A stretch of 64,000 nucleotides of DNA from Fluviicola sp. (GTDB lineage: Bacteria > Bacteroidota > Bacteroidia > Flavobacteriales_D > Crocinitomicaceae). This document shows positions 1 through 64,000 of this stretch, piece by piece. Under the pieces are notes generated by a model that was not told the DNA's origin, ran no database searches, and saw nothing but the letters and a program-made list of their open reading frames with translations. The stretch spans positions 1-64,000 of the forward strand of contig NZ_JAQSWB010000014.1 in the NCBI RefSeq assembly GCF_029266855.1, given 5' to 3'. Position 1 is the first letter of the stretch; every line of letters starts with the position of its first letter. The translations under genes were made by a program, and so were the position numbers.

Positions 1-99
1 CATAGATATAGCATAGATATAGCATAGATATAGCATAGATATAGCATAGATATAGCATAGATATAGCATAGATATAGCATAGATATAGCATAGATATAG
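1..99. repeat. 11-bp tandem repeat, nine exact units
   Basis: Nine perfect head-to-tail copies of catagatatag fill the first 99 bases, and the array may continue to the left of the window. The last unit runs straight into a 26-bp stretch (88-113) that recurs exactly, inverted, at 21570-21595. Looser versions of the same motif (gaagcatagat) occur at 61162-61183. The array therefore looks like an expanded internal part of a dispersed element and not an independent microsatellite. The unit is not a multiple of three and no gene covers it. Confidence 0.95.
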
Positions 100-200
100 T
101 TACGTTTGTATATGAATTTAACACCTGGTAAATATATTTAACCACATCATCTTTTACTCACCACTGGCGCGAGGCTCTGGCTGTGCCCATTTCCTTTAGT
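1..200 (+). repeat. Composite dispersed repeat, copy 1 (left-truncated by window)
   Basis: This stretch shares ordered blocks with two other places. Bases 88-113 match 21570-21595 exactly in inverted orientation; the following AT-rich block (tttaaca...aaatatatttaac, 117-141) has a diverged counterpart at about 21535-21566; and 165-182 (tggcgcgaggctctggct) recurs at 61198-61215 with one mismatch. No reading frame of note is present. It is the right-hand part of the element described at 61003-61225, the left part lying outside the window. Confidence 0.7.
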
Positions 201-224
201 CGGGTCTACAGTCTTTTGTTTTAA

Positions 225-290
225 TCCCGATGGCTATCGGGACCTGGCATCCTAATATCTCATTCGTAATTCGTATCCGATAATTATCGG
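225..290. repeat. Two short AT/GC hairpins upstream of DAHP synthase
   Basis: Bases 225-231 (tcccgat) pair with 236-242 (atcggga) across a four-base loop, and 277-290 is a perfect 14-bp palindrome (ccgataattatcgg). Between and after them lie short iterations of attcgtaatt, which also occur at 9577-9595 before purB. No T-run follows either hairpin, so a terminator role is not supported; they look like small dispersed palindromes in the leader of the aromatic-pathway genes. Confidence 0.6.
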
Positions 291-334
291 GACGGCAGTG
301 GTAATTAGTAATTAGTTCGTAATTTGGTTCTATC

Positions 335-1411
335 ATGAGTAGCATCATTCAAAAAGGAGGAAAAAGACCCATTCTGATAGCAGGACCCTGCAGTGCCGAA
401 ACGGAAGAACAGGTGATGGAAACAGCACTGCAGATCAAGAAGTTTTGCAATATCGATATGTTGCGGGCTGGTATTTGGAAACCGCGTACCCGGCCTGATT
501 CGTTTGAAGGAGTAGGGGAAGTGGGTTTGAGCTGGTTGGTAAATGCCGGTAAAGAGTTGGGAGTCCCAACTACAACGGAGGTTGCCAACACGAAGCATGT
601 GGAGCAGGCTTTGAAAGCTGGAGTAGATGTGCTGTGGATCGGTGCACGGACAACTGTAAATCCCTTCGCAGTTCAGGAAATTGCGGATGCATTGAAAGGA
701 GTTAAAATTCCCGTTTTGGTGAAGAACCCGGTTAATCCGGATCTGGAATTATGGATTGGTGCCTTTGAGCGCCTGGAAAAAGCAGGAATAACGGAATTGG
801 GTGCAATTCATCGGGGTTTTTCTGTTTATAAACATGCAAAATACAGGAATGTACCGAACTGGGAAATTCCAATTGCACTGCATGAACGGCTTCCCGATCT
901 GCCGATTATTAATGATCCGAGCCATATTACGGGAAACCGGAATTTGTTATTGGAAGTTTCCCAAAAAGCTATGGATTTGAATTTTGACGGTTTAATCATT
1001 GAAACGCATAGAAATCCGGACGCAGCGTGGTCTGATGTTGCACAGCAATTGACACCGCAAGATTTAGGGATTTTATTGAATTCCCTGGTTTTAAGATCTC
1101 AGAATTCTGAAAAACTGGATAGCGAACACATTTCCGTTATTCGTGAGAAAATTGGAGACTTGGATGATCGCTTGTTTGAGATCCTTACAGCCCGCATGCA
1201 GTTAAGCGAAGACCTTGGACTTTTCAAAAAGGAGCACAATATCACCATCCTGCAACCCGAACATTGGAAGAAGATCATTTCGGCAAGGCTGAACAGGGCA
1301 GATGAATACAAGCTCAGCGATCGTTTTGTTCGCCAGGTTATGGATGCAATTCATCAGGAATCAATCCGGCACCAGGTGCGGGTAATGAATAATCCGGAAG
1401 ATAAGGAGTAG
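335..1411 (+). CDS. Bifunctional 3-deoxy-7-phosphoheptulonate synthase / chorismate mutase
   Basis: Two enzymes of aromatic amino acid synthesis in one cytoplasmic chain of 358 residues. Residues 10-245 form a DAHP synthase barrel of the KDO8P-synthase-like class (GPCSAET at 17-23, KPRTRPDSFEG at 49-59, DPSH at 194-197, IETH at 222-225), which condenses phosphoenolpyruvate and erythrose 4-phosphate. Residues about 264-345 are an AroQ-type helical chorismate mutase (IREKIGDLDDRLFEILTAR), which makes prephenate. This fusion is usual in Bacteroidota, where the mutase part serves as a feedback sensor. The ATG at 335 directly precedes the conserved region. aroA follows two bases after the stop, so the pair is surely co-transcribed. 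Confidence 0.93.
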   Translation: MSSIIQKGGKRPILIAGPCSAETEEQVMETALQIKKFCNIDMLRAGIWKPRTRPDSFEGVGEVGLSWLVNAGKELGVPTTTEVANTKHVEQALKAGVDVLWIGARTTVNPFAVQEIADALKGVKIPVLVKNPVNPDLELWIGAFERLEKAGITELGAIHRGFSVYKHAKYRNVPNWEIPIALHERLPDLPIINDPSHITGNRNLLLEVSQKAMDLNFDGLIIETHRNPDAAWSDVAQQLTPQDLGILLNSLVLRSQNSEKLDSEHISVIREKIGDLDDRLFEILTARMQLSEDLGLFKKEHNITILQPEHWKKIISARLNRADEYKLSDRFVRQVMDAIHQESIRHQVRVMNNPEDKE

Positions 1412-1413
1412 AT

Positions 1414-2652
1414 ATGAAGCAGGTAATCCGACCAGGGTTGATTTCAGGAACTATCCACGTTCCCGCCTCGAAAAGTGATTCGCAGCGCGCGGTTCTTTGT
1501 GCGGCTTTGGCAGATGGAGTATCTGTTTTAACCGGTATTGGGAAAAGTGATGATGAACAGGCAATGCTTAAAGCGATTGTCGATTTGGGAGCAAAGGTCA
1601 ATCGTATTTCCGTTTCCGAAGTCGAAATTACAGGTATTAAAAGTCTCCCGGAAAACACCTCCGTATCAGCAGGTGAATCGGGCCTGGGTTTACGCCTGCT
1701 TACATGTGTTGCTGCAAGTTTCGATCAAAAGGTTTTTCTTACGGGAAAAGGAAGTTTGCTCTCAAGACCAATGAATTTTTTCGATGAGGTTTTACCGAAA
1801 TTCGGATGCAGGGTTTCAACGAACAAAGGGTTTTTACCGATTGAAGTTCATGGCCCGCTTGAAGGAAATAACATTGAAGTGGACGGTTCGCTTAGTTCTC
1901 AGTTTATTTCGGGTCTGTTAATGGCACTTCCGCGAAGCGGGAAATCAAGTTCACTGACGGTTGTAGATATGAAATCGGGACCGTATATTCAAATGACATT
2001 AAGAACCCTGAAGCATTTCGGAATAGCAATTGAAAACGAAAACAAGATCTTTAAAATCTCGGGAAACCAGTCTTACAAAGCAACTGAATATGCTGTCGAA
2101 TCGGATTGGAGCTCTGCTGCTTACTGGTTGGTTGCTGCGGCTTTGGGTCACCCGGTTTCTGTATCTGGATTGAGTATGCAGAGCTTACAGGCTGATAAAG
2201 CCTTATTGAATGCTTTAATGAATGCCGGTTGCAAGGTACTGTTTGAAAGTCAGGCTATCGGGGTTGATGGTTCCGGGATTCATCCTTTTGAATTTGATGC
2301 AACGGATTGCCCGGATTTGTTTCCTGCATTGGTGGTTTTAGCTGCCAAATGTAATGGTGTGTCCCTGCTGAAGGGCGCCGGAAGGCTCGTACATAAGGAA
2401 AGTAACAGGGGATTTGCTCTTCAGACCGAGTTTGGAAAGATGGGTTTGAGAATTGACCTGGAAGATGATCTAATGTCAGTTTATGGAACTGGGAAACTCT
2501 ATGGAGCTGAAGTGTTTTCGCATCACGATCACCGGATTGCAATGTGCCTGGCGATTGCTGCAAGTATTGCCGATGGTGAAACAATTTTATTGAATGCGGA
2601 TTCTGTTTCCAAAAGCTATCCTGATTTTTGGGATCATTTCAAATTGTCCTGA
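1414..2652 (+). CDS. aroA: 3-phosphoshikimate 1-carboxyvinyltransferase (EPSP synthase)
   Basis: Cytoplasmic shikimate-pathway enzyme joining shikimate 3-phosphate and phosphoenolpyruvate to give EPSP, the precursor of chorismate. The 412-residue length is slightly short for the family. Visible landmarks are PASKSDSQRA (17-26) for substrate binding, ESGLGLRLL in place of the usual GNAGT-type motif, DGSLSSQFISGLLMALP in the middle, and HHDHRIAM near the end. The start codon lies two bases behind the stop of the DAHP synthase/chorismate mutase gene, so both act in the same pathway from one message. No strong terminator follows directly. Confidence 0.93.
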   Translation: MKQVIRPGLISGTIHVPASKSDSQRAVLCAALADGVSVLTGIGKSDDEQAMLKAIVDLGAKVNRISVSEVEITGIKSLPENTSVSAGESGLGLRLLTCVAASFDQKVFLTGKGSLLSRPMNFFDEVLPKFGCRVSTNKGFLPIEVHGPLEGNNIEVDGSLSSQFISGLLMALPRSGKSSSLTVVDMKSGPYIQMTLRTLKHFGIAIENENKIFKISGNQSYKATEYAVESDWSSAAYWLVAAALGHPVSVSGLSMQSLQADKALLNALMNAGCKVLFESQAIGVDGSGIHPFEFDATDCPDLFPALVVLAAKCNGVSLLKGAGRLVHKESNRGFALQTEFGKMGLRIDLEDDLMSVYGTGKLYGAEVFSHHDHRIAMCLAIAASIADGETILLNADSVSKSYPDFWDHFKLS

Positions 2653-2957
2653 ATAAATTTGCCGTTTAGACTGAAAATTAACCACTTATCATATATTCCA
2701 TTTATTTAGTAGACCAACATAGAAATATAAACGTTCCTTTTTTAACTTCGTAGGGCTGAAACACTAATATTACAATCTACGACTTACTACTAAGTTTCCA
2801 AGGAGTATTATTTCACGTTACAGCAATATTTAATTATTGCCACATTTGCTGTGTTTGACTATACGATTCAAAACGCTGCAAGGTTTTTTGATTTCTATAA
2901 TAGAAGTTGGTTAGGTACGGTTGGTGGAGCAATAGTAATTTTTCTTCATAATCAGGT

Positions 2958-2985
2958 AAAAGCATCAGCCGCGGCTGATGCTTTT
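2958..2985 (-). terminator. 28-bp perfect palindrome, probable bidirectional terminator
   Basis: A perfect palindrome centred on gccgcggc, with four A at the left and four T at the right end, lies 56 bases beyond the stop of the minus-strand MuiA-type gene. The stem followed by T in either direction is what a bidirectional intrinsic terminator needs. Its gccgcgg core is shared with the palindrome at 3021-3040 and with those at 11074-11089 and 42189-42203. Confidence 0.6.
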
Positions 2986-3020
2986 GAATTTTATGCCTAT
3001 CTGCGAAAGCGAATAATTAA

Positions 3021-3040
3021 CGATCAGCCGCGGCAGATCG
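3021..3040. repeat. Imperfect 20-bp palindrome with gccgcgg core
   Basis: cgatcagccgcggcagatcg is self-complementary except for one symmetric mismatch. It lies 36 bases from the perfect palindrome at 2958-2985 and two bases before the stop codon of the MuiA-type gene on the minus strand. It has no T-run of its own and may belong with the other GC-rich palindromes of the window. Confidence 0.6.
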
Positions 3041-3041
3041 C

Positions 3042-5024
3042 TTACTCCAAATAAACCGGCTGGTTCTTGCCGTAGTCTACCTGGTAATCAAATTTGAATT
3101 GTTTTGTTTCTCCTTTGTTGGTGATGAATTTCCATGTCAGGATCCCTGTTTTTTCATCCAGGATTGCTCCATCATAAGATCCTTGTTTTACTTTGATATC
3201 GTCGTTGATTGAGATAGGGAAGTGGTCTTTAATGATGATCGGAATTGCTGCACCGCCGTTGTTCCGGATAGTGAAATCCCAGGTTACTTCATATTTATAG
3301 CGGTTTCCAAGTAAACGTGTTTTACTCATTTCCTCACTGCGTTTTCTTTGAATTACAATTTTCTTGTCTTTGCCCAAAGAGAAGCTTAAAGTATCTTTCG
3401 AAGAGTTCACATCAATGAAGCTTTTCCCAATGTAGGTTCCGTCAAAATACAGATTGGATTCTCCGTTCAGCAGGTTCAGTTTTTCCCAGCCTGAGATCTG
3501 TGCTACCAAATAAACCGACTCATCGAGTTTCGGAACTGCATGGTATTCGTAATCTGCTTTCATTTGGTACGTTGCAATTGCAACGCGGTGATCTGCATCA
3601 TCCGAAGGAACTGAAAAAGGTGTTTCGATCTGAAATTCCATACGCAGGTCTTTTTCTACCTGGTTGGCAATGGAAACATTGTATGCTCCGGTTTGACTGA
3701 TAATTCCATCTTCCATCTGTCTGGACTCATCTCTTTTCCCTTTTGAACGTAATTTTCGTTCTGCAGAAACACCCGCAACTAATTCTACTTCATTTAATTC
3801 AGCACTCATAGGAGCATAACTGGGGCTTACATAGTCGTATGCAATGCTCTGGGTAGTGCTTTTCAGTTCTTCCATCGCAATCGTTTCCGGGTAAAGCTGT
3901 GTTTTGATGTATGGAGCTGTAATGTCCACGTATTGTGTGTGGTAGCCCAGATAAGAAATGGTATAACTGCTTTCGCCTCGCGGTACTGCGAATGAAAAGT
4001 GTCCGGTTGCGTCTGTTGTGAAGGTGTTTAAGGGGTTGTTGTTCATGGTGATTTTGGCAAAAGCCAATGGTTCACCAGAAGTGGCGTCGGTAATTTCTCC
4101 GTGAATGGTTTCCCCGTCGTAATTGTATTCCGGGATGGAACGACCGATCACTTGTTTTCTCGGAGCCGGGGAATAGTAATTCACATACCACGGATCGATT
4201 GTCGGCTCCAGGGTGTTGTCATAAGGATCGTTGGTTGAAAGGATCAGTTTCACATTCTTCCAGTCGATTCCGGTGCTTTGCGTCACAAGACCTTTTGCTT
4301 CCAGTAAAACGGGCGCGCCCACACCATTGCTTCGCATATCGTAATACGGTTTCCAGGATGCTTTGTGGGTGATGTAAGTAAAGCTGAAATCTACATTTCC
4401 GGCTTTTTCTACATTCAATTCCACTTCGATTTCGGTGTAGTTCACAACCGGCAAACCTTTGCGGGTATTGATTTCCTGCTCGATCGTATTGATCTTTCTC
4501 ACAACAGCTTCGATCTCTGAGTCCAGTTGCGATTTGCGGGTATTGATTTCGGATAGCTTGGAATGGAAGAAGGTAGAAGCTTCTTTCAGTTCTGCAATTT
4601 TCATGGCCTGTTGCTGGCTGCTCAAACTATTGTTTTTCAATAATAGCTGTTCGTCCAAAAGCAGTACTTTGTATTCGTCGCGCAAAACACGCTCCTGTTT
4701 TTCCAATACCTTTTTGCGCTCGTTTTTCTCTTTCAGTTCGGTCTCAGCGATGGACTTGTCGTCGAAGTTCTTCCTGGTCCGCACACTTAAGATCGTTGCT
4801 GATTCGGAGCATTTTAACTGGATGGAACTCGGGTCGAGGAAATCAGTCATTTTTTGAAAGACCACGACTTGTTTCCCTGCGCTCAGGTTCAATTCTTTGG
4901 AATGTTCCACCTGGGCTCCTTCCTTAAAAACAGTTACTTTTTGAATCGAAGCTTCTGCTTTGGTTTCCTTCTGACTCCATCCGAAAAATGGCAGAAGAAA
5001 AAGGATTAAGATTATTTTTTTCAT
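3042..5024 (-). CDS. DUF4139 (mucoidy inhibitor MuiA-like) exported protein, copy A
   Basis: A 660-residue exported protein. Residues 1-18 are a signal peptide (ending FFGWSQ). Residues 28-125 resemble the DUF4140 N-terminal part of MuiA-family proteins, 95-190 form a charged coiled coil, and 195-660 are the DUF4139 part, interrupted at about 307-383 by a carboxypeptidase-regulatory-like beta-sandwich (GEITDATSGEPLAFAKI ... YTISYLGYHTQYVDI). The biochemical role of the family is not known; it probably acts in the periplasm or outer membrane. It lies 59 bases downstream of a near-identical paralogue (5084-7081). The two proteins differ at about ten positions except in a segment, here residues 385-455, that shows no obvious similarity. 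The product is probably co-expressed with copy B. Confidence 0.85.
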   Translation of the reverse strand: MKKIILILFLLPFFGWSQKETKAEASIQKVTVFKEGAQVEHSKELNLSAGKQVVVFQKMTDFLDPSSIQLKCSESATILSVRTRKNFDDKSIAETELKEKNERKKVLEKQERVLRDEYKVLLLDEQLLLKNNSLSSQQQAMKIAELKEASTFFHSKLSEINTRKSQLDSEIEAVVRKINTIEQEINTRKGLPVVNYTEIEVELNVEKAGNVDFSFTYITHKASWKPYYDMRSNGVGAPVLLEAKGLVTQSTGIDWKNVKLILSTNDPYDNTLEPTIDPWYVNYYSPAPRKQVIGRSIPEYNYDGETIHGEITDATSGEPLAFAKITMNNNPLNTFTTDATGHFSFAVPRGESSYTISYLGYHTQYVDITAPYIKTQLYPETIAMEELKSTTQSIAYDYVSPSYAPMSAELNEVELVAGVSAERKLRSKGKRDESRQMEDGIISQTGAYNVSIANQVEKDLRMEFQIETPFSVPSDDADHRVAIATYQMKADYEYHAVPKLDESVYLVAQISGWEKLNLLNGESNLYFDGTYIGKSFIDVNSSKDTLSFSLGKDKKIVIQRKRSEEMSKTRLLGNRYKYEVTWDFTIRNNGGAAIPIIIKDHFPISINDDIKVKQGSYDGAILDEKTGILTWKFITNKGETKQFKFDYQVDYGKNQPVYLE

Positions 5025-5083
5025 ATGCTTAAAATCTGTTGTTCAATACTAATGATGTAATATTTCGTGTTATTTCATAAATA

Positions 5084-7081
5084 TCACTCCAAATGAACCG
5101 GTTGGTTCTTGCTGTAGTCTACCTGGTAATCAAATTTGAATTGTTTTGTTTCTCCTTTGTTGGTGATGAATTTCCATGTCAGGATTCCTGTTTTTTCATC
5201 CAGGCTTGCTCCTGCGTAAGATCCTTGTTTCACCTTGATGTCGTCATTGATTGAGATAGGGAAGTGGTCTTTGATGATGATCGGAATTGCTGCACCGCCG
5301 TTGTTCCGGATGGTAAAATCCCAGGTTACTTCATATTTATAGCGGTTTCCAAGTAAACGTGTTTTACTCATTTCCTCACTGCGTTTTCTCTGAACAACAA
5401 TTTTCTTATCCTTTCCTAAGGAGAAGCTTAAAGTATCTTTCGAAGAGTTTACATCAATGAAGCTTTTCCCAATGTAGGTTCCGTCAAAATACAGATTGGA
5501 TTCTCCGTTCAGCAGGTTCAGTTTTTCCCAGCCTGAGATCTGTGCAACCAAATAAACCGACTCATCGAGTTTCGGAACTGCATGGTATTCGTAATCTGCT
5601 TTCATTTGGTAAGTAGCAATTGCAACGCGGTGATCTGCATCATCCGAAGGAACGGAAAAAGGTGTTTCAATCTGGAATTCCATACGCAGGTCTTTTTCTA
5701 CCTGGGTTGCAATGGCAACAATCATTTTCGTCTTTCCTTCTGGGTTTGGCATGCGCTCAAGTTCTTTTTTGCTTAGTTTGGTGGTACTCGTATATGCATC
5801 GCTTCGTGATTTTCTAGAATATCCATCACTCACTGTCACTTCTTCTATACTTTTATAATCGTTCAAGTCTTTATCCGCCCCGATTCCATTTTCGAATCGT
5901 CCGAAGTTATTGCCTCCTATATTCAATGTTTCCATGGCAATCGTTTCCGGGTAAAGCTGTGTTTTGATGTATGGAGCTGTGATGTCCACGTATTGCGTAT
6001 GATAGCCTAAATAAGAGATACTGTAACCGCGTTCACCTCTCGGTACTGCGAATGAAAAATGTCCTGTGGCATCTGTTGTAAAAGTGTTCAGCGGGTTGTT
6101 GTTCATGGTAATTTTGGCAAATGCCAATGGTTCGCCAGAAGTGGCGTCGGTAATTTCTCCGTGAATGGTTTCCCCATCGTAATTGTATTCAGGAATGGAA
6201 CGACCGATCACTTGTTTTCTTGGAGCCAGGGAATAGTAATTCACGTACCACGGATCGATGGTTGGTTCCAGTGTGTTGTCATAAGGATCGTTGGTTGAAA
6301 GGATCAGTTTCACATTCTTCCAGTCGATTCCGGTGCTTTGTGTTACAAGGCCTTTTGCTTCCAGTAAAACGGGCGCGCCCACACCATTGCTTCGCATATC
6401 GTAATACGGTTTCCAGGATGCTTTGTGGGTGATGTAAGTGAAGCTGAAATCTACGTTTCCGGCTTTTTCAACATTCAATTCTACTTCGATTTCGGTGTAG
6501 TTCACAACCGGCAAGCCTTTGCGCGTATTGATTTCCTGTTCAATGGTGTTGATCTTTCTTACAACTGCTTCGATCTCTGAATCCAATTGGGATTTACGGG
6601 TATTGATTTCCGATAGCTTGGAATGGAAGAAGGTTGAAGCTTCTTTCAGCTCTGCAATTTTCATGGCTTGCTGCTGGCTGCTCAAACTATTGTTTTTCAA
6701 TAATAGCTGTTCGTCCAAAAGCAGTACTTTGTATTCGTCGCGCAAAACGCGTTCCTGTTTTTCCAACACTTTTTTGCGCTCGTTTTTCTCTTTCAGTTCG
6801 GTCTCAGCGATGGACTTGTCGTCGAAATTTTTCCTGGTCCGCACGCTTAAGATCGTTGCTGACTCGGAACATTTTAACTGGATGGAACTTGGGTCGAGGA
6901 AATCGGTCATTTTTTGAAAGACCACAACTTGTTTCCCTACGCTCAGATTCAATTCTTTGGAATGTTCCACCTGGGCTCCTTCCTTAAAAACAGTTACTTT
7001 CTGGATGGAGGCTTCAGCCTTTGTTTCCTGGTTCCATCCGAAGAAGGGTAGCAGAAGCAGTATTAATAGTGTTTTGTTCAT
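5084..7081 (-). CDS. DUF4139 (mucoidy inhibitor MuiA-like) exported protein, copy B
   Basis: Paralogue of the downstream gene, 665 residues from the ATG at 7081. A longer frame starting with TTG at 7111 is less likely because the signal peptide (MNKTLLILLLLPFFGWNQ) begins at 7081 and the extension would run through the terminator of the upstream gene. Architecture is as in copy A: DUF4140-like part, coiled coil, carboxypeptidase-regulatory-like insert, DUF4139 part. The segment from about residue 384 to 458 is unrelated to that of copy A and contains SIEEVTVSDGYSRKSRSDAY, reminiscent of the stretch that follows such beta-sandwich domains in TonB-dependent receptors (my inference). Function unknown; the recent tandem duplication suggests selection for dosage or for two versions of the variable segment. 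Confidence 0.85.
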   Translation of the reverse strand: MNKTLLILLLLPFFGWNQETKAEASIQKVTVFKEGAQVEHSKELNLSVGKQVVVFQKMTDFLDPSSIQLKCSESATILSVRTRKNFDDKSIAETELKEKNERKKVLEKQERVLRDEYKVLLLDEQLLLKNNSLSSQQQAMKIAELKEASTFFHSKLSEINTRKSQLDSEIEAVVRKINTIEQEINTRKGLPVVNYTEIEVELNVEKAGNVDFSFTYITHKASWKPYYDMRSNGVGAPVLLEAKGLVTQSTGIDWKNVKLILSTNDPYDNTLEPTIDPWYVNYYSLAPRKQVIGRSIPEYNYDGETIHGEITDATSGEPLAFAKITMNNNPLNTFTTDATGHFSFAVPRGERGYSISYLGYHTQYVDITAPYIKTQLYPETIAMETLNIGGNNFGRFENGIGADKDLNDYKSIEEVTVSDGYSRKSRSDAYTSTTKLSKKELERMPNPEGKTKMIVAIATQVEKDLRMEFQIETPFSVPSDDADHRVAIATYQMKADYEYHAVPKLDESVYLVAQISGWEKLNLLNGESNLYFDGTYIGKSFIDVNSSKDTLSFSLGKDKKIVVQRKRSEEMSKTRLLGNRYKYEVTWDFTIRNNGGAAIPIIIKDHFPISINDDIKVKQGSYAGASLDEKTGILTWKFITNKGETKQFKFDYQVDYSKNQPVHLE

Positions 7082-7093
7082 AGTTATATGTAA

Positions 7094-7123
7094 TAAAAAA
7101 AACGTACCCAAGCAGGTACGTTT
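7094..7123 (-). terminator. Intrinsic terminator after the TPR-PD40 gene
   Basis: On the minus strand a 9-bp stem (aaacgtacc with ggtacgttt, 7100-7108 and 7115-7123) with a six-base loop is followed by a run of T. It lies 27 bases beyond the stop of the gene ending at 7150 and just before the start of MuiA copy B, separating the two transcription units. Confidence 0.8.
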
Positions 7124-7149
7124 AAGTATTCAATTCGTTCAATTGGCGA

Positions 7150-8511
7150 TTAAAGTTTTACCGGTAGAACTAATTTGTTTAAATCAATTTGAAAAATATC
7201 AATGCTGCTTTTCTTTTCGTTTACTGTCAATCCGCTCAAATAAGCTTTACCCAGTTCTTTGTAGATGACAAAGTGAGTATCATCATTTACCGAATTCACA
7301 GCAGCGCCTAAATTTTTAGCTTTTGTCCAGCCTGTACCCGTGTTTTCGGAAACAAAGACATCCAATCCACCCATTCCGATATGGCCTTCAGAGCTAAAGA
7401 AAAGGAATCTTCCGTCAGGAGAAATGTAAGGTGTGGTTTCACGCATCAGTGTGTTTACGCTGTCGCTCAAAATTTTTGCTTCTCCCCACGATTTTCCGTT
7501 GCGCTGAACAACATAAATATCCGTTGAGCGCTTATCGCCCTTTCTGTCTGAAACAAAGTACATCGTATTTCCATCGGCAGTTAATGTAGCCGAGCCTTCA
7601 AAGAAGCTGGTATTAATGGATTTGTTCGGGATTACTTTCGGAACATTCCACTTTCCTTTTTTGGTGAATTCAACTTCGGCAATGTCTGACGAACCGGTTG
7701 TTTTTTTTGCTGCTGTTGCAGTGTTGTTAATTGTTACTATGGAATGCAGACCATCTTTTGAAAGCCATGACATAGATTCGAAACCTGGACCGTTAATACG
7801 ATCTACTTTATTATTCACGCTATCGTATTTCAGCATTTTTTCGTTCCAAATCCCTGTGTATACGTCTTCAAAATATTCCTGGTCATCCGGATTCATCATT
7901 CCTCCTGTAGTATTCGCTCTTCTGGAAGTGAAATAGATGCGTTTTCCGTCTGCGGTGAAAACCGGAGCATAGTCATTATATCCGGAATTAACATCGCCCA
8001 TTAATGGCATTTTAAGATTTGGAGTTCCTGCAGATTGTTTGGCAAATTGAACGGAAGCCAGTTTGTTTTCAGTATTTAATTCCTTTGCACGTGCCTTTGA
8101 AAGGTGAGTTAATGCCAGTTGAAAATAATGTTCGGCAGAATCCAGCTCATTCATATTGTGGCATGCAACACCTAAAATATCGTAAACTTCTGCATCTACA
8201 TCATCCGGACCTTTTGCAATTGCATCCAAACCGTATTGTTTCGCGTATCCGAAGTTTTTCAAACGGTAGTGGCAGAAAGAGATCCAGAAAGAGGCTTTCC
8301 ATGAATTGGGATCTTTTATCGCAGCTTCGCGAAATACCAATAAAGCTTCCCGGATTTTGTTTTCCCCAACCAGTTGTTTCCCCTGATCAATTTTGATCAA
8401 AGCAGCGGACTTGTCAATGATTCCTGTTATGCTATCCTTTGGGACAGAGGTAAATGCAAATGATTTCGCTGTGAAAAGTAGTAATAACAAAGTTCCAAAT
8501 AGGATTTTCAT
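7150..8511 (-). CDS. TPR and PD40 beta-propeller exported protein
   Basis: A 453-residue protein with a signal peptide (MKILFGTLLLLLFTAKSFA). The ATG at 8511 is preferred to an upstream in-frame start because the signal sequence begins there. Residues about 35-140 contain tetratricopeptide-like helices (KIREALLVFREAAIKDPN, LDSAEHYFQLALTHL); residues about 160-445 are PD40/WD40-like propeller blades (APVFTADGKRIYFTSRR, ATLTADGNTMYFVSDR, YISPDGRFLFFSSEG). This is the front half of the TPR-PD40-OmpA architecture found in PorE-type T9SS-associated proteins, but no OmpA domain follows. A role as a periplasmic or outer-membrane scaffold is an inference. A terminator lies just downstream. Confidence 0.8.
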   Translation of the reverse strand: MKILFGTLLLLLFTAKSFAFTSVPKDSITGIIDKSAALIKIDQGKQLVGENKIREALLVFREAAIKDPNSWKASFWISFCHYRLKNFGYAKQYGLDAIAKGPDDVDAEVYDILGVACHNMNELDSAEHYFQLALTHLSKARAKELNTENKLASVQFAKQSAGTPNLKMPLMGDVNSGYNDYAPVFTADGKRIYFTSRRANTTGGMMNPDDQEYFEDVYTGIWNEKMLKYDSVNNKVDRINGPGFESMSWLSKDGLHSIVTINNTATAAKKTTGSSDIAEVEFTKKGKWNVPKVIPNKSINTSFFEGSATLTADGNTMYFVSDRKGDKRSTDIYVVQRNGKSWGEAKILSDSVNTLMRETTPYISPDGRFLFFSSEGHIGMGGLDVFVSENTGTGWTKAKNLGAAVNSVNDDTHFVIYKELGKAYLSGLTVNEKKSSIDIFQIDLNKLVLPVKL

Positions 8512-8553
8512 ATGTAGATATTGTATAATTCGAATGACAAAGTAATATAAAAA

Positions 8554-8663
8554 ATTCAAAATGCAGAATTCAAAATGCAGAATAAAGAGGATTTCAGCTG
8601 AGAACTGAATTTATTATTTGGCAGTGCTTTAAGTTTCGCATTTAGCATTTTGATTTTTGAATT
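8554..8663. repeat. 14-bp tandem duplication with inverted copies
   Basis: attcaaaatgcaga is repeated twice without a gap at 8554-8581, and related inverted sequence (gcatttagcattttga, ttttgaattc) occurs at 8638-8663, so the about 110-base gap between two minus-strand genes could fold into a long hairpin. There is no reading frame. It may be a small miniature-repeat remnant or a weak terminator for the EI24 gene. Confidence 0.5.
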
Positions 8664-9514
8664 CATTTCATGGTGTTTTCCGAAAACTCGTTTTTTGCAC
8701 GTCCCTTCAGATCCAAAAGATCGTGCATGGCAATCGTTGCAGCTACAATCGCCCAAATAGGTGCAAAAGAAGCGCAAATCCAAAGACCCAGATTCGTGAA
8801 AAAAGTTAGCATGAACTGCCCCGGGTCAGCACCAAAACCCGACCAGTCAAAAAGTGTTTTCAAATCAATGAAATTCCAGATGAGAATGGAATAAACTGAT
8901 CCGATCGACAATGCAATCCCACGATTCTCGCGAGCCAGCCTCGTACTTTCGCTGACATTCATCTGAAGACGTTCGTGAATGTAATCCATGAATGAAAAGC
9001 CATAATAATAGAAACTGATGAAGAACAATACATGTCTTACCGGGCTGATGCTGAAATCTCCCCAGCCAATGATTCCAATGAGGAAAATGATCGTGAAAAA
9101 GAAGACTTCCCACATGATGTTTCGAACCCCGATTTTGAGACCCCGTTTAATATCATTGACTAATTGAGTGAAATTGAAGCGGTAACGGTTTCCGGTTAAA
9201 ACAAACTCTACTTTTTGAGAAATTTTTGAAAATAAGGGCGCCAGGAGAATAACCACCAGGTATTTTGCAAAACGCATTAAAGTTGTAGCGATCAATATCT
9301 CGAACATTAATTTGATCAGATACCAAATGATCCCGTTCATACTTGCAGCTGAAGCTTTGGGTTCGTGCAGGTGGATCATAAAACCGAGCCGGTAAATTCC
9401 CAACATCAGAATTGCAGGGAAAATAATATAGAAATATAATTTGTAATCGATGATCAGGCGAAATGCTTTGATATAAGCTTTATAACCAATAAGAAGGTTC
9501 TTGATGAATCGCAT
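8663..9514 (-). CDS. EI24 / CysZ-like multi-pass membrane protein
   Basis: A 283-residue inner-membrane protein starting at the ATG at 9514 (an upstream TTG at 9520 adds only two residues). Several strongly hydrophobic segments are visible (LYFYIIFPAILMLGIYRLGF, LIATTLMRFAKYLVVILLA, VFFFTIIFLIGIIGWG, LWICASFAPIWAIVAATIA). The N-terminal sequence IKNLLIGYKAYIKAFRLI and the overall pattern match the EI24 domain family, to which the sulfate transporter CysZ belongs. In Bacteroidota its substrate is not known. It stands alone, divergent from purB. The end KGRAKNEFSENTMK is cytoplasmic in character. Confidence 0.75.
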   Translation of the reverse strand: MRFIKNLLIGYKAYIKAFRLIIDYKLYFYIIFPAILMLGIYRLGFMIHLHEPKASAASMNGIIWYLIKLMFEILIATTLMRFAKYLVVILLAPLFSKISQKVEFVLTGNRYRFNFTQLVNDIKRGLKIGVRNIMWEVFFFTIIFLIGIIGWGDFSISPVRHVLFFISFYYYGFSFMDYIHERLQMNVSESTRLARENRGIALSIGSVYSILIWNFIDLKTLFDWSGFGADPGQFMLTFFTNLGLWICASFAPIWAIVAATIAMHDLLDLKGRAKNEFSENTMK

Positions 9515-9600
9515 ATTCAAATTTACTATAATTCCGAATTGATTTTAAAAGGATCACAATCCAATTCGTAATTCGGCATTCGTAATTCGTAATTAACACC

Positions 9601-9608
9601 TATCTTTG
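9601..9608 (+). promoter_or_regulatory. Bacteroidota -7 promoter element of purB
   Basis: tatctttg fits the Bacteroidota -7 consensus TAnnTTTG. It lies 22 bases before the ATG at 9630 and overlaps the codon positions of the longer frame starting at 9606, which argues against that longer start. No clear -33 TTG is seen at the usual distance. Confidence 0.6.
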
Positions 9609-9629
9609 CACCTTCCAAAAAATGAAAAT

Positions 9630-10994
9630 ATGAGTAATTCAATGTCTCTCACCTCGTTAACAGCAATTAGTCCGGTAGACGGACGTTACCGTTCAAAAGT
9701 TAACGAATTGGCTCCTTATTTTTCCGAATTCGGATTGATCAAATACAGGGTTCATGTAGAGGTTGAATACTTCATTGCATTGGTTGAAGCGGGAATTGGC
9801 CCTTTAAAAGAAGTTTCGACTTCTGTTTTCCCGAAATTACGGGAGATCGTCACTGCATTTTCGGAAGCAGATGCTTTGGCAATAAAGGATATTGAGAAAA
9901 CAACGAATCACGATGTGAAAGCCGTTGAGTATTTCCTGAAAGATAAAATGCAAAACCTTGGATTGGAGAATTATCTCGAGTTCATTCATTTCGGATTGAC
10001 ATCTCAGGATATCAATAACACTTCTATTCCATTGAGTTTAAAAGAAGCCGTGAAAGAGGTTTACATTCCGGTATTGAATGAATTGATCGGGGTATTAAAA
10101 AAGTATACAAAAGATTGGTCCGGAATTGCTCTATTGGCAAGAACGCACGGACAACCTGCATCTCCTACAATTTTGGGGAAAGAAGTAGGTGTTTTTGTGT
10201 ATCGTTTGGAAACTCAGCTGGAAATTTTGAAAACAATTCCATATGCAGCCAAATTCGGCGGTGCAACAGGAAACTTCAATGCACATCAGGTGGCTTTCCC
10301 GGAAACAGACTGGGTGGCTTTCTCCAATAAATTCGTGAATGAACAATTGGGACTGACAAGAAGCCAGTTGACCACACAGATCGAGAATTACGATCAGTTG
10401 GCGAACTTATTCGATTGCCTGAAAAGAATCAACACCATCATTTTGGATTTGGACCGAGATATGTGGACTTACATTTCCATGGAATACTTCAAACAAAAAT
10501 TGAAAGAAGGCGAAATTGGTTCCTCGGCAATGCCACATAAAGTAAACCCGATAGATTTCGAAAATTCGGAGGGGAACATCGGAATTGCAAACGCTTTGTA
10601 TGAACACCTTGCAGCGAAACTGCCCGTGTCAAGACTACAGCGGGATTTAACGGATTCAACAGTGTTGAGGGCGATTGGAATGCCTTTGGCTCACTCGTTG
10701 ATTTCATTTAAAGCAACGATTGCCGGTCTGAATAAACTCCTTTTGAACGAACAGGCAATTCAGCAGGATTTGGAAGATAACTGGGCTGTTGTAGCAGAAG
10801 CAATTCAAACAATTCTAAGAAGCATCGGTTTCCCGAAACCATATGAGGCATTGAAAGGATTAACTCGTAAGAATGAAAAAGTGACTCAGCAAACGGTTCA
10901 TGATTTTATCGATACCCTGGCAGTGGAAGATTCTATGAAAGACCGGCTAAAGAAAATTACCCCTTCAAATTATACCGGAGTGAAGTTGGTGTAA
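9630..10994 (+). CDS. purB: Adenylosuccinate lyase
   Basis: Purine biosynthesis enzyme of 454 residues that removes fumarate from SAICAR and from adenylosuccinate. The N-terminus LTAISPVDGRYRSKVNELAP and the fumarase/aspartase-superfamily signature GSSAMPHKVNPIDFENSEGN are diagnostic; TSQDINNTSIP and ARTHGQPASPT supply active-site residues. The start at 9630 was chosen because a -7 promoter element sits at 9601-9608 and the sequence upstream is A-rich; the ATG at 9642 is an alternative. Length fits the family. The gene appears monocistronic and is divergent from the EI24 gene. Confidence 0.95.
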   Translation: MSNSMSLTSLTAISPVDGRYRSKVNELAPYFSEFGLIKYRVHVEVEYFIALVEAGIGPLKEVSTSVFPKLREIVTAFSEADALAIKDIEKTTNHDVKAVEYFLKDKMQNLGLENYLEFIHFGLTSQDINNTSIPLSLKEAVKEVYIPVLNELIGVLKKYTKDWSGIALLARTHGQPASPTILGKEVGVFVYRLETQLEILKTIPYAAKFGGATGNFNAHQVAFPETDWVAFSNKFVNEQLGLTRSQLTTQIENYDQLANLFDCLKRINTIILDLDRDMWTYISMEYFKQKLKEGEIGSSAMPHKVNPIDFENSEGNIGIANALYEHLAAKLPVSRLQRDLTDSTVLRAIGMPLAHSLISFKATIAGLNKLLLNEQAIQQDLEDNWAVVAEAIQTILRSIGFPKPYEALKGLTRKNEKVTQQTVHDFIDTLAVEDSMKDRLKKITPSNYTGVKLV

Positions 10995-11365
10995 GGATTT
11001 TTTTAAACTATTGACTTGTTTGGGAATTTAGGCTATTTTCTCTTCTGAATCCCAGTCAGCTAAAGGGCTGTTTGTCCGCCGCGGCGGACGAACTTGCAAC
11101 TTTAGAAACTTTTAAAACAAATTCGAGCATACTGTAATCTGATATAAGTCACCTGACTTAAGTACATAACTTCCTTACCAGTCTCGCCTTAAAATCAGCG
11201 CAACTTTTCCCTATACTTCGGGATTTACGGTGAACAGATAAGTGTTTTACTTATGAAATAGGAGGTTATAACTTGGAAAATGGCCTCTAAAATTCGTGTA
11301 AAAGTGAAATTGAGTCAAAATCAGCAATCGGATTCAGGTTTTTAGTATATTACAGAAAAAAAGCC
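10995..11365. other. Intergenic region with one GC-rich palindrome
   Basis: The 371 bases between purB and the next gene hold the palindrome at 11074-11089 and otherwise AT-rich DNA. I see no RNA gene, no convincing promoter and no reading frame here. Confidence 0.6.
11074..11089. repeat. 16-bp GC-rich palindrome, REP-like
   Basis: gtccgccgcggcggac is a perfect palindrome in AT-rich intergenic DNA. The same tccgcc-NN-ggcgga core occurs at 42190-42203, and in versions with a changed centre at 61019-61032 and, inverted, at 21734-21747. There is no T-run, so this is better called a REP-like element than a terminator. Confidence 0.7.
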
Positions 11366-12913
11366 TTGCGATTTATTCAACTCATTTCTTTTCTGTTAAT
11401 CAGCAATTTCTTTTGGGGACAGGTACCTCCGCAAATAGATTGGGGACCTGAAAATGTTTCGAGGCCGAATACACTTGCCATTCTGCCAAAAGATAATGGC
11501 GTCTTTTTCACCTTTCACTACGGGAATGCTTCCCTGATGCCCTCAGCTAAAATTTCCCGTTTTGAGTACGGAAAAGAGATCCTGGCAAAACGAATCGAAC
11601 CCAGAATTGAACAAAAGATGGTGACCCTGGAAGACATGTTTTTGTTTTCTAATCGCTTGTTCGGTCTTTTCTCTGATAAAGTAGGCGCTTCCGTTACCTT
11701 GTACATGCAGGAATACGACGATGATGTGGATCCTTTGGGTCCGCCAATAGTTGTTGCTTCCTATGTGATTCCGAAAGGGTGGAGCCGGAATGTTTTAGTA
11801 ACAACGAAAGTTTCACCTGAAAACAATTTCCTGGTAGTTGATTATTTGATTCCGGCAAAAAGAGAAACATATGATCGCTTCGGTTACAATATCCTGAATG
11901 AAAAAATGGTTTCTGTGCGTGAAGGTGAATATGAAATACCCTATGATTCCAAACTTTCGGTTGTTGAAGCCAGGCATTTAACAGATAAAGGCGATTACTT
12001 TTTGGGAGTGTCGGTTTTTTCAAAAGCATATTACAATTTGTGGAAAGATTTCGGTTTGGTGGATAAATCTGTTTTGATTCACATGAGTGCTGAAGATTCG
12101 TTGAGAATGTACGAATTGGATATTGAGCAGCGAAAAGTGTACAACTTTGTAATTACTTCGAATGATTCGACAGCGGTTATTACAGGAACCTGGGGAGATG
12201 AGGACTCCGATGGTGCCAAAGGGATCTTTTATTCGAAGTTTTCCTTAACCGCCAATAAGATTGAATCGCCGAAATTCATGGAGTTCCCTTTGGAAATCCT
12301 GGAGCAGGAAAATCCTCAATCGGATGATGTGTACAGTTATCAAAATATCAACGGAGAATTGCTGAATTATGCATTCCGGAATATTCTTTTACTCCCCGAC
12401 GGATCGATAAATGTGTTGGCAGAACAATACTACATCTATGAAGTGAATTCAACTGATTCAAGGGGTATGAGCCAGGTGACCAATTATTATAATTACAATG
12501 ATTGCATTGTTTATTCGATATCCAGTGCCGGAGAACTTAACTGGTTCCGGAAAATTCCCAAAAAGCAGGAGTCGGTAAACGATTTCGGTCAATATTCTTC
12601 TTTGATAAGTTATATCAGCAACGGTAATCTGATCTTATTCTTCAACGATAATATTCAGAATTATGATCCGATCGGAACATATAAAGGGACGCGGATCCCA
12701 TTTTCGAATTCATTGAGATACAAGGACTATTGTTTGGCAAGGGCTTCTGTTAATTTGGAAAGCGGTGAAACACAACGCAGTTTATTTTCATCTTTTGATG
12801 CAATTGAGGCATTCGTTTGCCTGAAGCTTTCCTGTGTCAATTACAAAACGAAACGGGTAATTTTTGCAGCTTCCAACAAACGGGATAAGTATGGTTTCTT
12901 GTCTTTCGAATAG
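11366..12913 (+). CDS. Exported protein of unknown function
   Basis: A 515-residue protein that I do not recognise. It begins with TTG at 11366 after an A-rich stretch (cagaaaaaaa); no ATG is available between the upstream in-frame stop and the signal peptide (RFIQLISFLLISNFFWGQ), so TTG is the likely start. The mature part is rich in beta-strand-like segments (YEIPYDSKLSVVEARHLTD, DYFLGVSVFSKAYYNLW) and may be a propeller-like periplasmic or surface protein. There is no T9SS sorting tail and no lipobox. It is convergent with lnt, the two stop codons lying only nine bases apart. Confidence 0.7.
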   Translation: MRFIQLISFLLISNFFWGQVPPQIDWGPENVSRPNTLAILPKDNGVFFTFHYGNASLMPSAKISRFEYGKEILAKRIEPRIEQKMVTLEDMFLFSNRLFGLFSDKVGASVTLYMQEYDDDVDPLGPPIVVASYVIPKGWSRNVLVTTKVSPENNFLVVDYLIPAKRETYDRFGYNILNEKMVSVREGEYEIPYDSKLSVVEARHLTDKGDYFLGVSVFSKAYYNLWKDFGLVDKSVLIHMSAEDSLRMYELDIEQRKVYNFVITSNDSTAVITGTWGDEDSDGAKGIFYSKFSLTANKIESPKFMEFPLEILEQENPQSDDVYSYQNINGELLNYAFRNILLLPDGSINVLAEQYYIYEVNSTDSRGMSQVTNYYNYNDCIVYSISSAGELNWFRKIPKKQESVNDFGQYSSLISYISNGNLILFFNDNIQNYDPIGTYKGTRIPFSNSLRYKDYCLARASVNLESGETQRSLFSSFDAIEAFVCLKLSCVNYKTKRVIFAASNKRDKYGFLSFE

Positions 12914-12922
12914 AAGAACTAC

Positions 12923-14521
12923 TTATTTTTTGCTTTTTTGAAAAATCCGGAGAATTCTTAAAATGAAGAGCATTCCCAATCCTACAAGTGCAAAATAACC
13001 GATGAAATCTCCCAGGATCTGGTAAAGCGTCCGTTTGGAATTGAGTTGGATCGTATAATTGAATTCTGTTTTTACCCACCATTTTGTTTCTTTCAGAACA
13101 TCTCCGCGGTTGGAGATAATTCCCGATTTACCGGTATTTGCAGAACGGATCACATACTTATTATTCTCAATTGCTCTCAAGCGCGCAAACTGAAAATGTT
13201 GTTTGTAACCGGGAGTATCTCTCCACCAGCCGTCGTTTGTAATAATTGCAATGAACTGAGACCCGTTTTTTGCCTGCTTTGCCATAAATCCACCATAAAT
13301 GGATTCATAACACACAACGGGAGAGAATTTTACGCGGTTCTTTTCAAATACCTTCGGTTCATCTTCAATCCCCAAACTTCCGGATCCACCTTCCATTTGT
13401 ACTGCGAAGTCTTCTAAAACCGGGAACATGCTTACAAAAGGAATTTTCTCTACCCCCAATACCAGTTTCGATTTGTGAATGATCTTCGGTTCAGGAGTAT
13501 TGTCGAATAAAATAGAAGAATTATATTTTTCCAGGTACGAATTGAATTGAGGCTCATAATGGCTCGCGGCAGAATTTTTTGTGTCAAAGAGTTGAAAAGT
13601 TGACGCCCCGATCAGTAGTCCGGCATTTGACCAGCGCGCACGGTGTTCATTGATCACATGGAAAAAAGTTTCTTTTCTCAACCCGTCTTCGTAGATGTAT
13701 CCGATCGGGTATAAGGAAGTTTCCGGGGAAACGACTAATTGGGTTTCTTTGCAAACGGCCTTGTCTGCCTGCTCCAGCAAAATTTGCAGCTGTTCTTCGT
13801 TGCTTAAAACAAACTTTTGATCGTAAGGATCGATGTTCGGCTGAAGGATCGCAACATTATAAGGGATTCCTTTCGTGTCTTTTGAAAAATAGAGAATAAG
13901 TGAGAAACTTATCGGTAAGACCAGGATAATGAGTGTTAAGACAAAGTAACTGCCTTTAAACCACTTTTTCGGTTGTATGATCAGTTTGTAAATGAGTAAG
14001 TTCATAATCAGGATCCACAGCGAGCCACCCAAAACTCCTGTAATGGAATACCATTGAATCCAGCTTGCTCTTGGGGCAAAAACATTTCCCAATGTTAGCC
14101 ATGGCCATGATAATTCCCAGTGAAAATGAAAAAATTCGAAGCTTAGCCAAACGCAGATAAGGATCGGACCGTTCCATTTGGAACCCAATTTCCGTTTTAA
14201 TAAATGATAGAATAAAAACGCAAGGGCCATTAATAAACTATTCGCAAAGAAAGCCATGTACGCACCGCCTTCACTGGCATAATAGATCCACCAGGTTGTA
14301 CCGACGTTATAGAGGAAAAAGCTTAAATAGGCGTGAAGAAAAAGGCTGAATGCCTTGCGTTGCGTGTGAAAATAGGACTCGACCAGCAATAATGGAATCC
14401 ACGCAATGAAAGTAAGTGGAGTTAAGCCTCCTGTTTCCGGAAATGAAACAGTTAAAAGAATCCCAGATAAGATACTTAATAACCAACGATTTAGTCTTTT
14501 TTGAATGATTTTTTCTATCAT
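12923..14521 (-). CDS. lnt: Apolipoprotein N-acyltransferase
   Basis: Inner-membrane enzyme that adds the third acyl chain to lipoproteins before their export by the Lol system; 532 residues. About seven hydrophobic helices occupy residues 12-215, followed by a periplasmic carbon-nitrogen hydrolase domain (VAILQPNIDP at 223-232) and a last helix near the C-terminus. The Glu-Lys-Cys triad can be read as E267 in VVSPETSLYP, K352 in HKSKLVLGVEKIPF and C404 in VVCYESIYG. The start at 14521 is a clear ATG. Two lipoprotein genes elsewhere in the window (alpha-2-macroglobulin and M1 peptidase) supply plausible substrates. Confidence 0.92.
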   Translation of the reverse strand: MIEKIIQKRLNRWLLSILSGILLTVSFPETGGLTPLTFIAWIPLLLVESYFHTQRKAFSLFLHAYLSFFLYNVGTTWWIYYASEGGAYMAFFANSLLMALAFLFYHLLKRKLGSKWNGPILICVWLSFEFFHFHWELSWPWLTLGNVFAPRASWIQWYSITGVLGGSLWILIMNLLIYKLIIQPKKWFKGSYFVLTLIILVLPISFSLILYFSKDTKGIPYNVAILQPNIDPYDQKFVLSNEEQLQILLEQADKAVCKETQLVVSPETSLYPIGYIYEDGLRKETFFHVINEHRARWSNAGLLIGASTFQLFDTKNSAASHYEPQFNSYLEKYNSSILFDNTPEPKIIHKSKLVLGVEKIPFVSMFPVLEDFAVQMEGGSGSLGIEDEPKVFEKNRVKFSPVVCYESIYGGFMAKQAKNGSQFIAIITNDGWWRDTPGYKQHFQFARLRAIENNKYVIRSANTGKSGIISNRGDVLKETKWWVKTEFNYTIQLNSKRTLYQILGDFIGYFALVGLGMLFILRILRIFQKSKK

Positions 14522-14673
14522 ATTACGAAATTACAATTTGTTTGATGAATGTCATTCTATTTCGACGAATACCTTGAAAACAGAGACGAATAGGGCGATT
14601 TAAATGTGAATTATCACACATAAAATTTAAAATAAACTGTTAAAAAAAGGAATTAATTTCAAAAACAGACAAC

Positions 14674-14700
14674 TTGCACCGCTTTTTTTCGTCACATTTG
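14674..14700 (+). promoter_or_regulatory. Candidate promoter of the small/giant T9SS gene pair
   Basis: ttg at 14674-14676 and cacatttg at 14693-14700 resemble the Bacteroidota -33 TTG and -7 TAnnTTTG elements with 16 bases between them; the -7 element has C instead of T in the first position. It lies 23 bases before the ATG of the small exported protein. Confidence 0.45.
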
Positions 14701-14723
14701 TGCAGAACTAAAATACACTTTTA

Positions 14724-15077
14724 ATGAACAAGAATTTCATTAACTGTTTGTGCATTACTACTACGCTCTCTCTATTTTCCGCGTTCAATAGTTTTAGCCA
14801 ACAGCTTGAAAGACACGAAGATGGTGTTTATTCAAATCAACATATTACAGGCGTAGGATCTTCCACGGTTGTTTATCATTTAACCTCCTCTCTGGGAACT
14901 ACTATTTTAGCTGAACTGGAGAATTATCTCGAATCCATGAATGCGATCACACAGGTTGATGTGAATGGATTGGATATTTCGATACAGTTCAAAGAATCCA
15001 CCACGAATGAAATGATTTATCCGTTCATTCAGCGTATGGAAATGCTATACATCAACAGGAATCCCAAAACCAGATAA
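14724..15077 (+). CDS. Small exported protein upstream of giant T9SS protein
   Basis: A 117-residue protein with an N-terminal signal sequence (about 1-25, ending NSFSQ). The mature part (STVVYHLTSSLGTTILAE ... VDVNGLDISIQFKE ... MIYPFIQRMEMLYI) has an alternation of strands and helices that would suit a small beta-alpha-beta domain, but I recognise no family. It is followed after 27 bases by the 2124-residue surface protein, so the two are likely co-transcribed. A comparable small-exported-then-T9SS arrangement occurs at 45341-47083, without visible similarity between the two small proteins. Confidence 0.75.
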   Translation: MNKNFINCLCITTTLSLFSAFNSFSQQLERHEDGVYSNQHITGVGSSTVVYHLTSSLGTTILAELENYLESMNAITQVDVNGLDISIQFKESTTNEMIYPFIQRMEMLYINRNPKTR

Positions 15078-15104
15078 ATCTTATTACTTACTACTCTCTC
15101 CAGT

Positions 15105-18100
15105 ATGAAAACAACTACTTTTCGAGGTTATTTACTACCTCTATTTATCCTTTTAAGTTTTTCAGGCTTCTCACAGGGTTCAGATACCCAAGCCGGTGCC
15201 ACCGCATCTCCGATCACCTTGCCTTTTAACGCAGCGGGATCAACTAGCACTGCAGCAAACAATTATGATGCTGTTGGGACTACGTTTGATGATGGTCCCG
15301 ATTGGTATTATTATTACTGTGCAACTTCAAGTGCGACTATTTGGGTAAATATTGCCTTTACACCCGGCGGATTAGCAAATCCTGTAATGCCTTCGATCAC
15401 GGTTTTGGACGGGACAGGAACTTTGCTGGGACAAACACAAGTTTTTGGAGATATTTCAGGTAGTTATGGAATTCCTTTTACCCCATTATCAGGTGAATGC
15501 TATTATTTTGTAGTTGATAATGATGGCGTATCGGGTCCTCCGGGATTTAATTATACTATCAATATTTCAAATACCGTTCCGGTACATCCGGCCAATCCTA
15601 CGCAACCAGCTTGCACAAATATTGGGTTTGATGCCGGATCAACTTCAGGTTGGCTTGGTTCCTGGGGGCATTCCATGCAAACGGGCATATCACCGCAACC
15701 TACTCCAACCTATACACCTCTGTTTTATAACACCAGCGGGGGACATCATACGGTTACAACTCCCGGATCTGATTTGCAGGCACCCATTCAAACAGTTTGT
15801 CCCCTGATACCGGGAAACACCAACTCTCTGATGGTGGGCGACGGACCAAACGGGGCTTATGGAGGAGCGAGTATTGAACAGAAGTTCCAGGTAACGGCTT
15901 CCAATGCCCTTTTTACATACTATTACGCATTAGTTATTCAAGATGGGGGTGCTTCCGGATCAACGGCCCATACGGATCAGGAACAACCTTATTTCAAAAT
16001 TGATGCTTTAAATTGTGCCGGTGTTCCAATTGCCTGCGGGAACTTATTGGTTACCGGAGGTCCGGGAATTCCCGGGTTCACCCAAATCGGAACTACAGGA
16101 ACTTACTGGAAAGACTGGACGGCTGTAATGCTGGATTTAACACCTTACATTGGTTCCTGCGTTACCATGCGATTTACTGTCGGGGATTGTTCTATAGGAG
16201 CGCATTACGCATATGCCTACCTGGATGCTACATGTGCACCAATGAATATTGTAGCTCCGCCGAATATCTGCCAGTTCCAAACATCCACATTAACAGCTCC
16301 AACCGGTGCTGCAACATATTCATGGGTAGAAACCTCTGCACCCGGAACGGTACTTGGAACAACAAACACCTTATCCATTACACCAACTGCAACAGGGACA
16401 TTCAATTATCAATGTACGATGACCTCGATAACCGGTTGTAATTCTACTTTAACTTCCTCAGTAACCGTTTTACCTACACCACAAATAACGGTTACCAACC
16501 CACCGGCTGTCTGTTCGCCAGCAACGATTGATCTGACAAGTGCGAGTGTGGTTACCATTAATTCGGGTTCGGGAACTCTAGGGTATTTTTCCGATGCTGT
16601 GTGTACCATTCCGATCGCATCTCCGAATGCTGTTGCGGTAAGCGGAACCTATTATATTCAAATCCTAAATGCAAATGGTTGTTATGAAGTTGAACCGGTA
16701 AGTGTTATAGTTAATACGACTCCGAATACCAATGTAATTACAGCTAACCAGTCAATTTGTCCCGGAGGCAGTGTGAATTTAACAAGCACCGTGACCCCGG
16801 TATCGAGTACAACTCCAATGACTTTCACAAATACAACAGATTTTGTAGTTCCGGATGGAGTTTCCCAGGTCTCTTCCCCCATCACGGTTTCCGGAGTGAA
16901 TCCCCAAACACCTGGCGTGTTGCCAATTGTTTCGGTATGTATGAACTTAACACATACCTGGGATGAAGATCTTCAGATCTACCTGCAATGTCCGAACGGC
17001 ACCTTGTTGAATTTATCTACCGGTAATGGATTGGATGGCGATAACTATACGAACACCTGTTTCACTCCGACAGGAACGTCTATTTTAGCGGGAGCTGCAC
17101 CATTTAATGGCAGTTTTACACCTGAACAAGCTTTTACGGCATTGAACGCCTGTAGTGTGAATGGAACCTGGAACCTGGTGGTTTCGGATAATTTTGCAGG
17201 GGATCAGGGTACAATACTGGATTGGTCGATTACTTTTAATTCGTTTAGTCCGGGAGCTACTTTTGCGTGGATGCCAACGACAAATATGACCAATTCAACC
17301 ACGCTTTCTCCAACAGTTATACCGGCTGCAACAACCAGCTATACTTTAACCGGAACAAGCGGAACGGGAGGTTGTACTTCTGCAGACCAGGTTACTATTA
17401 CTGTAAATCCCTTACCGACAGCAACAATTTCTGGTGCAACAACCGTTTGTCAGAATGCCGCTGCACCAATAATTACCTTTACTGGCGCAAATGGCACAGC
17501 ACCATATACCTTTACTTACAACATCAATGGCGGAGCAAATCAAACCGTAAGCAGCGGGGCAGGAACAACAGCAACTGTCACCGCACCAACCGGAACTTCC
17601 GGAACATTTACTTACAATTTGGTAAGCGTAACAAGCGTAATGGGCTGTTCTCAGAATCAAACAGGTTCAGCTATTGTAACGGTAAATCCACTTCCTACAG
17701 CAACTATTTCAGGAACCACAGCTATTTGTCAGAATGCTGCTTCACCAACGATTACATTCACAGGAGCAAACGGCACAGCCCCTTATACATTTACTTATAA
17801 CATCAATGGCGGAGCAAATCAAACGATAAGCAGCGGGGCCGGAACAACGGCAACTGTTACGGCACCAACTGCAGCTTCGGGAACCTTTACTTATAACTTA
17901 GTGAGTGTGACCAGTGTTATGGGATGTTCTCAAAATCAAACCGGTTCAACCATTATTACAGTGAACCCCTTGCCAACTGCAACTATTTCGGGAACAACAA
18001 CCGTTTGTCAGAATGCGGCTTCACCAACAATTACATTTACAGGAGCAAACGGCTCGGCACCATACACCTTTACTTACAATATCAACGGCGGAGCAAATCA

Positions 18101-21100
18101 AACGGTAAGCAGCGGGGCAGGAACAACAGCAACTGTTACCGCACCAACAGCAACTTCCGGAACATTTACTTACAACCTGATCAGTGTGGCAAGCAGTACT
18201 GCTTGTTCTCAAAATCAAACAGGTTCAGCGATTGTAACGGTAAATCCACTTCCAACGGCAACTGTGTCGGGAGGGACAACTGTTTGTCAGAACGCTGCCG
18301 CACCGACAATTACATTCACAGGAGCAAACGGAACAGCACCATATACTTTCACTTATAATATTAATGGCGGAGCTAATCAAACGGTAAGCAGCGGAGCCGG
18401 GACAAGTGCAACTGTTACCGCACCAACAACCACTTCGGGAACCTTTACCTATAATTTGGTAAGCGTGACCAGCACAATGGGCTGTTCTCAGAACCAAACC
18501 GGTTCAACCATTGTAACGGTAAATCCGCTTCCAACAGCAACGATTTCCGGTACGGCGACAGTTTGTCAGAACGGAGCTGCGCCAAGTATTACATTCACAG
18601 GAGCAAGCGGAACAGCTCCTTATACATTTACTTATAATATTAATGGCGGAGCTAATCAAACAGTAAGCAGCGGGGCCGGTTCAACAGCTACGGTTGCCGC
18701 TCCGACCGGAACCACCGGAGTTTTCACCTATAATTTAGTAAGTATTTTGAGCTCGACGACTTGTTCTCAGAATCAAACAGGAAGTGCAACCGTCACGGTT
18801 AATCCGACACCGGCAATTACGGGAATATTTACAGCTTGCGCCGGATCAACGACACAACTTAGCGGAAGTGGAACTCCTGCTGCGGTAAGTCCCTGGACAT
18901 CATCCAATACAGCTGTGGCAACAATTTCCACAACAGGATTGGTGACAGGAGTAGCCCCAGGAACAAGTACGATTACTTACACTAATTCAGCAGGATGTTT
19001 TGTGACACAGGTTGTTACAATTACTTCCGGAGCTACAATTTCAGGAAATTTATCTGTTTGTGTTGGTGCTACCACCCAATTAAGTGGAACCGGAACTGCC
19101 AATACAACGAATCCATGGGTTTCTTCAAATACGGCAGTTGCTACAGTTTCAAATACCGGGTTGGTTACCTCACTAACGGCAGGCACTACAACAATTACTT
19201 ATACGAATTCGAGCGGATGTTTGGATAATGAAGTAGTAAGCGTAAATCCATTGCCTACAGTAACAGGTTCGGATGTATGTATCGGAGGTACCACACAATT
19301 AACGTGGTCCGGAACTGCAAATGCAACAACTCCATGGACTTCATCCAATACTGCTGTTGCTACCATTTCAAACACAGGTTTACTCACCGGAGTATCTGTC
19401 GGTTCAACAACCATTACTTATACCAATTCCAATGGATGTTCAAATACACTTACGCTGAATGTGGTTGGAAATCCTGCACTTACCGGGACAATGAATGTTT
19501 GTATCGGCGCAACAACACAGTTGTCTGCAACCGGAACTCCGAATGCAACGAACCCCTGGTCATCCTCAAACACGGCGGTTGCTACAGTTTCAAATACCGG
19601 ATTAGTAACAGGTATTTCTGCCGGAACAACAACGATTACATTTACCAATTCATCGGCTTGTCAGAGTACAGCGCTTGTTACGATTAATCCGCTTCCGACA
19701 ATTACGGGCACTTTAAGTTTGTGTGCAGGATCAACGACTCAATTAAGCGGTTCTGCAACTACCAGTGCAACAACTCCATGGACTTCATCCAATACTGCTG
19801 TTGCTACCATTTCAAACACCGGTTTGGTTAACGGCGTTTCGGCAGGAACAGCAATTATAAGCTATACAAATAGCAACGGCTGTTCTCAAACTGCATCAGT
19901 TACTGTAAACGCATTACCAACTGCAACGATTTCAGGTGCGTCAACAATATGTGCCGGTTCAAGTGCAAATTTCACTATTTCGGGAACGCCAAATGCAACA
20001 GTGATCTACTCAAATGGAACAACGAATTCGAATGTGGTTTTAAATGCGGCTGGAACTGCAACAGTTAATACCGGAGTTTTAAATACTTCAACAACTTACA
20101 CCCTTGTTTCTGCTCAATCGGCTGCTCCGGCATCATGTGGTAATACACTCAGCGGATCCATTACGATAACCGTAAATCCGAATCCGGTAATGAGTCCGGT
20201 TGCCAATACAAGTGTGTGTCCGGGATATAATGTGACGATTCCATTGTTTAGCTCTAATCCTGCCGGATCAACTTACAGCTGGACAAATACAAATACTGCC
20301 ATTGGGCTCGGAGCAAGTGGAAATGGTGATATTCCGACTTTTACAGGAGTAAATCCGGGGACAACTCCTATTAGCGGAACGATAACAGTTATTCCAACAT
20401 TGAACGGATGCACGGGCTCAAGTGTTACTTTTACGATTGGAGTTAGCAATAACCCAACTGCAAATGCCGGGGCCGATATCAGTTTATGTATCAACTCACT
20501 GACAGGGAATCAGATCGGTTCTGCATCAGTAACAGGGAATTCGTATTCCTGGAATCCGACTACCGGTTTAAGCGATGCAAGCATTTCGAGTCCAACTGTG
20601 AATACAGGAATTGCAGGAACGACATCTTATACGGTGACGGTAACAAATGCCTCGGGTTGTGAAGCAACAGATATCGTTTCAGTTACTATTCATCCACTGC
20701 CTTTGGTTTCTTTTAACAGCAGTGCAATTGATGGTTGTGCACCGGTTTCAATTTCTTTTACGAATACAAGCCCGAATTCGGTGAACTGTGTCTGGACTTT
20801 TGAAGACGGAGGAACTGAAGTTGGATGTGGAACTATTTCGCAGCAATTCAATACAGCCGGGACATTCGATGTTACGTTGACGATTACCGACGGAAACGGA
20901 TGTTCGAATTCATTAAGCGATAGCGACCTGATTACCATCTACCCGGAAGTGGATGCATCTTTCGGTGTAAATGTTTATGAGCAATCTGTATTGTATCCCG
21001 TATTTAATTTCAGCAATACTTCAACAAACGCAACTTCCTATAGTTGGGAGTTTGGTGATGGAACTACATCTACCCAAACAAACCCGACGCATACTTACGA

Positions 21101-21479
21101 CGATAAACCGGGAGTGTATCATGTTATTCTATATGCCTCGAATGCGGCAGGTTGTATCGACAGTGCAGTGGCAGTAGTTTCTGTAATTGACGAATTGATT
21201 TTCTATGTACCGAATGCATTTACACCTGATGGCGATGAATTCAACAATGTGTTTTTACCGGTATTTAGTTCCGGCTTTGATGGACAGAATTATACCTTAA
21301 TGATCTTTGACCGTTGGGGAGAAGTATTATTCGAATCCCACAATGTAGACTTCGGATGGGATGGAACCTATGTGGGGCAGTTATGCAAGGAAGGTGTATA
21401 TACCTGGAAAATAATTGTCAAGGAACGAAACAAAGACAAGCACCATGAATATATAGGGCATGTGAATCTTTTGAAGTAA
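15105..21479 (+). CDS. Giant surface protein with T9SS type B (gliding-motility-associated) C-terminal domain
   Basis: A 2124-residue secreted protein. Signal peptide 1-24; PPC-like region about 40-145; an anchor-like beta-sandwich about 170-380; Ig-like segments; a proprotein-convertase P-domain-like part about 573-716 (HTWDEDLQIYLQCPNG, GTWNLVVSDNFAGDQG); five near-identical 93-residue repeats 769-1233 (each starting PLPTAT, with GANGTAPYTFTYNINGGA); about five BIG2-like repeats of roughly 70 residues, 1234-1602 (WTSSNTAVATISNTGLVTG); PKD domains from about 1865 (YSWEFGDGTTS); and a CHU_C/gliding-motility C-terminal domain from about 2029 (VPNAFTPDGDEFNNVF, YEWKI-like YTWKIIV). The tail directs export through T9SS and type B attachment; a role as adhesin or surface fibre is an inference. 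No catalytic domain was recognised. Confidence 0.88.
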   Translation: MKTTTFRGYLLPLFILLSFSGFSQGSDTQAGATASPITLPFNAAGSTSTAANNYDAVGTTFDDGPDWYYYYCATSSATIWVNIAFTPGGLANPVMPSITVLDGTGTLLGQTQVFGDISGSYGIPFTPLSGECYYFVVDNDGVSGPPGFNYTINISNTVPVHPANPTQPACTNIGFDAGSTSGWLGSWGHSMQTGISPQPTPTYTPLFYNTSGGHHTVTTPGSDLQAPIQTVCPLIPGNTNSLMVGDGPNGAYGGASIEQKFQVTASNALFTYYYALVIQDGGASGSTAHTDQEQPYFKIDALNCAGVPIACGNLLVTGGPGIPGFTQIGTTGTYWKDWTAVMLDLTPYIGSCVTMRFTVGDCSIGAHYAYAYLDATCAPMNIVAPPNICQFQTSTLTAPTGAATYSWVETSAPGTVLGTTNTLSITPTATGTFNYQCTMTSITGCNSTLTSSVTVLPTPQITVTNPPAVCSPATIDLTSASVVTINSGSGTLGYFSDAVCTIPIASPNAVAVSGTYYIQILNANGCYEVEPVSVIVNTTPNTNVITANQSICPGGSVNLTSTVTPVSSTTPMTFTNTTDFVVPDGVSQVSSPITVSGVNPQTPGVLPIVSVCMNLTHTWDEDLQIYLQCPNGTLLNLSTGNGLDGDNYTNTCFTPTGTSILAGAAPFNGSFTPEQAFTALNACSVNGTWNLVVSDNFAGDQGTILDWSITFNSFSPGATFAWMPTTNMTNSTTLSPTVIPAATTSYTLTGTSGTGGCTSADQVTITVNPLPTATISGATTVCQNAAAPIITFTGANGTAPYTFTYNINGGANQTVSSGAGTTATVTAPTGTSGTFTYNLVSVTSVMGCSQNQTGSAIVTVNPLPTATISGTTAICQNAASPTITFTGANGTAPYTFTYNINGGANQTISSGAGTTATVTAPTAASGTFTYNLVSVTSVMGCSQNQTGSTIITVNPLPTATISGTTTVCQNAASPTITFTGANGSAPYTFTYNINGGANQTVSSGAGTTATVTAPTATSGTFTYNLISVASSTACSQNQTGSAIVTVNPLPTATVSGGTTVCQNAAAPTITFTGANGTAPYTFTYNINGGANQTVSSGAGTSATVTAPTTTSGTFTYNLVSVTSTMGCSQNQTGSTIVTVNPLPTATISGTATVCQNGAAPSITFTGASGTAPYTFTYNINGGANQTVSSGAGSTATVAAPTGTTGVFTYNLVSILSSTTCSQNQTGSATVTVNPTPAITGIFTACAGSTTQLSGSGTPAAVSPWTSSNTAVATISTTGLVTGVAPGTSTITYTNSAGCFVTQVVTITSGATISGNLSVCVGATTQLSGTGTANTTNPWVSSNTAVATVSNTGLVTSLTAGTTTITYTNSSGCLDNEVVSVNPLPTVTGSDVCIGGTTQLTWSGTANATTPWTSSNTAVATISNTGLLTGVSVGSTTITYTNSNGCSNTLTLNVVGNPALTGTMNVCIGATTQLSATGTPNATNPWSSSNTAVATVSNTGLVTGISAGTTTITFTNSSACQSTALVTINPLPTITGTLSLCAGSTTQLSGSATTSATTPWTSSNTAVATISNTGLVNGVSAGTAIISYTNSNGCSQTASVTVNALPTATISGASTICAGSSANFTISGTPNATVIYSNGTTNSNVVLNAAGTATVNTGVLNTSTTYTLVSAQSAAPASCGNTLSGSITITVNPNPVMSPVANTSVCPGYNVTIPLFSSNPAGSTYSWTNTNTAIGLGASGNGDIPTFTGVNPGTTPISGTITVIPTLNGCTGSSVTFTIGVSNNPTANAGADISLCINSLTGNQIGSASVTGNSYSWNPTTGLSDASISSPTVNTGIAGTTSYTVTVTNASGCEATDIVSVTIHPLPLVSFNSSAIDGCAPVSISFTNTSPNSVNCVWTFEDGGTEVGCGTISQQFNTAGTFDVTLTITDGNGCSNSLSDSDLITIYPEVDASFGVNVYEQSVLYPVFNFSNTSTNATSYSWEFGDGTTSTQTNPTHTYDDKPGVYHVILYASNAAGCIDSAVAVVSVIDELIFYVPNAFTPDGDEFNNVFLPVFSSGFDGQNYTLMIFDRWGEVLFESHNVDFGWDGTYVGQLCKEGVYTWKIIVKERNKDKHHEYIGHVNLLK
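17409..18803 (+). repeat. Five in-frame 279-bp tandem repeats
   Basis: Units begin at 17409, 17688, 17967, 18246 and 18525, each exactly 279 bp (93 codons), and the array ends at 18803. Each unit encodes the same Ig-like module of the giant surface protein, with few substitutions. The identical length and high similarity point to recent expansion or continuing homogenisation by recombination, and make copy-number variation between strains likely. Confidence 0.93.
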
Positions 21480-21529
21480 TTGCGAATTGTTGATCAAGTA
21501 ATGGTTAGCATCACACAATAGTTGTCAGC

Positions 21530-21763
21530 TGGTTTTTAGCAGTTAAATATATTTTTGGATGTTAAAAATATATACAAACGTAACTATATCTATGCTTCAT
21601 TTATGCTTTATTCATGCGATGAATATGCTTTAAATATGGAATATGAAAGCAGTAAAGTGGTTTGACTATTATTCTGTCTTGACCAAAGCAGATCAAACAA
21701 ATGATCGCTTCGGATCGAATGAGACGAAACCTTCCACCTTGGCGGACTAGCGCTGTCCTTCGG
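21530..21763 (-). repeat. Composite dispersed repeat, copy 2 (inverted)
   Basis: Read on the minus strand this copy has the same order of blocks as 61003-61225: a 90-bp block (21763-21674) matching 61003-61092 with seven differences by eye, all transitions; then a variable stretch with gcat-type iterations (21645-21596); then a 26-bp block (21595-21570) identical to bases 88-113; then an AT-rich block similar to 117-141. The 90-bp block contains the palindrome-like tagtccgcc...ggtggaa at 21732-21749. It encodes no protein. Confidence 0.85.
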
Positions 21764-21800
21764 AGTATATTTTCACCATAACCGATAAATGTTGTTTAAC

Positions 21801-21836
21801 AAAAATGTCGCCCACTGTCCTACAGGCGACATTTTT
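21801..21836 (-). terminator. Bidirectional terminator after DoxX gene
   Basis: aaaaatgtcgcc (21801-21812) pairs perfectly with ggcgacattttt (21825-21836), giving a 12-bp stem with A-rich and T-rich flanks on both sides. It sits four bases beyond the stop of the DoxX-family gene on the minus strand. Confidence 0.85.
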
Positions 21837-21839
21837 TGT

Positions 21840-22232
21840 TTACTTCGATTGAATTGGGGCAAGTTTTAACCTGCCATAGGCAATAAAGGCGGATATTACA
21901 GCAACTACAATATTAAATCCGATCTGCGAACCTTCTCCGCGACAGGTATGAAAAACACTTGCGGCGATCATTAACAAAATGATTCCAATAGCTGCAATGG
22001 GTGTGAGTATTGGTTTGAACTTAAACAAAGACGGCAAGAGTAATCCCAAAGCGCCAAGCAAATCAATGATACCGGTTAATTTGACTAAGGCCGGGGAAAC
22101 TTCTCCGGTCCAGGGCCACATCGTTTCCAATTGATCTATCGGTTGAAACAATTTGACAATCCCTGCCCAAATTAAACATAGGGAAAGAAGTATTTGGGCA
22201 ATCCATAATACAATGTGTGTTGTTTTTTTCAT
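21840..22232 (-). CDS. DoxX family membrane protein
   Basis: A 130-residue protein with four hydrophobic segments (IVLWIAQILLSLCLIWAGIV, LTGIIDLLGALGLLLPSLF, LTPIAAIGIILLMIAASVF, IGFNIVVAVISAFIAYGRL). The pattern LIWAGIVKLFQP and GIIDLLGALGLLLP is that of DoxX/DoxX-like proteins, small inner-membrane proteins often linked to redox or thiol stress. The start is taken at the ATG at 22232, where the first membrane helix begins; longer frames run back over the divergent regulator gene. It is divergent from an HxlR regulator with an operator candidate between them, which strongly suggests that the regulator controls this gene. Confidence 0.85.
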   Translation of the reverse strand: MKKTTHIVLWIAQILLSLCLIWAGIVKLFQPIDQLETMWPWTGEVSPALVKLTGIIDLLGALGLLLPSLFKFKPILTPIAAIGIILLMIAASVFHTCRGEGSQIGFNIVVAVISAFIAYGRLKLAPIQSK

Positions 22233-22276
22233 ATGTGTTTTTGATTTTAAATGTTGGATAAAAGTATGTAGGTTTG

Positions 22277-22320
22277 CTATCCAAACGAAAGCACTTTCCC
22301 TTTGGATAGCACTATCCAAA
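22277..22320. promoter_or_regulatory. Candidate HxlR operator (three half-sites)
   Basis: In the 97-bp divergent gap, tttggatagcactatccaaa (22301-22320) is an inverted repeat with 9-base arms and a two-base centre, and a third half-site ctatccaaa lies at 22277-22285 within gtttgctatccaaac, which itself has gtttg/caaac arms. Such repeated sites between a regulator gene and its divergent target fit binding by the dimeric HxlR-type protein and autoregulation. Confidence 0.7.
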
Positions 22321-22329
22321 CAGGAAGCA

Positions 22330-22686
22330 ATGGTAAAAAGAAGAGTTATGCTTACAAATGGAGGATGTCCGAAAAATATTTTATCGATCAAGGATGCACT
22401 GGAAGCAGTGGAAGGCAGATGGAAATTATTGATTCTCTTTGCTTTGTCGGCCGGTCCGAAAAGATTTAAAGAGTTAGGAAGAGAAGTAACAGGGATTACT
22501 GATAAAACCTTATCCCGGGAATTAAAGTTACTGGAATCCAATAAGCTGATTACGAGGGAGGTTTTCGATACTTTTCCTCCAACTGTGGAGTATGCGATTA
22601 CAGATCATGGGAAATCGCTTGAAAAAGTAATTGAAGAATTACATTACTGGGGCTTGGCCCACCGCAAGGAGGTTTTGGGGACGTAA
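22330..22686 (+). CDS. HxlR family winged-helix transcriptional regulator
   Basis: A 118-residue cytoplasmic DNA-binding protein. The core matches the HxlR family: GGCPKNILSIKDALEAVEGR, then KLLILFALSAGPKRFKEL (first helices), TDKTLSRELKLLESNKLIT (recognition helix) and VEYAITDHGKSL (wing). C13, in the conserved CP near the N-terminus, is the residue that senses reactive electrophiles or oxidants in several members. The ATG at 22330 lies just after the operator candidate; ATG 22348 is an alternative. It is divergent from a DoxX-family gene, the usual kind of target, and convergent with the OmpA-family gene. Confidence 0.88.
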   Translation: MVKRRVMLTNGGCPKNILSIKDALEAVEGRWKLLILFALSAGPKRFKELGREVTGITDKTLSRELKLLESNKLITREVFDTFPPTVEYAITDHGKSLEKVIEELHYWGLAHRKEVLGT

Positions 22687-22706
22687 TTCCGAATTTTTAT
22701 ATCAAA

Positions 22707-22740
22707 CAAATAGGGGCGGAAAATTTTCCGCCCCTATTTG
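22707..22740. terminator. 34-bp perfect palindrome, bidirectional terminator
   Basis: The segment is fully self-complementary, with outer caaatagggg and cccctatttg and an AT-rich centre. It lies between the convergent hxlR-type and OmpA-family genes, 20 bases from either stop, and can serve both transcripts. Confidence 0.8.
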
Positions 22741-22758
22741 TATTTATTGATTATAATC

Positions 22759-25191
22759 CTATTGGAAGATCACATTCATTTCTACACGTCTGTTTTTCTG
22801 ACGGCCTTCCGGTGTTGCATTCGTAGCAATCGGTTTTGTTTGACCGTACCATTCAGGTTTCAATCTCGCCGGATCAACACCTTTACTAGCTAAGTATTTC
22901 TTAACAGCTTCAGCACGATTTTTAGAAAGTGTCATGTTTTTCTTAGCATCACCTTTGTTATCCGTGTGACCAGCGATTTGTAATTTCCACTCCGGTTTCT
23001 TGATTAACAAGGCTGCCAAGTCATCCAATGATTTGAATGAAGTTGCAAGAATGATTGCTTTACCAGATTGGAACTCTAAGTTCTCGAATGCAGTATTCAA
23101 AATTTCCTGTTCTTCTTTCGCGATCTTAGGACAACCACGGTTTTCAATTACACCCGGTATTGTCGGACAATCATCATCTTTATCATACAATCCGTCGCCA
23201 TCCGTATCCGGCCAAGGACAACCCTCGTTTTCTTTCGAACCGTAAATAGTAGGACATTTATCCACATTGTCGAACAAACCGTCGTTGTCCGTATCAGGAC
23301 ATCCCTGGTTAGCCAATGGACCAGGCAGATCCGGACAAGCATCTTCGGAATCCTGTAATCCATCGCCATCCTTATCAGGACAACCGTTGAAAGCAGGTAA
23401 ACCTTTCACTGTAGGACAGCTGTCATTCGGATCAATAATTCCGTCTTCATCCGTATCAGGACATCCTCTGTAAGCTGCCAAACCAGCTAAGTCAGGACAA
23501 GCATCGTCTTTATCAGGGATTTTGTCGCCATCACGGTCAGGACAACCTTGGAATTCCAATGGTCCAGGGATTTCAGGACATAAATCTTCCACATCCTTGA
23601 TTCCATCACCGTCAGTATCCGGACATCCTTTGAATGCCCAAACTCCAGGGATATCAACACATTCGTCTTTCTTATCAGAGACTTTGTCACCATCTCTGTC
23701 ATCCGGTTTCGTGTAGAGGATCGGAAGACGTAGTCCAACGAAGAATTCGGTTCCACGTACTTTTCCTCTTGCAAAAAGTGAATTAAAATCAACTACTCCA
23801 ACAGTAATCGGTCCTAATCTTGATGCAATACCGGCTTTCCATCCGGAGTAGTTATTTACAGAAATCGGAACATACAATCCAAACCATGCATAATCAAAGC
23901 TTGGGGTAATTGCGAATTGAGTAGGTGTTTTTACGCGAGATGGGTTTTTCTTGCCAATTATATTGATATTACCGGTCGCGTTGATGTAGAACCATTTCCA
24001 GATATGATAATCCAATTGGATATTCAATGCTGTTGGAGTATTCATATAATAAGTTTCTCCAACTCCCTCGTTAGAGTTCCATCCGGCATCATTCGTAATC
24101 AAACTATCAACGATTGAATCGAAAGAGGCAAAAGAATTTGCTTTGTCAAAAATGCGCAAGTCGAGAGTCGTAGTATTTACTGAGAAATCGCGACTCTTAC
24201 CGCCTTTTGTAAATTTCATTCCACCGATATCCAGAATGGAAACTCCGGCACGCAATTCGTATTTGTTTTCATTACGCATCCAAAGATCTGTTTCACCATC
24301 CATGTCATACTTGTATTGTTTGTATTTCGGACGCCATTCGTAAACAACACCGAGATCCAAACCGAATCCAAGTTTAGAAGCAGATTTGAAAAAGCTGTTT
24401 GCATTGAAATCCTTCATCTCTTCATCGAGGTTGTCGGAATAACCATACTTAAAGTTTCCGACTAATGTGGTTGCAGTATCCTTATTTAGAAGTTCATAAT
24501 CCAATTCATCCGTGTAAGCATACGCTGAGGCGATTCCCTGCAGTAATTTTATACGTCCACCTGCTTTGAGGAAGTGCTGCCCGTTATCCATTACGACTTG
24601 GCCGTAGTTAATACCGTATTCATTCCAGGCCATCATATTGGTAGTAACAAGTTTGTCTTTTAACTGCAGGTTCCAAAGTGATGCAAAATCCAATCCTTCC
24701 TGGGCTAGTTTTGCCAGTTTCGGATCGATGTCATCCACGTTTGTGATCATTCTGCTTTTTGCAGCAAAACCAATTGCAATTTTAGGATTGATATGAAATG
24801 CAAAATTTAAGACGTCGATTTGATAATTCAAATAAACTCCTCTTGTTTTGATTCCGGTTTTGTTGTAATCGTAGAGGTCAAAAATGGAACGTTCGTACAA
24901 GGTACTGTCCGGTTGCATCCACATCGTATCTTTTTTAAACGATTTCAGCCACCACTTTGGCATAACGTCCGTTTTAAAGTACTTCGCATTTTGCCATGCA
25001 CCAACATTTGCACTGGCCAGGTTAATATCGACGATAAATCTTCCGTCAACAAAACTGGCGGGTTGCACGTCTAATCCCATAACTCCGGCATAATTACTGC
25101 TGTGCACACCCAAATAATTTTGAGAAAATGCAGACATAGCAGTAATGCACGAAAAAGCTAAGAAAGTTAATTTACGTAACTGTTTCTTCAT
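22759..25191 (-). CDS. OmpA-family outer-membrane protein with DUF5723-like barrel and thrombospondin type 3 repeats
   Basis: An 810-residue outer-membrane protein. Signal peptide 1-23 (ending SAFSQ). Residues about 24-490 look like a beta-barrel of the DUF5723 kind (YLGVHSSNYAGVMGLDVQPA, many aromatic-ended strands). Residues about 496-690 hold acidic calcium-binding thrombospondin type 3-like repeats (DTDGDGIKDVEDLCPEIPG, DRDGDKIPDKDDACPDLAG). Residues about 700-810 are an OmpA C-terminal peptidoglycan-binding domain (LQIAGHTDNKGDAKKNMTLS, NRRVEMNVIF). It should tether the outer membrane to the cell wall. The gene starts ten bases after an unknown exported protein gene and is probably expressed with it. 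Confidence 0.9.
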   Translation of the reverse strand: MKKQLRKLTFLAFSCITAMSAFSQNYLGVHSSNYAGVMGLDVQPASFVDGRFIVDINLASANVGAWQNAKYFKTDVMPKWWLKSFKKDTMWMQPDSTLYERSIFDLYDYNKTGIKTRGVYLNYQIDVLNFAFHINPKIAIGFAAKSRMITNVDDIDPKLAKLAQEGLDFASLWNLQLKDKLVTTNMMAWNEYGINYGQVVMDNGQHFLKAGGRIKLLQGIASAYAYTDELDYELLNKDTATTLVGNFKYGYSDNLDEEMKDFNANSFFKSASKLGFGLDLGVVYEWRPKYKQYKYDMDGETDLWMRNENKYELRAGVSILDIGGMKFTKGGKSRDFSVNTTTLDLRIFDKANSFASFDSIVDSLITNDAGWNSNEGVGETYYMNTPTALNIQLDYHIWKWFYINATGNINIIGKKNPSRVKTPTQFAITPSFDYAWFGLYVPISVNNYSGWKAGIASRLGPITVGVVDFNSLFARGKVRGTEFFVGLRLPILYTKPDDRDGDKVSDKKDECVDIPGVWAFKGCPDTDGDGIKDVEDLCPEIPGPLEFQGCPDRDGDKIPDKDDACPDLAGLAAYRGCPDTDEDGIIDPNDSCPTVKGLPAFNGCPDKDGDGLQDSEDACPDLPGPLANQGCPDTDNDGLFDNVDKCPTIYGSKENEGCPWPDTDGDGLYDKDDDCPTIPGVIENRGCPKIAKEEQEILNTAFENLEFQSGKAIILATSFKSLDDLAALLIKKPEWKLQIAGHTDNKGDAKKNMTLSKNRAEAVKKYLASKGVDPARLKPEWYGQTKPIATNATPEGRQKNRRVEMNVIFQ

Positions 25192-25201
25192 AAGTAGTCT
25201 A

Positions 25202-27370
25202 TTAATAGTTCAATGGATAACGAATTAAATAACCATTTGCCTGCGAAACTAACAAAATCGTCCCGTCTGTTTGCTTTTGGAACGCGATTTTATTGGAGCC
25301 TTCGTAGTTTTCTTTATTTAATTCATTCCCACGTATAGTATAAATATAACAATTATTGGCAATCCCATCTATTATTCCAACAACAGTTTTGCCATTGGGT
25401 AATTTTATGATGGAAGCATCGTCAATATTTGTAATGGTGGAGTTGAACTGCCCTAAGATCGTTCCTGTTCCTGTTATTACATAAATCATATTCTGTTGAT
25501 TCAAAAAGAAGAGTTGTTCATCCCCCAAATTTTGAGTGTTGAGTATGGCAGAAACATTTCCGACCAACATCGCTTTATTCCCGTTCTCAGTCAGTCGCAC
25601 AAATTGTTTTTTAACTAAGCCAAGAAGGCTTATTGTGCCGTTGACTTTTACCAGGTGCCATTCTCCTTCGTTCAGGTTTTGGGACCGGATGACCCGTTTT
25701 TTCTTGATAGAAATACTTGACCAGTTGGAGTTGGTGCAGATATGAGCAAGCAATTCCCCCTTTTTTCCCTGAACAACCAATTGTGCCTCTTTTTGCAGTC
25801 CTCCGTTTACGCCAACCCGGAAGCTTTGTTTTCCATTGGTGCCGTATCCCTGAACCTGTCCGTCCGCCACGAAAGAAATATAGTCCTTTCCGTTCCAATA
25901 ATAAGAAAACAGGTTACTGGTGACCTCATTACATGCAATGGGGAAACCTGAAAGATTATTCCCGGCCCTGTCAAAACCCTGTACGCCTGTTTTGGTGTTT
26001 AGGAAAATCCCGTTTCCAATGCAGACAGGTTTACCAATTGGCTCGGCATCCAATGATTTGCTCCAGAGAATTTGTTTGCTTCCGATAAAGTAAAGCGTGT
26101 TTGATTGAGTTATTGCAATGATATTATTTGATCCCTGTACCGGAGATAAGCAACGCAGATTGTCATCCAAACGCAGGGGGTTTAACTTCGGGAGCTCTTT
26201 AGAATCCAATTCGGAGTCGGGGTTATTGTCATTTAAAAGCTGGACTGTACTGTGATTTGCACCGGTTAGCCTGCTCATCGTAATTTGCTTATTCCTGTCA
26301 AAATTGCGATAAGATACTTTTTGCGGGCTGTTGTTGAATAATTTAAACTTTAATGTAGTAGATTGTTCCAGAGTAGCTCCCGTTTCGTAGGCACCAATTA
26401 TTCTATTGATACTTTGCTGGGAGTTTGAAATCAGCACGCTGTTATTAAAAATCTCCAGGTAGGTTTTTTTGTTCGCATGCAGGAAGGGGAAATAATATCC
26501 TTTTAGCGTTGCCTGCTTTTGTTTGTCCGATAAATCCACACGATCCAGTTCGCTGAGAATAGCTAAAGGATCTTGTCCGGGTTTATAATCAGTTACTAAA
26601 CAACTGTCTCCCTGGTAAGCAACAAGTGCCAAACCGAAATTCATCCATTCATAGAGGATTGATTTAGCCGGATATTTTGAAAGCAGGTAATTCTTTTCGT
26701 AAAAAGTATAGGAATCGAAATCGGCAGGAATAAGCTCCTGAAATAGTTCCTGGTCGTTAATCAGCGGCAAAGCTTTGCCCCCCGAATGAGTAATGTATTT
26801 GGCATTGTGACTTGAAATAAAGTAGGAATCTTCTATTTCATAGGTTCTATCAGCTGTTTTGTAAACCAGGGATAAACTGCTTTTCCGGTCTAAATATTTC
26901 CATGATACGATGCTTTTTGTGCCCGGCTGCCATTCCTCGAGATAGAGAAGTAAGAATTTTCCGTGAAACTCGCCCTTCCAATTATTAGATAAGGAAAGAT
27001 GTTTTTGTGTTGAAATTGTAGCAGATAAAGAAAGTTTTTCAATGTATTTTTTTACAATTTCACTGGTCCATGGTTTGCTTCGTTCCAACAAAACCAGGTT
27101 GCGGCTGGTAGAAAAATAGAAATGCTGAATGCGTTCGGGCTGATTTAAAAGAATGGTAAAGAAACTGTTCTTTTGCAGGGAAGAAACGATGGCACTATTG
27201 TAGTCGATCTCGTGAGAATTGTGAACGACAATGATTGTATCATCCTTTTGAGAAAAGGTGTTCTCAGGAGTAGGAGGAGCACTGGAACCTTCAACAAGTG
27301 TGAAACCGACATAACTGATCCAAGCAAGGGAACAGGTTACCAGGAAAATAATTATCGAACGATTGAGCAT
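25202..27370 (-). CDS. Exported or membrane-anchored protein of unknown function with propeller-like C-terminal half
   Basis: A 722-residue protein that I cannot assign. One N-terminal hydrophobic stretch (SIIIFLVTCSLAWISYVGFTL) is a signal or membrane anchor. The first 380 residues are mixed alpha/beta and may resemble DUF3352-type proteins; the second half (CLSPVQGSNNIIAITQSNTLYFIG, KPVCIGNGIFLNTKTGVQGF, NNCYIYTIRGNEL) repeats short strand pairs and looks like a PQQ/WD-type beta-propeller. It lies between rnhB (83 bases upstream) and the OmpA-family gene (ten bases downstream), so it is probably translated from the same message as the OmpA protein and may act with it in the envelope. Confidence 0.7.
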   Translation of the reverse strand: MLNRSIIIFLVTCSLAWISYVGFTLVEGSSAPPTPENTFSQKDDTIIVVHNSHEIDYNSAIVSSLQKNSFFTILLNQPERIQHFYFSTSRNLVLLERSKPWTSEIVKKYIEKLSLSATISTQKHLSLSNNWKGEFHGKFLLLYLEEWQPGTKSIVSWKYLDRKSSLSLVYKTADRTYEIEDSYFISSHNAKYITHSGGKALPLINDQELFQELIPADFDSYTFYEKNYLLSKYPAKSILYEWMNFGLALVAYQGDSCLVTDYKPGQDPLAILSELDRVDLSDKQKQATLKGYYFPFLHANKKTYLEIFNNSVLISNSQQSINRIIGAYETGATLEQSTTLKFKLFNNSPQKVSYRNFDRNKQITMSRLTGANHSTVQLLNDNNPDSELDSKELPKLNPLRLDDNLRCLSPVQGSNNIIAITQSNTLYFIGSKQILWSKSLDAEPIGKPVCIGNGIFLNTKTGVQGFDRAGNNLSGFPIACNEVTSNLFSYYWNGKDYISFVADGQVQGYGTNGKQSFRVGVNGGLQKEAQLVVQGKKGELLAHICTNSNWSSISIKKKRVIRSQNLNEGEWHLVKVNGTISLLGLVKKQFVRLTENGNKAMLVGNVSAILNTQNLGDEQLFFLNQQNMIYVITGTGTILGQFNSTITNIDDASIIKLPNGKTVVGIIDGIANNCYIYTIRGNELNKENYEGSNKIAFQKQTDGTILLVSQANGYLIRYPLNY

Positions 27371-27453
27371 ACCTAATTTAACTATTCATCAAAAATAATG
27401 CTTCGCTGAGCGCGGTTTGCATATTTCTCATGAAGTAGTTAACAGTTGAGTGT

Positions 27454-28062
27454 TTACTCTATGAATAGTGATAATTGTCCTTTCCCGAGAAGATTGAAAC
27501 CAGGTCGATGATGGATACACGCTCCGTGAATTTCTATTGCTTTCCGGTGTGATTCCGTTGGGTAACCTTTATTTGCTTTCCAATGATAATGAGGAAATTC
27601 TTCGTGAAGTTGTTCCATATACTCGTCACGGTAGGTTTTGGCTAAAATAGAAGCTGCAGCAATATTTTTATATTTTTCATCCCCTTTTATGATCGGAATG
27701 GAAGGAATTTCCCTGGAAAGCAGTGCTTTATTTCCATCGATAAGCAGGAGTTCCGGTCTGACTTTTAGAGCCATTGCCGCACGATGCATTCCTGTTAATG
27801 AAGCTTTCAGAATGTTGAGTTCCGTAATTTCATCCGTATGCAAGAATTGAACAGCATATGCGAGTGCTTCTTTTTCAATAATCGGACGTAATAAATTTCT
27901 GCTTTTTTCAGAAAGTTGTTTAGAATCATTCAACAAATGATGAGAAAAACCCTTTGGAAGAATCACCGAAGCACAAACTACCGGACCTGCAAGACAGCCT
28001 CTTCCGGCTTCATCGCAACCCGCTTCCAGCTTCGTTTCATCAAAATGGTCTAATAATTGCAT
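27454..28062 (-). CDS. rnhB: Ribonuclease HII
   Basis: Cytoplasmic endonuclease (202 residues) that cuts at ribonucleotides in RNA-DNA hybrids and removes misincorporated ribonucleotides. The DEAGRG motif at residues 17-22 gives the first two acidic metal ligands; LLIDGNKAL and [15 protein letters not shown] supply the others. [20 protein letters not shown] near the end is typical of the family. The length is normal. The genes downstream on the same strand code for envelope proteins, so this is a mixed operon or a read-through unit. Confidence 0.95.
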
Positions 28063-28150
28063 AATGCAAATGTTATTAAAATAATTGTATATTTATCACA
28101 AACAACCTAAGAGGTTTTTTTTACGTCTACTTATAAACTGTTATTAGATT

Positions 28151-28510
28151 ATGAAAAAGTTAGTAATGATATTCGTTTTGTCTTTGACAAGTTCTCTTGT
28201 CTTTAGTCAAAATTCTGCTTCAATTAGTGAAACTCAATTGAAAACAGGAAAATCCAGCGGAATTTATGAATTTTCAGTTCCAGAAGCAATCACTGCAGAA
28301 AAAGTTGAAGCTGTAAAAGGCTATTATAAAGATTATTTCTCGGTTGCTTTCAATGAATCAACTGATGTTTTGAAAGTTACTTTATTGAAAAATGAAGAAA
28401 CAAATATCAATGTGATTAACCGTTTATTGGTTGCTTTAGATTTGCGCACAATTTCCGTGGGAGGTGAAAACATGACTTTCCAGGATATGAAAGATAAATA
28501 TTTGAAATAA
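28151..28510 (+). CDS. Small secreted protein of unknown function
   Basis: A 119-residue protein with a clean signal peptide (MKKLVMIFVLSLTSSLVFSQ). The mature part (IYEFSVPEAITAEKVEAVKG, FSVAFNESTDVLKVTLLK, INVINRLLVALDLRTISV) has a strand-helix-strand-strand-helix order that would suit a small ferredoxin-like fold; I recognise no family. It is divergent from rnhB and ends before a strong bidirectional terminator. Confidence 0.75.
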   Translation: MKKLVMIFVLSLTSSLVFSQNSASISETQLKTGKSSGIYEFSVPEAITAEKVEAVKGYYKDYFSVAFNESTDVLKVTLLKNEETNINVINRLLVALDLRTISVGGENMTFQDMKDKYLK

Positions 28511-28529
28511 GAGAAAGCATTGCTTTCGA
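28505..28529 (+). repeat. 25-bp hairpin repeat shared with the valS leader (copy 1)
   Basis: aaataagagaaagcattgct plus ttcga recurs at 42426-42450 with a single mismatch. The motif is a small hairpin (gaaagca / tgctttc). Here it starts in the last codons of the small secreted protein gene and extends past its stop; a partial third copy (attgctttcgat) is at 28560-28571. Confidence 0.75.
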
Positions 28530-28580
28530 ATATGAACAAGCGGTAGTGCAGTTCTGAGTATTGCTTTCGATAAAAAATAA

Positions 28581-28610
28581 AAATCCCCTGGCAATTTTGC
28601 CAGGGGATTT
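28581..28610. terminator. Strong bidirectional terminator
   Basis: aaatcccctggcaa (28581-28594) and ttgccaggggattt (28597-28610) form a 14-bp perfect stem with a two-base centre, flanked by A and T runs. It sits between the small secreted protein gene and the convergent T9SS gene. Confidence 0.9.
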
Positions 28611-28632
28611 TTTTATGTCTGTTTTTTTGGTC

Positions 28633-31002
28633 TTACTTGATCAACTGAGCTTTGAAAACCTGGTCGCCGGTTCTTAAAACCAACTGGTAATTGCCTTTCG
28701 CCAATTGTCCGGTTTCAATTGTCCCAATTTTATTATTCAGAGTGCTTTCCAATACCACACGACCTGAGTTGTCGATTAATTGGATATGCTCGATCGTATA
28801 TTTGGCAGATTCTATTTTGATGAAATCGGTCATTGGATTCGGATAAACGCTTACGCCGAATTGCGACAATTCGCTAATTCCAAGTGAAGAGAAGTCTACA
28901 GTAACAGATGCATTCATTTCACAACCGTTTGCATCGGTAATTGTTACGTTGTAAATACCCGGAAGTAAATTCGAAATTAAGTTCGTTGTTCCGCCATTAC
29001 TCCATAAATAGGAATAAGGAGCCGTTCCACCGGTTGGAGAAACTTCCGCGCTGCCATCCGGACAATTACTACAGGTACTGCTTACAAATGATGAGTTTAC
29101 GGTAATTGGAGTCGGCTCAGTCAAAGAATCTGAAATGCTTGTTGTACACCCATTCGCATCAACAACCGTTGCAGTGTATGTTCCTGCCGGAGCAATTAAC
29201 AGAGTAGAATCACCGGCAATATTCCAGTTTACAGTGTATGGAGTCTGCCCGTTTTGAATATCAATTTGAATTTGCCCCGAATCTCCTGTACATAAAGGAT
29301 TTGTTACGGACAAGATCGTAGCATCAGGATTCTGAGTTGTAGTAATTTCAACCGAATCAATAAATGAACAATCTCCGTTTGAAATAGTATACGTGTAATG
29401 TCCAACGTTTAAGCCTGTAATGGTTGTATCTGTAGTCGCATCTTCCCATTCTACGGAGTATCCGGGTTCTAAAGCTACAGTTGCGCTTCCATTTGCAAGT
29501 TCACAGGTTGAATTATTGGAACCAGAAAGAACGCCACCGATTTCACCGAAACAGATATCAAACTGAGGTCTGATAAGGAGTGTTTTTTGAAAGTTGGCGG
29601 GAAAAGTTTCTATAGCACTAAAATTCGGGCCGTTTGCAGGCCATTGTACATAAATCGAATTGGTTGTAAAAATACCGGATGTTTGTGCAACAGCTAAAGT
29701 GGAATCAAATTCGATTTGCATGAAACCGTATTTTCCCGGAGCAAGTGTCAATGGTCCTCCATGAATTGGAAGTGTATACATTCTTGCGCTGTCATCCAGG
29801 TAAAGAAGCGTATCGGTGGACGTTAATACAGAGATAGGTACCCCGCTGCCATTGGTATTGAAAATAGCTGTCGCTAATCTCTTCCCAGCGTAACCTCTTG
29901 CGAAATATACGTTTACAGCGGTAAGTGAAGTTGTGTTCTCTATATTGAAAACCTGACCTAAGTATCCTGAACCTCCAGCACCAATTCCGAGTTGGCCTGT
30001 AATTATTCCATTATCTCTGGCCATTTCAGTATCTGTAACAGTAATCGGAAGAGCAGATTGGATCGTGTCATTTGAATTGGCTTGGTCTGTCTCTGTAGCA
30101 ACCGGGAAATACTTGAAAGTATAAACACCGTTTGAGGTAGGCGTATAACTTACACTCATTAGTGCAGAAGTGGCTCCCGCAGCTAATGAAGGAAGGATAC
30201 TACTAGTTACTGTTGTTTCCAAAATACCGTCTTTGATGATCTGACAGCTCATTGCTACATTGGTCATCGCTTGTATTCCATTATTATGTATAACTGCCTC
30301 CAGTTTGAAATTTTGAGAAGTCGTTAATTGGTTCGCCGGTGCTATTGTATAAGGATTCTGAGTTGGTGTGATCACTTCCAAATCATGATTGGTAATTACG
30401 CGTAATTCAATATCATCAATAACTAAAATGAATTTGTCGTTGGAGTTGTTTCTAAAGCCAATGTATACTGTTTGACCGGTATAAGCACTCATTGAAACAG
30501 AGCGAGTTACCCAGGATGAACTTTCAGCAGCAGTTGAGAAAATAACAGTAGAGGCGCTCACCTGGTTTCCCAGCACACCGGTTCCTCCAGTAGGAACATT
30601 TGGAGCGGTCATGATCCGTACCTCATATCCATCCGGATAAGCGGGATCATAAGCCTTTGCATTCCAAAATAGTGTTGTGTTCGGCTGGATGGTTTGGGCA
30701 GGTGTCCACATGAAATCATCTGCAGCTCCCACCGGAGAATAATAAGAAGTACTGAAAGCCGCGGAATCACCTACATTTGATCCGAAATCCTCTCTTCGTT
30801 CCCAGGCTTCATTTACATAAGCCACCTGAGCATCGGGTGTTCTGTTGTCTACATTTCTCAGTAAAAACCCGGGTGCAAAAGTGTAGGTTCCTGCACCACC
30901 TGCAGTTGGTCCCGGAATACCGTCAAAATCCTCGAGATAATAGGTTTGAGAAAAGCTGAAAAAACTTAAAAATGAGACAATGAATAGAATGTGTTTTTTC
31001 AT
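28633..31002 (-). CDS. Secreted protein with choice-of-anchor J domain, SprB-like repeats and T9SS type A sorting tail
   Basis: A 789-residue secreted protein. Signal peptide 1-18; residues about 20-205 form a choice-of-anchor-J-like sandwich (YYLEDFDGIPGPTAGG ... VYIGFRNNSNDKFILVIDDI); a CARDB-like part follows (LTTSQNFKLEAVIHNNGIQA); SprB-like repeats lie at about 490-700 (NGQTPYTVNWNIAGDST, GGTAPYSYLWSNGGTTN, GIYNVTITDANGC); residues about 715-789 are the T9SS type A tail (VYPNPMTDFIKIES ... QVFKAQLIK). The tail should be removed on export and the protein attached to the surface. Function may be adhesive. A -7 promoter element lies at 31022-31029. Confidence 0.88.
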   Translation of the reverse strand: MKKHILFIVSFLSFFSFSQTYYLEDFDGIPGPTAGGAGTYTFAPGFLLRNVDNRTPDAQVAYVNEAWERREDFGSNVGDSAAFSTSYYSPVGAADDFMWTPAQTIQPNTTLFWNAKAYDPAYPDGYEVRIMTAPNVPTGGTGVLGNQVSASTVIFSTAAESSSWVTRSVSMSAYTGQTVYIGFRNNSNDKFILVIDDIELRVITNHDLEVITPTQNPYTIAPANQLTTSQNFKLEAVIHNNGIQAMTNVAMSCQIIKDGILETTVTSSILPSLAAGATSALMSVSYTPTSNGVYTFKYFPVATETDQANSNDTIQSALPITVTDTEMARDNGIITGQLGIGAGGSGYLGQVFNIENTTSLTAVNVYFARGYAGKRLATAIFNTNGSGVPISVLTSTDTLLYLDDSARMYTLPIHGGPLTLAPGKYGFMQIEFDSTLAVAQTSGIFTTNSIYVQWPANGPNFSAIETFPANFQKTLLIRPQFDICFGEIGGVLSGSNNSTCELANGSATVALEPGYSVEWEDATTDTTITGLNVGHYTYTISNGDCSFIDSVEITTTQNPDATILSVTNPLCTGDSGQIQIDIQNGQTPYTVNWNIAGDSTLLIAPAGTYTATVVDANGCTTSISDSLTEPTPITVNSSFVSSTCSNCPDGSAEVSPTGGTAPYSYLWSNGGTTNLISNLLPGIYNVTITDANGCEMNASVTVDFSSLGISELSQFGVSVYPNPMTDFIKIESAKYTIEHIQLIDNSGRVVLESTLNNKIGTIETGQLAKGNYQLVLRTGDQVFKAQLIK

Positions 31003-31021
31003 AATTAAAAGTAATAGGCCG

Positions 31022-31029
31022 CAAAGGTA
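31022..31029 (-). promoter_or_regulatory. Bacteroidota -7 element before the T9SS gene
   Basis: On the minus strand the sequence reads tacctttg, a full match to TAnnTTTG, 19 bases before the ATG at 31002. A TTG at the normal -33 distance is not evident. Confidence 0.6.
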
Positions 31030-31062
31030 TTCAATATTAATTGATTGAAAAAATCAATTAAT

Positions 31063-31094
31063 AAAAAGCCACCCGTCAACTGACGGATGGCTTT
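31063..31094 (-). terminator. Terminator after the acyl-CoA dehydrogenase gene
   Basis: aaagccacccgtca and tgacggatggcttt pair with one mismatch around a two-base loop; on the minus strand the stem is followed by a T-rich stretch. It lies 30 bases beyond the stop at 31124. A second AT-rich inverted repeat (ttaattgatt / aatcaattaa, 31037-31061) follows. Confidence 0.75.
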
Positions 31095-31123
31095 GTGTGA
31101 TATAATAAGCAGAAATAAGCTGC

Positions 31124-32902
31124 TTACAACGTATATGCGTTCTTGTCAATTAAATATTGGGCAATAGCCTGTCTTTCGTTTTTAGGATTGATCGGATCAA
31201 TTTTCGTGAAACGTTTCACACCTGTCACCATCATGCGGGATTCATCTCCCTCTGCGAAGCTATAGATAGCATCCTTAGCTGCTTTGTCGATCAACTCCGC
31301 TACATCATAGAAGTATGTTTTTACAATCGAGATCGGAATTGCGGCTGCAGCTTCTCCTTGCTTTTCGATGAGCTTCTCTACGCGGAGCAAAACTGATTCT
31401 GCCTGGTACACCCAGATTGCGATATCTGCAATATTCATCAGGATTTCCTGCTCTTTTGACAAGGTTTGCATCAGTTTTTGTACAGCGGAACCAGCAACCA
31501 TAAGGATTGTTTTCTTAAATCCGGCAAGTGCCTGCCGCTGAGAAGCTAAGGGATGAGATCCCAATTCTGTCATTTCGGGAATACTCATTAATTCAGATGC
31601 AACTTTCATTGCCGGCCCCATGAGGTCGAGTTCTCCTTTCATTGCACGGCGAAGAACCATGTCAACGATTAACAAACGATTGATCTCATTTGTTCCTTCA
31701 AAGATTCGGTTGATACGTGAATCGCGGTAAGCTCTTTCGACAGAGGATTCTGCAGAATATCCCATTCCGCCAAAGATTTGCACTCCTTCATCTGCTACAT
31801 AATCCAAACATTCTGATCCAGCCACTTTTAGAATAGCACATTCGGGTGCAAATTGTTCGATTCCTTTTAATGTTGCCGGTCCTTTTTCCATTCCGCCAGC
31901 TACATAGGCCTGAATTGCATCATCAATGTTCTGACCTGCGCGGTAAATAGCGGATTCAACAACATAAGCCTTGATCGCCTGTTCTGCAATTTTGAAGCGG
32001 ATTGCTCCATATTTTGAAATGTTTCTTCCGAATTGTTCGCGTTCGTTTGCATAACGGATAGATTCCGTGATCGTTTGTTTTGCACCACCCAAAACTCCGG
32101 CAGCAAGTTTGATACGTCCGATGTTTAGAATATTCAAAGCGATCTTAAAGCCGTTTTCCCGCTCTGAAAGTAAGTTTTCAACCGGAACTTTTACATTATT
32201 AAAGAATACCTGGCGGGTGGATGATCCTTTAATCCCCATTTTCTTTTCCTCCGGGTTCAGACTGATTCCTTCCGAATCGGCCTCTACCAGGAAAGCAGAA
32301 AGGTTTTTGTCCTCATCAATTTTTGCAAAGACAGTAAACAAATTTGCAAAACCACCATTGGTAATCCACATTTTTTGACCGTTCAGTATATAGTGTTTAC
32401 CATCAGGTGAAAGCACTGCCTTGGTTTTTCCCGAATTTGCATCCGATCCTGCACTGGGTTCCGTTAAACAATAAGCAGCCTTCCATTCACCACTTGCCAG
32501 CTTTGGAATGTATTTCTCTTTTTGCCCGGCATTTCCATAATACAGCAGGGGCAAGGTACCGATTCCGGTATGTGCACCATAGGCTACAGAAAAAGAATGG
32601 CCTTTCCCCAGGCGTTCAGTTGCCAATAGTGATGTTTTAAAATCAACTCCCATTCCACCCAATTCTTCCGGAACAGACAGGCCTAACATTCCCAGTTCAC
32701 CTGCCTTTTGGATGAGCGAAGGCATTAGTCCTTCTTCCATTTTATCAATTCTATCCAAAAGAGGAGTAATTTCCTGTTCGATAAAGTCATCACAAGTTTG
32801 GGCGATCATATGTTGTTCTTCCGACCATTCTTCGGGAGTGAATATTTCTTGATGGGTAACATCGCGGATGATGAATTCTCCGCCTTTGATAGCTTGTGAC
32901 AT
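31124..32902 (-). CDS. Acyl-CoA dehydrogenase
   Basis: FAD-dependent enzyme of 592 residues for the first step of fatty-acid beta-oxidation. Acyl-CoA dehydrogenase landmarks are CLTEPSAGSDANSGKTKA and ILNGQKMWITNGG (substrate/FAD region) and RINRIFEGTNEINRLLIVD (region of the catalytic base). The C-terminal extension of roughly 200 residues is like that of very-long-chain enzymes and ACAD9-type proteins. The ATG at 32902 (MSQAIKGGEFIIRD) was chosen over an upstream start because the family begins here and the extra sequence is AT-rich leader. No electron-transfer flavoprotein genes are nearby. Confidence 0.92.
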   Translation of the reverse strand: MSQAIKGGEFIIRDVTHQEIFTPEEWSEEQHMIAQTCDDFIEQEITPLLDRIDKMEEGLMPSLIQKAGELGMLGLSVPEELGGMGVDFKTSLLATERLGKGHSFSVAYGAHTGIGTLPLLYYGNAGQKEKYIPKLASGEWKAAYCLTEPSAGSDANSGKTKAVLSPDGKHYILNGQKMWITNGGFANLFTVFAKIDEDKNLSAFLVEADSEGISLNPEEKKMGIKGSSTRQVFFNNVKVPVENLLSERENGFKIALNILNIGRIKLAAGVLGGAKQTITESIRYANEREQFGRNISKYGAIRFKIAEQAIKAYVVESAIYRAGQNIDDAIQAYVAGGMEKGPATLKGIEQFAPECAILKVAGSECLDYVADEGVQIFGGMGYSAESSVERAYRDSRINRIFEGTNEINRLLIVDMVLRRAMKGELDLMGPAMKVASELMSIPEMTELGSHPLASQRQALAGFKKTILMVAGSAVQKLMQTLSKEQEILMNIADIAIWVYQAESVLLRVEKLIEKQGEAAAAIPISIVKTYFYDVAELIDKAAKDAIYSFAEGDESRMMVTGVKRFTKIDPINPKNERQAIAQYLIDKNAYTL

Positions 32903-33210
32903 AATTCTATATTGTTTTAAGTTCGTTTCTGCGCCTAAGATAATGAATAAATTATTACTATGCAAGCATAGCAAATAATTTATTCAGGTTTAATCTGCTT
33001 GAAAATTAGAGGTTCAAAATTGAATGAAATTTAAACTTTTTCAACCATTTGAACTTATTTATTCTATTTCGATGAGATTACGTTTAATTTATCCATAGAA
33101 TTGCGTTTTGCTCATTGTAATCTAGCATACGATAAATTTACTAAAAACTTAGTCCTATATCGTCAACGCTATACTAAAAATTCAATTACTTTTGACCACT
33201 GTAAAATCCT
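32903..33210. other. AT-rich divergent intergenic region
   Basis: The 308 bases between the acyl-CoA dehydrogenase and the divergent PAS-GAF kinase are AT-rich. Apart from the -7 element of the kinase gene and a short palindrome (ctatgcaagcatag at 32959-32972) I see nothing in it. Confidence 0.5.
33187..33194 (+). promoter_or_regulatory. Bacteroidota -7 element before the PAS-GAF kinase
   Basis: tacttttg matches TAnnTTTG and lies 16 bases before the ATG at 33211. No good -33 TTG is visible at the usual distance. Confidence 0.5.
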
Positions 33211-34710
33211 ATGGCACAACAAGATATTCTTTCTACGCTCCGGAAATTAATTTCAGGAATGGATGAGAGCCTGGTTATTTTTAATCAGGAAGGCAGGATT
33301 TTGCATGCTTCCTATGACCTGGAAAAGCTATTGGGGAAAGAAAATATTTCAGGAACCTTAATTTTTGACCATCTCTCTCACGAATATGAGCGGATTGCCC
33401 ATTTTTTAAAAGACATAAATACCTCCAAATACATAGATCTGGAGGTTGTGCTTAAAAGAAAAACAGGAACTTTTACCGGAAGAATGCGCCTGGCAGCATG
33501 GAAAGTAGCTGAAAATGAATACCTCGTTCTCGGGAGTTTGGTTGATGCTACTCAAATTGAACGTAAAAGAAGGGATCTGCTTCGAAAGACCCTGACGATT
33601 GAATTGCTTTCCAAATCGAAGAAGATCCGAAACGGGAAATTGTATGATGCAATCTATGAAATCCTGGAAATGTCTTCCAAAGCTGTTGGAGTAACCCGTG
33701 TTAATGCCTGGCTTTTTGATGAATCCCATGAACATATTGAGTGCATAGGAAATTACGACACCCGTTTGGGTAAAATGATTCCCCAGGAATCTCTGCCGGT
33801 TTTTGAAATGCCTACTTATTTCATGTTGTTTGAAACAGAGAAAATTATCCTTGCAGCCAATGCTCAAACTTCACGTTACACTTCCGAATTGAATGATACT
33901 TACCTGGTGCCCAATGGAATTGTTTCACTGATGGATATTCCACTAAGATCGGAAGGGAGTATTATTGGGGTTATTTGTTTTGAGCAGGTAAAACAAGTGA
34001 GGAACTGGTCTTTGAATGATCAGAAATTCGGATTGATTGCTGCGCAAATGGTTTCCCTGGCTGTAGAAACTCACAAACGAAAATTAGCCCAGCAAGAGTT
34101 GGAGGCAGCTTTGCGTCAGCAAAAACGACTTCTAACCGAAACGAATAACCGGATTGTCAATAACCTGCTGATCACTAATAGTTTACTGAATATTCAGGTG
34201 AACAAGGCTAAGGATTCCTATCATAAAAATTTGATGCTGGATTCTGTAAACCGCGTTCAAAGTATTTTAAGTTTGCACGAATTGCTTGCAGATAATTCCA
34301 GGAGTTTGCGTATTTCGCTGAATCAATACATTAACCGTTTGGTCCAAAGCTTGCGCGAAAGCCTTTCTTTTCCTCAAAAACAATTGCAATTGCTAACGAG
34401 CATTGACAGCTGTGAGGTGAAAAGTTCTTTAGCGATATCAATCGGGATAATAATCAATGAAGCGGTTTTGAATTCGTATAAACATGCATTCGGGGAAAAT
34501 GAACTAGGGGTCATTCGAATTGATTTTCAAATGCTCGGTCCAAAAGGAATCCTTGAAATCTCGGATAATGGACGAGGAGTCAAAGAAAACAGGGAGTTGG
34601 CAGGAAGTGGAGTGGAAATCATCCGTGGGATGGTAGGGCATTTGAATGGTAACCTGGATATTGATGGCACAAACGGAATGAAAATTTGTGTATCGTTCTC
34701 AATGCGCTAA
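33211..34710 (+). CDS. PAS-GAF sensor with HisKA_2-type kinase module lacking the phospho-acceptor histidine
   Basis: A 499-residue protein without membrane segments. Residues about 10-120 are a PAS domain (DESLVIFNQEGRILHASYDLEKL), 140-290 a GAF domain (AVGVTRVNAWLFDES ... IIGVICFEQV), and 295-499 a HisKA_2-like dimerisation part with an HATPase domain (IIINEAVLNSYKHAFGENEL, LEISDNGRGV). In this kinase class the acceptor lies in a HHRVKNNL-type motif; here it reads ETNNRIVNNLL, with N312 and N313 (codons aat aac) where the histidines are expected. The ATP-binding boxes look intact. It is therefore either a pseudokinase, perhaps binding ATP as a switch or regulating another kinase, or a degenerate gene. 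No response regulator is adjacent. The 3' end overlaps the convergent GNAT gene by 12 bases. Confidence 0.85.
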   Translation: MAQQDILSTLRKLISGMDESLVIFNQEGRILHASYDLEKLLGKENISGTLIFDHLSHEYERIAHFLKDINTSKYIDLEVVLKRKTGTFTGRMRLAAWKVAENEYLVLGSLVDATQIERKRRDLLRKTLTIELLSKSKKIRNGKLYDAIYEILEMSSKAVGVTRVNAWLFDESHEHIECIGNYDTRLGKMIPQESLPVFEMPTYFMLFETEKIILAANAQTSRYTSELNDTYLVPNGIVSLMDIPLRSEGSIIGVICFEQVKQVRNWSLNDQKFGLIAAQMVSLAVETHKRKLAQQELEAALRQQKRLLTETNNRIVNNLLITNSLLNIQVNKAKDSYHKNLMLDSVNRVQSILSLHELLADNSRSLRISLNQYINRLVQSLRESLSFPQKQLQLLTSIDSCEVKSSLAISIGIIINEAVLNSYKHAFGENELGVIRIDFQMLGPKGILEISDNGRGVKENRELAGSGVEIIRGMVGHLNGNLDIDGTNGMKICVSFSMR

Positions 34711-35136
34711 TACTTTGAACATCTCAAAATGCTGCAACACATCAAATAGCTTGTAAGAAGGTCCAACAAGCGTGTATCCCAGTTTTTCATAGAAGGGGAG
34801 TGCATAATCGCGGGCATGCAGGATTAGTTTCCGGTAGCCCAGGTCAACTGCTTCCTTTTCAAGCGCAATCATGATCTTTCTGCCGTAGCCTAAGCCTTGT
34901 AAATCGGATTCGACAGCCACAAAACGAGCCTGGCAGATCTTTTCATCCACGCGGTCCAGGCGTGCAACGGCAATCAATTTTGCATTTTCGTATAACGCGA
35001 AGTGAATTCCGGTTGCGTCACCCTCGTTTCGTTCGGACCCTCTTTCTTTGCCCAAAGGTTCTCTTAAAATGCGATAACGGAGATCATAATAAGAATCCCA
35101 CTCTTCGGGCAATTTCGGAATTTTAACTTCTATCAT
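34699..35136 (-). CDS. GNAT family N-acetyltransferase
   Basis: A 145-residue cytoplasmic acyltransferase using acetyl-CoA. The acetyl-CoA pocket motif is QGLGYGRKIMIALEKEA (about residues 79-95), preceded by the strand ARFVAVESDL and followed by LILHARDYALPFYEKLGYTL, the normal order of GNAT motifs. The substrate cannot be told from sequence. The start overlaps the stop of the CoA-transferase gene (ATGA), so translation is coupled, and the end overlaps the convergent kinase gene by 12 bases. Confidence 0.88.
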   Translation of the reverse strand: MIEVKIPKLPEEWDSYYDLRYRILREPLGKERGSERNEGDATGIHFALYENAKLIAVARLDRVDEKICQARFVAVESDLQGLGYGRKIMIALEKEAVDLGYRKLILHARDYALPFYEKLGYTLVGPSYKLFDVLQHFEMFKVLAH

Positions 35137-36194
35137 TGGTTTAATTGAAAAGCGATTTGTGATACACGTAAAGTTTCGGTGTTTTCGATGTTTTCAGTTC
35201 GAATTAACTGTTTGCTTGCAGAATCTTTGAATACTTCCTCCAGGTTTCTGATTACTCCCGCCGGAACAAAATGTTCATGCATATAGCTCATAATTTCCGT
35301 TGAGTCTAAACGGGAAATGATTTCCTGGATTATTTGCTGAAGCACGGATCGATTTTTCACCCGCCCCACATTTTCCAAAAAACGTTCATCGGAGGGTAAG
35401 TGTGAAAGGCCTAAAAAGGTGCAAAGAATTTGAAAATGTTTATTGCTGCCGATTGCAAATGTGATGAGCTTGCCGTCTTTAGTATGGAAAATCTCTCCGT
35501 AGGGCGCAATGTTGGGATGTAAACTACCAATTCTGCCCGGAATATGACCCTCCATCAAATAATTGGAAGCCTGATTCGCTAATGAAGAAATTGCAGCATC
35601 ATACAGGGAAACAGAAACAATCTGACCATTATTGGTTTTAGTACGGTGGAGTAAAGCGGTTAAGATTCCTTCCTTTAACTGATGAGCAGCCAAAACGTCG
35701 ATCAATGCAACCGGCATTTTTACCGGGCCGGATTCCGGAGTTCCGTTCATAGACATAAAACCGGTTTCGGCCTGGAGAATCAAATCATAGGCCACCCGGT
35801 CGCTATCGTTGCCGAAACCTGATATTTTACCTATGATTAATCGCGGATTGACGGATTGTAAATACGAATCCATTAATCCAAACTTCTCTGCATCACCTTT
35901 TTTGAAATTGCTCAGAAAAATATCCGCTTTTTCGATTAGGACAAGCAGTTCGTTTAAATCCTTTTCATTTCTGAAATTAAGTTTCAGGTATTGTTTGTGA
36001 TAATTTACCGATGCGAAATAAGCTGAGACTGCTGAGCTTTTATCTTCTGATGCCAGTTTCCACGTTCTGGTAACATCGGGAACTGCGGGGTTTTCAATTT
36101 TTGTTACGGCTGCACCCAATTCTGCAAAAAAAGTTCCAACCGACGGGCCAGCCAATACCGTTGAGCAATCAATGACGATCAAATCTTCAAACAT
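35133..36194 (-). CDS. CaiB/BaiF family CoA transferase (class III)
   Basis: A 353-residue enzyme that moves CoA between carboxylic acids by way of an aspartyl intermediate. The N-terminus IVIDCSTVLAGPSVGTFFAELGAAVTKIE is characteristic of family III, and the likely catalytic aspartate is in VALIDVLAAHQLKEGILTAL. The protein is somewhat shorter than typical family members of about 400 residues. The downstream GNAT gene overlaps by four bases and rlpA lies 39 bases upstream, so a three-gene unit is likely. The carboxylic acid handled is unknown. Confidence 0.88.
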   Translation of the reverse strand: MFEDLIVIDCSTVLAGPSVGTFFAELGAAVTKIENPAVPDVTRTWKLASEDKSSAVSAYFASVNYHKQYLKLNFRNEKDLNELLVLIEKADIFLSNFKKGDAEKFGLMDSYLQSVNPRLIIGKISGFGNDSDRVAYDLILQAETGFMSMNGTPESGPVKMPVALIDVLAAHQLKEGILTALLHRTKTNNGQIVSVSLYDAAISSLANQASNYLMEGHIPGRIGSLHPNIAPYGEIFHTKDGKLITFAIGSNKHFQILCTFLGLSHLPSDERFLENVGRVKNRSVLQQIIQEIISRLDSTEIMSYMHEHFVPAGVIRNLEEVFKDSASKQLIRTENIENTETLRVSQIAFQLNQ

Positions 36195-36233
36195 GCTCTA
36201 AAATTAGAAGAAAAAGTGAAAGGAGTGAAGATC

Positions 36234-36614
36234 TTAATCTGCTTTCGCTACAGGAACCGGAATAACTTCCTCAATTTTTACTTTTGTGATTCCGTTCCGG
36301 ACAAAATTCAATTTTTGGGCTCCAGCCATACTCAGATCAATTATGTGCGGTGAAGATTTCCCCATCCGGTCAACAACCTTCACAATGATGATCGAATCAT
36401 TTTTCAGGTTGGTTACTTTTAAGATTGTTCCATACTTCAATGACTTGTGTGCACAATACATACTGTCTTTGTGATAGGTTGCACCCGAGGCTGTTCTTCT
36501 GCCTTGAAATTTATTCGCGTAATAACTGGCATTACCTGTTTGCGTGAAAGGAGCTTGAAGTTGAAAACTCACCAAAAAACCACACGCAATTATTCCAAAA
36601 ATCCAATATCTCAA
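36234..36614 (-). CDS. RlpA-like double-psi beta-barrel protein
   Basis: A 126-residue exported protein of the RlpA family, which acts at the septum on denuded peptidoglycan in other bacteria. The core is TGNASYYANKFQGRRTASGA, KYGTILKVTNLKNDSIIIVK, VDRMGKSSPHIIDLS. No SPOR domain follows, so only the barrel is present. The start is TTG at 36614, since an in-frame stop lies nine bases upstream and no ATG occurs before the signal sequence. C11 in IIAC might be a lipobox, but hydrophobic residues continue after it, so ordinary signal cleavage near LQA is also possible. Confidence 0.82.
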   Translation of the reverse strand: MRYWIFGIIACGFLVSFQLQAPFTQTGNASYYANKFQGRRTASGATYHKDSMYCAHKSLKYGTILKVTNLKNDSIIIVKVVDRMGKSSPHIIDLSMAGAQKLNFVRNGITKVKIEEVIPVPVAKAD

Positions 36615-36696
36615 ACCGTTTAAATTAAAAGTTGGGTAGCTAAGATAGGGAAACCGAAAGGTTATAATACCATATTTTAGAATTCGTTAACAAGTA

Positions 36697-36730
36697 AAAG
36701 CATCACCTTCCGGATGAAAGATGATGCTTT
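36697..36730 (-). terminator. Terminator after the DUF7619/T9SS gene
   Basis: aaagcatca (36697-36705) pairs with tgatgcttt (36722-36730) across a 16-base loop that itself can pair partly; A/T runs flank the stem. It lies 17 bases beyond the stop at 36747. Confidence 0.65.
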
Positions 36731-36746
36731 AAGAGAGTATTTCCTC

Positions 36747-38453
36747 TTATTTTTTAACCACTAATTTCTGAGTCGAAACACTGTTCTCCGTTTTTAAAAC
36801 AACTTGATAAATGCCTGTTTGAATGGAATTCAGAGAAACTTCGTTGTTTAAAATATTCGTTGCTTCCAAAATCATTTTCCCTGTCAGATCATAGATTAAA
36901 ACTTCATCAACGGTTGCTCCGCTAAATTGAATCTTATCTTCCGCCGGATTCGGGTAAAGCGTGATCAATTCGTTTTTCGATTCGTTCAATCCAAGCGGAA
37001 GTTGATTGATATTGTAGGTTGTATTGGTAACGATTGCCGGATTGAAATCGAAGTAAATGTAAGCCGTGTTTTCAATTACTGAGCCCTCAGGTAATCCTGC
37101 ATTTTCAGAGATTGAGTAAACCACAAAACCTTGAGATGCATCCAAATCGACAGCACTTTGACCCAAATTGATGTCGTTGAACGAGAATGTTACGACCCGG
37201 GTGCTTGGATCGATAGAAGTTGCCACCCCGTGTTTAGATCCCACATACTTAAACGTTGAAAGATCCAGATTTGCGGCAATTGTATCCTGAACAACTACAT
37301 CCATTGCATCGTAATTTCCATCATTTTGGAAATGAATCACATATTCAAACTCTTCTACTGCATTCGGGTCGATATTCATTGGCTTATCCACCAATTTTTC
37401 ATTCGGATCATAGGAATTGAGTACTACACCACAAATCGTGTCCAGGTTATTTCCAAGATATGAATCGTTTGGATTGGATAATGCCAGTTGAAAACAATAA
37501 GGCGTTCCGGCAGGTGTATTTCCAGGGAAAGTAAAAGGAATCTGAATATACTGGCAATCTGAAAGTCCAAGAATATCAAAGGTCAAAACATTTCCGGTCA
37601 CAACAGGGTTTGTAAGTCCGCTTGTGTTCGGAATGAAATTTCCGGGCATTTGAAGCGAAACGGAGACATCAGAAGTATCGGAACAAGCATAATTACAAAT
37701 ATTCAGATATAAATTCCCGGTTTGTAAAGGAGCTACAAAGTTCGATCCCCAACCATAACTTACTCCGAAATCCGGATTAGGGCTCGGGGTGTTGCAACTT
37801 ACCGTCATTGTTTGTTGCGGATTATTCGCCATTCCATTCGGATTGAACGAAGTAATCGTAAAGTTCGGACTTGTTTGGATTAAGCCGTTTACAGCAAGCC
37901 AATTCGGGTCAATTTGAGCGGTGTAAGGAGCATTTGCCGGGTTTAAGCCTGTGTAGACTGTCATTCCGGTATTACTTGTAGGCATCAATATTGTAATTGT
38001 ACCATTTACATCCGTAAACTGATAAGGAACATTCGTATAATTTACAGAAGGAGAAGTTTGCATGGTGTAAATCCAGAGATAGCCGCAGTTTGAAGCTCCC
38101 GGAGGAGTTATTGCAACCGTTTGGCCTGCGTCTACATTTGCAGCGGCTGTTCCGCTGTAAACATTGAATGAGACTGTGTAAGTTCCGGGAAGTGTATAAC
38201 CATGCGTTACCTGAGTATAATGTGTAGTATTCCCGGAAGTAGTGCTGTAGTTGTAAGTAGTGGTGTTCCCATCACCCCAATCTACAGATAAAACACCTCC
38301 GATTTCAGGGAGCGTACCGATAGTCATTTGGACTCCAAAGGTATTTTGGCATCCGTATAAGGTATCGGCAAAGAAAGAATAACCTGTTGTTTGACCAAAG
38401 CTTGTCAAAGACGCGAAACAGATTAAAGTTAAGAGAGTGTAAATTTTTTTCAT
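36747..38453 (-). CDS. Secreted protein with PKD-like, DUF7619/DUF11-like and T9SS type A sorting domains
   Basis: A 568-residue secreted protein. Signal peptide 1-20 (ending TSFGQ); PKD-like fold about 35-110 (LSVDWGDGNTTTYNY, VTHGYTLPGTYTVSFNV); central beta-rich part; residues about 345-490 are the DUF7619/DUF11-like domain common in T9SS cargo (SYDPNEKLVDKPMNIDP, YVIHFQNDGNYDAMDVVVQD, NTAYIYFDFNPAIVTNT); residues about 495-568 are the type A sorting tail (TLYPNPAEDKIQFSG ... VSTQKLVVKK). Export through T9SS and surface attachment are expected; no enzyme domain is visible. It stands alone, divergent from tex. Confidence 0.86.
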   Translation of the reverse strand: MKKIYTLLTLICFASLTSFGQTTGYSFFADTLYGCQNTFGVQMTIGTLPEIGGVLSVDWGDGNTTTYNYSTTSGNTTHYTQVTHGYTLPGTYTVSFNVYSGTAAANVDAGQTVAITPPGASNCGYLWIYTMQTSPSVNYTNVPYQFTDVNGTITILMPTSNTGMTVYTGLNPANAPYTAQIDPNWLAVNGLIQTSPNFTITSFNPNGMANNPQQTMTVSCNTPSPNPDFGVSYGWGSNFVAPLQTGNLYLNICNYACSDTSDVSVSLQMPGNFIPNTSGLTNPVVTGNVLTFDILGLSDCQYIQIPFTFPGNTPAGTPYCFQLALSNPNDSYLGNNLDTICGVVLNSYDPNEKLVDKPMNIDPNAVEEFEYVIHFQNDGNYDAMDVVVQDTIAANLDLSTFKYVGSKHGVATSIDPSTRVVTFSFNDINLGQSAVDLDASQGFVVYSISENAGLPEGSVIENTAYIYFDFNPAIVTNTTYNINQLPLGLNESKNELITLYPNPAEDKIQFSGATVDEVLIYDLTGKMILEATNILNNEVSLNSIQTGIYQVVLKTENSVSTQKLVVKK

Positions 38454-38601
38454 AGCAAATAGTTTTATAGGAAGACTCCTGAAAAAACGAAAGGTTGTAA
38501 TGGATTGAGGCTAATTATGTTAATTGCGGATATGATTGAGTAATGAACCGAATTGTGAAGTTCTTTTTCAGGATGTATATCAAAGAGTTTTCCTGAACTT
38601 T

Positions 38602-38609
38602 TATATTTG
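38602..38609 (+). promoter_or_regulatory. Possible -7 element abutting tex
   Basis: tatatttg matches TAnnTTTG but ends only five bases before the ATG at 38615, so transcription from it would give an almost leaderless message. No -33 TTG lies at the right distance. It may be chance in AT-rich DNA. Confidence 0.3.
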
Positions 38610-38614
38610 TGTCT

Positions 38615-40726
38615 ATGCAAAAAAATGAATTTGTTATAAATGCCTCAGGATTAAAAGAAAAGGCGATTCAAAATACGATAACATTATTGGAAGGCGGGGC
38701 TACTGTTCCTTTTATTTCCAGATATCGGAAAGAGATGACGGGTGGTTTGGATGAGGTTCAAATTGCTCAGATCAGAGATTTGGCAAAAAAATACGATGAG
38801 ATTATTGCACGTCAGCAAACCATGATCGCTTCTATCGAAGAACAGGGGAAATTGACAGATGAATTGAAGAATAAGCTCCTGACGTGTTTTGATTCAATTG
38901 TATTGGAAGATATTTATTTACCTTATAAACAGAAACGTCAAACCAAAGGAGACAAGGCCAAAAAACTTGGTTTGGAACCTTTGGCACGAATGATCATGTC
39001 GCAACGGGGCGGTGATCCGGAGCAAATGGCAGAGCGTTTTGTAAAAGGTGATGTGATCGACGAAGACATGGCGATTCAAGGGGCTGTTGATATTATGGCC
39101 GAATGGATCAATGAGAATGCAATTGCACGTGGTCGGGTGAGAACCTTGTTCCAGCGAAAAGCGGTTTTAGTTTCAAAAATGGTTAAAGGAAAAGAAGAAG
39201 AAGGAGCGAAGTATCGTGATTATTTCGATTTTTCAGAGCCGCTTTATAAAACTGCCTCACACCGGTTTTTAGCAATCATTCGAGCTGAAAGAGAAGGAAT
39301 CTTATCCTTAAAAGCTCAACCTGAGAAGGACGATGCTTTGGAATCTTTGGAACGGTTTTTTGTGAAATCAGATGACGGATGTGGTGATTTAGTGGCAAAA
39401 GCCTGTAAGGAATCTTATTCCAGATTAATGTGTTCGTCACTGGAAAATGAACTATTGGCCCAGGCTAAAGAAAAGGCAGATAAAGAGGCTATTTCTGTTT
39501 TCTCAACAAACCTGAAACAATTACTGCTTGCACCACCCGTTGGAAATAAACGTACATTGGCTATTGACCCGGGATTTAGAACAGGTTGTAAAATTGTTTG
39601 TCTGGATGAACATGGTACTTTATTGACAAATGCTACGATCTATCCGCATGCGCCTCAAAATGAAAAAGATAAGGCTTCAGCTAAGATCTTTCAGCTCGTC
39701 CAGGCATATAAGATAGAAACCATTGCTATCGGAGACGGAACAGCAGGGAGAGAAACAGAATCGTTTATCAAGCATATCCGCTTCGACAGAGATCTGGAAG
39801 TATATGTGGTTCGGGAAGACGGAGCATCTATCTATTCAGCAAGTCCGATTGCACGAAAAGAGTTCCCAGATTATGACGTAACGGTTCGCGGAGCAGTTTC
39901 CATTGGCCGCAGATTGATGGATCCACTGGCTGAGTTGGTTAAAATTGACCCGAAATCTGTAGGAGTAGGTCAATACCAGCACGAAGTGAATCAAACATTT
40001 TTGAAAGATGCTTTGGATGATGTTGTTGTTTCTGCAGTAAATGCTGTTGGAGTGGATCTGAATACGGCATCACCTTATTTATTGAGTTATGTTTCGGGAC
40101 TCGGTCTAAGTTTGGCAGAAAACATTGTAGCTTACCGAACCGAAAACGGAGGAATCAAATCGCGGGAAGAGCTTAAAAAAGTGAAGCGCTTGGGAGACAA
40201 AGCATACGAACAGGCCGCGGGATTTTTACGTGTACGAGATGGTGGAAACCCACTGGATAACTCATCCGTTCACCCCGAAAGCTACAAATTCGTCAATAAA
40301 ATAGCTCAAAAGCTGAGCGTGGAATTGAAAGATCTGATAGGGAATGAAACGAAATTGAATGAGGTGAAACACGCAGATTTCCCGGAAGTAGATTCGTTCA
40401 CGTTTACTGATATCATAAAAGAATTGAAAAAACCCGGACGTGACCCGAGGAAGAAAGCGAAAGTTTTGGAGTTTGACAGCCGGATCCGCACCATATCAGA
40501 CTTGAAGGAAGGAATGATTCTTACGGGAATTGTAACAAATGTGACAAATTTCGGAGCTTTTGTAAATATTGGGATCAAAGAAAACGGTTTGATTCATAAA
40601 TCCAATTTGGCGGATGTTTATGTGGAAGATCCAACTCAATTTATCTCGCTTCACGAGCATGTAGAAGTTCGGGTGGTTGAAATTGATGAGGTGAGAAAGC
40701 GAATTGGATTGCAGCGTTTGAATTAA
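38615..40726 (+). CDS. tex: Tex-family RNA-binding transcription accessory protein
   Basis: A 703-residue cytoplasmic protein. Order of domains: Tex N-terminal helical part (INASGLKEKAIQNTITLLEG, FISRYRKEMTGGLDEVQIAQ), YqgF/RNase H-like part (TLAIDPGFRTGCKIVCLDEH, IAIGDGTAGRETESFI), helix-hairpin-helix (LNTASPYLLSYVSGLGLSLA) and C-terminal S1 domain (GMILTGIVTNVTNFGAFVNI). Tex binds nucleic acid and affects transcription and stress tolerance in other bacteria; its exact activity is unsettled. ATG 38615 is preferred to the GTG at 38609, which falls on a promoter-like motif. It is followed by a small secreted protein gene after 45 bases. Confidence 0.93.
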   Translation: MQKNEFVINASGLKEKAIQNTITLLEGGATVPFISRYRKEMTGGLDEVQIAQIRDLAKKYDEIIARQQTMIASIEEQGKLTDELKNKLLTCFDSIVLEDIYLPYKQKRQTKGDKAKKLGLEPLARMIMSQRGGDPEQMAERFVKGDVIDEDMAIQGAVDIMAEWINENAIARGRVRTLFQRKAVLVSKMVKGKEEEGAKYRDYFDFSEPLYKTASHRFLAIIRAEREGILSLKAQPEKDDALESLERFFVKSDDGCGDLVAKACKESYSRLMCSSLENELLAQAKEKADKEAISVFSTNLKQLLLAPPVGNKRTLAIDPGFRTGCKIVCLDEHGTLLTNATIYPHAPQNEKDKASAKIFQLVQAYKIETIAIGDGTAGRETESFIKHIRFDRDLEVYVVREDGASIYSASPIARKEFPDYDVTVRGAVSIGRRLMDPLAELVKIDPKSVGVGQYQHEVNQTFLKDALDDVVVSAVNAVGVDLNTASPYLLSYVSGLGLSLAENIVAYRTENGGIKSREELKKVKRLGDKAYEQAAGFLRVRDGGNPLDNSSVHPESYKFVNKIAQKLSVELKDLIGNETKLNEVKHADFPEVDSFTFTDIIKELKKPGRDPRKKAKVLEFDSRIRTISDLKEGMILTGIVTNVTNFGAFVNIGIKENGLIHKSNLADVYVEDPTQFISLHEHVEVRVVEIDEVRKRIGLQRLN

Positions 40727-40771
40727 TGTGGCATAAAAAGTGTATACTTACAATTAAAACAACTATAAATT

Positions 40772-41305
40772 ATGAAGAAGATTATTTTTTTGGGATTGAT
40801 ACTGGTTTCGGGTATCACTTTTGGACAAAGTTTCAGAACAGGTGACACTGAACTTGACGCTAGTCTGAAAATTGTGAATACTGATGGAAACAAAGATTTA
40901 TCAGCGTTTAAATTGAATTTGACACAAACATTCAATGTTCCGATGCCTAAAGTAGAAGCTACTTTCAGAGTTGGGATGAGTCCTGGAGATGCATTGATGG
41001 CATTTCAAATATCAAATATTACAAGAAGACCGATTGAAGATGTAATCACTGTTTATAAGAGAAGCAAATCGAAAGGTTGGGGAGCAATGGCAAAGGAAAT
41101 GGGAATCAAACCCGGATCTGCAGAATTCCATGCTTTGAAAGGAAAGGTAAAAGAAAAGTCGAAAGGGAATGGTAAACCCAAAGCAAGCGGAAGTGACAAA
41201 AAAGACAATTCCGGAGATAAAGGAAAGTCCAACGGAAATTCTGGAGGTTCTTCTAAAGGAGGAGGTTCAGGAAAATCCAATGGAAACGGTAAAGGAAAAA
41301 AATAA
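40772..41305 (+). CDS. Small secreted protein with lysine/glycine/serine-rich low-complexity tail
   Basis: A 177-residue protein with a signal peptide (MKKIIFLGLILVSGITFGQ), a compact middle part (TFNVPMPKVEATFRVGMSPG, RRPIEDVITVYKRSKSKGWG, AMAKEMGIKPGSAEFHALKG) and a strongly basic repetitive tail from about residue 120 made of K, G, S and N. I recognise no family. The tail could bind polyanions such as DNA, polysaccharide or lipopolysaccharide, which is a guess from composition. A strong terminator follows. Confidence 0.75.
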   Translation: MKKIIFLGLILVSGITFGQSFRTGDTELDASLKIVNTDGNKDLSAFKLNLTQTFNVPMPKVEATFRVGMSPGDALMAFQISNITRRPIEDVITVYKRSKSKGWGAMAKEMGIKPGSAEFHALKGKVKEKSKGNGKPKASGSDKKDNSGDKGKSNGNSGGSSKGGGSGKSNGNGKGKK

Positions 41306-41323
41306 TTTTGAACTAGCCGACAG

Positions 41324-41358
41324 AAGCCCTGATTCGTTTATTCGGATCGGGGCTTTTT
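41324..41358 (+). terminator. Intrinsic terminator after the small basic secreted protein
   Basis: A 13-bp stem (41324-41336 with 41343-41355, two G-U pairs) and a six-base loop are followed by five T. It is 18 bases beyond the stop at 41305. Confidence 0.85.
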
Positions 41359-41366
41359 CTTTTATT

Positions 41367-41392
41367 GGTGGATAAGTGTAAGCTTATCCACC
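41367..41392 (-). terminator. Inverted repeat after the DUF2459 gene
   Basis: ggtggataag and cttatccacc pair perfectly around a six-base loop, 17 bases beyond the stop at 41410 on the minus strand. The T-run after it on that strand is interrupted (aataaaag region), so termination is likely but not certain. Confidence 0.55.
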
Positions 41393-41409
41393 ACTTACCA
41401 GGGTAAATT

Positions 41410-42093
41410 TTAATATTTCGAAAAAATCGCTCCTTTGAAGGGAGTCCACACACACGCTTTTTGCCCTGCTCTTTTCAAAGCATTATTTGTCCAGGTATTA
41501 CAGGTGTAAGTCATATTGTATTCAATACTTGAATCGTAAAAGAAATCGTAGGTTCCGTATGGATGATTTTCAATCACTTTTGCCTTCCCGTTCTCAAATT
41601 GGAAGCTACATTTGATAAAAGCACACAATTGTTGGTACTGTTGTTTAGTCAGCGGGATTTTCACTAAACTGGATTTGTCGATGTCTTTTGGAGTGCATAA
41701 GATCAAATGCATTGCACCCGGACCTCTCCCAAAAACGGTATTGACAACTGTTCCAACCTCCATGTCGCTCCATTCTTTTGTTCTCATGAAGAAATTTTTA
41801 TCTCCCCAACCGAACTTCAGATGTGTCTGAAAGGTATCAACAGATAATGCTTTCTCCATGTCAAGAGTTTCCTTCCAGTCCATTAGGGGATGATGAATCG
41901 GAAGCATGATATCGGAATGAATACCGTTTGTGGTCAGGTAAATGATTTCTGTTTTCGGATCAGTTGTTTTCTCAGCTTGAATGGTAAATGGAGAAAGAAC
42001 AAGAAAAATGAGCATATAAATACAGATGACAGCAAAAAGCAATTCGAAGAAAATTCGAACACTAACGCTAATAATATTCCAGGCTTTTTTCAT
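41410..42093 (-). CDS. DUF2459 / TIGR02117 family protein
   Basis: A 227-residue protein with one N-terminal membrane segment (IFFELLFAVICIYMLIFLVLS). The family pattern is visible in IIYLTTNGIHSDIMLPI, KFGWGDKNFFMRTKEWSDME and, near the end, YTCNTWTNNALKRAGQKACV. The conserved histidine and cysteine (HSD and TCNTW) suggest a thiol hydrolase-like fold, but no activity is established for the family. It probably sits in the inner membrane with the bulk in the periplasm. The gene is alone, divergent from valS across a repeat-rich gap. Confidence 0.82.
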   Translation of the reverse strand: MKKAWNIISVSVRIFFELLFAVICIYMLIFLVLSPFTIQAEKTTDPKTEIIYLTTNGIHSDIMLPIHHPLMDWKETLDMEKALSVDTFQTHLKFGWGDKNFFMRTKEWSDMEVGTVVNTVFGRGPGAMHLILCTPKDIDKSSLVKIPLTKQQYQQLCAFIKCSFQFENGKAKVIENHPYGTYDFFYDSSIEYNMTYTCNTWTNNALKRAGQKACVWTPFKGAIFSKY

Positions 42094-42123
42094 GCGGTCA
42101 TTTAAACAAAAATAAGAAAAAGC

Positions 42124-42324
42124 GGCAGCTTTTGAAGACTGAGTTACAACAAACGTTAGTGCGACAGTAACGAGGGAAAAGCGGATAGTCCGCCGCGGCG
42201 GAAAGACTGAGATACGACACTTACGAAGTATGCACCGCAGGTAAACGTTGCGCCTACGCTGAAGCTACTGCGTAAGCGTTAGGTGGCAGCTTTTGAAGAT
42301 CAAATCATAACAAACGTTAGTGCG
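42124..42324 (+). repeat. Pair of 40-bp direct repeats around a GC-rich palindrome
   Basis: ggcagcttttgaaga begins both copies (42124 and 42285) and acaaacgttagtgcga ends both (to 42164 and 42324); the middles differ. About 120 bases of unrelated, more GC-rich DNA lie between, including tagtccgccgcggcggaaag at 42187-42206. The arrangement looks like a small insertion flanked by duplicated sequence, without any encoded enzyme. Confidence 0.7.
42189..42203. repeat. GC-rich palindrome, REP-like
   Basis: tccgccgcggcgga within tagtccgccgcggcggaa is a perfect palindrome. The flanking tag and aa are shared with the copy at 61017-61034, which ties this site to the composite dispersed repeat, and the centre is shared with 11074-11089. 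Confidence 0.7.
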
Positions 42325-42389
42325 AAAATGATTTGAGAAACCAATAGCTCGTTCATTCGGAAATATTGGAAACGAGGGATACATACATC

Positions 42390-42419
42390 TTGATAAATTG
42401 GGCTCTTTTAGTACCTTTG
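42390..42419 (+). promoter_or_regulatory. Promoter of valS
   Basis: ttg at 42390-42392 and tacctttg at 42412-42419, separated by 19 bases, are a textbook Bacteroidota -33/-7 pair. The -7 element is 91 bases before the ATG at 42511, whereas the other -7 candidates in the window are usually 15-25 bases before theirs, so valS has a long leader. Confidence 0.8.
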
Positions 42420-42425
42420 CAACTT

Positions 42426-42474
42426 AAATAAGAGAAAGCACTGCTTTCGATGACTCGGTCTGTGTTAGCAGACC
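42426..42474 (+). promoter_or_regulatory. Structured leader of valS: two hairpins
   Basis: Hairpin 1 is gaaagca-c-tgctttc (42434-42448), inside a 25-bp block that recurs at 28505-28529 with one mismatch. Hairpin 2 is ggtctg-tgttag-cagacc (42457-42474). Both lie within the transcribed leader. No leader peptide with valine codons and no T-box features were found, so a regulatory role is only possible. Confidence 0.5.
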
Positions 42475-42510
42475 TGCAACATAAAAAGAACAACATAATA
42501 AAACAACAAC

Positions 42511-45138
42511 ATGGAAATTCCAAAAACGTACGAACCCCGTTCAGCAGAAGAACGATGGTATAGCCATTGGATGGCTAAGGGTTACTTTCATTCAGAACCA
42601 GATGATCGTGAGCCGTTTACTGTCGTCATTCCTCCGCCAAATGTTACGGGTGTTCTGCATATGGGACACATGTTGAATAATACCATTCAGGATGTTTTGG
42701 TTCGCAAAGCGCGAATGGAAGGTAAAAATGCGTGCTGGGTTCCTGGAACCGATCATGCATCTATTGCTACCGAAGCAAAAGTGGTTCAGAAGTTACGCCA
42801 GGAAGGGATCAAAAAATCAGATCTTTCCCGCGATGAGTTTTTGAAGCATGCATTCGAATGGAAAGATAAATATGGTGGAGTGATCTTACAGCAATTGAAG
42901 AAGCTGGGTGCTTCTTGTGATTGGGAAAGAACTTCATTTACGATGGATCCGGAATATTCCGATTCAGTGATCGATGTATTCATTGATTTATTCAAAAAAG
43001 GAAAGATCTACCGCGGTGTTCGTATGATCAACTGGGATCCGGAAGCCCGTACAGCACTTTCTGATGAAGAGGTAATTCACAAAGAGGTGAACTCGAAGTT
43101 GTTTCACGTACGGTATAAAGTTGCAGGAACAGATGATCAGTGGCTTACAATTGCAACAACGCGTCCCGAAACTATTTTGGGTGACTCGGCAATTTGTATT
43201 CACCCGGATGATCCGCGTTACAAACATTTACATGGGAAACATGCGATTGTTCCTATTGCTAACAGAACCGTTCCGATTATTTGTGATGAATATGTAGAAA
43301 TGGAATTTGGAACGGGGTGTTTGAAAGTTACTCCTGCTCATGATGTAAATGACTATGAATTAGGTAAGAAATACGATTTAGAAACGATTGATATTTTCCA
43401 CGACAACGGAATCGTAAACGAAAACGGCTTGCATTATGCAGGAATGGATCGTTTTGACGTTCGTAAGGAAATTGCCAAAGAATTGGATGACAAAGGTTAC
43501 CTGGTAAAAGTAGAAGATCACATTAATAAAATTGGTTATTCCGAGCGTACAAATTGTGTAATTGAGCCGCGATTGTCTTTGCAATGGTTCGTGTCGATGA
43601 AAGAATTGGCTCAGCCTGCTTTGGAAAATGTAATGAATGGAAATATTTCATTTCATCCGGATAAATTCAAAAATACCTACCGTCATTGGATGGAGAACGT
43701 AAAGGATTGGTGCATTTCCCGCCAGCTTTGGTGGGGACATCGCATTCCAGCCTGGTATTATGGCGAAGGTTCGGAGGATTTCGTCATTGCAAAAACAAGC
43801 GAAGAGGCAGTTAAGCTTGCATCTGAAAAAGCAGGAAAAGAAATTTCCGCTTCTGATTTAAAGCAGGACGAAGATGTATTGGATACCTGGTTCTCTTCCT
43901 GGTTATGGCCGATTTCGGTTTTCAACGGACTTACTCAACCAGGGAACAAAGAGATCAAATATTATTATCCGACAAACGATTTGGTTACGGCACCAGAAAT
44001 TATGTTCTTCTGGGTTGCCCGTATGATTATTGCGGGTTATGAATACATGGGAGAATTGCCATTCAGAAATGTATATTACACCGGAATAGTTCGCGACAAA
44101 TTGGGGCGTAAGATGTCCAAGTCATTAGGAAACTCTCCGGATCCGATCGAATTGATCGAGAAGTATGGAGCGGACGGTGTTCGCTTAGGAATTCTCATTT
44201 CTTCCCCGGCTGGAAACGATTTACCTTTTGACAGCAGTCAGTGTGAACAAGGGAGAAATTTTACGAATAAAATTTGGAATGCTGCGCGTTTGGTGATGGG
44301 TTGGGAAGTAAAACCAATTGAACAGCCAAAAGCATCAATAAAAGCAATTGAATGGTTTAACGCACGTTTTAACCAGGAATTAGAGAACATCAATGAGTTG
44401 ATGAATAAGTTCAAAATTTCCGAGGCGTTGATGGCTATTTACAAATTGGTATGGGATGATTTCTGTGCCTGGTATTTGGAAATGATCAAACCTGGTTACG
44501 AACAACCGATTGACCAGGCTACATTGGATCAAACCATTGTTTTCTTTGAGAAATTGTTGTGCTTATTGCAACCATTTACTCCGTTTGTTGCGGAAGAATT
44601 GTGGCATTTGTTGAGAGAGCGTAAAGAAGGTGAGGATATCATCGTTGCAAAATGGCCGACGGTTGAATCCTTTGATACGTCTGTTTTGAAACAATTTGGA
44701 GTGGCAGAAGAAGTTGTCATTAATATTCGCAACATTCGTAAGAAAAACAATATTGCCAATAAAGTTCGTATTGAAATGTTCGTGAAAAAGAATAATGAGA
44801 TCGATCCGTCATTTGATTCGGTTATTCTGAAGATGGGAAATCTTTCATTAATGGAATACACTACGGAAAAAGTGGCGAATGCAAATTCTTTTTTGGTTCA
44901 ATCCAATGAATATTTCATTCCGTTTGGAGATGCTATTGATGTAACTGCAGAAAAGGAAAAAATGGAGGAAGAATTGAATTATACGAAAGGCTTTTTGAAA
45001 AGTGTTCAAGGTAAATTGAGTAACGAAAAATTCGTTAACGGGGCACCGGAACAAGTTTTGGCCAGTGAACGTAAAAAAGAAGCAGATGCTTTGCAAAAGA
45101 TTGCCATTTTGGAAGAAAAATTGGCAGGTTTGAATTGA
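42511..45138 (+). CDS. valS: Valine-tRNA ligase
   Basis: Class I aminoacyl-tRNA synthetase of 875 residues that charges tRNA-Val and edits threonine mischarging. The HIGH-type motif is HMGH at 50-53 within [19 protein letters not shown], the editing domain contains [20 protein letters not shown], and the KMSKS loop is at residues 534-538 ([10 protein letters not shown]). The C-terminal coiled coil ([39 protein letters not shown]) that clamps the tRNA is complete. Length is normal. The gene has its own promoter, an unusual structured leader and a terminator, so it is monocistronic. Confidence 0.97.
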
Positions 45139-45160
45139 TTCAAGGAAACAGCTAGTTATA

Positions 45161-45187
45161 AGAAGGTGCTTTCGGGCACTTTTTTTT
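45161..45187 (+). terminator. Terminator of valS
   Basis: A short stem (agaaggtgc with gcacttttt, including G-U pairs) around tttcgg is followed by eight T, 23 bases beyond the valS stop. Confidence 0.75.
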
Positions 45188-45308
45188 ATATTGATCTTTT
45201 CAGAAATCCCCTTTATTTTCAAAGAAAACACTTTGAGTGAGGGAAGGGATTAAGGGATGGTTTAAAAAAAAAAATGTTGTTTAAGTAGTTCATATAAAGA
45301 CAATTGAG

Positions 45309-45316
45309 TAGTTTTG
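45309..45316 (+). promoter_or_regulatory. Bacteroidota -7 element before the small/CUB-like gene pair
   Basis: tagttttg matches TAnnTTTG and is 24 bases before the ATG at 45341. It would drive the small exported protein and the T9SS protein that follows it after three bases. The nearest TTG upstream (45277-45279) is too far for a standard -33 element. Confidence 0.5.
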
Positions 45317-45340
45317 ATTCGAAATAAACTACAACTTATT

Positions 45341-45628
45341 ATGAAAACACTACTACTATTTGTTTTGTTGTCTGTTTGTTCTATTAAGGCAACAGCACAA
45401 ACAAGCAAGGAGCAAATTCCTTTAGAATATCCTGTTCAACATTTATTGGGCGTCGAGTATGAAATCAAAGACGTACCGCAACCTGATAGCAATCGTTTGT
45501 TACTTATTCCCTATGCTGAACTTACTGCGCATCGTGCAGCTGAAGTTGATGTCGAGATTTTTGATCCGTCAAGTAACTACACTATTGTGTTGTATTCGAA
45601 TCTTAAGTGCCAATTAAACAAGCACTAA
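45341..45628 (+). CDS. Small exported protein upstream of CUB-like T9SS protein
   Basis: A 95-residue protein starting at the ATG at 45341, where the signal peptide begins (MKTLLLFVLLSVCSIKATAQ); an upstream in-frame start at 45314 overlaps a promoter-like motif. The mature part (VQHLLGVEYEIKDVPQPDSN, LLLIPYAELTAHRAAEVDVE, YTIVLYSNLKCQLNKH) is unlike any family that I know. The next gene starts three bases after the stop, so the two are co-translated, as in the small-plus-giant pair at 14724-21479. Confidence 0.75.
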   Translation: MKTLLLFVLLSVCSIKATAQTSKEQIPLEYPVQHLLGVEYEIKDVPQPDSNRLLLIPYAELTAHRAAEVDVEIFDPSSNYTIVLYSNLKCQLNKH

Positions 45629-45631
45629 GTC

Positions 45632-47083
45632 ATGAGAAGTTTATTTATCCTTTTGATGCTGGCACCTTGTATGTTCCAGGCTCAAACGTATACGCATCCT
45701 ACTGTAGGTATTTCAAATACTTATGCCGGTGCGTGTATGGTGAATACCTGTTCCGGAACATATTATGACAATGGTGGTGCAGGAGGAAATTATAGTGCGA
45801 ATATCAATGCCATTTACCGCACGTTTTGTCCAAGTACAGCCGGAATGTGCGTTAGAGCAACCTTTACTGCGTTCAGTATGAATGACACTTATTTCCTTTG
45901 TACAGGACCAAATAGCTGTTGTGATTATTTACAGATTTTGAATGGACCAGCGCAAAATTCACCCGCTTTGTATAATAATTGTATAACTGCTCCCGGAACA
46001 ATTACTTCGACGTCCTCAAGCGGTTGTTTGACTTTTCGTCATACTACAGATGGGAGCGTCCAGTTGGGTGGATGGGCAGCAACTCTTTCATGTGTTGCAT
46101 GTGCGGGCGGACCAACAGGAACATCGAACCAGGATTGCGTGAATGCCATTCAGATTTGTACGGATTCGCCATTTTCTTCAACAGTATCTGGTCCGGGACT
46201 GGCATCCGAGTCTTGTGTAGGATGCACTGGAGCCGGTGGGGAAGTATATTCCAGTTGGTATAAATTTCAGGTTGCAAATACCGGAACACTTGGTTTGATA
46301 ATAGATCCGACGAATAATGCAGACGACTATGATTTTGCACTTTATGGTCCAGGTGCTGCATGCGGCGCTTTAGGAAGCCCGATTCGTTGTTCGTATGCAG
46401 CGAACTCTAATAATACAGGACTTGGAAATGGTGCTGTTGATGCATCGGAGGATGTGACCGGAGATGCATGGGTTAGTACATTATCGGTTACAGCCGGAGA
46501 AGTTTATTATCTTATGGTGAACCAGTGGTCACCGACGGCTGCCGGATTTACTTTGGATTGGAACTTGACAGGTGGGGCTTCGTTGAACTGTACCCCGCTG
46601 TCGGTGGAATTAAAAGATTTCTTTTGCAAACAAGATGAACGTTCTATGGCTGTTGCCTGGACAACTCTCACAGAGAAAAACAGCGATTATTTTATCCTGG
46701 AGAAGAGCGAGGATGGTACAAACTTTTTTCCATTGATCCAATCGAAGGCACAAGGAGAGAGCACTTCACCGACAGATTACTTTTTCTATGACAACCAACC
46801 AGTGGTGGGAGTGAATTATTATCGCTTAACCGAAGTGGATATCAACGGTGAAAAAACAACCTTTGATATGACTGCTTGCAATTTCAGTCTGGATGCACTG
46901 AGAATTAAGACGATGCGTATTTATAACCAAAGTGGAAGTTTGATCAAAGAAATGAACGGTGAAGACCTGGATGTTAAAGCAACATTTACGAATATGATTC
47001 TGCCGGATGGGGTGTATATTTTGGAAACTGTTGGCTTCGATGGAAGTTTGGAACGCATCAAACTGGTTCAGTTAATGCACTAA
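45632..47083 (+). CDS. Secreted protein with CUB-like domain and T9SS type A-like tail
   Basis: A 483-residue secreted protein. Signal peptide 1-17 (MRSLFILLMLAPCMFQA); residues about 30-155 form a CUB-like sandwich with paired cysteines (CSGTYYDNGGAGGNYSAN, TFCPSTAGMCVRATFTAFSM, CCDYLQILNGPAQNSPALY); residues about 165-315 resemble a PPC-like domain (SSWYKFQVANTGTLGLIIDP); the segment from about 330 is fibronectin-like (MAVAWTTLTEKNSDYFILEK), and about 420-483 is a type A-like sorting tail (MRIYNQSGSLIKEMNG ... GSLERIKLVQLM). Export by T9SS is expected. The protein is joined to a small exported protein upstream and ends at a strong terminator. Confidence 0.82.
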   Translation: MRSLFILLMLAPCMFQAQTYTHPTVGISNTYAGACMVNTCSGTYYDNGGAGGNYSANINAIYRTFCPSTAGMCVRATFTAFSMNDTYFLCTGPNSCCDYLQILNGPAQNSPALYNNCITAPGTITSTSSSGCLTFRHTTDGSVQLGGWAATLSCVACAGGPTGTSNQDCVNAIQICTDSPFSSTVSGPGLASESCVGCTGAGGEVYSSWYKFQVANTGTLGLIIDPTNNADDYDFALYGPGAACGALGSPIRCSYAANSNNTGLGNGAVDASEDVTGDAWVSTLSVTAGEVYYLMVNQWSPTAAGFTLDWNLTGGASLNCTPLSVELKDFFCKQDERSMAVAWTTLTEKNSDYFILEKSEDGTNFFPLIQSKAQGESTSPTDYFFYDNQPVVGVNYYRLTEVDINGEKTTFDMTACNFSLDALRIKTMRIYNQSGSLIKEMNGEDLDVKATFTNMILPDGVYILETVGFDGSLERIKLVQLMH

Positions 47084-47101
47084 AGAATCTGAAAAATGGA
47101 G

Positions 47102-47130
47102 GAGGGATGGTTACTATCCCTCTTTTTTTT
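47102..47130 (+). terminator. Terminator after the CUB-like T9SS gene
   Basis: gagggat (47102-47108) pairs with atccctc (47116-47122) around a seven-base loop and runs into eight T. It lies 18 bases beyond the stop at 47083. Confidence 0.88.
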
Positions 47131-47208
47131 GCGGATAGTTTTCTATAAAAAAAAAGACTTGTTTCAAACGAATTTTTTTCTTAGCTTAAATAAGAAAGAA
47201 GTTTTTGT

Positions 47209-47787
47209 ATGAATCAACAAGCTTATTTTCATTTAACCACCAATCTTCACGATAGTCGCACTTCCCGACGAATGATTGTCTATAGAGCCCGGGAAAGACG
47301 TTTTCACGGAACACTCCCTCAACCGGATGTTTATTACATGAATATGGAGGAAGAAACGCTCATAGCAAAGGAAGTTTTTTTGTTGTCGAATGAATTGGAT
47401 TTCGAAGTCATTGCATTAAATCTTTGCAGGGACCATATGCATTTATTGATTTATTGCGAACGGGATGAAGTTCCGAAGATTATGCATCGGGTAAAAGGTC
47501 GGACAGCTCGCGTGTGTAACGTGTATCGCGCGGCCAAGGGGATTAATCCCCTTGACGCGACGAACGGAAGATACGAGCCGAGAACTTTAAAGGATAAATC
47601 GATCCCTTTTTGGACCCAGAAGTATCATTGCAAAGTGATTTGTAATCCGGATCAATTACTAAACACCATTGCATATATTCGAAATAATCGGAAGAAGCAT
47701 GGTTTACCTACCAACCCTGCGCTACAAAATTTAATAGATAAAAACCAATTAGCTGCTTCTCCGAATGTGATTGTAAACCTGATATAA
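47209..47787 (+). CDS. RAYT-type (REP-associated tyrosine) transposase homologue
   Basis: A 192-residue HUH-type single-strand DNA nuclease homologue of the Y1/IS200-like superfamily. The metal-binding HUH motif is H76-M-H78 in LCRDHMHLLIYCE, and the likely catalytic tyrosine is Y156 in NTIAYIRNNRKKHGL, preceded by the usual PFWTQKYHCKVI. RAYT proteins are domesticated and bind or cut REP palindromes; the gene is single and has no insertion-sequence ends that I can see. Residues 109-116 are encoded by a perfect 20-bp palindrome (47535-47554), an unusual insertion between the HUH motif and the tyrosine. The 3' end overlaps a small minus-strand gene by 39 bases. Confidence 0.85.
   Translation: MNQQAYFHLTTNLHDSRTSRRMIVYRARERRFHGTLPQPDVYYMNMEEETLIAKEVFLLSNELDFEVIALNLCRDHMHLLIYCERDEVPKIMHRVKGRTARVCNVYRAAKGINPLDATNGRYEPRTLKDKSIPFWTQKYHCKVICNPDQLLNTIAYIRNNRKKHGLPTNPALQNLIDKNQLAASPNVIVNLI
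47535..47554. repeat. Perfect 20-bp palindrome inside the RAYT reading frame
   Basis: caaggggattaatccccttg is fully self-complementary, and cgcg occurs just outside on both sides (47527-47530 and 47556-47559). It is in frame and adds residues AKGINPLD to the protein. Its shape is that of a REP-like hairpin. Confidence 0.85.
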
Positions 47788-48054
47788 TTCGCTGTTCTTT
47801 TGCTGTAAATAGTCGAAATAACGATCAAAGTGGGTTTTCAAGATCTGTTCAATATCCCTGATCAGGTTTTCCAAACGAGGATTTAAGGATGAACCATCTT
47901 TTTCCGAGAGCAAATCTAGTTGTGCTACTTTTAATGCAAATCGTGAAAAAGGTCCCCGGAATTCTTTCACATTAGTCCAGATAGAATGATTTTCGACACA
48001 AACAGCTTCGATAGCTTTGTAAGTTTCCAATTGATTGATCGTTGTGCGGTCCAT
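47749..48054 (-). CDS. Small protein of unknown function
   Basis: A 101-residue cytoplasmic-looking protein, mostly helical (TYKAIEAVCVENHSIWTNVK, NPRLENLIRDIEQILKTHFD, RYFDYLQQKNSELYQVYNHI). The pattern of a WxN-type motif in the first third and an NxELYxxYxxxR end recalls a family of uncharacterised Bacteroidota proteins, but I cannot name it. The 3' end overlaps the RAYT gene by 39 bases on the opposite strand. It follows pbpC on the same strand after 130 bases. Confidence 0.55.
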   Translation of the reverse strand: MDRTTINQLETYKAIEAVCVENHSIWTNVKEFRGPFSRFALKVAQLDLLSEKDGSSLNPRLENLIRDIEQILKTHFDRYFDYLQQKNSELYQVYNHIRRSS

Positions 48055-48184
48055 GAGTGATAAGTTTTGTGTGTTGTTTCTTATTCAATTAACGCAACAA
48101 AAAGGGGATAGTTGTAATTGAAATCCTTAAAAAATCTTAACTGTACCTTTCATGGATTGAACAGTCGGTTTAAGCTGATGAGAA

Positions 48185-50515
48185 TTAGAGAACCTCGAAT
48201 GTTTCCGTTAAAACAACACCTGTTTCATCAACTGCGGTTACCAGATGCTTACCTTTTTCAGGTTGTACACTGATTTGATGAATGTCTGAAGTTGTTCCTA
48301 TAAATTCTTCATCAATATGCCAGTATAAGATGCTGTTTTGCCTAGTGTGTGCAACCTCAAAAATAACCTTACCTCTTAAACCGTTCATTTCACGCGGGAT
48401 GTAAATTTTGGTTTGCCGTTTCGGATAGATAAAGCTCATAATGTTTTCAGGTTTATTGGAAGTACATGACGGATCGAAGGGAGGGGCAGGGTGATAACCA
48501 GGGTTTTGTTGAACGTAGTATTTTTCCATGCTCGGTGGAAGGATAAACCAGGATTTATGTTTCATGGTACTGCTGCTCTCACAATCTGCATTCACACGGA
48601 AAGTCTCTTTTTGGTTTAAATGAATTAATTGATGGTAACTACAGTTTTTACTGATTAAGCAAGTGCTGGGTATGTATTCAAAATGTGTATTCTCACAATG
48701 ACGGTTTGAGATCTGGCCGCTTTCATTGCAAATCTCCGTTAGCGTTAATTCCTTTAGGGGTTTTTCAAACCACTTTTGAGGAGATTCCAGGTTTCTGAAA
48801 ATTGAGAAGAGAAGTGGTGCAGCCGCTTTCACACCTGTTAAACCTGGTCTTCCTTCTCCGTCAGCGTTTCCAACCCAAACTGAGACTACGTATTTCGGAG
48901 TAACACCAACTGCCCAGGCATCTCTGAATCCAAAACTGGTTCCTGTTTTCCAGGAAATTTTTTGGGAGGATTCAAATGCACGCCAATTATTCTCTTCATC
49001 GGGTCTGTTTACATCTATTAAGGCATCAAAAGTGGAATAAATACAAGCTTTATTTAAATTTAACTTCGGAGCGTTTTCGGTGTTGCCGGTATAATGAATT
49101 TTTGTCGGGCTTGAGTTTTGTAACTGTTGAGCCATGGAGTTGTAACATGCGTTGATCTCCCAAACAGATGCTTCAGCTCCCCCAAGAATTAACGATAAGC
49201 CGTAATGGCCCGAATGTTTATTCATGTTTCGGAAACCAAAATGTTTCAGGTCATTGTGGAATTTCGCTTGGCCATATTCACGAAGCAGGAAAACCATTGG
49301 GATGTTTAAGCTTTTTGATAATGCTTTATTGGCTGGTAAGGCTCCTGAAAACTGACGGTTGAAGTTATTTGGGGCAAAGGTTCCGAATCGAGAAGGAAAA
49401 TCACAAAGCAATTGTTTCGGAGTAATTAAACCGGATTCCATCGATTTGGCATATAGCAATGGCTTTAAAATACTTCCCGTACTTCTTGGCGACTGAATAC
49501 AGTCAACATCAACCCCATGATCATCGTCGGTATGATTCAGGTTGCCTTTATAAGCGACAACTTCACCGGTTTCAACTGATGTTATTAGAACTGCTGCATT
49601 GTACACACCGTATTCATTCATTCGAAGGGCATATTGCTCTGTTTCGTTATTGACCATTGTTTGAATTTCTTCGTCAATCGTAGATCGGATCAATTGCTCT
49701 TTTTGACCGTGCATGATGCAACGTTGCAGTAAATGCGGAGCTTCTTGTGGGAGGGGAAGTGGTTTGTCGGGAAGCGGTTCCTCCAGGGCCAGGTAATAAT
49801 TTAATTTGTCGATTTCGCCTTGTTCGTAAAGCATTTTCAATAGGCGGTTTCGCTTCTTTAGTAAACTTTGATGGTTTTTTCCGGGATAAATTAGTCCTGG
49901 AGCGTTGGGTAAAACGGCCAAGGTGGCACTTTCCGCCCAGCTTAAATTTTCTGGGGCTCTCCCAAAATAGCGCCAGGAAGCAGCATCAATTCCAACCACG
50001 TTATTTCCAAACGGGGCGTTGGCAGTGTAAAGGTTCAAAATATCTTCCTTCGAATAACTGAATTCCAGCCGCGTTGCGAGAATGATCTCGTATAGTTTTT
50101 CAGAATAAGTCCTGGAGGGATTTTTTCGCATCAGCCGGATCACTTGCTGTGTAATAGTGCTTCCGCCACTAACAATTTTTCCGCGAGTAATATTTTGATA
50201 GAAAGCGCGGCAAATGCCTTTTATGCTGGCTCCCGGGTGATAATAGAAATTTTTATCCTCAAAGGTAATTAAACACGTCGCGATTTTATATGGTGTTTTG
50301 TTACCCGGAGGAAAACGCCATTGTCCGTCTTTTGCGATGTGGGCTCCAAGTAACTTCCCGTTTTTACCGACCAAAACCGTTGAGTAAGGATCAGTGAACA
50401 GAGTAGAAGGTAAAGCCTGGATGTACCATGCCAGGAAAGAATAGAACAAAATGCGTTTGATGAACCGTTTTTTCCAACGGTATTGTTCCTTCCACCAAAA
50501 GAGTCTTTCCTTCAT
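48185..50515 (-). CDS. pbpC: Penicillin-binding protein 1C
   Basis: A bifunctional peptidoglycan synthase of 776 residues anchored by one N-terminal membrane segment (FIKRILFYSFLAWYIQALP). The glycosyltransferase-51 domain has its catalytic glutamate at E86 (TFEDKNFYYHPGASIKG) and GGSTITQQVIRLM; the transpeptidase has GSILKPLLY (SxxK) and KTGTSFGFRDAWAVG; residues about 690-776 are the BiPBP_C domain typical of PBP1C. Acts in the periplasm. In E. coli pbpC is next to the alpha-2-macroglobulin gene yfhM; here that partner lies 4.8 kb away on the same strand. Confidence 0.94.
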   Translation of the reverse strand: MKERLFWWKEQYRWKKRFIKRILFYSFLAWYIQALPSTLFTDPYSTVLVGKNGKLLGAHIAKDGQWRFPPGNKTPYKIATCLITFEDKNFYYHPGASIKGICRAFYQNITRGKIVSGGSTITQQVIRLMRKNPSRTYSEKLYEIILATRLEFSYSKEDILNLYTANAPFGNNVVGIDAASWRYFGRAPENLSWAESATLAVLPNAPGLIYPGKNHQSLLKKRNRLLKMLYEQGEIDKLNYYLALEEPLPDKPLPLPQEAPHLLQRCIMHGQKEQLIRSTIDEEIQTMVNNETEQYALRMNEYGVYNAAVLITSVETGEVVAYKGNLNHTDDDHGVDVDCIQSPRSTGSILKPLLYAKSMESGLITPKQLLCDFPSRFGTFAPNNFNRQFSGALPANKALSKSLNIPMVFLLREYGQAKFHNDLKHFGFRNMNKHSGHYGLSLILGGAEASVWEINACYNSMAQQLQNSSPTKIHYTGNTENAPKLNLNKACIYSTFDALIDVNRPDEENNWRAFESSQKISWKTGTSFGFRDAWAVGVTPKYVVSVWVGNADGEGRPGLTGVKAAAPLLFSIFRNLESPQKWFEKPLKELTLTEICNESGQISNRHCENTHFEYIPSTCLISKNCSYHQLIHLNQKETFRVNADCESSSTMKHKSWFILPPSMEKYYVQQNPGYHPAPPFDPSCTSNKPENIMSFIYPKRQTKIYIPREMNGLRGKVIFEVAHTRQNSILYWHIDEEFIGTTSDIHQISVQPEKGKHLVTAVDETGVVLTETFEVL

Positions 50516-50674
50516 CGTTTTTTTACTGAAAGTAATGGCTTGGAACCGATATGAAAACGACTCTTTATTATTCGCAACACCTGGGATGAAAAGTGCGTGT
50601 TCTTTTTGATTATTTATTCGGTGAATGTTTACAGACTTTTGCTAATTTCAACAACGTAAGATCCCTTAGAATTC

Positions 50675-53600
50675 ATGCCGAAAAACTCGTGTTTACTTTT
50701 CTTCTTTATATTGATCTCGATCAGTCGTGGATATACGCAGTTAGCCAGTTTCCGGAATTTTTCAGTGGAAAACGGTTTGGGACAATCCCAGGTTTATAGT
50801 GTCATCCAGGATCATAAAGGGTATTTGTGGTTTGGAACAAGAGGAGGTGGGTTATCGCGCTTCGATGGTCAGAACTTTGAGTCGTTTACTGACCGGCAGG
50901 GTTTAGTGAACAATTATATTTATTCGTTAAAGGAAGATCGGAAACACGTTTTATGGATCGGGACGAATGATGGGCTTTCATCGTACAATGGAAAGAAAAT
51001 CTTTACGTATAAGCATCCGAAGTACGGGAATCACTTTGCTGTATTCAGTATGACACTTGATTCCGGAGATAAATTATGGCTTGCGACAAATCACGGAGTT
51101 TTTACCGTGAAGGGTGATTCTTTAGTTTCAATGAATCGAATCCTTGGAATTAATGAGGGAACTATCAATGCGATTCTGATAGATTCAAAGGGAATTATTT
51201 GGATGGGAACCGGGAACGGGCTGCTGTCATCTGAACCAAAGGGCAGTAAACACATTTTAATTAACCACGGTAAGAGATTCCGGGTGATGCGAAATGCAAT
51301 TACCTGTTTAAGGGAAGATCAAAACGGGAAAATCTGGATCGGAACTTATGGCGACGGGGCTTATGTTTATAACCGGAAAGATTACTACCGGGTAGACTTG
51401 AATCACGAGTTGTATAAACAGACAGTATTCGATCTATTCTTCGATGAAAGAAATGTGTGTTGGATTGCGACTTTGAATGCGGGTTTGATCCAGTATGATC
51501 AAAAGACAAAAGAATTTACCAGTTACACTGAAAGGAATGGCTTAGGAAATAACCATGTACGTTCCATCATTAAAGACAATTGGGGAGATTTATGGATTGG
51601 AACTTCCGGTGGGGGAGTTTCGCAGTTTGCAGGAAAATTGTTTTCTCATTATTCGGTTTCGGCCGGTTTGGGAGGAAATTTCATTTATTCCATTTACAGG
51701 GACCGAAGCAATAAGTTATGGTTCGGAACATCTCAAAACGGGGTAAGTATATATGAAAACGGGACTTTTAGTCAGTTAAACGTCCAAAACGGATTTGAAG
51801 CGATTAAAGTAAAAGCAATTATTGAGGACAACGATGGATTGATGTACTTCGGAACGGAAGGCCAGGGAATTGGAATGCTTTCAGCAGGAGGATTTTCCTG
51901 GTTGGATGAAACACGGAAGTATTATGTGCGGCAAATGTCGAAAGACAGGCAGGGCAGAATTTGGGTAGCAACTTCCGGTTCCGGTTTGCTCCGGATTTCA
52001 GACCAGGGAAAAGAAGTCGAAACGGTTACTTTGGATGAAGGTTTGCTGCATATGCGCTTGACCTGCGTTTTTGTAGATTCACGGGGGCTGGTCTGGTATG
52101 GAGCAGAATCTGCAGGTTTGGCTTGTTACGATCCCGAAACCGGAAAAACGAAAATTTTAAATAAAGATTCGGGCTTAAGTGCAGATGCTGTTCGAACGAT
52201 CATTGAGGATTCGAAAGGTAGAATTTGGGCAGGTACTGCAGGTGCCGGGATTAATTGCATAGCATATGGTCCCAAACTGAAAGTACTTAAGAAGATCAGT
52301 ATCGAATCCGGAATGCATTCTTCAAATGTGTATTTGATGGTCTTTGATGCCAATCAAAACCTGATAGTTGGTTCCGAATCCGGATTGGATATTCTGGACC
52401 TGAATGAAACGAATCAAATTAAAAGTATTAAACATTACGGTAAAAGTGATGGTTTTTTAGGAGTTGAAACGTGCCAGAACAGTGTTTGGAAAGACCCCGA
52501 TGGAAAAATCTGGTTCGGAACGATCAACGGAGCAAGTTGTTACAATTTATCGAATTTACAAGTGAATAGAACTGCACCGATCTTAAGTATCCTGGATGTG
52601 CAGTTGTTTTATGAATCGCTTTCAAAGACAAAATATAGCGATGTGATCCTGCCGTGGAGCAGTTACAAAACATTGCATTTGCCATCCGATCAGAATCATT
52701 TGAGCTTTTTATTTAAAGGTATTAACCTGAAGAATCCTGAAGGTGTAGAGTATTCCTGGAAGATGAGTGGTTTTGAAAATAAATGGTCACCATGGACGAA
52801 GGAACAGCGAATAGTTTATTCCAATATGTCGCCCGGAAAATATACCTTTCTGCTTCGTTCGCGTAACGAAGACGGATTCATTAATCCGCAACCTGAACGT
52901 TTTTCTTTTACAATAGCGAGCCCGTTTTGGCTTACTCCCTGGTTTATTTTGTTTGAATTAATTGCTGGAGGTTTATTTATTTGGTTCATAATCCGTATTC
53001 AAACTTCTCGCATCCGGCGAAAAGCAAAGCAGGCTCAGAAAGATGCGGAATTTGCCCGAAATTTATTGGAACTGGAACAGAAAGCTTTACGCCTGCAAAT
53101 GAATCCGCATTTCATTTTCAATGCTCTGAATTCGATCCAGGGACTAATAGGTACTGAGAATGAAACGAAGGCGCGCTATTATTTGGCTAAGTTTTCCAGG
53201 TTGATGCGTCAAATATTGGATAATTCACGAAATACGACTATCTCCCTGGAAGAAGAAATAGCTACGCTGGAAAATTATCTCTTGATAGAACAATTTTGCA
53301 ATGGAAACCGTTTCGAATATGAAATCATTGTGGACCTGGAAACAGAATTGAGTTTTATCCAAATTCCTCCGATGCTTATTCAGCCTTTCGTTGAAAATGC
53401 AATCAAGCATGGCTTCAAATTCGATGCAAATGATTCCAGGATTGGAAAGATTACGTGCTGGTTCAGAGAGGAAAATGATGGAATTACGTGTGTTATCCGC
53501 GATAATGGGATCGGGAGGGAAGCTGCAGGCAAAAATCAGCAGGCAAGTAATGAACCGCAACATGTTTCCCGGGGCTTCAACGTGACCAAAGAAAGATTAG

Positions 53601-53707
53601 ATTTGTTAAGCACCAATTCAAACGGACATAAAGTAAGAATTGTAGATTTGTATGACGATGACGGAAATGTTATCGGAACGGAAGTTCAACTCTTTATACC
53701 CTTGTAA
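50675..53707 (+). CDS. Reg_prop/Y_Y_Y sensor histidine kinase of LytS-type (His_kinase domain)
   Basis: A 1010-residue membrane sensor. Signal peptide 1-21; about ten two-component-regulator propeller repeats to residue 640 (DHKGYLWFGTRGGGLSRFD, DNWGDLWIGTSGGGVSQF, DPDGKIWFGTINGASCYN); Y_Y_Y domain about 665-745; one membrane helix (WLTPWFILFELIAGGLFIWF); coiled coil; then a His_kinase dimerisation motif with intact histidine (LRLQMNPHFIFNALNSIQGL) and an HATPase domain (MLIQPFVENAIKHGF, VIRDNGIGREAAG). The periplasmic propellers should bind a ligand, often a cell-wall or glycan product in this class, but the ligand is unknown. Its stop overlaps the start of the LytTR regulator by one base (TAATG), so they form a pair. 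Confidence 0.92.
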   Translation: MPKNSCLLFFFILISISRGYTQLASFRNFSVENGLGQSQVYSVIQDHKGYLWFGTRGGGLSRFDGQNFESFTDRQGLVNNYIYSLKEDRKHVLWIGTNDGLSSYNGKKIFTYKHPKYGNHFAVFSMTLDSGDKLWLATNHGVFTVKGDSLVSMNRILGINEGTINAILIDSKGIIWMGTGNGLLSSEPKGSKHILINHGKRFRVMRNAITCLREDQNGKIWIGTYGDGAYVYNRKDYYRVDLNHELYKQTVFDLFFDERNVCWIATLNAGLIQYDQKTKEFTSYTERNGLGNNHVRSIIKDNWGDLWIGTSGGGVSQFAGKLFSHYSVSAGLGGNFIYSIYRDRSNKLWFGTSQNGVSIYENGTFSQLNVQNGFEAIKVKAIIEDNDGLMYFGTEGQGIGMLSAGGFSWLDETRKYYVRQMSKDRQGRIWVATSGSGLLRISDQGKEVETVTLDEGLLHMRLTCVFVDSRGLVWYGAESAGLACYDPETGKTKILNKDSGLSADAVRTIIEDSKGRIWAGTAGAGINCIAYGPKLKVLKKISIESGMHSSNVYLMVFDANQNLIVGSESGLDILDLNETNQIKSIKHYGKSDGFLGVETCQNSVWKDPDGKIWFGTINGASCYNLSNLQVNRTAPILSILDVQLFYESLSKTKYSDVILPWSSYKTLHLPSDQNHLSFLFKGINLKNPEGVEYSWKMSGFENKWSPWTKEQRIVYSNMSPGKYTFLLRSRNEDGFINPQPERFSFTIASPFWLTPWFILFELIAGGLFIWFIIRIQTSRIRRKAKQAQKDAEFARNLLELEQKALRLQMNPHFIFNALNSIQGLIGTENETKARYYLAKFSRLMRQILDNSRNTTISLEEEIATLENYLLIEQFCNGNRFEYEIIVDLETELSFIQIPPMLIQPFVENAIKHGFKFDANDSRIGKITCWFREENDGITCVIRDNGIGREAAGKNQQASNEPQHVSRGFNVTKERLDLLSTNSNGHKVRIVDLYDDDGNVIGTEVQLFIPL

Positions 53708-54450
53708 TGATTAAAGCAGTAATAATTGACGATATAGAACAGGCGCGAATCACTTTCAAAAAAGATTTGGAGGTTTATGCACCGGACATTGAAGTTGTGG
53801 GGGAAGCTTCCGGAGTTGTTGAAGGCGCGAAATTACTGAAGCACACGAAGATCGATATCTTGTTCCTGGATATCCAGATGCAAGACGGTTCGGGTTTTGA
53901 CCTGCTGGACATTTTACCTGAAATTCCGTTCAAGATCATTTTTATTACGGCCAGTGACGCACATGCCATTAAGGCTTTTCGATATGCAGCAATCGATTAT
54001 TTGTTAAAGCCGGTAGATCCGGATGAATTGATCGAAGCCTTGAAAAAGTTCCGGAATCACAATCACAACGAACAGGATAACTATCGCCTATTGAATGAAT
54101 CACTGAAACAAAGTCATAAGGTTCAGGAACGTTTGGCTCTTCATGCTCAGGATAAAATTCATATTGTTCAGATTGCAGACATTATTCGTTGCGAAAGTAA
54201 TGTGAATTACACGGAGTTTTTCTTTACTAATTCAAAGCGGATTGTAGTTTCAAGAACCTTGAAAGATTTTGAAGATATTTTAGGAGAACTGGGATTTTTC
54301 CGGGTACATCAATCACACCTGGTAAACACTAAAATGATCCAGGAATTTGTGAAGGTTGAAGGAGGACATTTGATCATGTCGGATGGAAAAATGATCCCGG
54401 TATCAACACGAAAACGCGCAGATGTGGTGAAGATGCTGGAGCAGCTATGA
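53707..54450 (+). CDS. LytTR-family response regulator
   Basis: A 247-residue cytoplasmic regulator. Residues 1-120 are a receiver domain with acidic pocket DD at 8-9 and phosphorylation site D55 (ILFLDIQM), plus conserved FITASDAHAIKAF and YLLKPVDPDEL. Residues about 145-245 are a LytTR DNA-binding domain (RIVVSRTLKDFEDILGELGF, FRVHQSHLVN, GKMIPVSTRKRADVV). It is translationally coupled to the propeller kinase upstream. Both neighbours, pbpC and the alpha-2-macroglobulin gene, concern the cell wall and periplasm and are possible targets, an inference from position only. Confidence 0.93.
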   Translation: MIKAVIIDDIEQARITFKKDLEVYAPDIEVVGEASGVVEGAKLLKHTKIDILFLDIQMQDGSGFDLLDILPEIPFKIIFITASDAHAIKAFRYAAIDYLLKPVDPDELIEALKKFRNHNHNEQDNYRLLNESLKQSHKVQERLALHAQDKIHIVQIADIIRCESNVNYTEFFFTNSKRIVVSRTLKDFEDILGELGFFRVHQSHLVNTKMIQEFVKVEGGHLIMSDGKMIPVSTRKRADVVKMLEQL

Positions 54451-54459
54451 GAAGGTCAC

Positions 54460-54567
54460 TTCGACTCCGCTCAGTGCCCTTTTGAATATCAGTTTCAAGA
54501 TTTTTCAGTTAAATTTAATCCTCTTCAGCTTTGTTTTGAGTAAATAAGGTGATTGAGCGGAGTCGAA
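54460..54567. repeat. 14-bp inverted repeat pair between regulator and Mpo1-like gene
   Basis: ttcgactccgctca (54460-54473) and its exact complement tgagcggagtcgaa (54554-54567) are 80 bases apart in the gap between convergent genes. The pair could form one long hairpin or be two head-to-head REP-like units. The arms have no T-run. Confidence 0.75.
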
Positions 54568-54572
54568 ATCCC

Positions 54573-55037
54573 TTATTTTGCATTAAACAATTTATCCAAA
54601 ATCCACGCCGGACCGATCAGAAGGAATTGAATATCTTTTAAAAACGAAGGCTTTTTTCCTTCAATTTTATGTCCATAGAACTGTCCGGCCCAAGCTAGGG
54701 TGAAAATGATTAAAGAACTCCACCATAAAGGACCGATACTTGCTAAATAGTAATTTCCAATAACGCAGACCGCGGAAAAAATCAAGATATAGAATGCCAT
54801 TTTGAGTGATAAGCGCAAATAGAAATATAAAACGGGAATTAAAGCAACAACCGCCCAATTAACATATAGGAAATTATTCGAGTGAACCAAACTGATCAGA
54901 CCACGATTGGGAATACTCATTAACAATCCCACAACTGAAAAGAAAATTGCCGGGACACATATGTAATGTATTTTCTTGTTCGTCGCGTTTTGGTGACTGA
55001 CCGAGTATTCTGCAAACCATTCTTCGAGCGTTTTCAT
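54573..55037 (-). CDS. Mpo1-like (DUF962) membrane protein
   Basis: A 154-residue membrane protein of the Mpo1/YGL010w family, members of which are iron-dependent dioxygenases of 2-hydroxy fatty acids in yeast. The metal-binding pattern H15-x2-N18-x5-H24 (YSVSHQNATNKKIHYICVP) is present, followed by four hydrophobic segments (AIFFSVVGLLMSIP, VNWAVVALIPVLYFYLRLSL, MAFYILIFSAVCVIGNYYL, LWWSSLIIFTLAWAGQFYG) and GHKIEGKKPSF, also typical. The ATG at 55037 matches the family start; an upstream frame to 55079 does not. Substrate in bacteria is not established. Confidence 0.86.
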   Translation of the reverse strand: MKTLEEWFAEYSVSHQNATNKKIHYICVPAIFFSVVGLLMSIPNRGLISLVHSNNFLYVNWAVVALIPVLYFYLRLSLKMAFYILIFSAVCVIGNYYLASIGPLWWSSLIIFTLAWAGQFYGHKIEGKKPSFLKDIQFLLIGPAWILDKLFNAK

Positions 55038-55230
55038 TGTTTTTTTATACAAGTTACGAAATAGTATACTTTTTCGCAATGAGCTTGATTTTTTGCTGTA
55101 GAAAACATCTCGTTGGGTTTGTAAATGAGTTAAGATTCAATTTTAATTTGCCTAAACAATTGTCTTTCAGTCTTGTCCCAATATTGGGACATTGGGATTT
55201 CCCAAAAATACAGGATGAAAATGAAATAAA

Positions 55231-55257
55231 AAGGCCACCCATTTATCGGGCAGCCTT
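55231..55257 (-). terminator. Terminator of the alpha-2-macroglobulin gene
   Basis: On the minus strand aaggctgccc and gggtggcctt form a 10-bp stem with two G-U pairs around a seven-base loop, followed by a T-rich tail. It lies 11 bases beyond the stop at 55268. Confidence 0.8.
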
Positions 55258-55267
55258 CACATAATTA

Positions 55268-58200
55268 TCAGGATGATTTAGGTTGTTTTATAATTTTAGT
55301 CACTTCCACCCAGCGACCTTTTTCCTGTGCATTGACAGAATGGTCGTACATCGCTTCTGAAAATACTGCCGGCAAGTAGAATCTTCCCAAATAAGAAGCA
55401 TTGAGCTGAATCTTGAAAATTTTGGTTTCATTTGGTGCCAATTTGAAATAACTGTAAATGCGGTCATCCCTGTAATCCTGGTAATCGATATTCGGAGTGC
55501 TTCCTTCATCGTACAAACGCGAGTTATGTATTTCCCAGCCACTTGGCATGATCTGGTTCAAAGTCATTTCTCGGTAGAACTGATCTTTTGTCGGATTCTT
55601 CAATTTGACTTCCATAATAAAGTCTGTTCCTTGAGTAATCTTGGACGGATCAATTGAAACGCCGGATAAATTGGTATAATCAATGGTCATTTCCAGGTTG
55701 CTTCGAACTTTTTTCTCTTTGCCGATCTGCGGAACTTTCTTCGTACAGAAAGTCACATATAACTTTTTTGATGAAGTATTCCGGATTGAAAGCCGTTTCA
55801 TTTTTGTACCATCAGCTTCGGTGTAATTTTTTGTCATCAAACATTTGGTCGCTGTCACTTTTTCGGAATTCACTTCAAATTGAAGTGTTCCGTTGTTTTT
55901 GATTTTCCCGCTTGTTAGCGCGAGAATACAATAACCCGCTTCCTGGGTGCTGAGCCACTGGTTCGATTTCAGTACATCCGCAATTTCTTTTTCTAACTGA
56001 TCGGTTGATTTCGAATCGATCATCAATCCTGCTTCCAGGTTCATTGCTTTATCCCGCAAGGTGGATCCGTAGGAATAGGCATACTCGCGGTAAGATGTTG
56101 AAGTGAAACTTAAATTGCGGGTCATTTGTTTTGCCAGGTCTTTTTGCCCCACTAAATAATAAGCAGCCGCCAATCTCCATTTCGCTGTGGTTCCCAACTT
56201 GCTGTTTTCTTTCAAACGGTTCATTGCACCCAATTCAGGTTTCCCGGCCAAAGCCAAAGTGTACAATCGATATGCCTGGATCAATTGATTGGATTCTTCC
56301 GCGTTACTGGAATAACTCATATATGAATCAGGAGTCCAGCTATTTGCTTGGTTTTTCTGGTAATCGATCCAGCGGGATTTAAGATTTACAGGCAAAGTAA
56401 ATCCGTGCTGTTCTGCCTCGATCATAAAGTGTCCGGCATAATTGGATCCCCAGTCACTTGCTTCGCGATTCCCCGGCCAATAGGCAAAGCCGCCTTCATA
56501 TTGCTGGAAACTTTGATATCTGATCAGGGCAGCTTTGATATTGGAAACCATTTTACTTTTTTCCTTTTCATTGAACTGCATAATATCCATGGCAAAAAGC
56601 TGTGGAAATACTGCTGAAGTTGTTTGTTCAATACATCCGTGGGGATAATTGATCAAGTCACTCATGCGTCCACTTAAGTTAATGGAACTGAACTGACTTG
56701 CCTCCAGCGAATAGGAATGCGAACCGCTGATTCCGTCTTGTTCCATGGTAAAACTTGCGGATGAACCCGGTTCCAGTACCTTTGTTTCACTTTCAAGGAC
56801 GAGCGGATTCGGACTGCGAACGTCAACTTCAAACTCTTGAGTTGCTGTTTCGGCCCCTGATTTCGCAAAGATCTTGATTTTCGCGATTCCCAGTTTATTT
56901 GCAACCTTTAGTTCAAAGTTCACGATCTGATCGCCTTCTGCAGCAAATTTGATCCCTTGATTTTTAGCACCGTTCACAAGCAATAGATCATTACAGCTTA
57001 CCTGGACATCGACATTTTTGATGTTGTCTTTCATTGCGAAAACATCAACCGGCAATTGAATTGTTTCACTTGGTCCTATTACGCGAGGTAATGTTCCAAG
57101 CACCATCAGCGGTTTTTTAATGGTAACAGTTTCTTCTGCATTCCCGAAAGCTGTTGCTGCATGAGCGACAACCATCACCCGAACAGATCCGATATATGTT
57201 GGTAGTTCTACCTGGTGTGTTTTAGAGGAACCCGCGGGTAAAACAAACGGTCCTAAGAAATGAACCATCGGCTTAAAGCGATTGGCTTTCGGGCCTGCTC
57301 CGTCATCTGCAGAACCATCGCCACCAATACTCAATAAACGGTTTAAATTTCCTGAGTATGCGCCGATAACTGCATTGTACATATCCCAGGTTTTAATTCC
57401 CAGGGCTTCTTTGGCATAAAATGTATTCCATGGATTCGGTGTGTCGAAGCGTGTGAGATCCAATAAGCCTTCGTCTACGATCGCCAGGGTATAAGTCATT
57501 CCTTTTCCATCTTTTTCTGAAACAGTTACTTTGGCTGTAGATTCGGGTCTCCATTCTTTTGCTGCAGTGATTTCAGGGTGCAAATGCGTTGCAGGATCAT
57601 CGACGATAATCGGGACAATTCCGTACATGCGAATCGGCAAATCGTTGGTTGTAGCACTATGGGGCTGAATCAAACTGACATGAACATAAGCATTTGGCGC
57701 CATATCTTCTGTAGTTTCGAAAGAACAGGTTGTTTCTCCTTTCGTTGTGTTCACCCAAAATTTCTTTATGATCTTCGTCCGGGTTTCTACTGAAATCAAT
57801 GCCTTCCCGGAAGCCGGAGACGGAATGCTAAGTTTTACGGTTTCACCTTTCACATAACTTTTCTTGTCGGTGGAAAAGTTCAGCATGGAAGCATATTCGT
57901 TGTTCTTTTGATTTCCGCGGCTCCAGTAAGGAACATCGATCGAAATGATTTTCCCGGATTGATGAAATCCTTCTTCATCCGTAACAGTCACTAAAAACCG
58001 GCCATAATCTGTTGCTCCTAATCCGAATTTGAACGCACTTTTTCCATCTGAACAATTCACCAACGAATCGTAAACCAACATATTTCCGTTTCTGGCCATG
58101 AAATTGCCCAGATCATCATCACCGCTTTCATACCACCATCTCCATTCCATCCGGTAGATCTTTACACGGATTTTTGATTGTTTTTTCAAAAGCGTTCCTG

Positions 58201-60814
58201 TGGAATTGACCATCACCACATCAAAGGTGTGCTTCTTCCCGGAAATCAGGGAATTGTCAGCTTCCGTATCCGGAGTTCTGAAACCAACATATTGCTTGTA
58301 TGGGGAATACAACTGGGAAAAACGGTCGATGGAAAAGTTTCCGCCTTGCTCAAATACGCGCATGGTATAAATAGCATTCAGCATTCCTGAGGCTTGCGAA
58401 AGCGATGAAACTTCCTGCTTAAAGGAGGCTTTTCCATTGGCATCCAGGTCATCGTCAAACAAAGTGTTTTTGTCAGAATGAATTTTCCGGATAGGGGAAT
58501 CGAACTCGAACTTCGGAAATCCCGGGATAACGGTTTTTGTGGATTGATATTCGACATCCACGGTAGCCCTTAAGTTTTTTGCAGGAGCTCCGTGCAGCCA
58601 ATAAGATTCCAGTTGCAGTAAACTGTCTGAGCTTTTAGGAACAGTAAGCTTAATTTTCAAACGATTCGGTTTTACGGTTTCAACTTTCAAATACTTTATA
58701 AATTCTCGTGAACCAACCATTACACGTGCAGTGTAAATTCCGGTTTTGGCATCGAAACGGGTGGCGGTTCTGAAATCATAATGTCCGTTTACTCCCTGCG
58801 ACCTGGTTATTTTACTGGCTTCATAGCCGGAAGGATCCGTTAAGGTGAAGGTTACAGGATGATTGAGCGGAAGTTTTTTCTCATAATCGCGCAATACAAA
58901 ATTGACATAAATAGAATCTCCAGGTCTCCAAACACCACGCTCCGCATAGATGTATCCTTTCAATCCGTTTTGTACTTCTTCACCTTCCACATCAAATTCC
59001 GAAAGCATATTTGCATGTCCGTCACTTACTTTTAAATAGCCGCGCTGTTTTCCATATTTTGCGATCAGTAAGAATGGTTTTTCAGAAAGTGTTTTGGTGT
59101 ACATTCCTTCCGAGTTGGTTGTCCCGGAAGCAATTATTTGTTTCGTGAAATCGTAGAAGGTAACCGATGCATTGGGAATGGGCTGTGTCGTGATCATGTC
59201 TGTTAAGAAAACATGTGCCTCTTTCTTCGCATCCAGTTTGTAGATCACACCGATATTGGATGCAAGAATGTTTCTTGAAACGGCTTTTCCGTAATAATAA
59301 TCCGAACTGCAGGGTGATTCTGAGCTGTAGCCGCCCCAATCTTCGTAACCATCATCCCAGTCGTCCAAATGCCAGGGACGTTCAGTCCATTCTTCTTTTG
59401 GTTCTTCAGCAGATACAGTTTCTGGATTTTCTGAGTCGGATGGTGCTTCACAATCACAATAGGCATCTTTTTGACCGAATTTTATGGATATACGGTAAAT
59501 TGCCCCTGGTTCCGGCCGGATCCATTTTTCCAAATCCAGGACATGTGAGGCCCAATCGCTTTTATCTTCTTTTTTCACACCTAAGGAAATATTCTTTTCT
59601 GTGATCTTCTTCCCGAATCTGAAAATAGCTTCGGAGTCATTCAATTCATTCACCTGCAGGAAATGATGAACATTCTCTTCATAGATCTTAATGATCCGAA
59701 CGGTAACAGACTTTAATCCGATGGTTTCAAAAGGAAAGATCAATCCTTTGGAATCAGGTAAAATGGAGCCACTTCCGACGATTCGTACTTTGGGTTTGGA
59801 AGCTGTAAACAACAACGTGCGTTCGGTTCCTTTCAGCATCGGATAGTTTTTAATGTTCTTGATACCTGGATTGATTTCCAGCTTGTAACTTCCTTCAATT
59901 CGGTTGGGAATAAATACCGTCACTTCATTGTAATAGATCGAAAAAGTTTCTCCGTTTACACCTTCCAGATCGATCAATCCGTTCAGATCCTGGTTGGTAG
60001 ACAAAGGTTCCGAAAAGGTCAAACGAATACTCTGGTCATCTTCATCACTTACGTTGTAAGAGCTTAAGTCGAAATCGCCGAGTGCCGGAACTTTGATGCT
60101 TGTCGAACCATTTGAAAAAGACGAAATAGGATCTCCGTTCCAGTTGACGGTAAGGGTGTTTTCCTTCGCTGAACGTCGAATACTGTCTACAATGTATACA
60201 TATTCATTATCGCCATAACTTTCTTCGAAATGAACTTTTTGCTTTTCGTTTCCGAGGTTCACCGTGATTAGTTCCTTCAGTTTGGTCGTGTCAAAATGAT
60301 CTGTCATTGAAACAGTTCCCCGCAATGAATACCATTCCAGGTTGTATGAATCGTATTCAACTAAGCTGGGCTCCGTTACTTCAATTTTTTGCGGTTTTGT
60401 TGCAAACTGGAAATTAAATTCTTCATATCCGTCTTCTACTTCCATGATTTCTTCCAAATCCAGGCTTACGGTGTAGATTTGGTTTGAGCTCAAAGGTTTT
60501 TTCGGAACAATTTGGATAGTCCGGAAATCGATCCAATGAATATCCGCATCAATTTCCGGACTGATCTCAACGATCTCGTTCAGGACTTTTTCGTCCAAAC
60601 GGGATTTCATACCGAGTTCGATCAATTTGGTCGAGTCCAATTGATTCCGAAGCTCAATTTCAATGTGATCGGAATTGGAAATAATTCCCGAGGTGTATCC
60701 TGAAACCCATTTTCGGAATTTGGGATCAACGGAAAGGATCTTATTGCTGGAACAGGCGAATATAGTTGCCATAACACTTGCAGCAAAAGATAGAAGAATA
60801 ATGAAGCGAGACAT
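55268..60814 (-). CDS. Alpha-2-macroglobulin family lipoprotein with thioester
   Basis: A 1848-residue periplasmic protease trap. The N-terminus MSRFIILLSFAASVMATIFAC has a lipobox-like end (IFAC, C21), so membrane anchoring is likely. Successive macroglobulin-type domains fill most of the chain, with GYIYAERGVWRPGDSIYVNF and the A2M domain around YTLAIVDEGLLDLTRFDTP. The thioester motif is intact as GCIEQ (C1394-Q1397), the form found in bacterial members, followed by the alpha/alpha-toroid and a C-terminal receptor-like domain. Such proteins trap host or rival proteases in the periplasm together with PBP1C, which repairs the wall. pbpC is on the same strand 4.8 kb downstream, separated by a two-component system and an Mpo1-like gene. 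Confidence 0.92.
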   Translation of the reverse strand: MSRFIILLSFAASVMATIFACSSNKILSVDPKFRKWVSGYTSGIISNSDHIEIELRNQLDSTKLIELGMKSRLDEKVLNEIVEISPEIDADIHWIDFRTIQIVPKKPLSSNQIYTVSLDLEEIMEVEDGYEEFNFQFATKPQKIEVTEPSLVEYDSYNLEWYSLRGTVSMTDHFDTTKLKELITVNLGNEKQKVHFEESYGDNEYVYIVDSIRRSAKENTLTVNWNGDPISSFSNGSTSIKVPALGDFDLSSYNVSDEDDQSIRLTFSEPLSTNQDLNGLIDLEGVNGETFSIYYNEVTVFIPNRIEGSYKLEINPGIKNIKNYPMLKGTERTLLFTASKPKVRIVGSGSILPDSKGLIFPFETIGLKSVTVRIIKIYEENVHHFLQVNELNDSEAIFRFGKKITEKNISLGVKKEDKSDWASHVLDLEKWIRPEPGAIYRISIKFGQKDAYCDCEAPSDSENPETVSAEEPKEEWTERPWHLDDWDDGYEDWGGYSSESPCSSDYYYGKAVSRNILASNIGVIYKLDAKKEAHVFLTDMITTQPIPNASVTFYDFTKQIIASGTTNSEGMYTKTLSEKPFLLIAKYGKQRGYLKVSDGHANMLSEFDVEGEEVQNGLKGYIYAERGVWRPGDSIYVNFVLRDYEKKLPLNHPVTFTLTDPSGYEASKITRSQGVNGHYDFRTATRFDAKTGIYTARVMVGSREFIKYLKVETVKPNRLKIKLTVPKSSDSLLQLESYWLHGAPAKNLRATVDVEYQSTKTVIPGFPKFEFDSPIRKIHSDKNTLFDDDLDANGKASFKQEVSSLSQASGMLNAIYTMRVFEQGGNFSIDRFSQLYSPYKQYVGFRTPDTEADNSLISGKKHTFDVVMVNSTGTLLKKQSKIRVKIYRMEWRWWYESGDDDLGNFMARNGNMLVYDSLVNCSDGKSAFKFGLGATDYGRFLVTVTDEEGFHQSGKIISIDVPYWSRGNQKNNEYASMLNFSTDKKSYVKGETVKLSIPSPASGKALISVETRTKIIKKFWVNTTKGETTCSFETTEDMAPNAYVHVSLIQPHSATTNDLPIRMYGIVPIIVDDPATHLHPEITAAKEWRPESTAKVTVSEKDGKGMTYTLAIVDEGLLDLTRFDTPNPWNTFYAKEALGIKTWDMYNAVIGAYSGNLNRLLSIGGDGSADDGAGPKANRFKPMVHFLGPFVLPAGSSKTHQVELPTYIGSVRVMVVAHAATAFGNAEETVTIKKPLMVLGTLPRVIGPSETIQLPVDVFAMKDNIKNVDVQVSCNDLLLVNGAKNQGIKFAAEGDQIVNFELKVANKLGIAKIKIFAKSGAETATQEFEVDVRSPNPLVLESETKVLEPGSSASFTMEQDGISGSHSYSLEASQFSSINLSGRMSDLINYPHGCIEQTTSAVFPQLFAMDIMQFNEKEKSKMVSNIKAALIRYQSFQQYEGGFAYWPGNREASDWGSNYAGHFMIEAEQHGFTLPVNLKSRWIDYQKNQANSWTPDSYMSYSSNAEESNQLIQAYRLYTLALAGKPELGAMNRLKENSKLGTTAKWRLAAAYYLVGQKDLAKQMTRNLSFTSTSYREYAYSYGSTLRDKAMNLEAGLMIDSKSTDQLEKEIADVLKSNQWLSTQEAGYCILALTSGKIKNNGTLQFEVNSEKVTATKCLMTKNYTEADGTKMKRLSIRNTSSKKLYVTFCTKKVPQIGKEKKVRSNLEMTIDYTNLSGVSIDPSKITQGTDFIMEVKLKNPTKDQFYREMTLNQIMPSGWEIHNSRLYDEGSTPNIDYQDYRDDRIYSYFKLAPNETKIFKIQLNASYLGRFYLPAVFSEAMYDHSVNAQEKGRWVEVTKIIKQPKSS

Positions 60815-61002
60815 AACTGTTGTATTTGTTATGTCAAAGATGAATGCTTATAAAAGAAGAATAGCTGTCATTTTAGGAGTCGGGACTACCTTTTGATTAT
60901 TCGTGGTTGAAAGGAGATTATTTGAATTACTCTCCCGGATTTTTATTTCCCTTCTTCGGCATTGGTTTGTGATTAATAACTAGGGACAATATGACGGAAA
61001 AG

Positions 61003-61225
61003 CCGAAGGACAGCGCTAGTCCGCCGGGGCGGAAGGCTCCGTCTCACTCGATCCGAAGCGATCATTTGTTTGATCTGCTTTGGTCAAGACGGAAAAGCCG
61101 AGGGACATAACGTAGTTTTAGCATAGGTACTCCGTCTTTCAAGCATGAATGAACCATGATTGAAGCATAGATGAAGCATAGATATTTAACTCTTCGTTGG
61201 CGCGGGGCTCTGGCTCATGCCACCC
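61003..61225 (+). repeat. Composite dispersed repeat, copy 3
   Basis: The most complete copy in the window. It contains the 90-bp block 61003-61092 (inverted match at 21763-21674), with palindrome-like tagtccgccggggcggaa at 61017-61034; then aagcatgaatgaa-type iterations with gaagcatagat twice (61162-61183); then ttggcgcggggctctggct (61197-61215), matching 165-182 at the window start. A 13-base phrase (gacggaaaagccg) occurs on both sides of the 90-bp block (60994-61004 region and 61088-61100). No protein is encoded. Confidence 0.85.
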
Positions 61226-61303
61226 ATTCCTCTGCATGTAAAGTCTTTAATTGTATCCTACTAATAGCTATTGCCTAATCACCATTGCCTAAAAAAAATG
61301 GTG

Positions 61304-61336
61304 CAAAAAAGCCCATCCGATAAAAACGAATGGGCT
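61304..61336 (-). terminator. Terminator of the M1 peptidase gene
   Basis: agcccatccg (61310-61319) pairs with cgaatgggct (61327-61336) with one mismatch around a seven-base loop; on the minus strand the stem runs into six T. It lies 20 bases beyond the stop at 61357. Confidence 0.85.
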
Positions 61337-61356
61337 ACAATTTCTTTGTAATTTTA

Positions 61357-63276
61357 TTAAGGTTTATACTTCAGTAAATCATCCAATGTCATGATCGAAA
61401 CCGGGTGATAATTTTCACGGTATTTAGCGTAAACCTGTTTTCCCCAAATTTTACTTTTCGGATTTTCATTCAAAGCCGTATAGATCGGTAATAAGAATTT
61501 TCTTCGGCCTACTTTCGAAATGAACTTCTCAATATTGGGGCGGATTGCCGTGTAATTCGAATTGATCCCCAAAACATACCATTCGGTTGCGACTTCTGCA
61601 TTTCCCCACGAATTAAAATGCAATTTTTCATCAATTAAAGCCAAGCGTTCCGGATCCATTTTTTTAGGTAATGCACGGATAAATGCCTGCCATTCCTGTG
61701 GAACATACTGATCGCGGCTCAAAGCCGGCAGTTGTTTCTTTCCTTTTTTCTTCGCAGGTTTTTTGAAGATATCTTTTCCACCGGCAAATGCGCGTGCCAA
61801 TTCCTGGATTTTCTCAAAGCGCGGAGAGCTGACCGCATAACAGTTTTTAGGAAGTCCCGGTTTGTAGATCCATTCGTCTACATTGAATTTGATATCGGTT
61901 TTATTGATCAGATTGTCTTCAAGATAAAGCTTGAATTGTTCGGTTGTCAATGTTTGGAAAGCATGGTCCGTAAAATACATTTTCAGGAAAGCATCAAAAC
62001 GCTGTCTTCCGAAATCGCGTTCCAGGGTTTTCAGTAAGAAAGCTCCTTTTACGTAAGCAACAGAAGTCATTCCATCGTCCGGGTTTCTTTTGGTAAGCTT
62101 CAATTTCAAATGGGTGTCTTCTTCATCCAAACTCTCCAGTTCTGTCTGAAGTTCCTGGAATTCGATCAAAGCAAGCATATCGGCAACTTCTTTTCCGTAA
62201 AGTTCCTCCATGATCCGGTTCTCAAAATAAACCGTGAATCCTTCATTCAGCCAGAAATCATTCCAGCTTGCATTGGTAACTAGGTTCCCTGACCAGGAAT
62301 GGGCCAATTCATGAGCAAGTACAGATACTGCACTTCGGTCTCCCGCAATCAATGTCGGATTGGCAAAGGTCAAACGCGGATTTTCCATTCCTCCGAAAGG
62401 AAAGGAATAAGGTAAAACAATGACATCATATTGTTCCCATTGGTAGGGACCGTATAAATTCTCAGCTGCCTGGATCATTTTCGGAAGATCGGCAAATTCC
62501 CAGATGGCCTTGTCGATCATTTCAGGTTCTGTGTAGACACCGCAGTTTTTACCCAGGCTTTTGTATTCCAGGTTCCCAACTGCCAAAGCAATCAGGTAAA
62601 CAGGAATAGGCTGTTTCATTTCGAAATGATATTTTCCTTCCGGGCTTTTAACCTTTGGATTGGAAGCGCTCATTACAGCCATTAATTCGGCAGGAACGGT
62701 TACATCTGCACTGTAAGTAATTCTGTTGGCAGGTGTTCCCTGAACGGGAATCCAGGTACGTGTTAAAATTGCCTGACCCTGGGTATATAGATAAGGATGT
62801 TCCTTTCCTTCCGTCAATTCGGGATCCATCCAATCCAATGCGCCGGCGTTCTCGGTTGTTTTGTAATAAATATTGATATATTCTGTATTCTTATCGATCT
62901 TGATGCTTAAAGGCTGACCTAAGAATTCCTGCATTGCACCTATAATGAAATCAGTTTCTTTTTCCTGGCCCTTTTTTCCAAGTGTTACTTTTTGAATTTC
63001 CGGTCCGTTGATATCAAATATGGCGGTATCCGTATCTTTTATACGCTCCATCTGATGACGAGCAACTCCGTAAATGGTCTTTTTCTCAAAATCTACATCG
63101 ATCTCCAGATCCAGGTGCTTTGTCCGGATTTGATCTGTATTGGAGAAGGAATGTGCATCGTGACTGGCAACAACTCCATTGATAGATTGGTCCTTGTTTA
63201 AAGGATCAGGATCGTTACCGCAAGAAGATATATAGAGTGTTAGTGCAGCAATGCTGAACAGGTATTTTAATTTCAT
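61357..63276 (-). CDS. M1 family metallopeptidase lipoprotein
   Basis: A 639-residue zinc aminopeptidase of the leukotriene A4 hydrolase-like branch. The zinc site is HELAH at 322-326 with E345 (LNEGFTVYFENRI), and the exopeptidase motif is GGMEN at 295-299. The N-terminus MKLKYLFSIAALTLYISSC ends in a lipobox (C19), so it should be a lipidated envelope protein. A C-terminal helical domain (residues about 505-639) follows, as in the family. The length is normal. It probably trims peptides in the periplasm or at the surface. The gene is 48 bases downstream of tcdA on the same strand. Confidence 0.93.
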   Translation of the reverse strand: MKLKYLFSIAALTLYISSCGNDPDPLNKDQSINGVVASHDAHSFSNTDQIRTKHLDLEIDVDFEKKTIYGVARHQMERIKDTDTAIFDINGPEIQKVTLGKKGQEKETDFIIGAMQEFLGQPLSIKIDKNTEYINIYYKTTENAGALDWMDPELTEGKEHPYLYTQGQAILTRTWIPVQGTPANRITYSADVTVPAELMAVMSASNPKVKSPEGKYHFEMKQPIPVYLIALAVGNLEYKSLGKNCGVYTEPEMIDKAIWEFADLPKMIQAAENLYGPYQWEQYDVIVLPYSFPFGGMENPRLTFANPTLIAGDRSAVSVLAHELAHSWSGNLVTNASWNDFWLNEGFTVYFENRIMEELYGKEVADMLALIEFQELQTELESLDEEDTHLKLKLTKRNPDDGMTSVAYVKGAFLLKTLERDFGRQRFDAFLKMYFTDHAFQTLTTEQFKLYLEDNLINKTDIKFNVDEWIYKPGLPKNCYAVSSPRFEKIQELARAFAGGKDIFKKPAKKKGKKQLPALSRDQYVPQEWQAFIRALPKKMDPERLALIDEKLHFNSWGNAEVATEWYVLGINSNYTAIRPNIEKFISKVGRRKFLLPIYTALNENPKSKIWGKQVYAKYRENYHPVSIMTLDDLLKYKP

Positions 63277-63324
63277 TTTTTCAGTTTGAGGAATGCGAAT
63301 ATACTTTTTTCTTTGAATTTCATT

Positions 63325-64000
63325 CTAGTTTGCTTTTTCATCTTTTTTAGTCAGATAGCGAATCACTTCTGCAGCTCCCATTAATCCGAATAATGCAGGC
63401 ATATAGCTGACCGTTCCATAGAATGAGCGTTTATAATTGGATCCATCGGTCATTTTCAACGAGTCTTTTTGTTGTAATTCGGATGAATAAACACATTTGA
63501 TTTTTTCAAACCCGACATTTTTTTTCTTGAGTCGTTTCTTGATGTGAGCACCCAGTTTGCAGTTATGACTGTCGGGCAGTTTTGCAACATGAACACGGCT
63601 TGGATCTACTTTTCCCCCGGCTCCCAGATGCGTGATGACTTTAATCTTTCTGCTTTTGCATGCGATGATCCACTCCAGCTTTGGAGTAACACTATCAATG
63701 CAATCCATTACATAATTGGGTTTGTACTGATCCAGTAATTCCCAAACACGCTCCGGAAGAACAAATTCTTCTACAATATTTAATTGAATATCCGGATTGA
63801 TATCTTTGATCCGTTCACCGAGAACAAGTGCCTTGTTTTTCCCGATTGTAGAATCCAAAGCGGTTAACTGGCGATTCTTATTCGTTATATCGAAAGCATC
63901 GCCATCGACGATTGTCATAGTACCAACTCCCGCACGTGCAATAAATTCACCGGCAAAAGATCCGATTCCTCCGAGTCCCACAATGAGTACATGAGCAGAT
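63325..64000 (-). CDS. tcdA: tRNA threonylcarbamoyladenosine dehydratase, 5' end outside the window
   Basis: A ThiF/E1-like ATP-dependent enzyme that closes N6-threonylcarbamoyladenosine (t6A37) of tRNA into its cyclic form. The visible part starts in the nucleotide-binding loop (SAHVLIVGLGGIGSFAGEFI) and continues with VDGDAFDITNKNRQLTAL, YVMDCIDSVTPKLEWIIAC, ITHLGAGGKVDPSRVHVAKL and the end GLMGAAEVIRYLTK. About 25 residues at the N-terminus are beyond base 64000, since the frame remains open to the edge. The CsdL/TcdA-type core is preferred over other ThiF relatives because of DCIDSV and the DPSRV block. Confidence 0.9.
   Translation of the reverse strand, partial: SAHVLIVGLGGIGSFAGEFIARAGVGTMTIVDGDAFDITNKNRQLTALDSTIGKNKALVLGERIKDINPDIQLNIVEEFVLPERVWELLDQYKPNYVMDCIDSVTPKLEWIIACKSRKIKVITHLGAGGKVDPSRVHVAKLPDSHNCKLGAHIKKRLKKKNVGFEKIKCVYSSELQQKDSLKMTDGSNYKRSFYGTVSYMPALFGLMGAAEVIRYLTKKDEKAN

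Follow-up and report, generated by a model that had tools for sequence, protein, structure and literature searches.

Mosaic intergenic hairpin repeats of Fluviicola, most likely a non-autonomous REP/BIME-like DNA

Three module mosaics in the window

The window, by which we mean the whole stretch of 64,000 nucleotides analysed (the start of contig C13 of a 4.30-Mb Fluviicola sp. genome, G000 hereafter; other genomes, contigs and loci carry G, C and L numbers), contains three copies of a noncoding composite repeat, each made of a different subset of modules. The copy at 61.0 kb lies on the + strand and was resolved by the module map, with folding for its hairpins, into module S (CCGAAGGACAGCGCTAG, 61003-61019), which is the tail of a preceding unit, the palindrome P (TCCGCCGGGGCGGA, 61020-61033), the hairpin H (61035-61099, with arms at 61035-61044 and about 61086-61099), the 37-bp hairpin insert I within the loop of H (61048-61084), module S2 (GAGGGACATAACGTAG, 61100-61115), module T (61127-61153), four 11-bp iterons of which the first two are diverged and which overlap the end of T (61141-61184), and module E (TGGCGCGGGGCTCTGGCTCATGCC, 61198-61221), which is also seen in BLASTN matches. 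The pairing of H was counted on copies lacking I. Written as a string, this copy is S-P-H[I]-S2-T-iterons-E. The second copy, recognised by its matches and the module map, is inverted (- strand, 21534-21763) and reads S-P-H[I]-iterons-R-R2, and the third (+ strand, 1-187) consists of nine exact 11-bp iterons (CATAGATATAG, 1-99) followed by R, R2 and E (100-187). A second unit type, named after its inner hairpin ACAAACGTTAGTGCG, was identified by the unit model R1 and by reading of the array at 42111-42339 on the + strand, where two units (42111-42178 and 42271-42339) enclose a third enlarged by loop inserts, and where the array adjoins a -7 box.

The sequence relations reported by the first-pass annotation proved exact. 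Positions 61003-61092 and the reverse complement of 21674-21763 differ at exactly 7 of 90 bp, all of them transitions; positions 88-113 equal the reverse complement of 21570-21595 (26/26); positions 165-182 match 61198-61215 over 18 bp with one mismatch; and the claimed lack of an open reading frame is reflected in stop-to-stop frames of at most 50 codons throughout 60815-61356. The single ordered element of about 200 bp which it had described survives in the constant order and polarity of the modules. The composition differs from site to site, and the common fixed ends that such an element would have were not borne out, a mosaic of modules being found instead.

Two contigs begin inside these repeats, C13 at window base 1 and G000:C7 at 1-217; the assembly therefore breaks there and the arrays may be longer. 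The window also holds a 279-bp tandem repeat of 4.7 copies (17403-18700) within a large gene (15105-21479).

Extent of the family

Dispersal of the repeat was confirmed by BLASTN of the 223-bp query against its own genome, which gave 71 matches, 21 of them at E <= 2.3e-17, and thus establishes a repeat beyond chance. The loci were merged into 43 stretches, to which 20 more were added for module mapping, and the modules follow a single order in one polarity: P, Q (GAAGACTGAG), H, S, T, 11-bp iterons, R, R2, and then E or X+Y. Modules X and Y (e.g. C3:255568-255746) form a third repeat pair, ACGTAGCGACTGTAAAGTCTGCTACTGTC and CTTGACCGTAGCGTCAATGGAAG, which takes the place of R-E at some sites. 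Hand counts over the mapped stretches gave 17 clusters whose H loop contains I, the window holding two of these, and 26 clusters in which R accompanies iterons; R is oriented toward a gene start in 18 of these 26 (again by hand), which bears on a promoter reading of the 11-mer/R part. As had been proposed from the window, most clusters are intergenic, whatever the arrangement of the neighbouring genes, and the few that overlap frames, as called by length only, do so at gene ends (e.g. C1:1034891 and C1:935374). The base unit comprises two hairpins in about 58 bp; the second type has P, GAAGACTGAG and CGAGGGATA in common with it and differs in the inner hairpin.

Model R1 matches 13 of the 14 genomes of the genus at E <= 0.01. 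With at most 150 candidates scored per genome, the counts fall from G013 (59), G000 (54), G012 (50), G007 (42), G002 (40), G008 (29) and G001 (21) through G005 (14), G006 (11), G003 (6), G004 (5) and G011 (4) to G009 (1) and G010 (0). A DNA query holding both unit types (E <= 0.001) is matched in 9 of 30 genomes, all within the genus, and in none of the 16 genomes outside it; the hairpin-unit family appears to be specific to Fluviicola. A query for the iteron-R-E part is positive in 4 of 59 genomes, strongly only in G000 and G007, the other two matches being short. In a scan of named genomes an exact 26-base pattern has its sole match in the UBA7666 MAG, an exact 25-base pattern of the iteron-R part was not found in viral contigs, and the 223-bp query gave no match in plasmids and phages at the thresholds used. 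A literature search restricted to papers outside subscription found no published description of this repeat, which does not establish its absence from print.

The longest arrays reach 11 units, and one of them, L190 (G013:C1:1383306-1383990, in a genome of 4,633,577 bp), consists of eleven units of 59 bp. The F. taffensis genome paper lists one CRISPR repeat (PMC3236050), which might be this array. A CRISPR or integron attC array was rejected as an identity for the units, which are contiguous and enclose neither variable spacers nor cassettes; nor does the 59-bp repeat appear to match the attC core consensus.

Placement and age of the promoter copies

The placement of the units was read at 83 loci (84 sources), a single first unit standing for each locus. 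At 69 loci a candidate start of a frame of at least 70 codons lies within 60 nt of the end of P, 5 more loci lie at a stop codon and 9 elsewhere; the exact promoter motif TAnnTTTG occurs in 48, and the unit often abuts the -7 box. The four bases 5' of the P stem are TAAG in 61 loci, GAAG in 10, CAAG in 4, TGAG in 2 and others in 6, and the source of (A)TAAG is often the opposite strand of a -7 box, or a stop codon with a G after it. Within arrays, AAG precedes 35 of the 56 internal units and is the most frequent form in 13 of the 22 array loci, so that the tail of a unit often, though not always, supplies part of the TAAG string. The string has its limits: TAAG is inexact in 22 of the 83 loci, and AAG is missing from 21 of the 56 internal units. 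Gene arrangement at the 69 promoter-type loci is codirectional in 36, divergent in 31 and unread in 2; the + strand points away from the gene that it adjoins and, in the codirectional cases (36 of the 67 read), is antisense to both genes. The genes downstream, named by eye, include rseP, ligA, panD, sufE, uvrB, lptB, murB and galE, a mixed set without common theme, and a regulon was discarded.

Many promoter copies are old and common to several species. The units could be seen as functional cis-elements, that is, DNA cruciforms or terminator/insulator structures upstream of -7 boxes or after some stops, whose pairing would be selected and of which the window composites would be rearranged or decayed derivatives. 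Besides the proximity to candidate starts and to TAnnTTTG described above, and paired changes seen by eye between orthologous copies, this is favoured by the filling of the same site across species, as with rseP in six genomes (G000, G002, G004, G005, G007 and G012), and by the conservation of the unit: in 11 groups comprising 34 orthologous pairs, identity is 85% for the first unit, against 60% for third positions of unchanged codons and 55% for the upstream 100 bp (Wilcoxon p 1e-10, the pairs not being independent), the coding start standing at 78% (two of its values are lowered by a misread frame at L250), and the panD and nitroreductase ortholog pairs are identical at 58 of 59 positions. 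Such identity fits selection or a homogenising copying; however, non-orthologous units of different genomes are nearly as alike (80% on average, 1925 pairs), so that copying could explain the identity of the orthologs. Moreover, the downstream genes share no theme, the same promoters stand without a unit by R1 at 20 of 20 sites in five genomes chosen for few or no units, the mixed gene arrangement is a poor fit to a plain terminator, and the spacers that hold the window copies have no promoter on their P side. We regard cis-elements as an unlikely explanation of the family, and a promoter or insulator role, which the units may have, as putative.

Structure of the units

The stems change in sequence and yet keep their pairing through paired changes. 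For the second type, 22 units drawn from 22 loci have 87.6% of their cells paired and a covariation score of 0.323; shuffled rows give 0.138 +- 0.014, none of 500 shuffles reaching the observed value, and slid partners give at most 0.125. In 20 family-1 units 93.0% of cells pair and the score is 0.270 against 0.151 +- 0.014 (0/500), while further pair types (16 against 16.8) do not exceed those in shuffles; all rows were hand-chosen from available loci, and some of the family-1 rows are shifted by one base in P. The outer helix is GA/AG in one unit set where it is AA/TT in another. The folding energies of second-type (family-2) units are not unusual and that of one family-1 unit is (z -4.4 as DNA, -3.3 as RNA); the structural case rests on covariation.

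The structured-RNA element suggested earlier is upheld as to structure and not as to RNA. It would be carried by the + strand, as a 3' or 5' UTR element or a small RNA, and has on its side the covariation of the stems, a fold of one unit into an outer pair, a GA/GA internal loop and an inner helix, and, two near-fixed U-G pairs apart, an excess of G-U (37 cases) over A-C (11 cases) when the + strand is read (p 2e-4, uncorrected for kinship), which points to that strand as the one that folds. But the folded strand is directed away from the gene next to it and for the most part is antisense to the promoter that it adjoins. RNA hairpins prefer GNRA loops. The P loops of the 83 loci, by the best-hairpin rule, are GNA in 31, GNYA in 20, GNRA in 4 and others in 28 (GNNA loops 24 in total), that is, 51 GNA or GNYA loops against 4 GNRA. 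Extraordinarily stable DNA mini-hairpins are formed, according to one study (PMC4686876), by GNA or GNNA loops together with two G-C pairs, and the observed loops fit these at least as well as RNA. In Rfam, nothing in the window reached a gathering score, and seven array loci (E <= 5) gave only RAGATH-21 (24 bits) and Flavo-1 (20.9 bits), both at chance level and far below gathering. Taken together, the strand evidence and the loop types moderately favour a DNA hairpin over RNA; an RNA function of the element is the less likely, and as an explanation of the whole family we find it improbable.

Gain and loss of copies

The mobility implied by the first-pass term "miniature mobile" element is supported by the dispersed copies, by orthologous sites without modules and by presence/absence differences between two close genomes. 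The modules are absent from the orthologous 21.6-kb spacer in G007, G012 and G013, and from both the 61.0-kb and the 0.1-kb spacers in G007, G012, G002 and G013, single iteron decamers with one mismatch being found in two of the relatives' spacers (L298 and L300); the three window copies are read as having arisen in the window's lineage. In G013, the spacer orthologous to 21.5-21.6 kb contains a degenerate related hairpin, seen by eye (L292, about 120-210; R1 E 0.066), plus an extra open frame, so that the site may have been occupied more than once. At C10:440862 the corresponding place in G007 (L309) holds iterons and R in diverged form, and the iteron-R part may thus be of greater age. Similar stretches, diverged and built on other 11-mers (ATATCCCAATG in G007), lie upstream of genes (L309, about 520-640; L304, about 400-460).

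For the close pair G001 and G008 six sites were aligned, with flanks mostly 90-98% identical, and yielded one clear empty/filled site, one probable one, and one gain or loss of a unit. At rtcB, the distance from ATGGATAAG (GATAAG) to the next ATG is 10 nt in G001, which is empty, and 262 nt in G008, which is filled. At L263 a unit is present in G001 and absent from G008. A 63-bp hairpin loop insert occurs at L262 in G008 only and at aroC in G001 only, at an identical point (AAACGTT^AGTGCG). At C50b one 64-bp unit, lying between direct repeats, is missing from G001, and L266 is rearranged between the two genomes. Which allele is derived, by gain or by loss, we infer. Of the marks of a MITE of a DDE insertion sequence, terminal inverted repeats and a target duplication, neither is seen at rtcB, the sole clean empty/filled pair; no target duplications were seen at the window sites, whose exact junctions are unreadable, and no excision product was seen. 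The notion that the P stem copies the host flank, hinted at by rtcB in G012 and G008 and by L206, was dropped because, to judge by the empty G001 rtcB allele, the insert brought the 5' arm with it.

Perfect stems of many sequences, the whole-unit difference between direct repeats at C50b, pieces nested in loops and other palindromes, noted by eye, in the relatives' same spacers would all suit an origin without dedicated movement, by template-switch palindromes, slippage of unit number and spread through recombination, but this very improbable account does not readily explain how new dispersed sites arise, rtcB in G008 for one, why two unrelated loci carry one 63-bp insert at an identical point, or why TAAG is preferred. 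The palindromes in these spacers are perfect (e.g. AACAGTAGGGGCGG...CCGCCCCTACTGTT; L272, L290, L293-L295), and, by eye, the genus has several further intergenic palindrome families.

Search for a mover

No transposase gene was found beside the units. The window encodes a RAYT-like Y1 transposase (47209-47787, + strand), scoring above the Pfam cut-off for Y1_Tnp and 45.9 bits for NF047646 (cut-off 80). No other match in its own genome passes that Y1_Tnp cut-off, and neither modules nor units lie near the gene, so that a RAYT mover identified by linkage was rejected. Across the genus, 26 RAYT-like matches were found at 20 loci, in 9 of the 10 genomes searched, and up to about 1.5 kb on each side of these loci, some of which end early at contig ends, there is no unit by R1 (E <= 10) or by the hairpin-plus-GAAGA rule. 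Since 14 of 15 genomes searched have a RAYT-like match, the presence of RAYT does not separate unit-bearing from unit-free genomes. A RAYT-like remnant joined to another frame occurs in G000 (L030 1081-1359; C14 about 78834-79112); iterons and R, which are not a P-H unit, lie no more than about 0.2 kb beyond this remnant (78936-79091). No preference for the lagging-strand template was detected among the loci listed for two complete genomes (13/34, p 0.23), a comparison that gene orientation confounds.

Discussion

The model we propose, to which we assign a probability of about 0.55 and which is the most likely among those weighed, is that the window copies are non-autonomous, mosaic, REP/BIME-like hairpin DNA, which some single-strand process attaches 3' of ATAAG. 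The + strand would fold into the hairpin P, usually as GC-loop-GC, and a second hairpin of the H or ACAAACGTTAGTGCG type. A putative Y1/HUH-like enzyme, supplied in trans and working on hairpins of single-strand DNA, or else template switching at the hairpins, would then join the unit 3' of ATAAG; the joining enzyme is one that we infer. Because many units end in (N)AAG, the joining can be repeated, and this would make the head-to-tail arrays possible. The composite P-H[I]-T-11-mers-R-E would result from the stacking and recombination of units with further repeat modules, and would afterwards have been dispersed between genes in the window's lineage.

Elements of the IS200/IS605 type insert 3' of a short fixed string without duplication. 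The Fluviicola units would resemble them in their insertion 3' of a fixed short string and in their single-strand hairpins, and differ in that no transposase lies inside and no lagging-strand bias was found. The closest parallel in organisation (PMC3116915, PMC6006769) is with the REP/BIME/REPIN sequences and their RAYT, which are likewise short intergenic palindromes in many copies, with mosaic clusters, tandem arrays and likely single-strand hairpins. Many dispersed extragenic palindromic copies were indeed found here. In contrast to REP/REPIN, however, the unit has two unlike hairpins in direct and not inverted arrangement, its stems vary by locus, and P is preceded by AAG/TAAG and followed by GAAGA: no GTAG (or GGAG) foot was found 5' of the hairpin, where TAAG, GAAG or CAAG stand in 75 of 83 loci, no inverted REP pairs (REPIN) were found, the arrays running head to tail in one orientation, and at none of the 20 RAYT-like loci do repeats flank the gene as REPs do. 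The family thus works like REP/BIME and, without inverted pairs, GTAG foot or RAYT linkage, is set apart from it and is not a member.

Two further classes come near. Subclass 2.6 of TnpA_REP, with its "atypical secondary structures", belongs to the same phylum, the Bacteroidetes, and combines unusual hairpins with copies elsewhere in the genome; according to PMC6006769, and comparing by description, its structures flank tnpA, whereas none of the 20 RAYT-like loci (0/20) has a unit. The CGTC-tagged REPs are, according to PMC3733652, palindromic repeats without linked transposase that also occur in Bacteroidetes, and those of Neisseria are interleaved with other repeats in large mosaic regions. 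They have an unpaired CGTC tag and one small palindrome, as against the two-hairpin unit of about 58 bp described here, in which an unpaired CGTC at the palindrome end is absent and P is flanked by (T)AAG before and GAAGA after.

A bolder version of the model is conceivable, and we advance it as a speculation, more doubtful than not. The units would form an undescribed orphan class of DNA hairpins whose ATAAG join string is contained within the extended -7 box and, in variants, within their own tail. Such a class would seed the upstream edge of housekeeping promoters, grow head-to-tail arrays, host second-order hairpin inserts in its loops and evolve by paired changes, a selfish repeat thereby having become the fixed structural edge of many promoters in one genus.

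On the REP/BIME-like reading, bacteria would have one more kind of hairpin-repeat population, found in a genus whose type strain is in culture, and a single short join string would account for the adjacency of copies to -7 boxes, to stop codons and to one another. The close genome pair G001 and G008 would offer a way to test REP-like DNA movement without an adjacent transposase. Finally, should the promoter copies matter for expression, a selfish repeat would here have been converted into part of a promoter.
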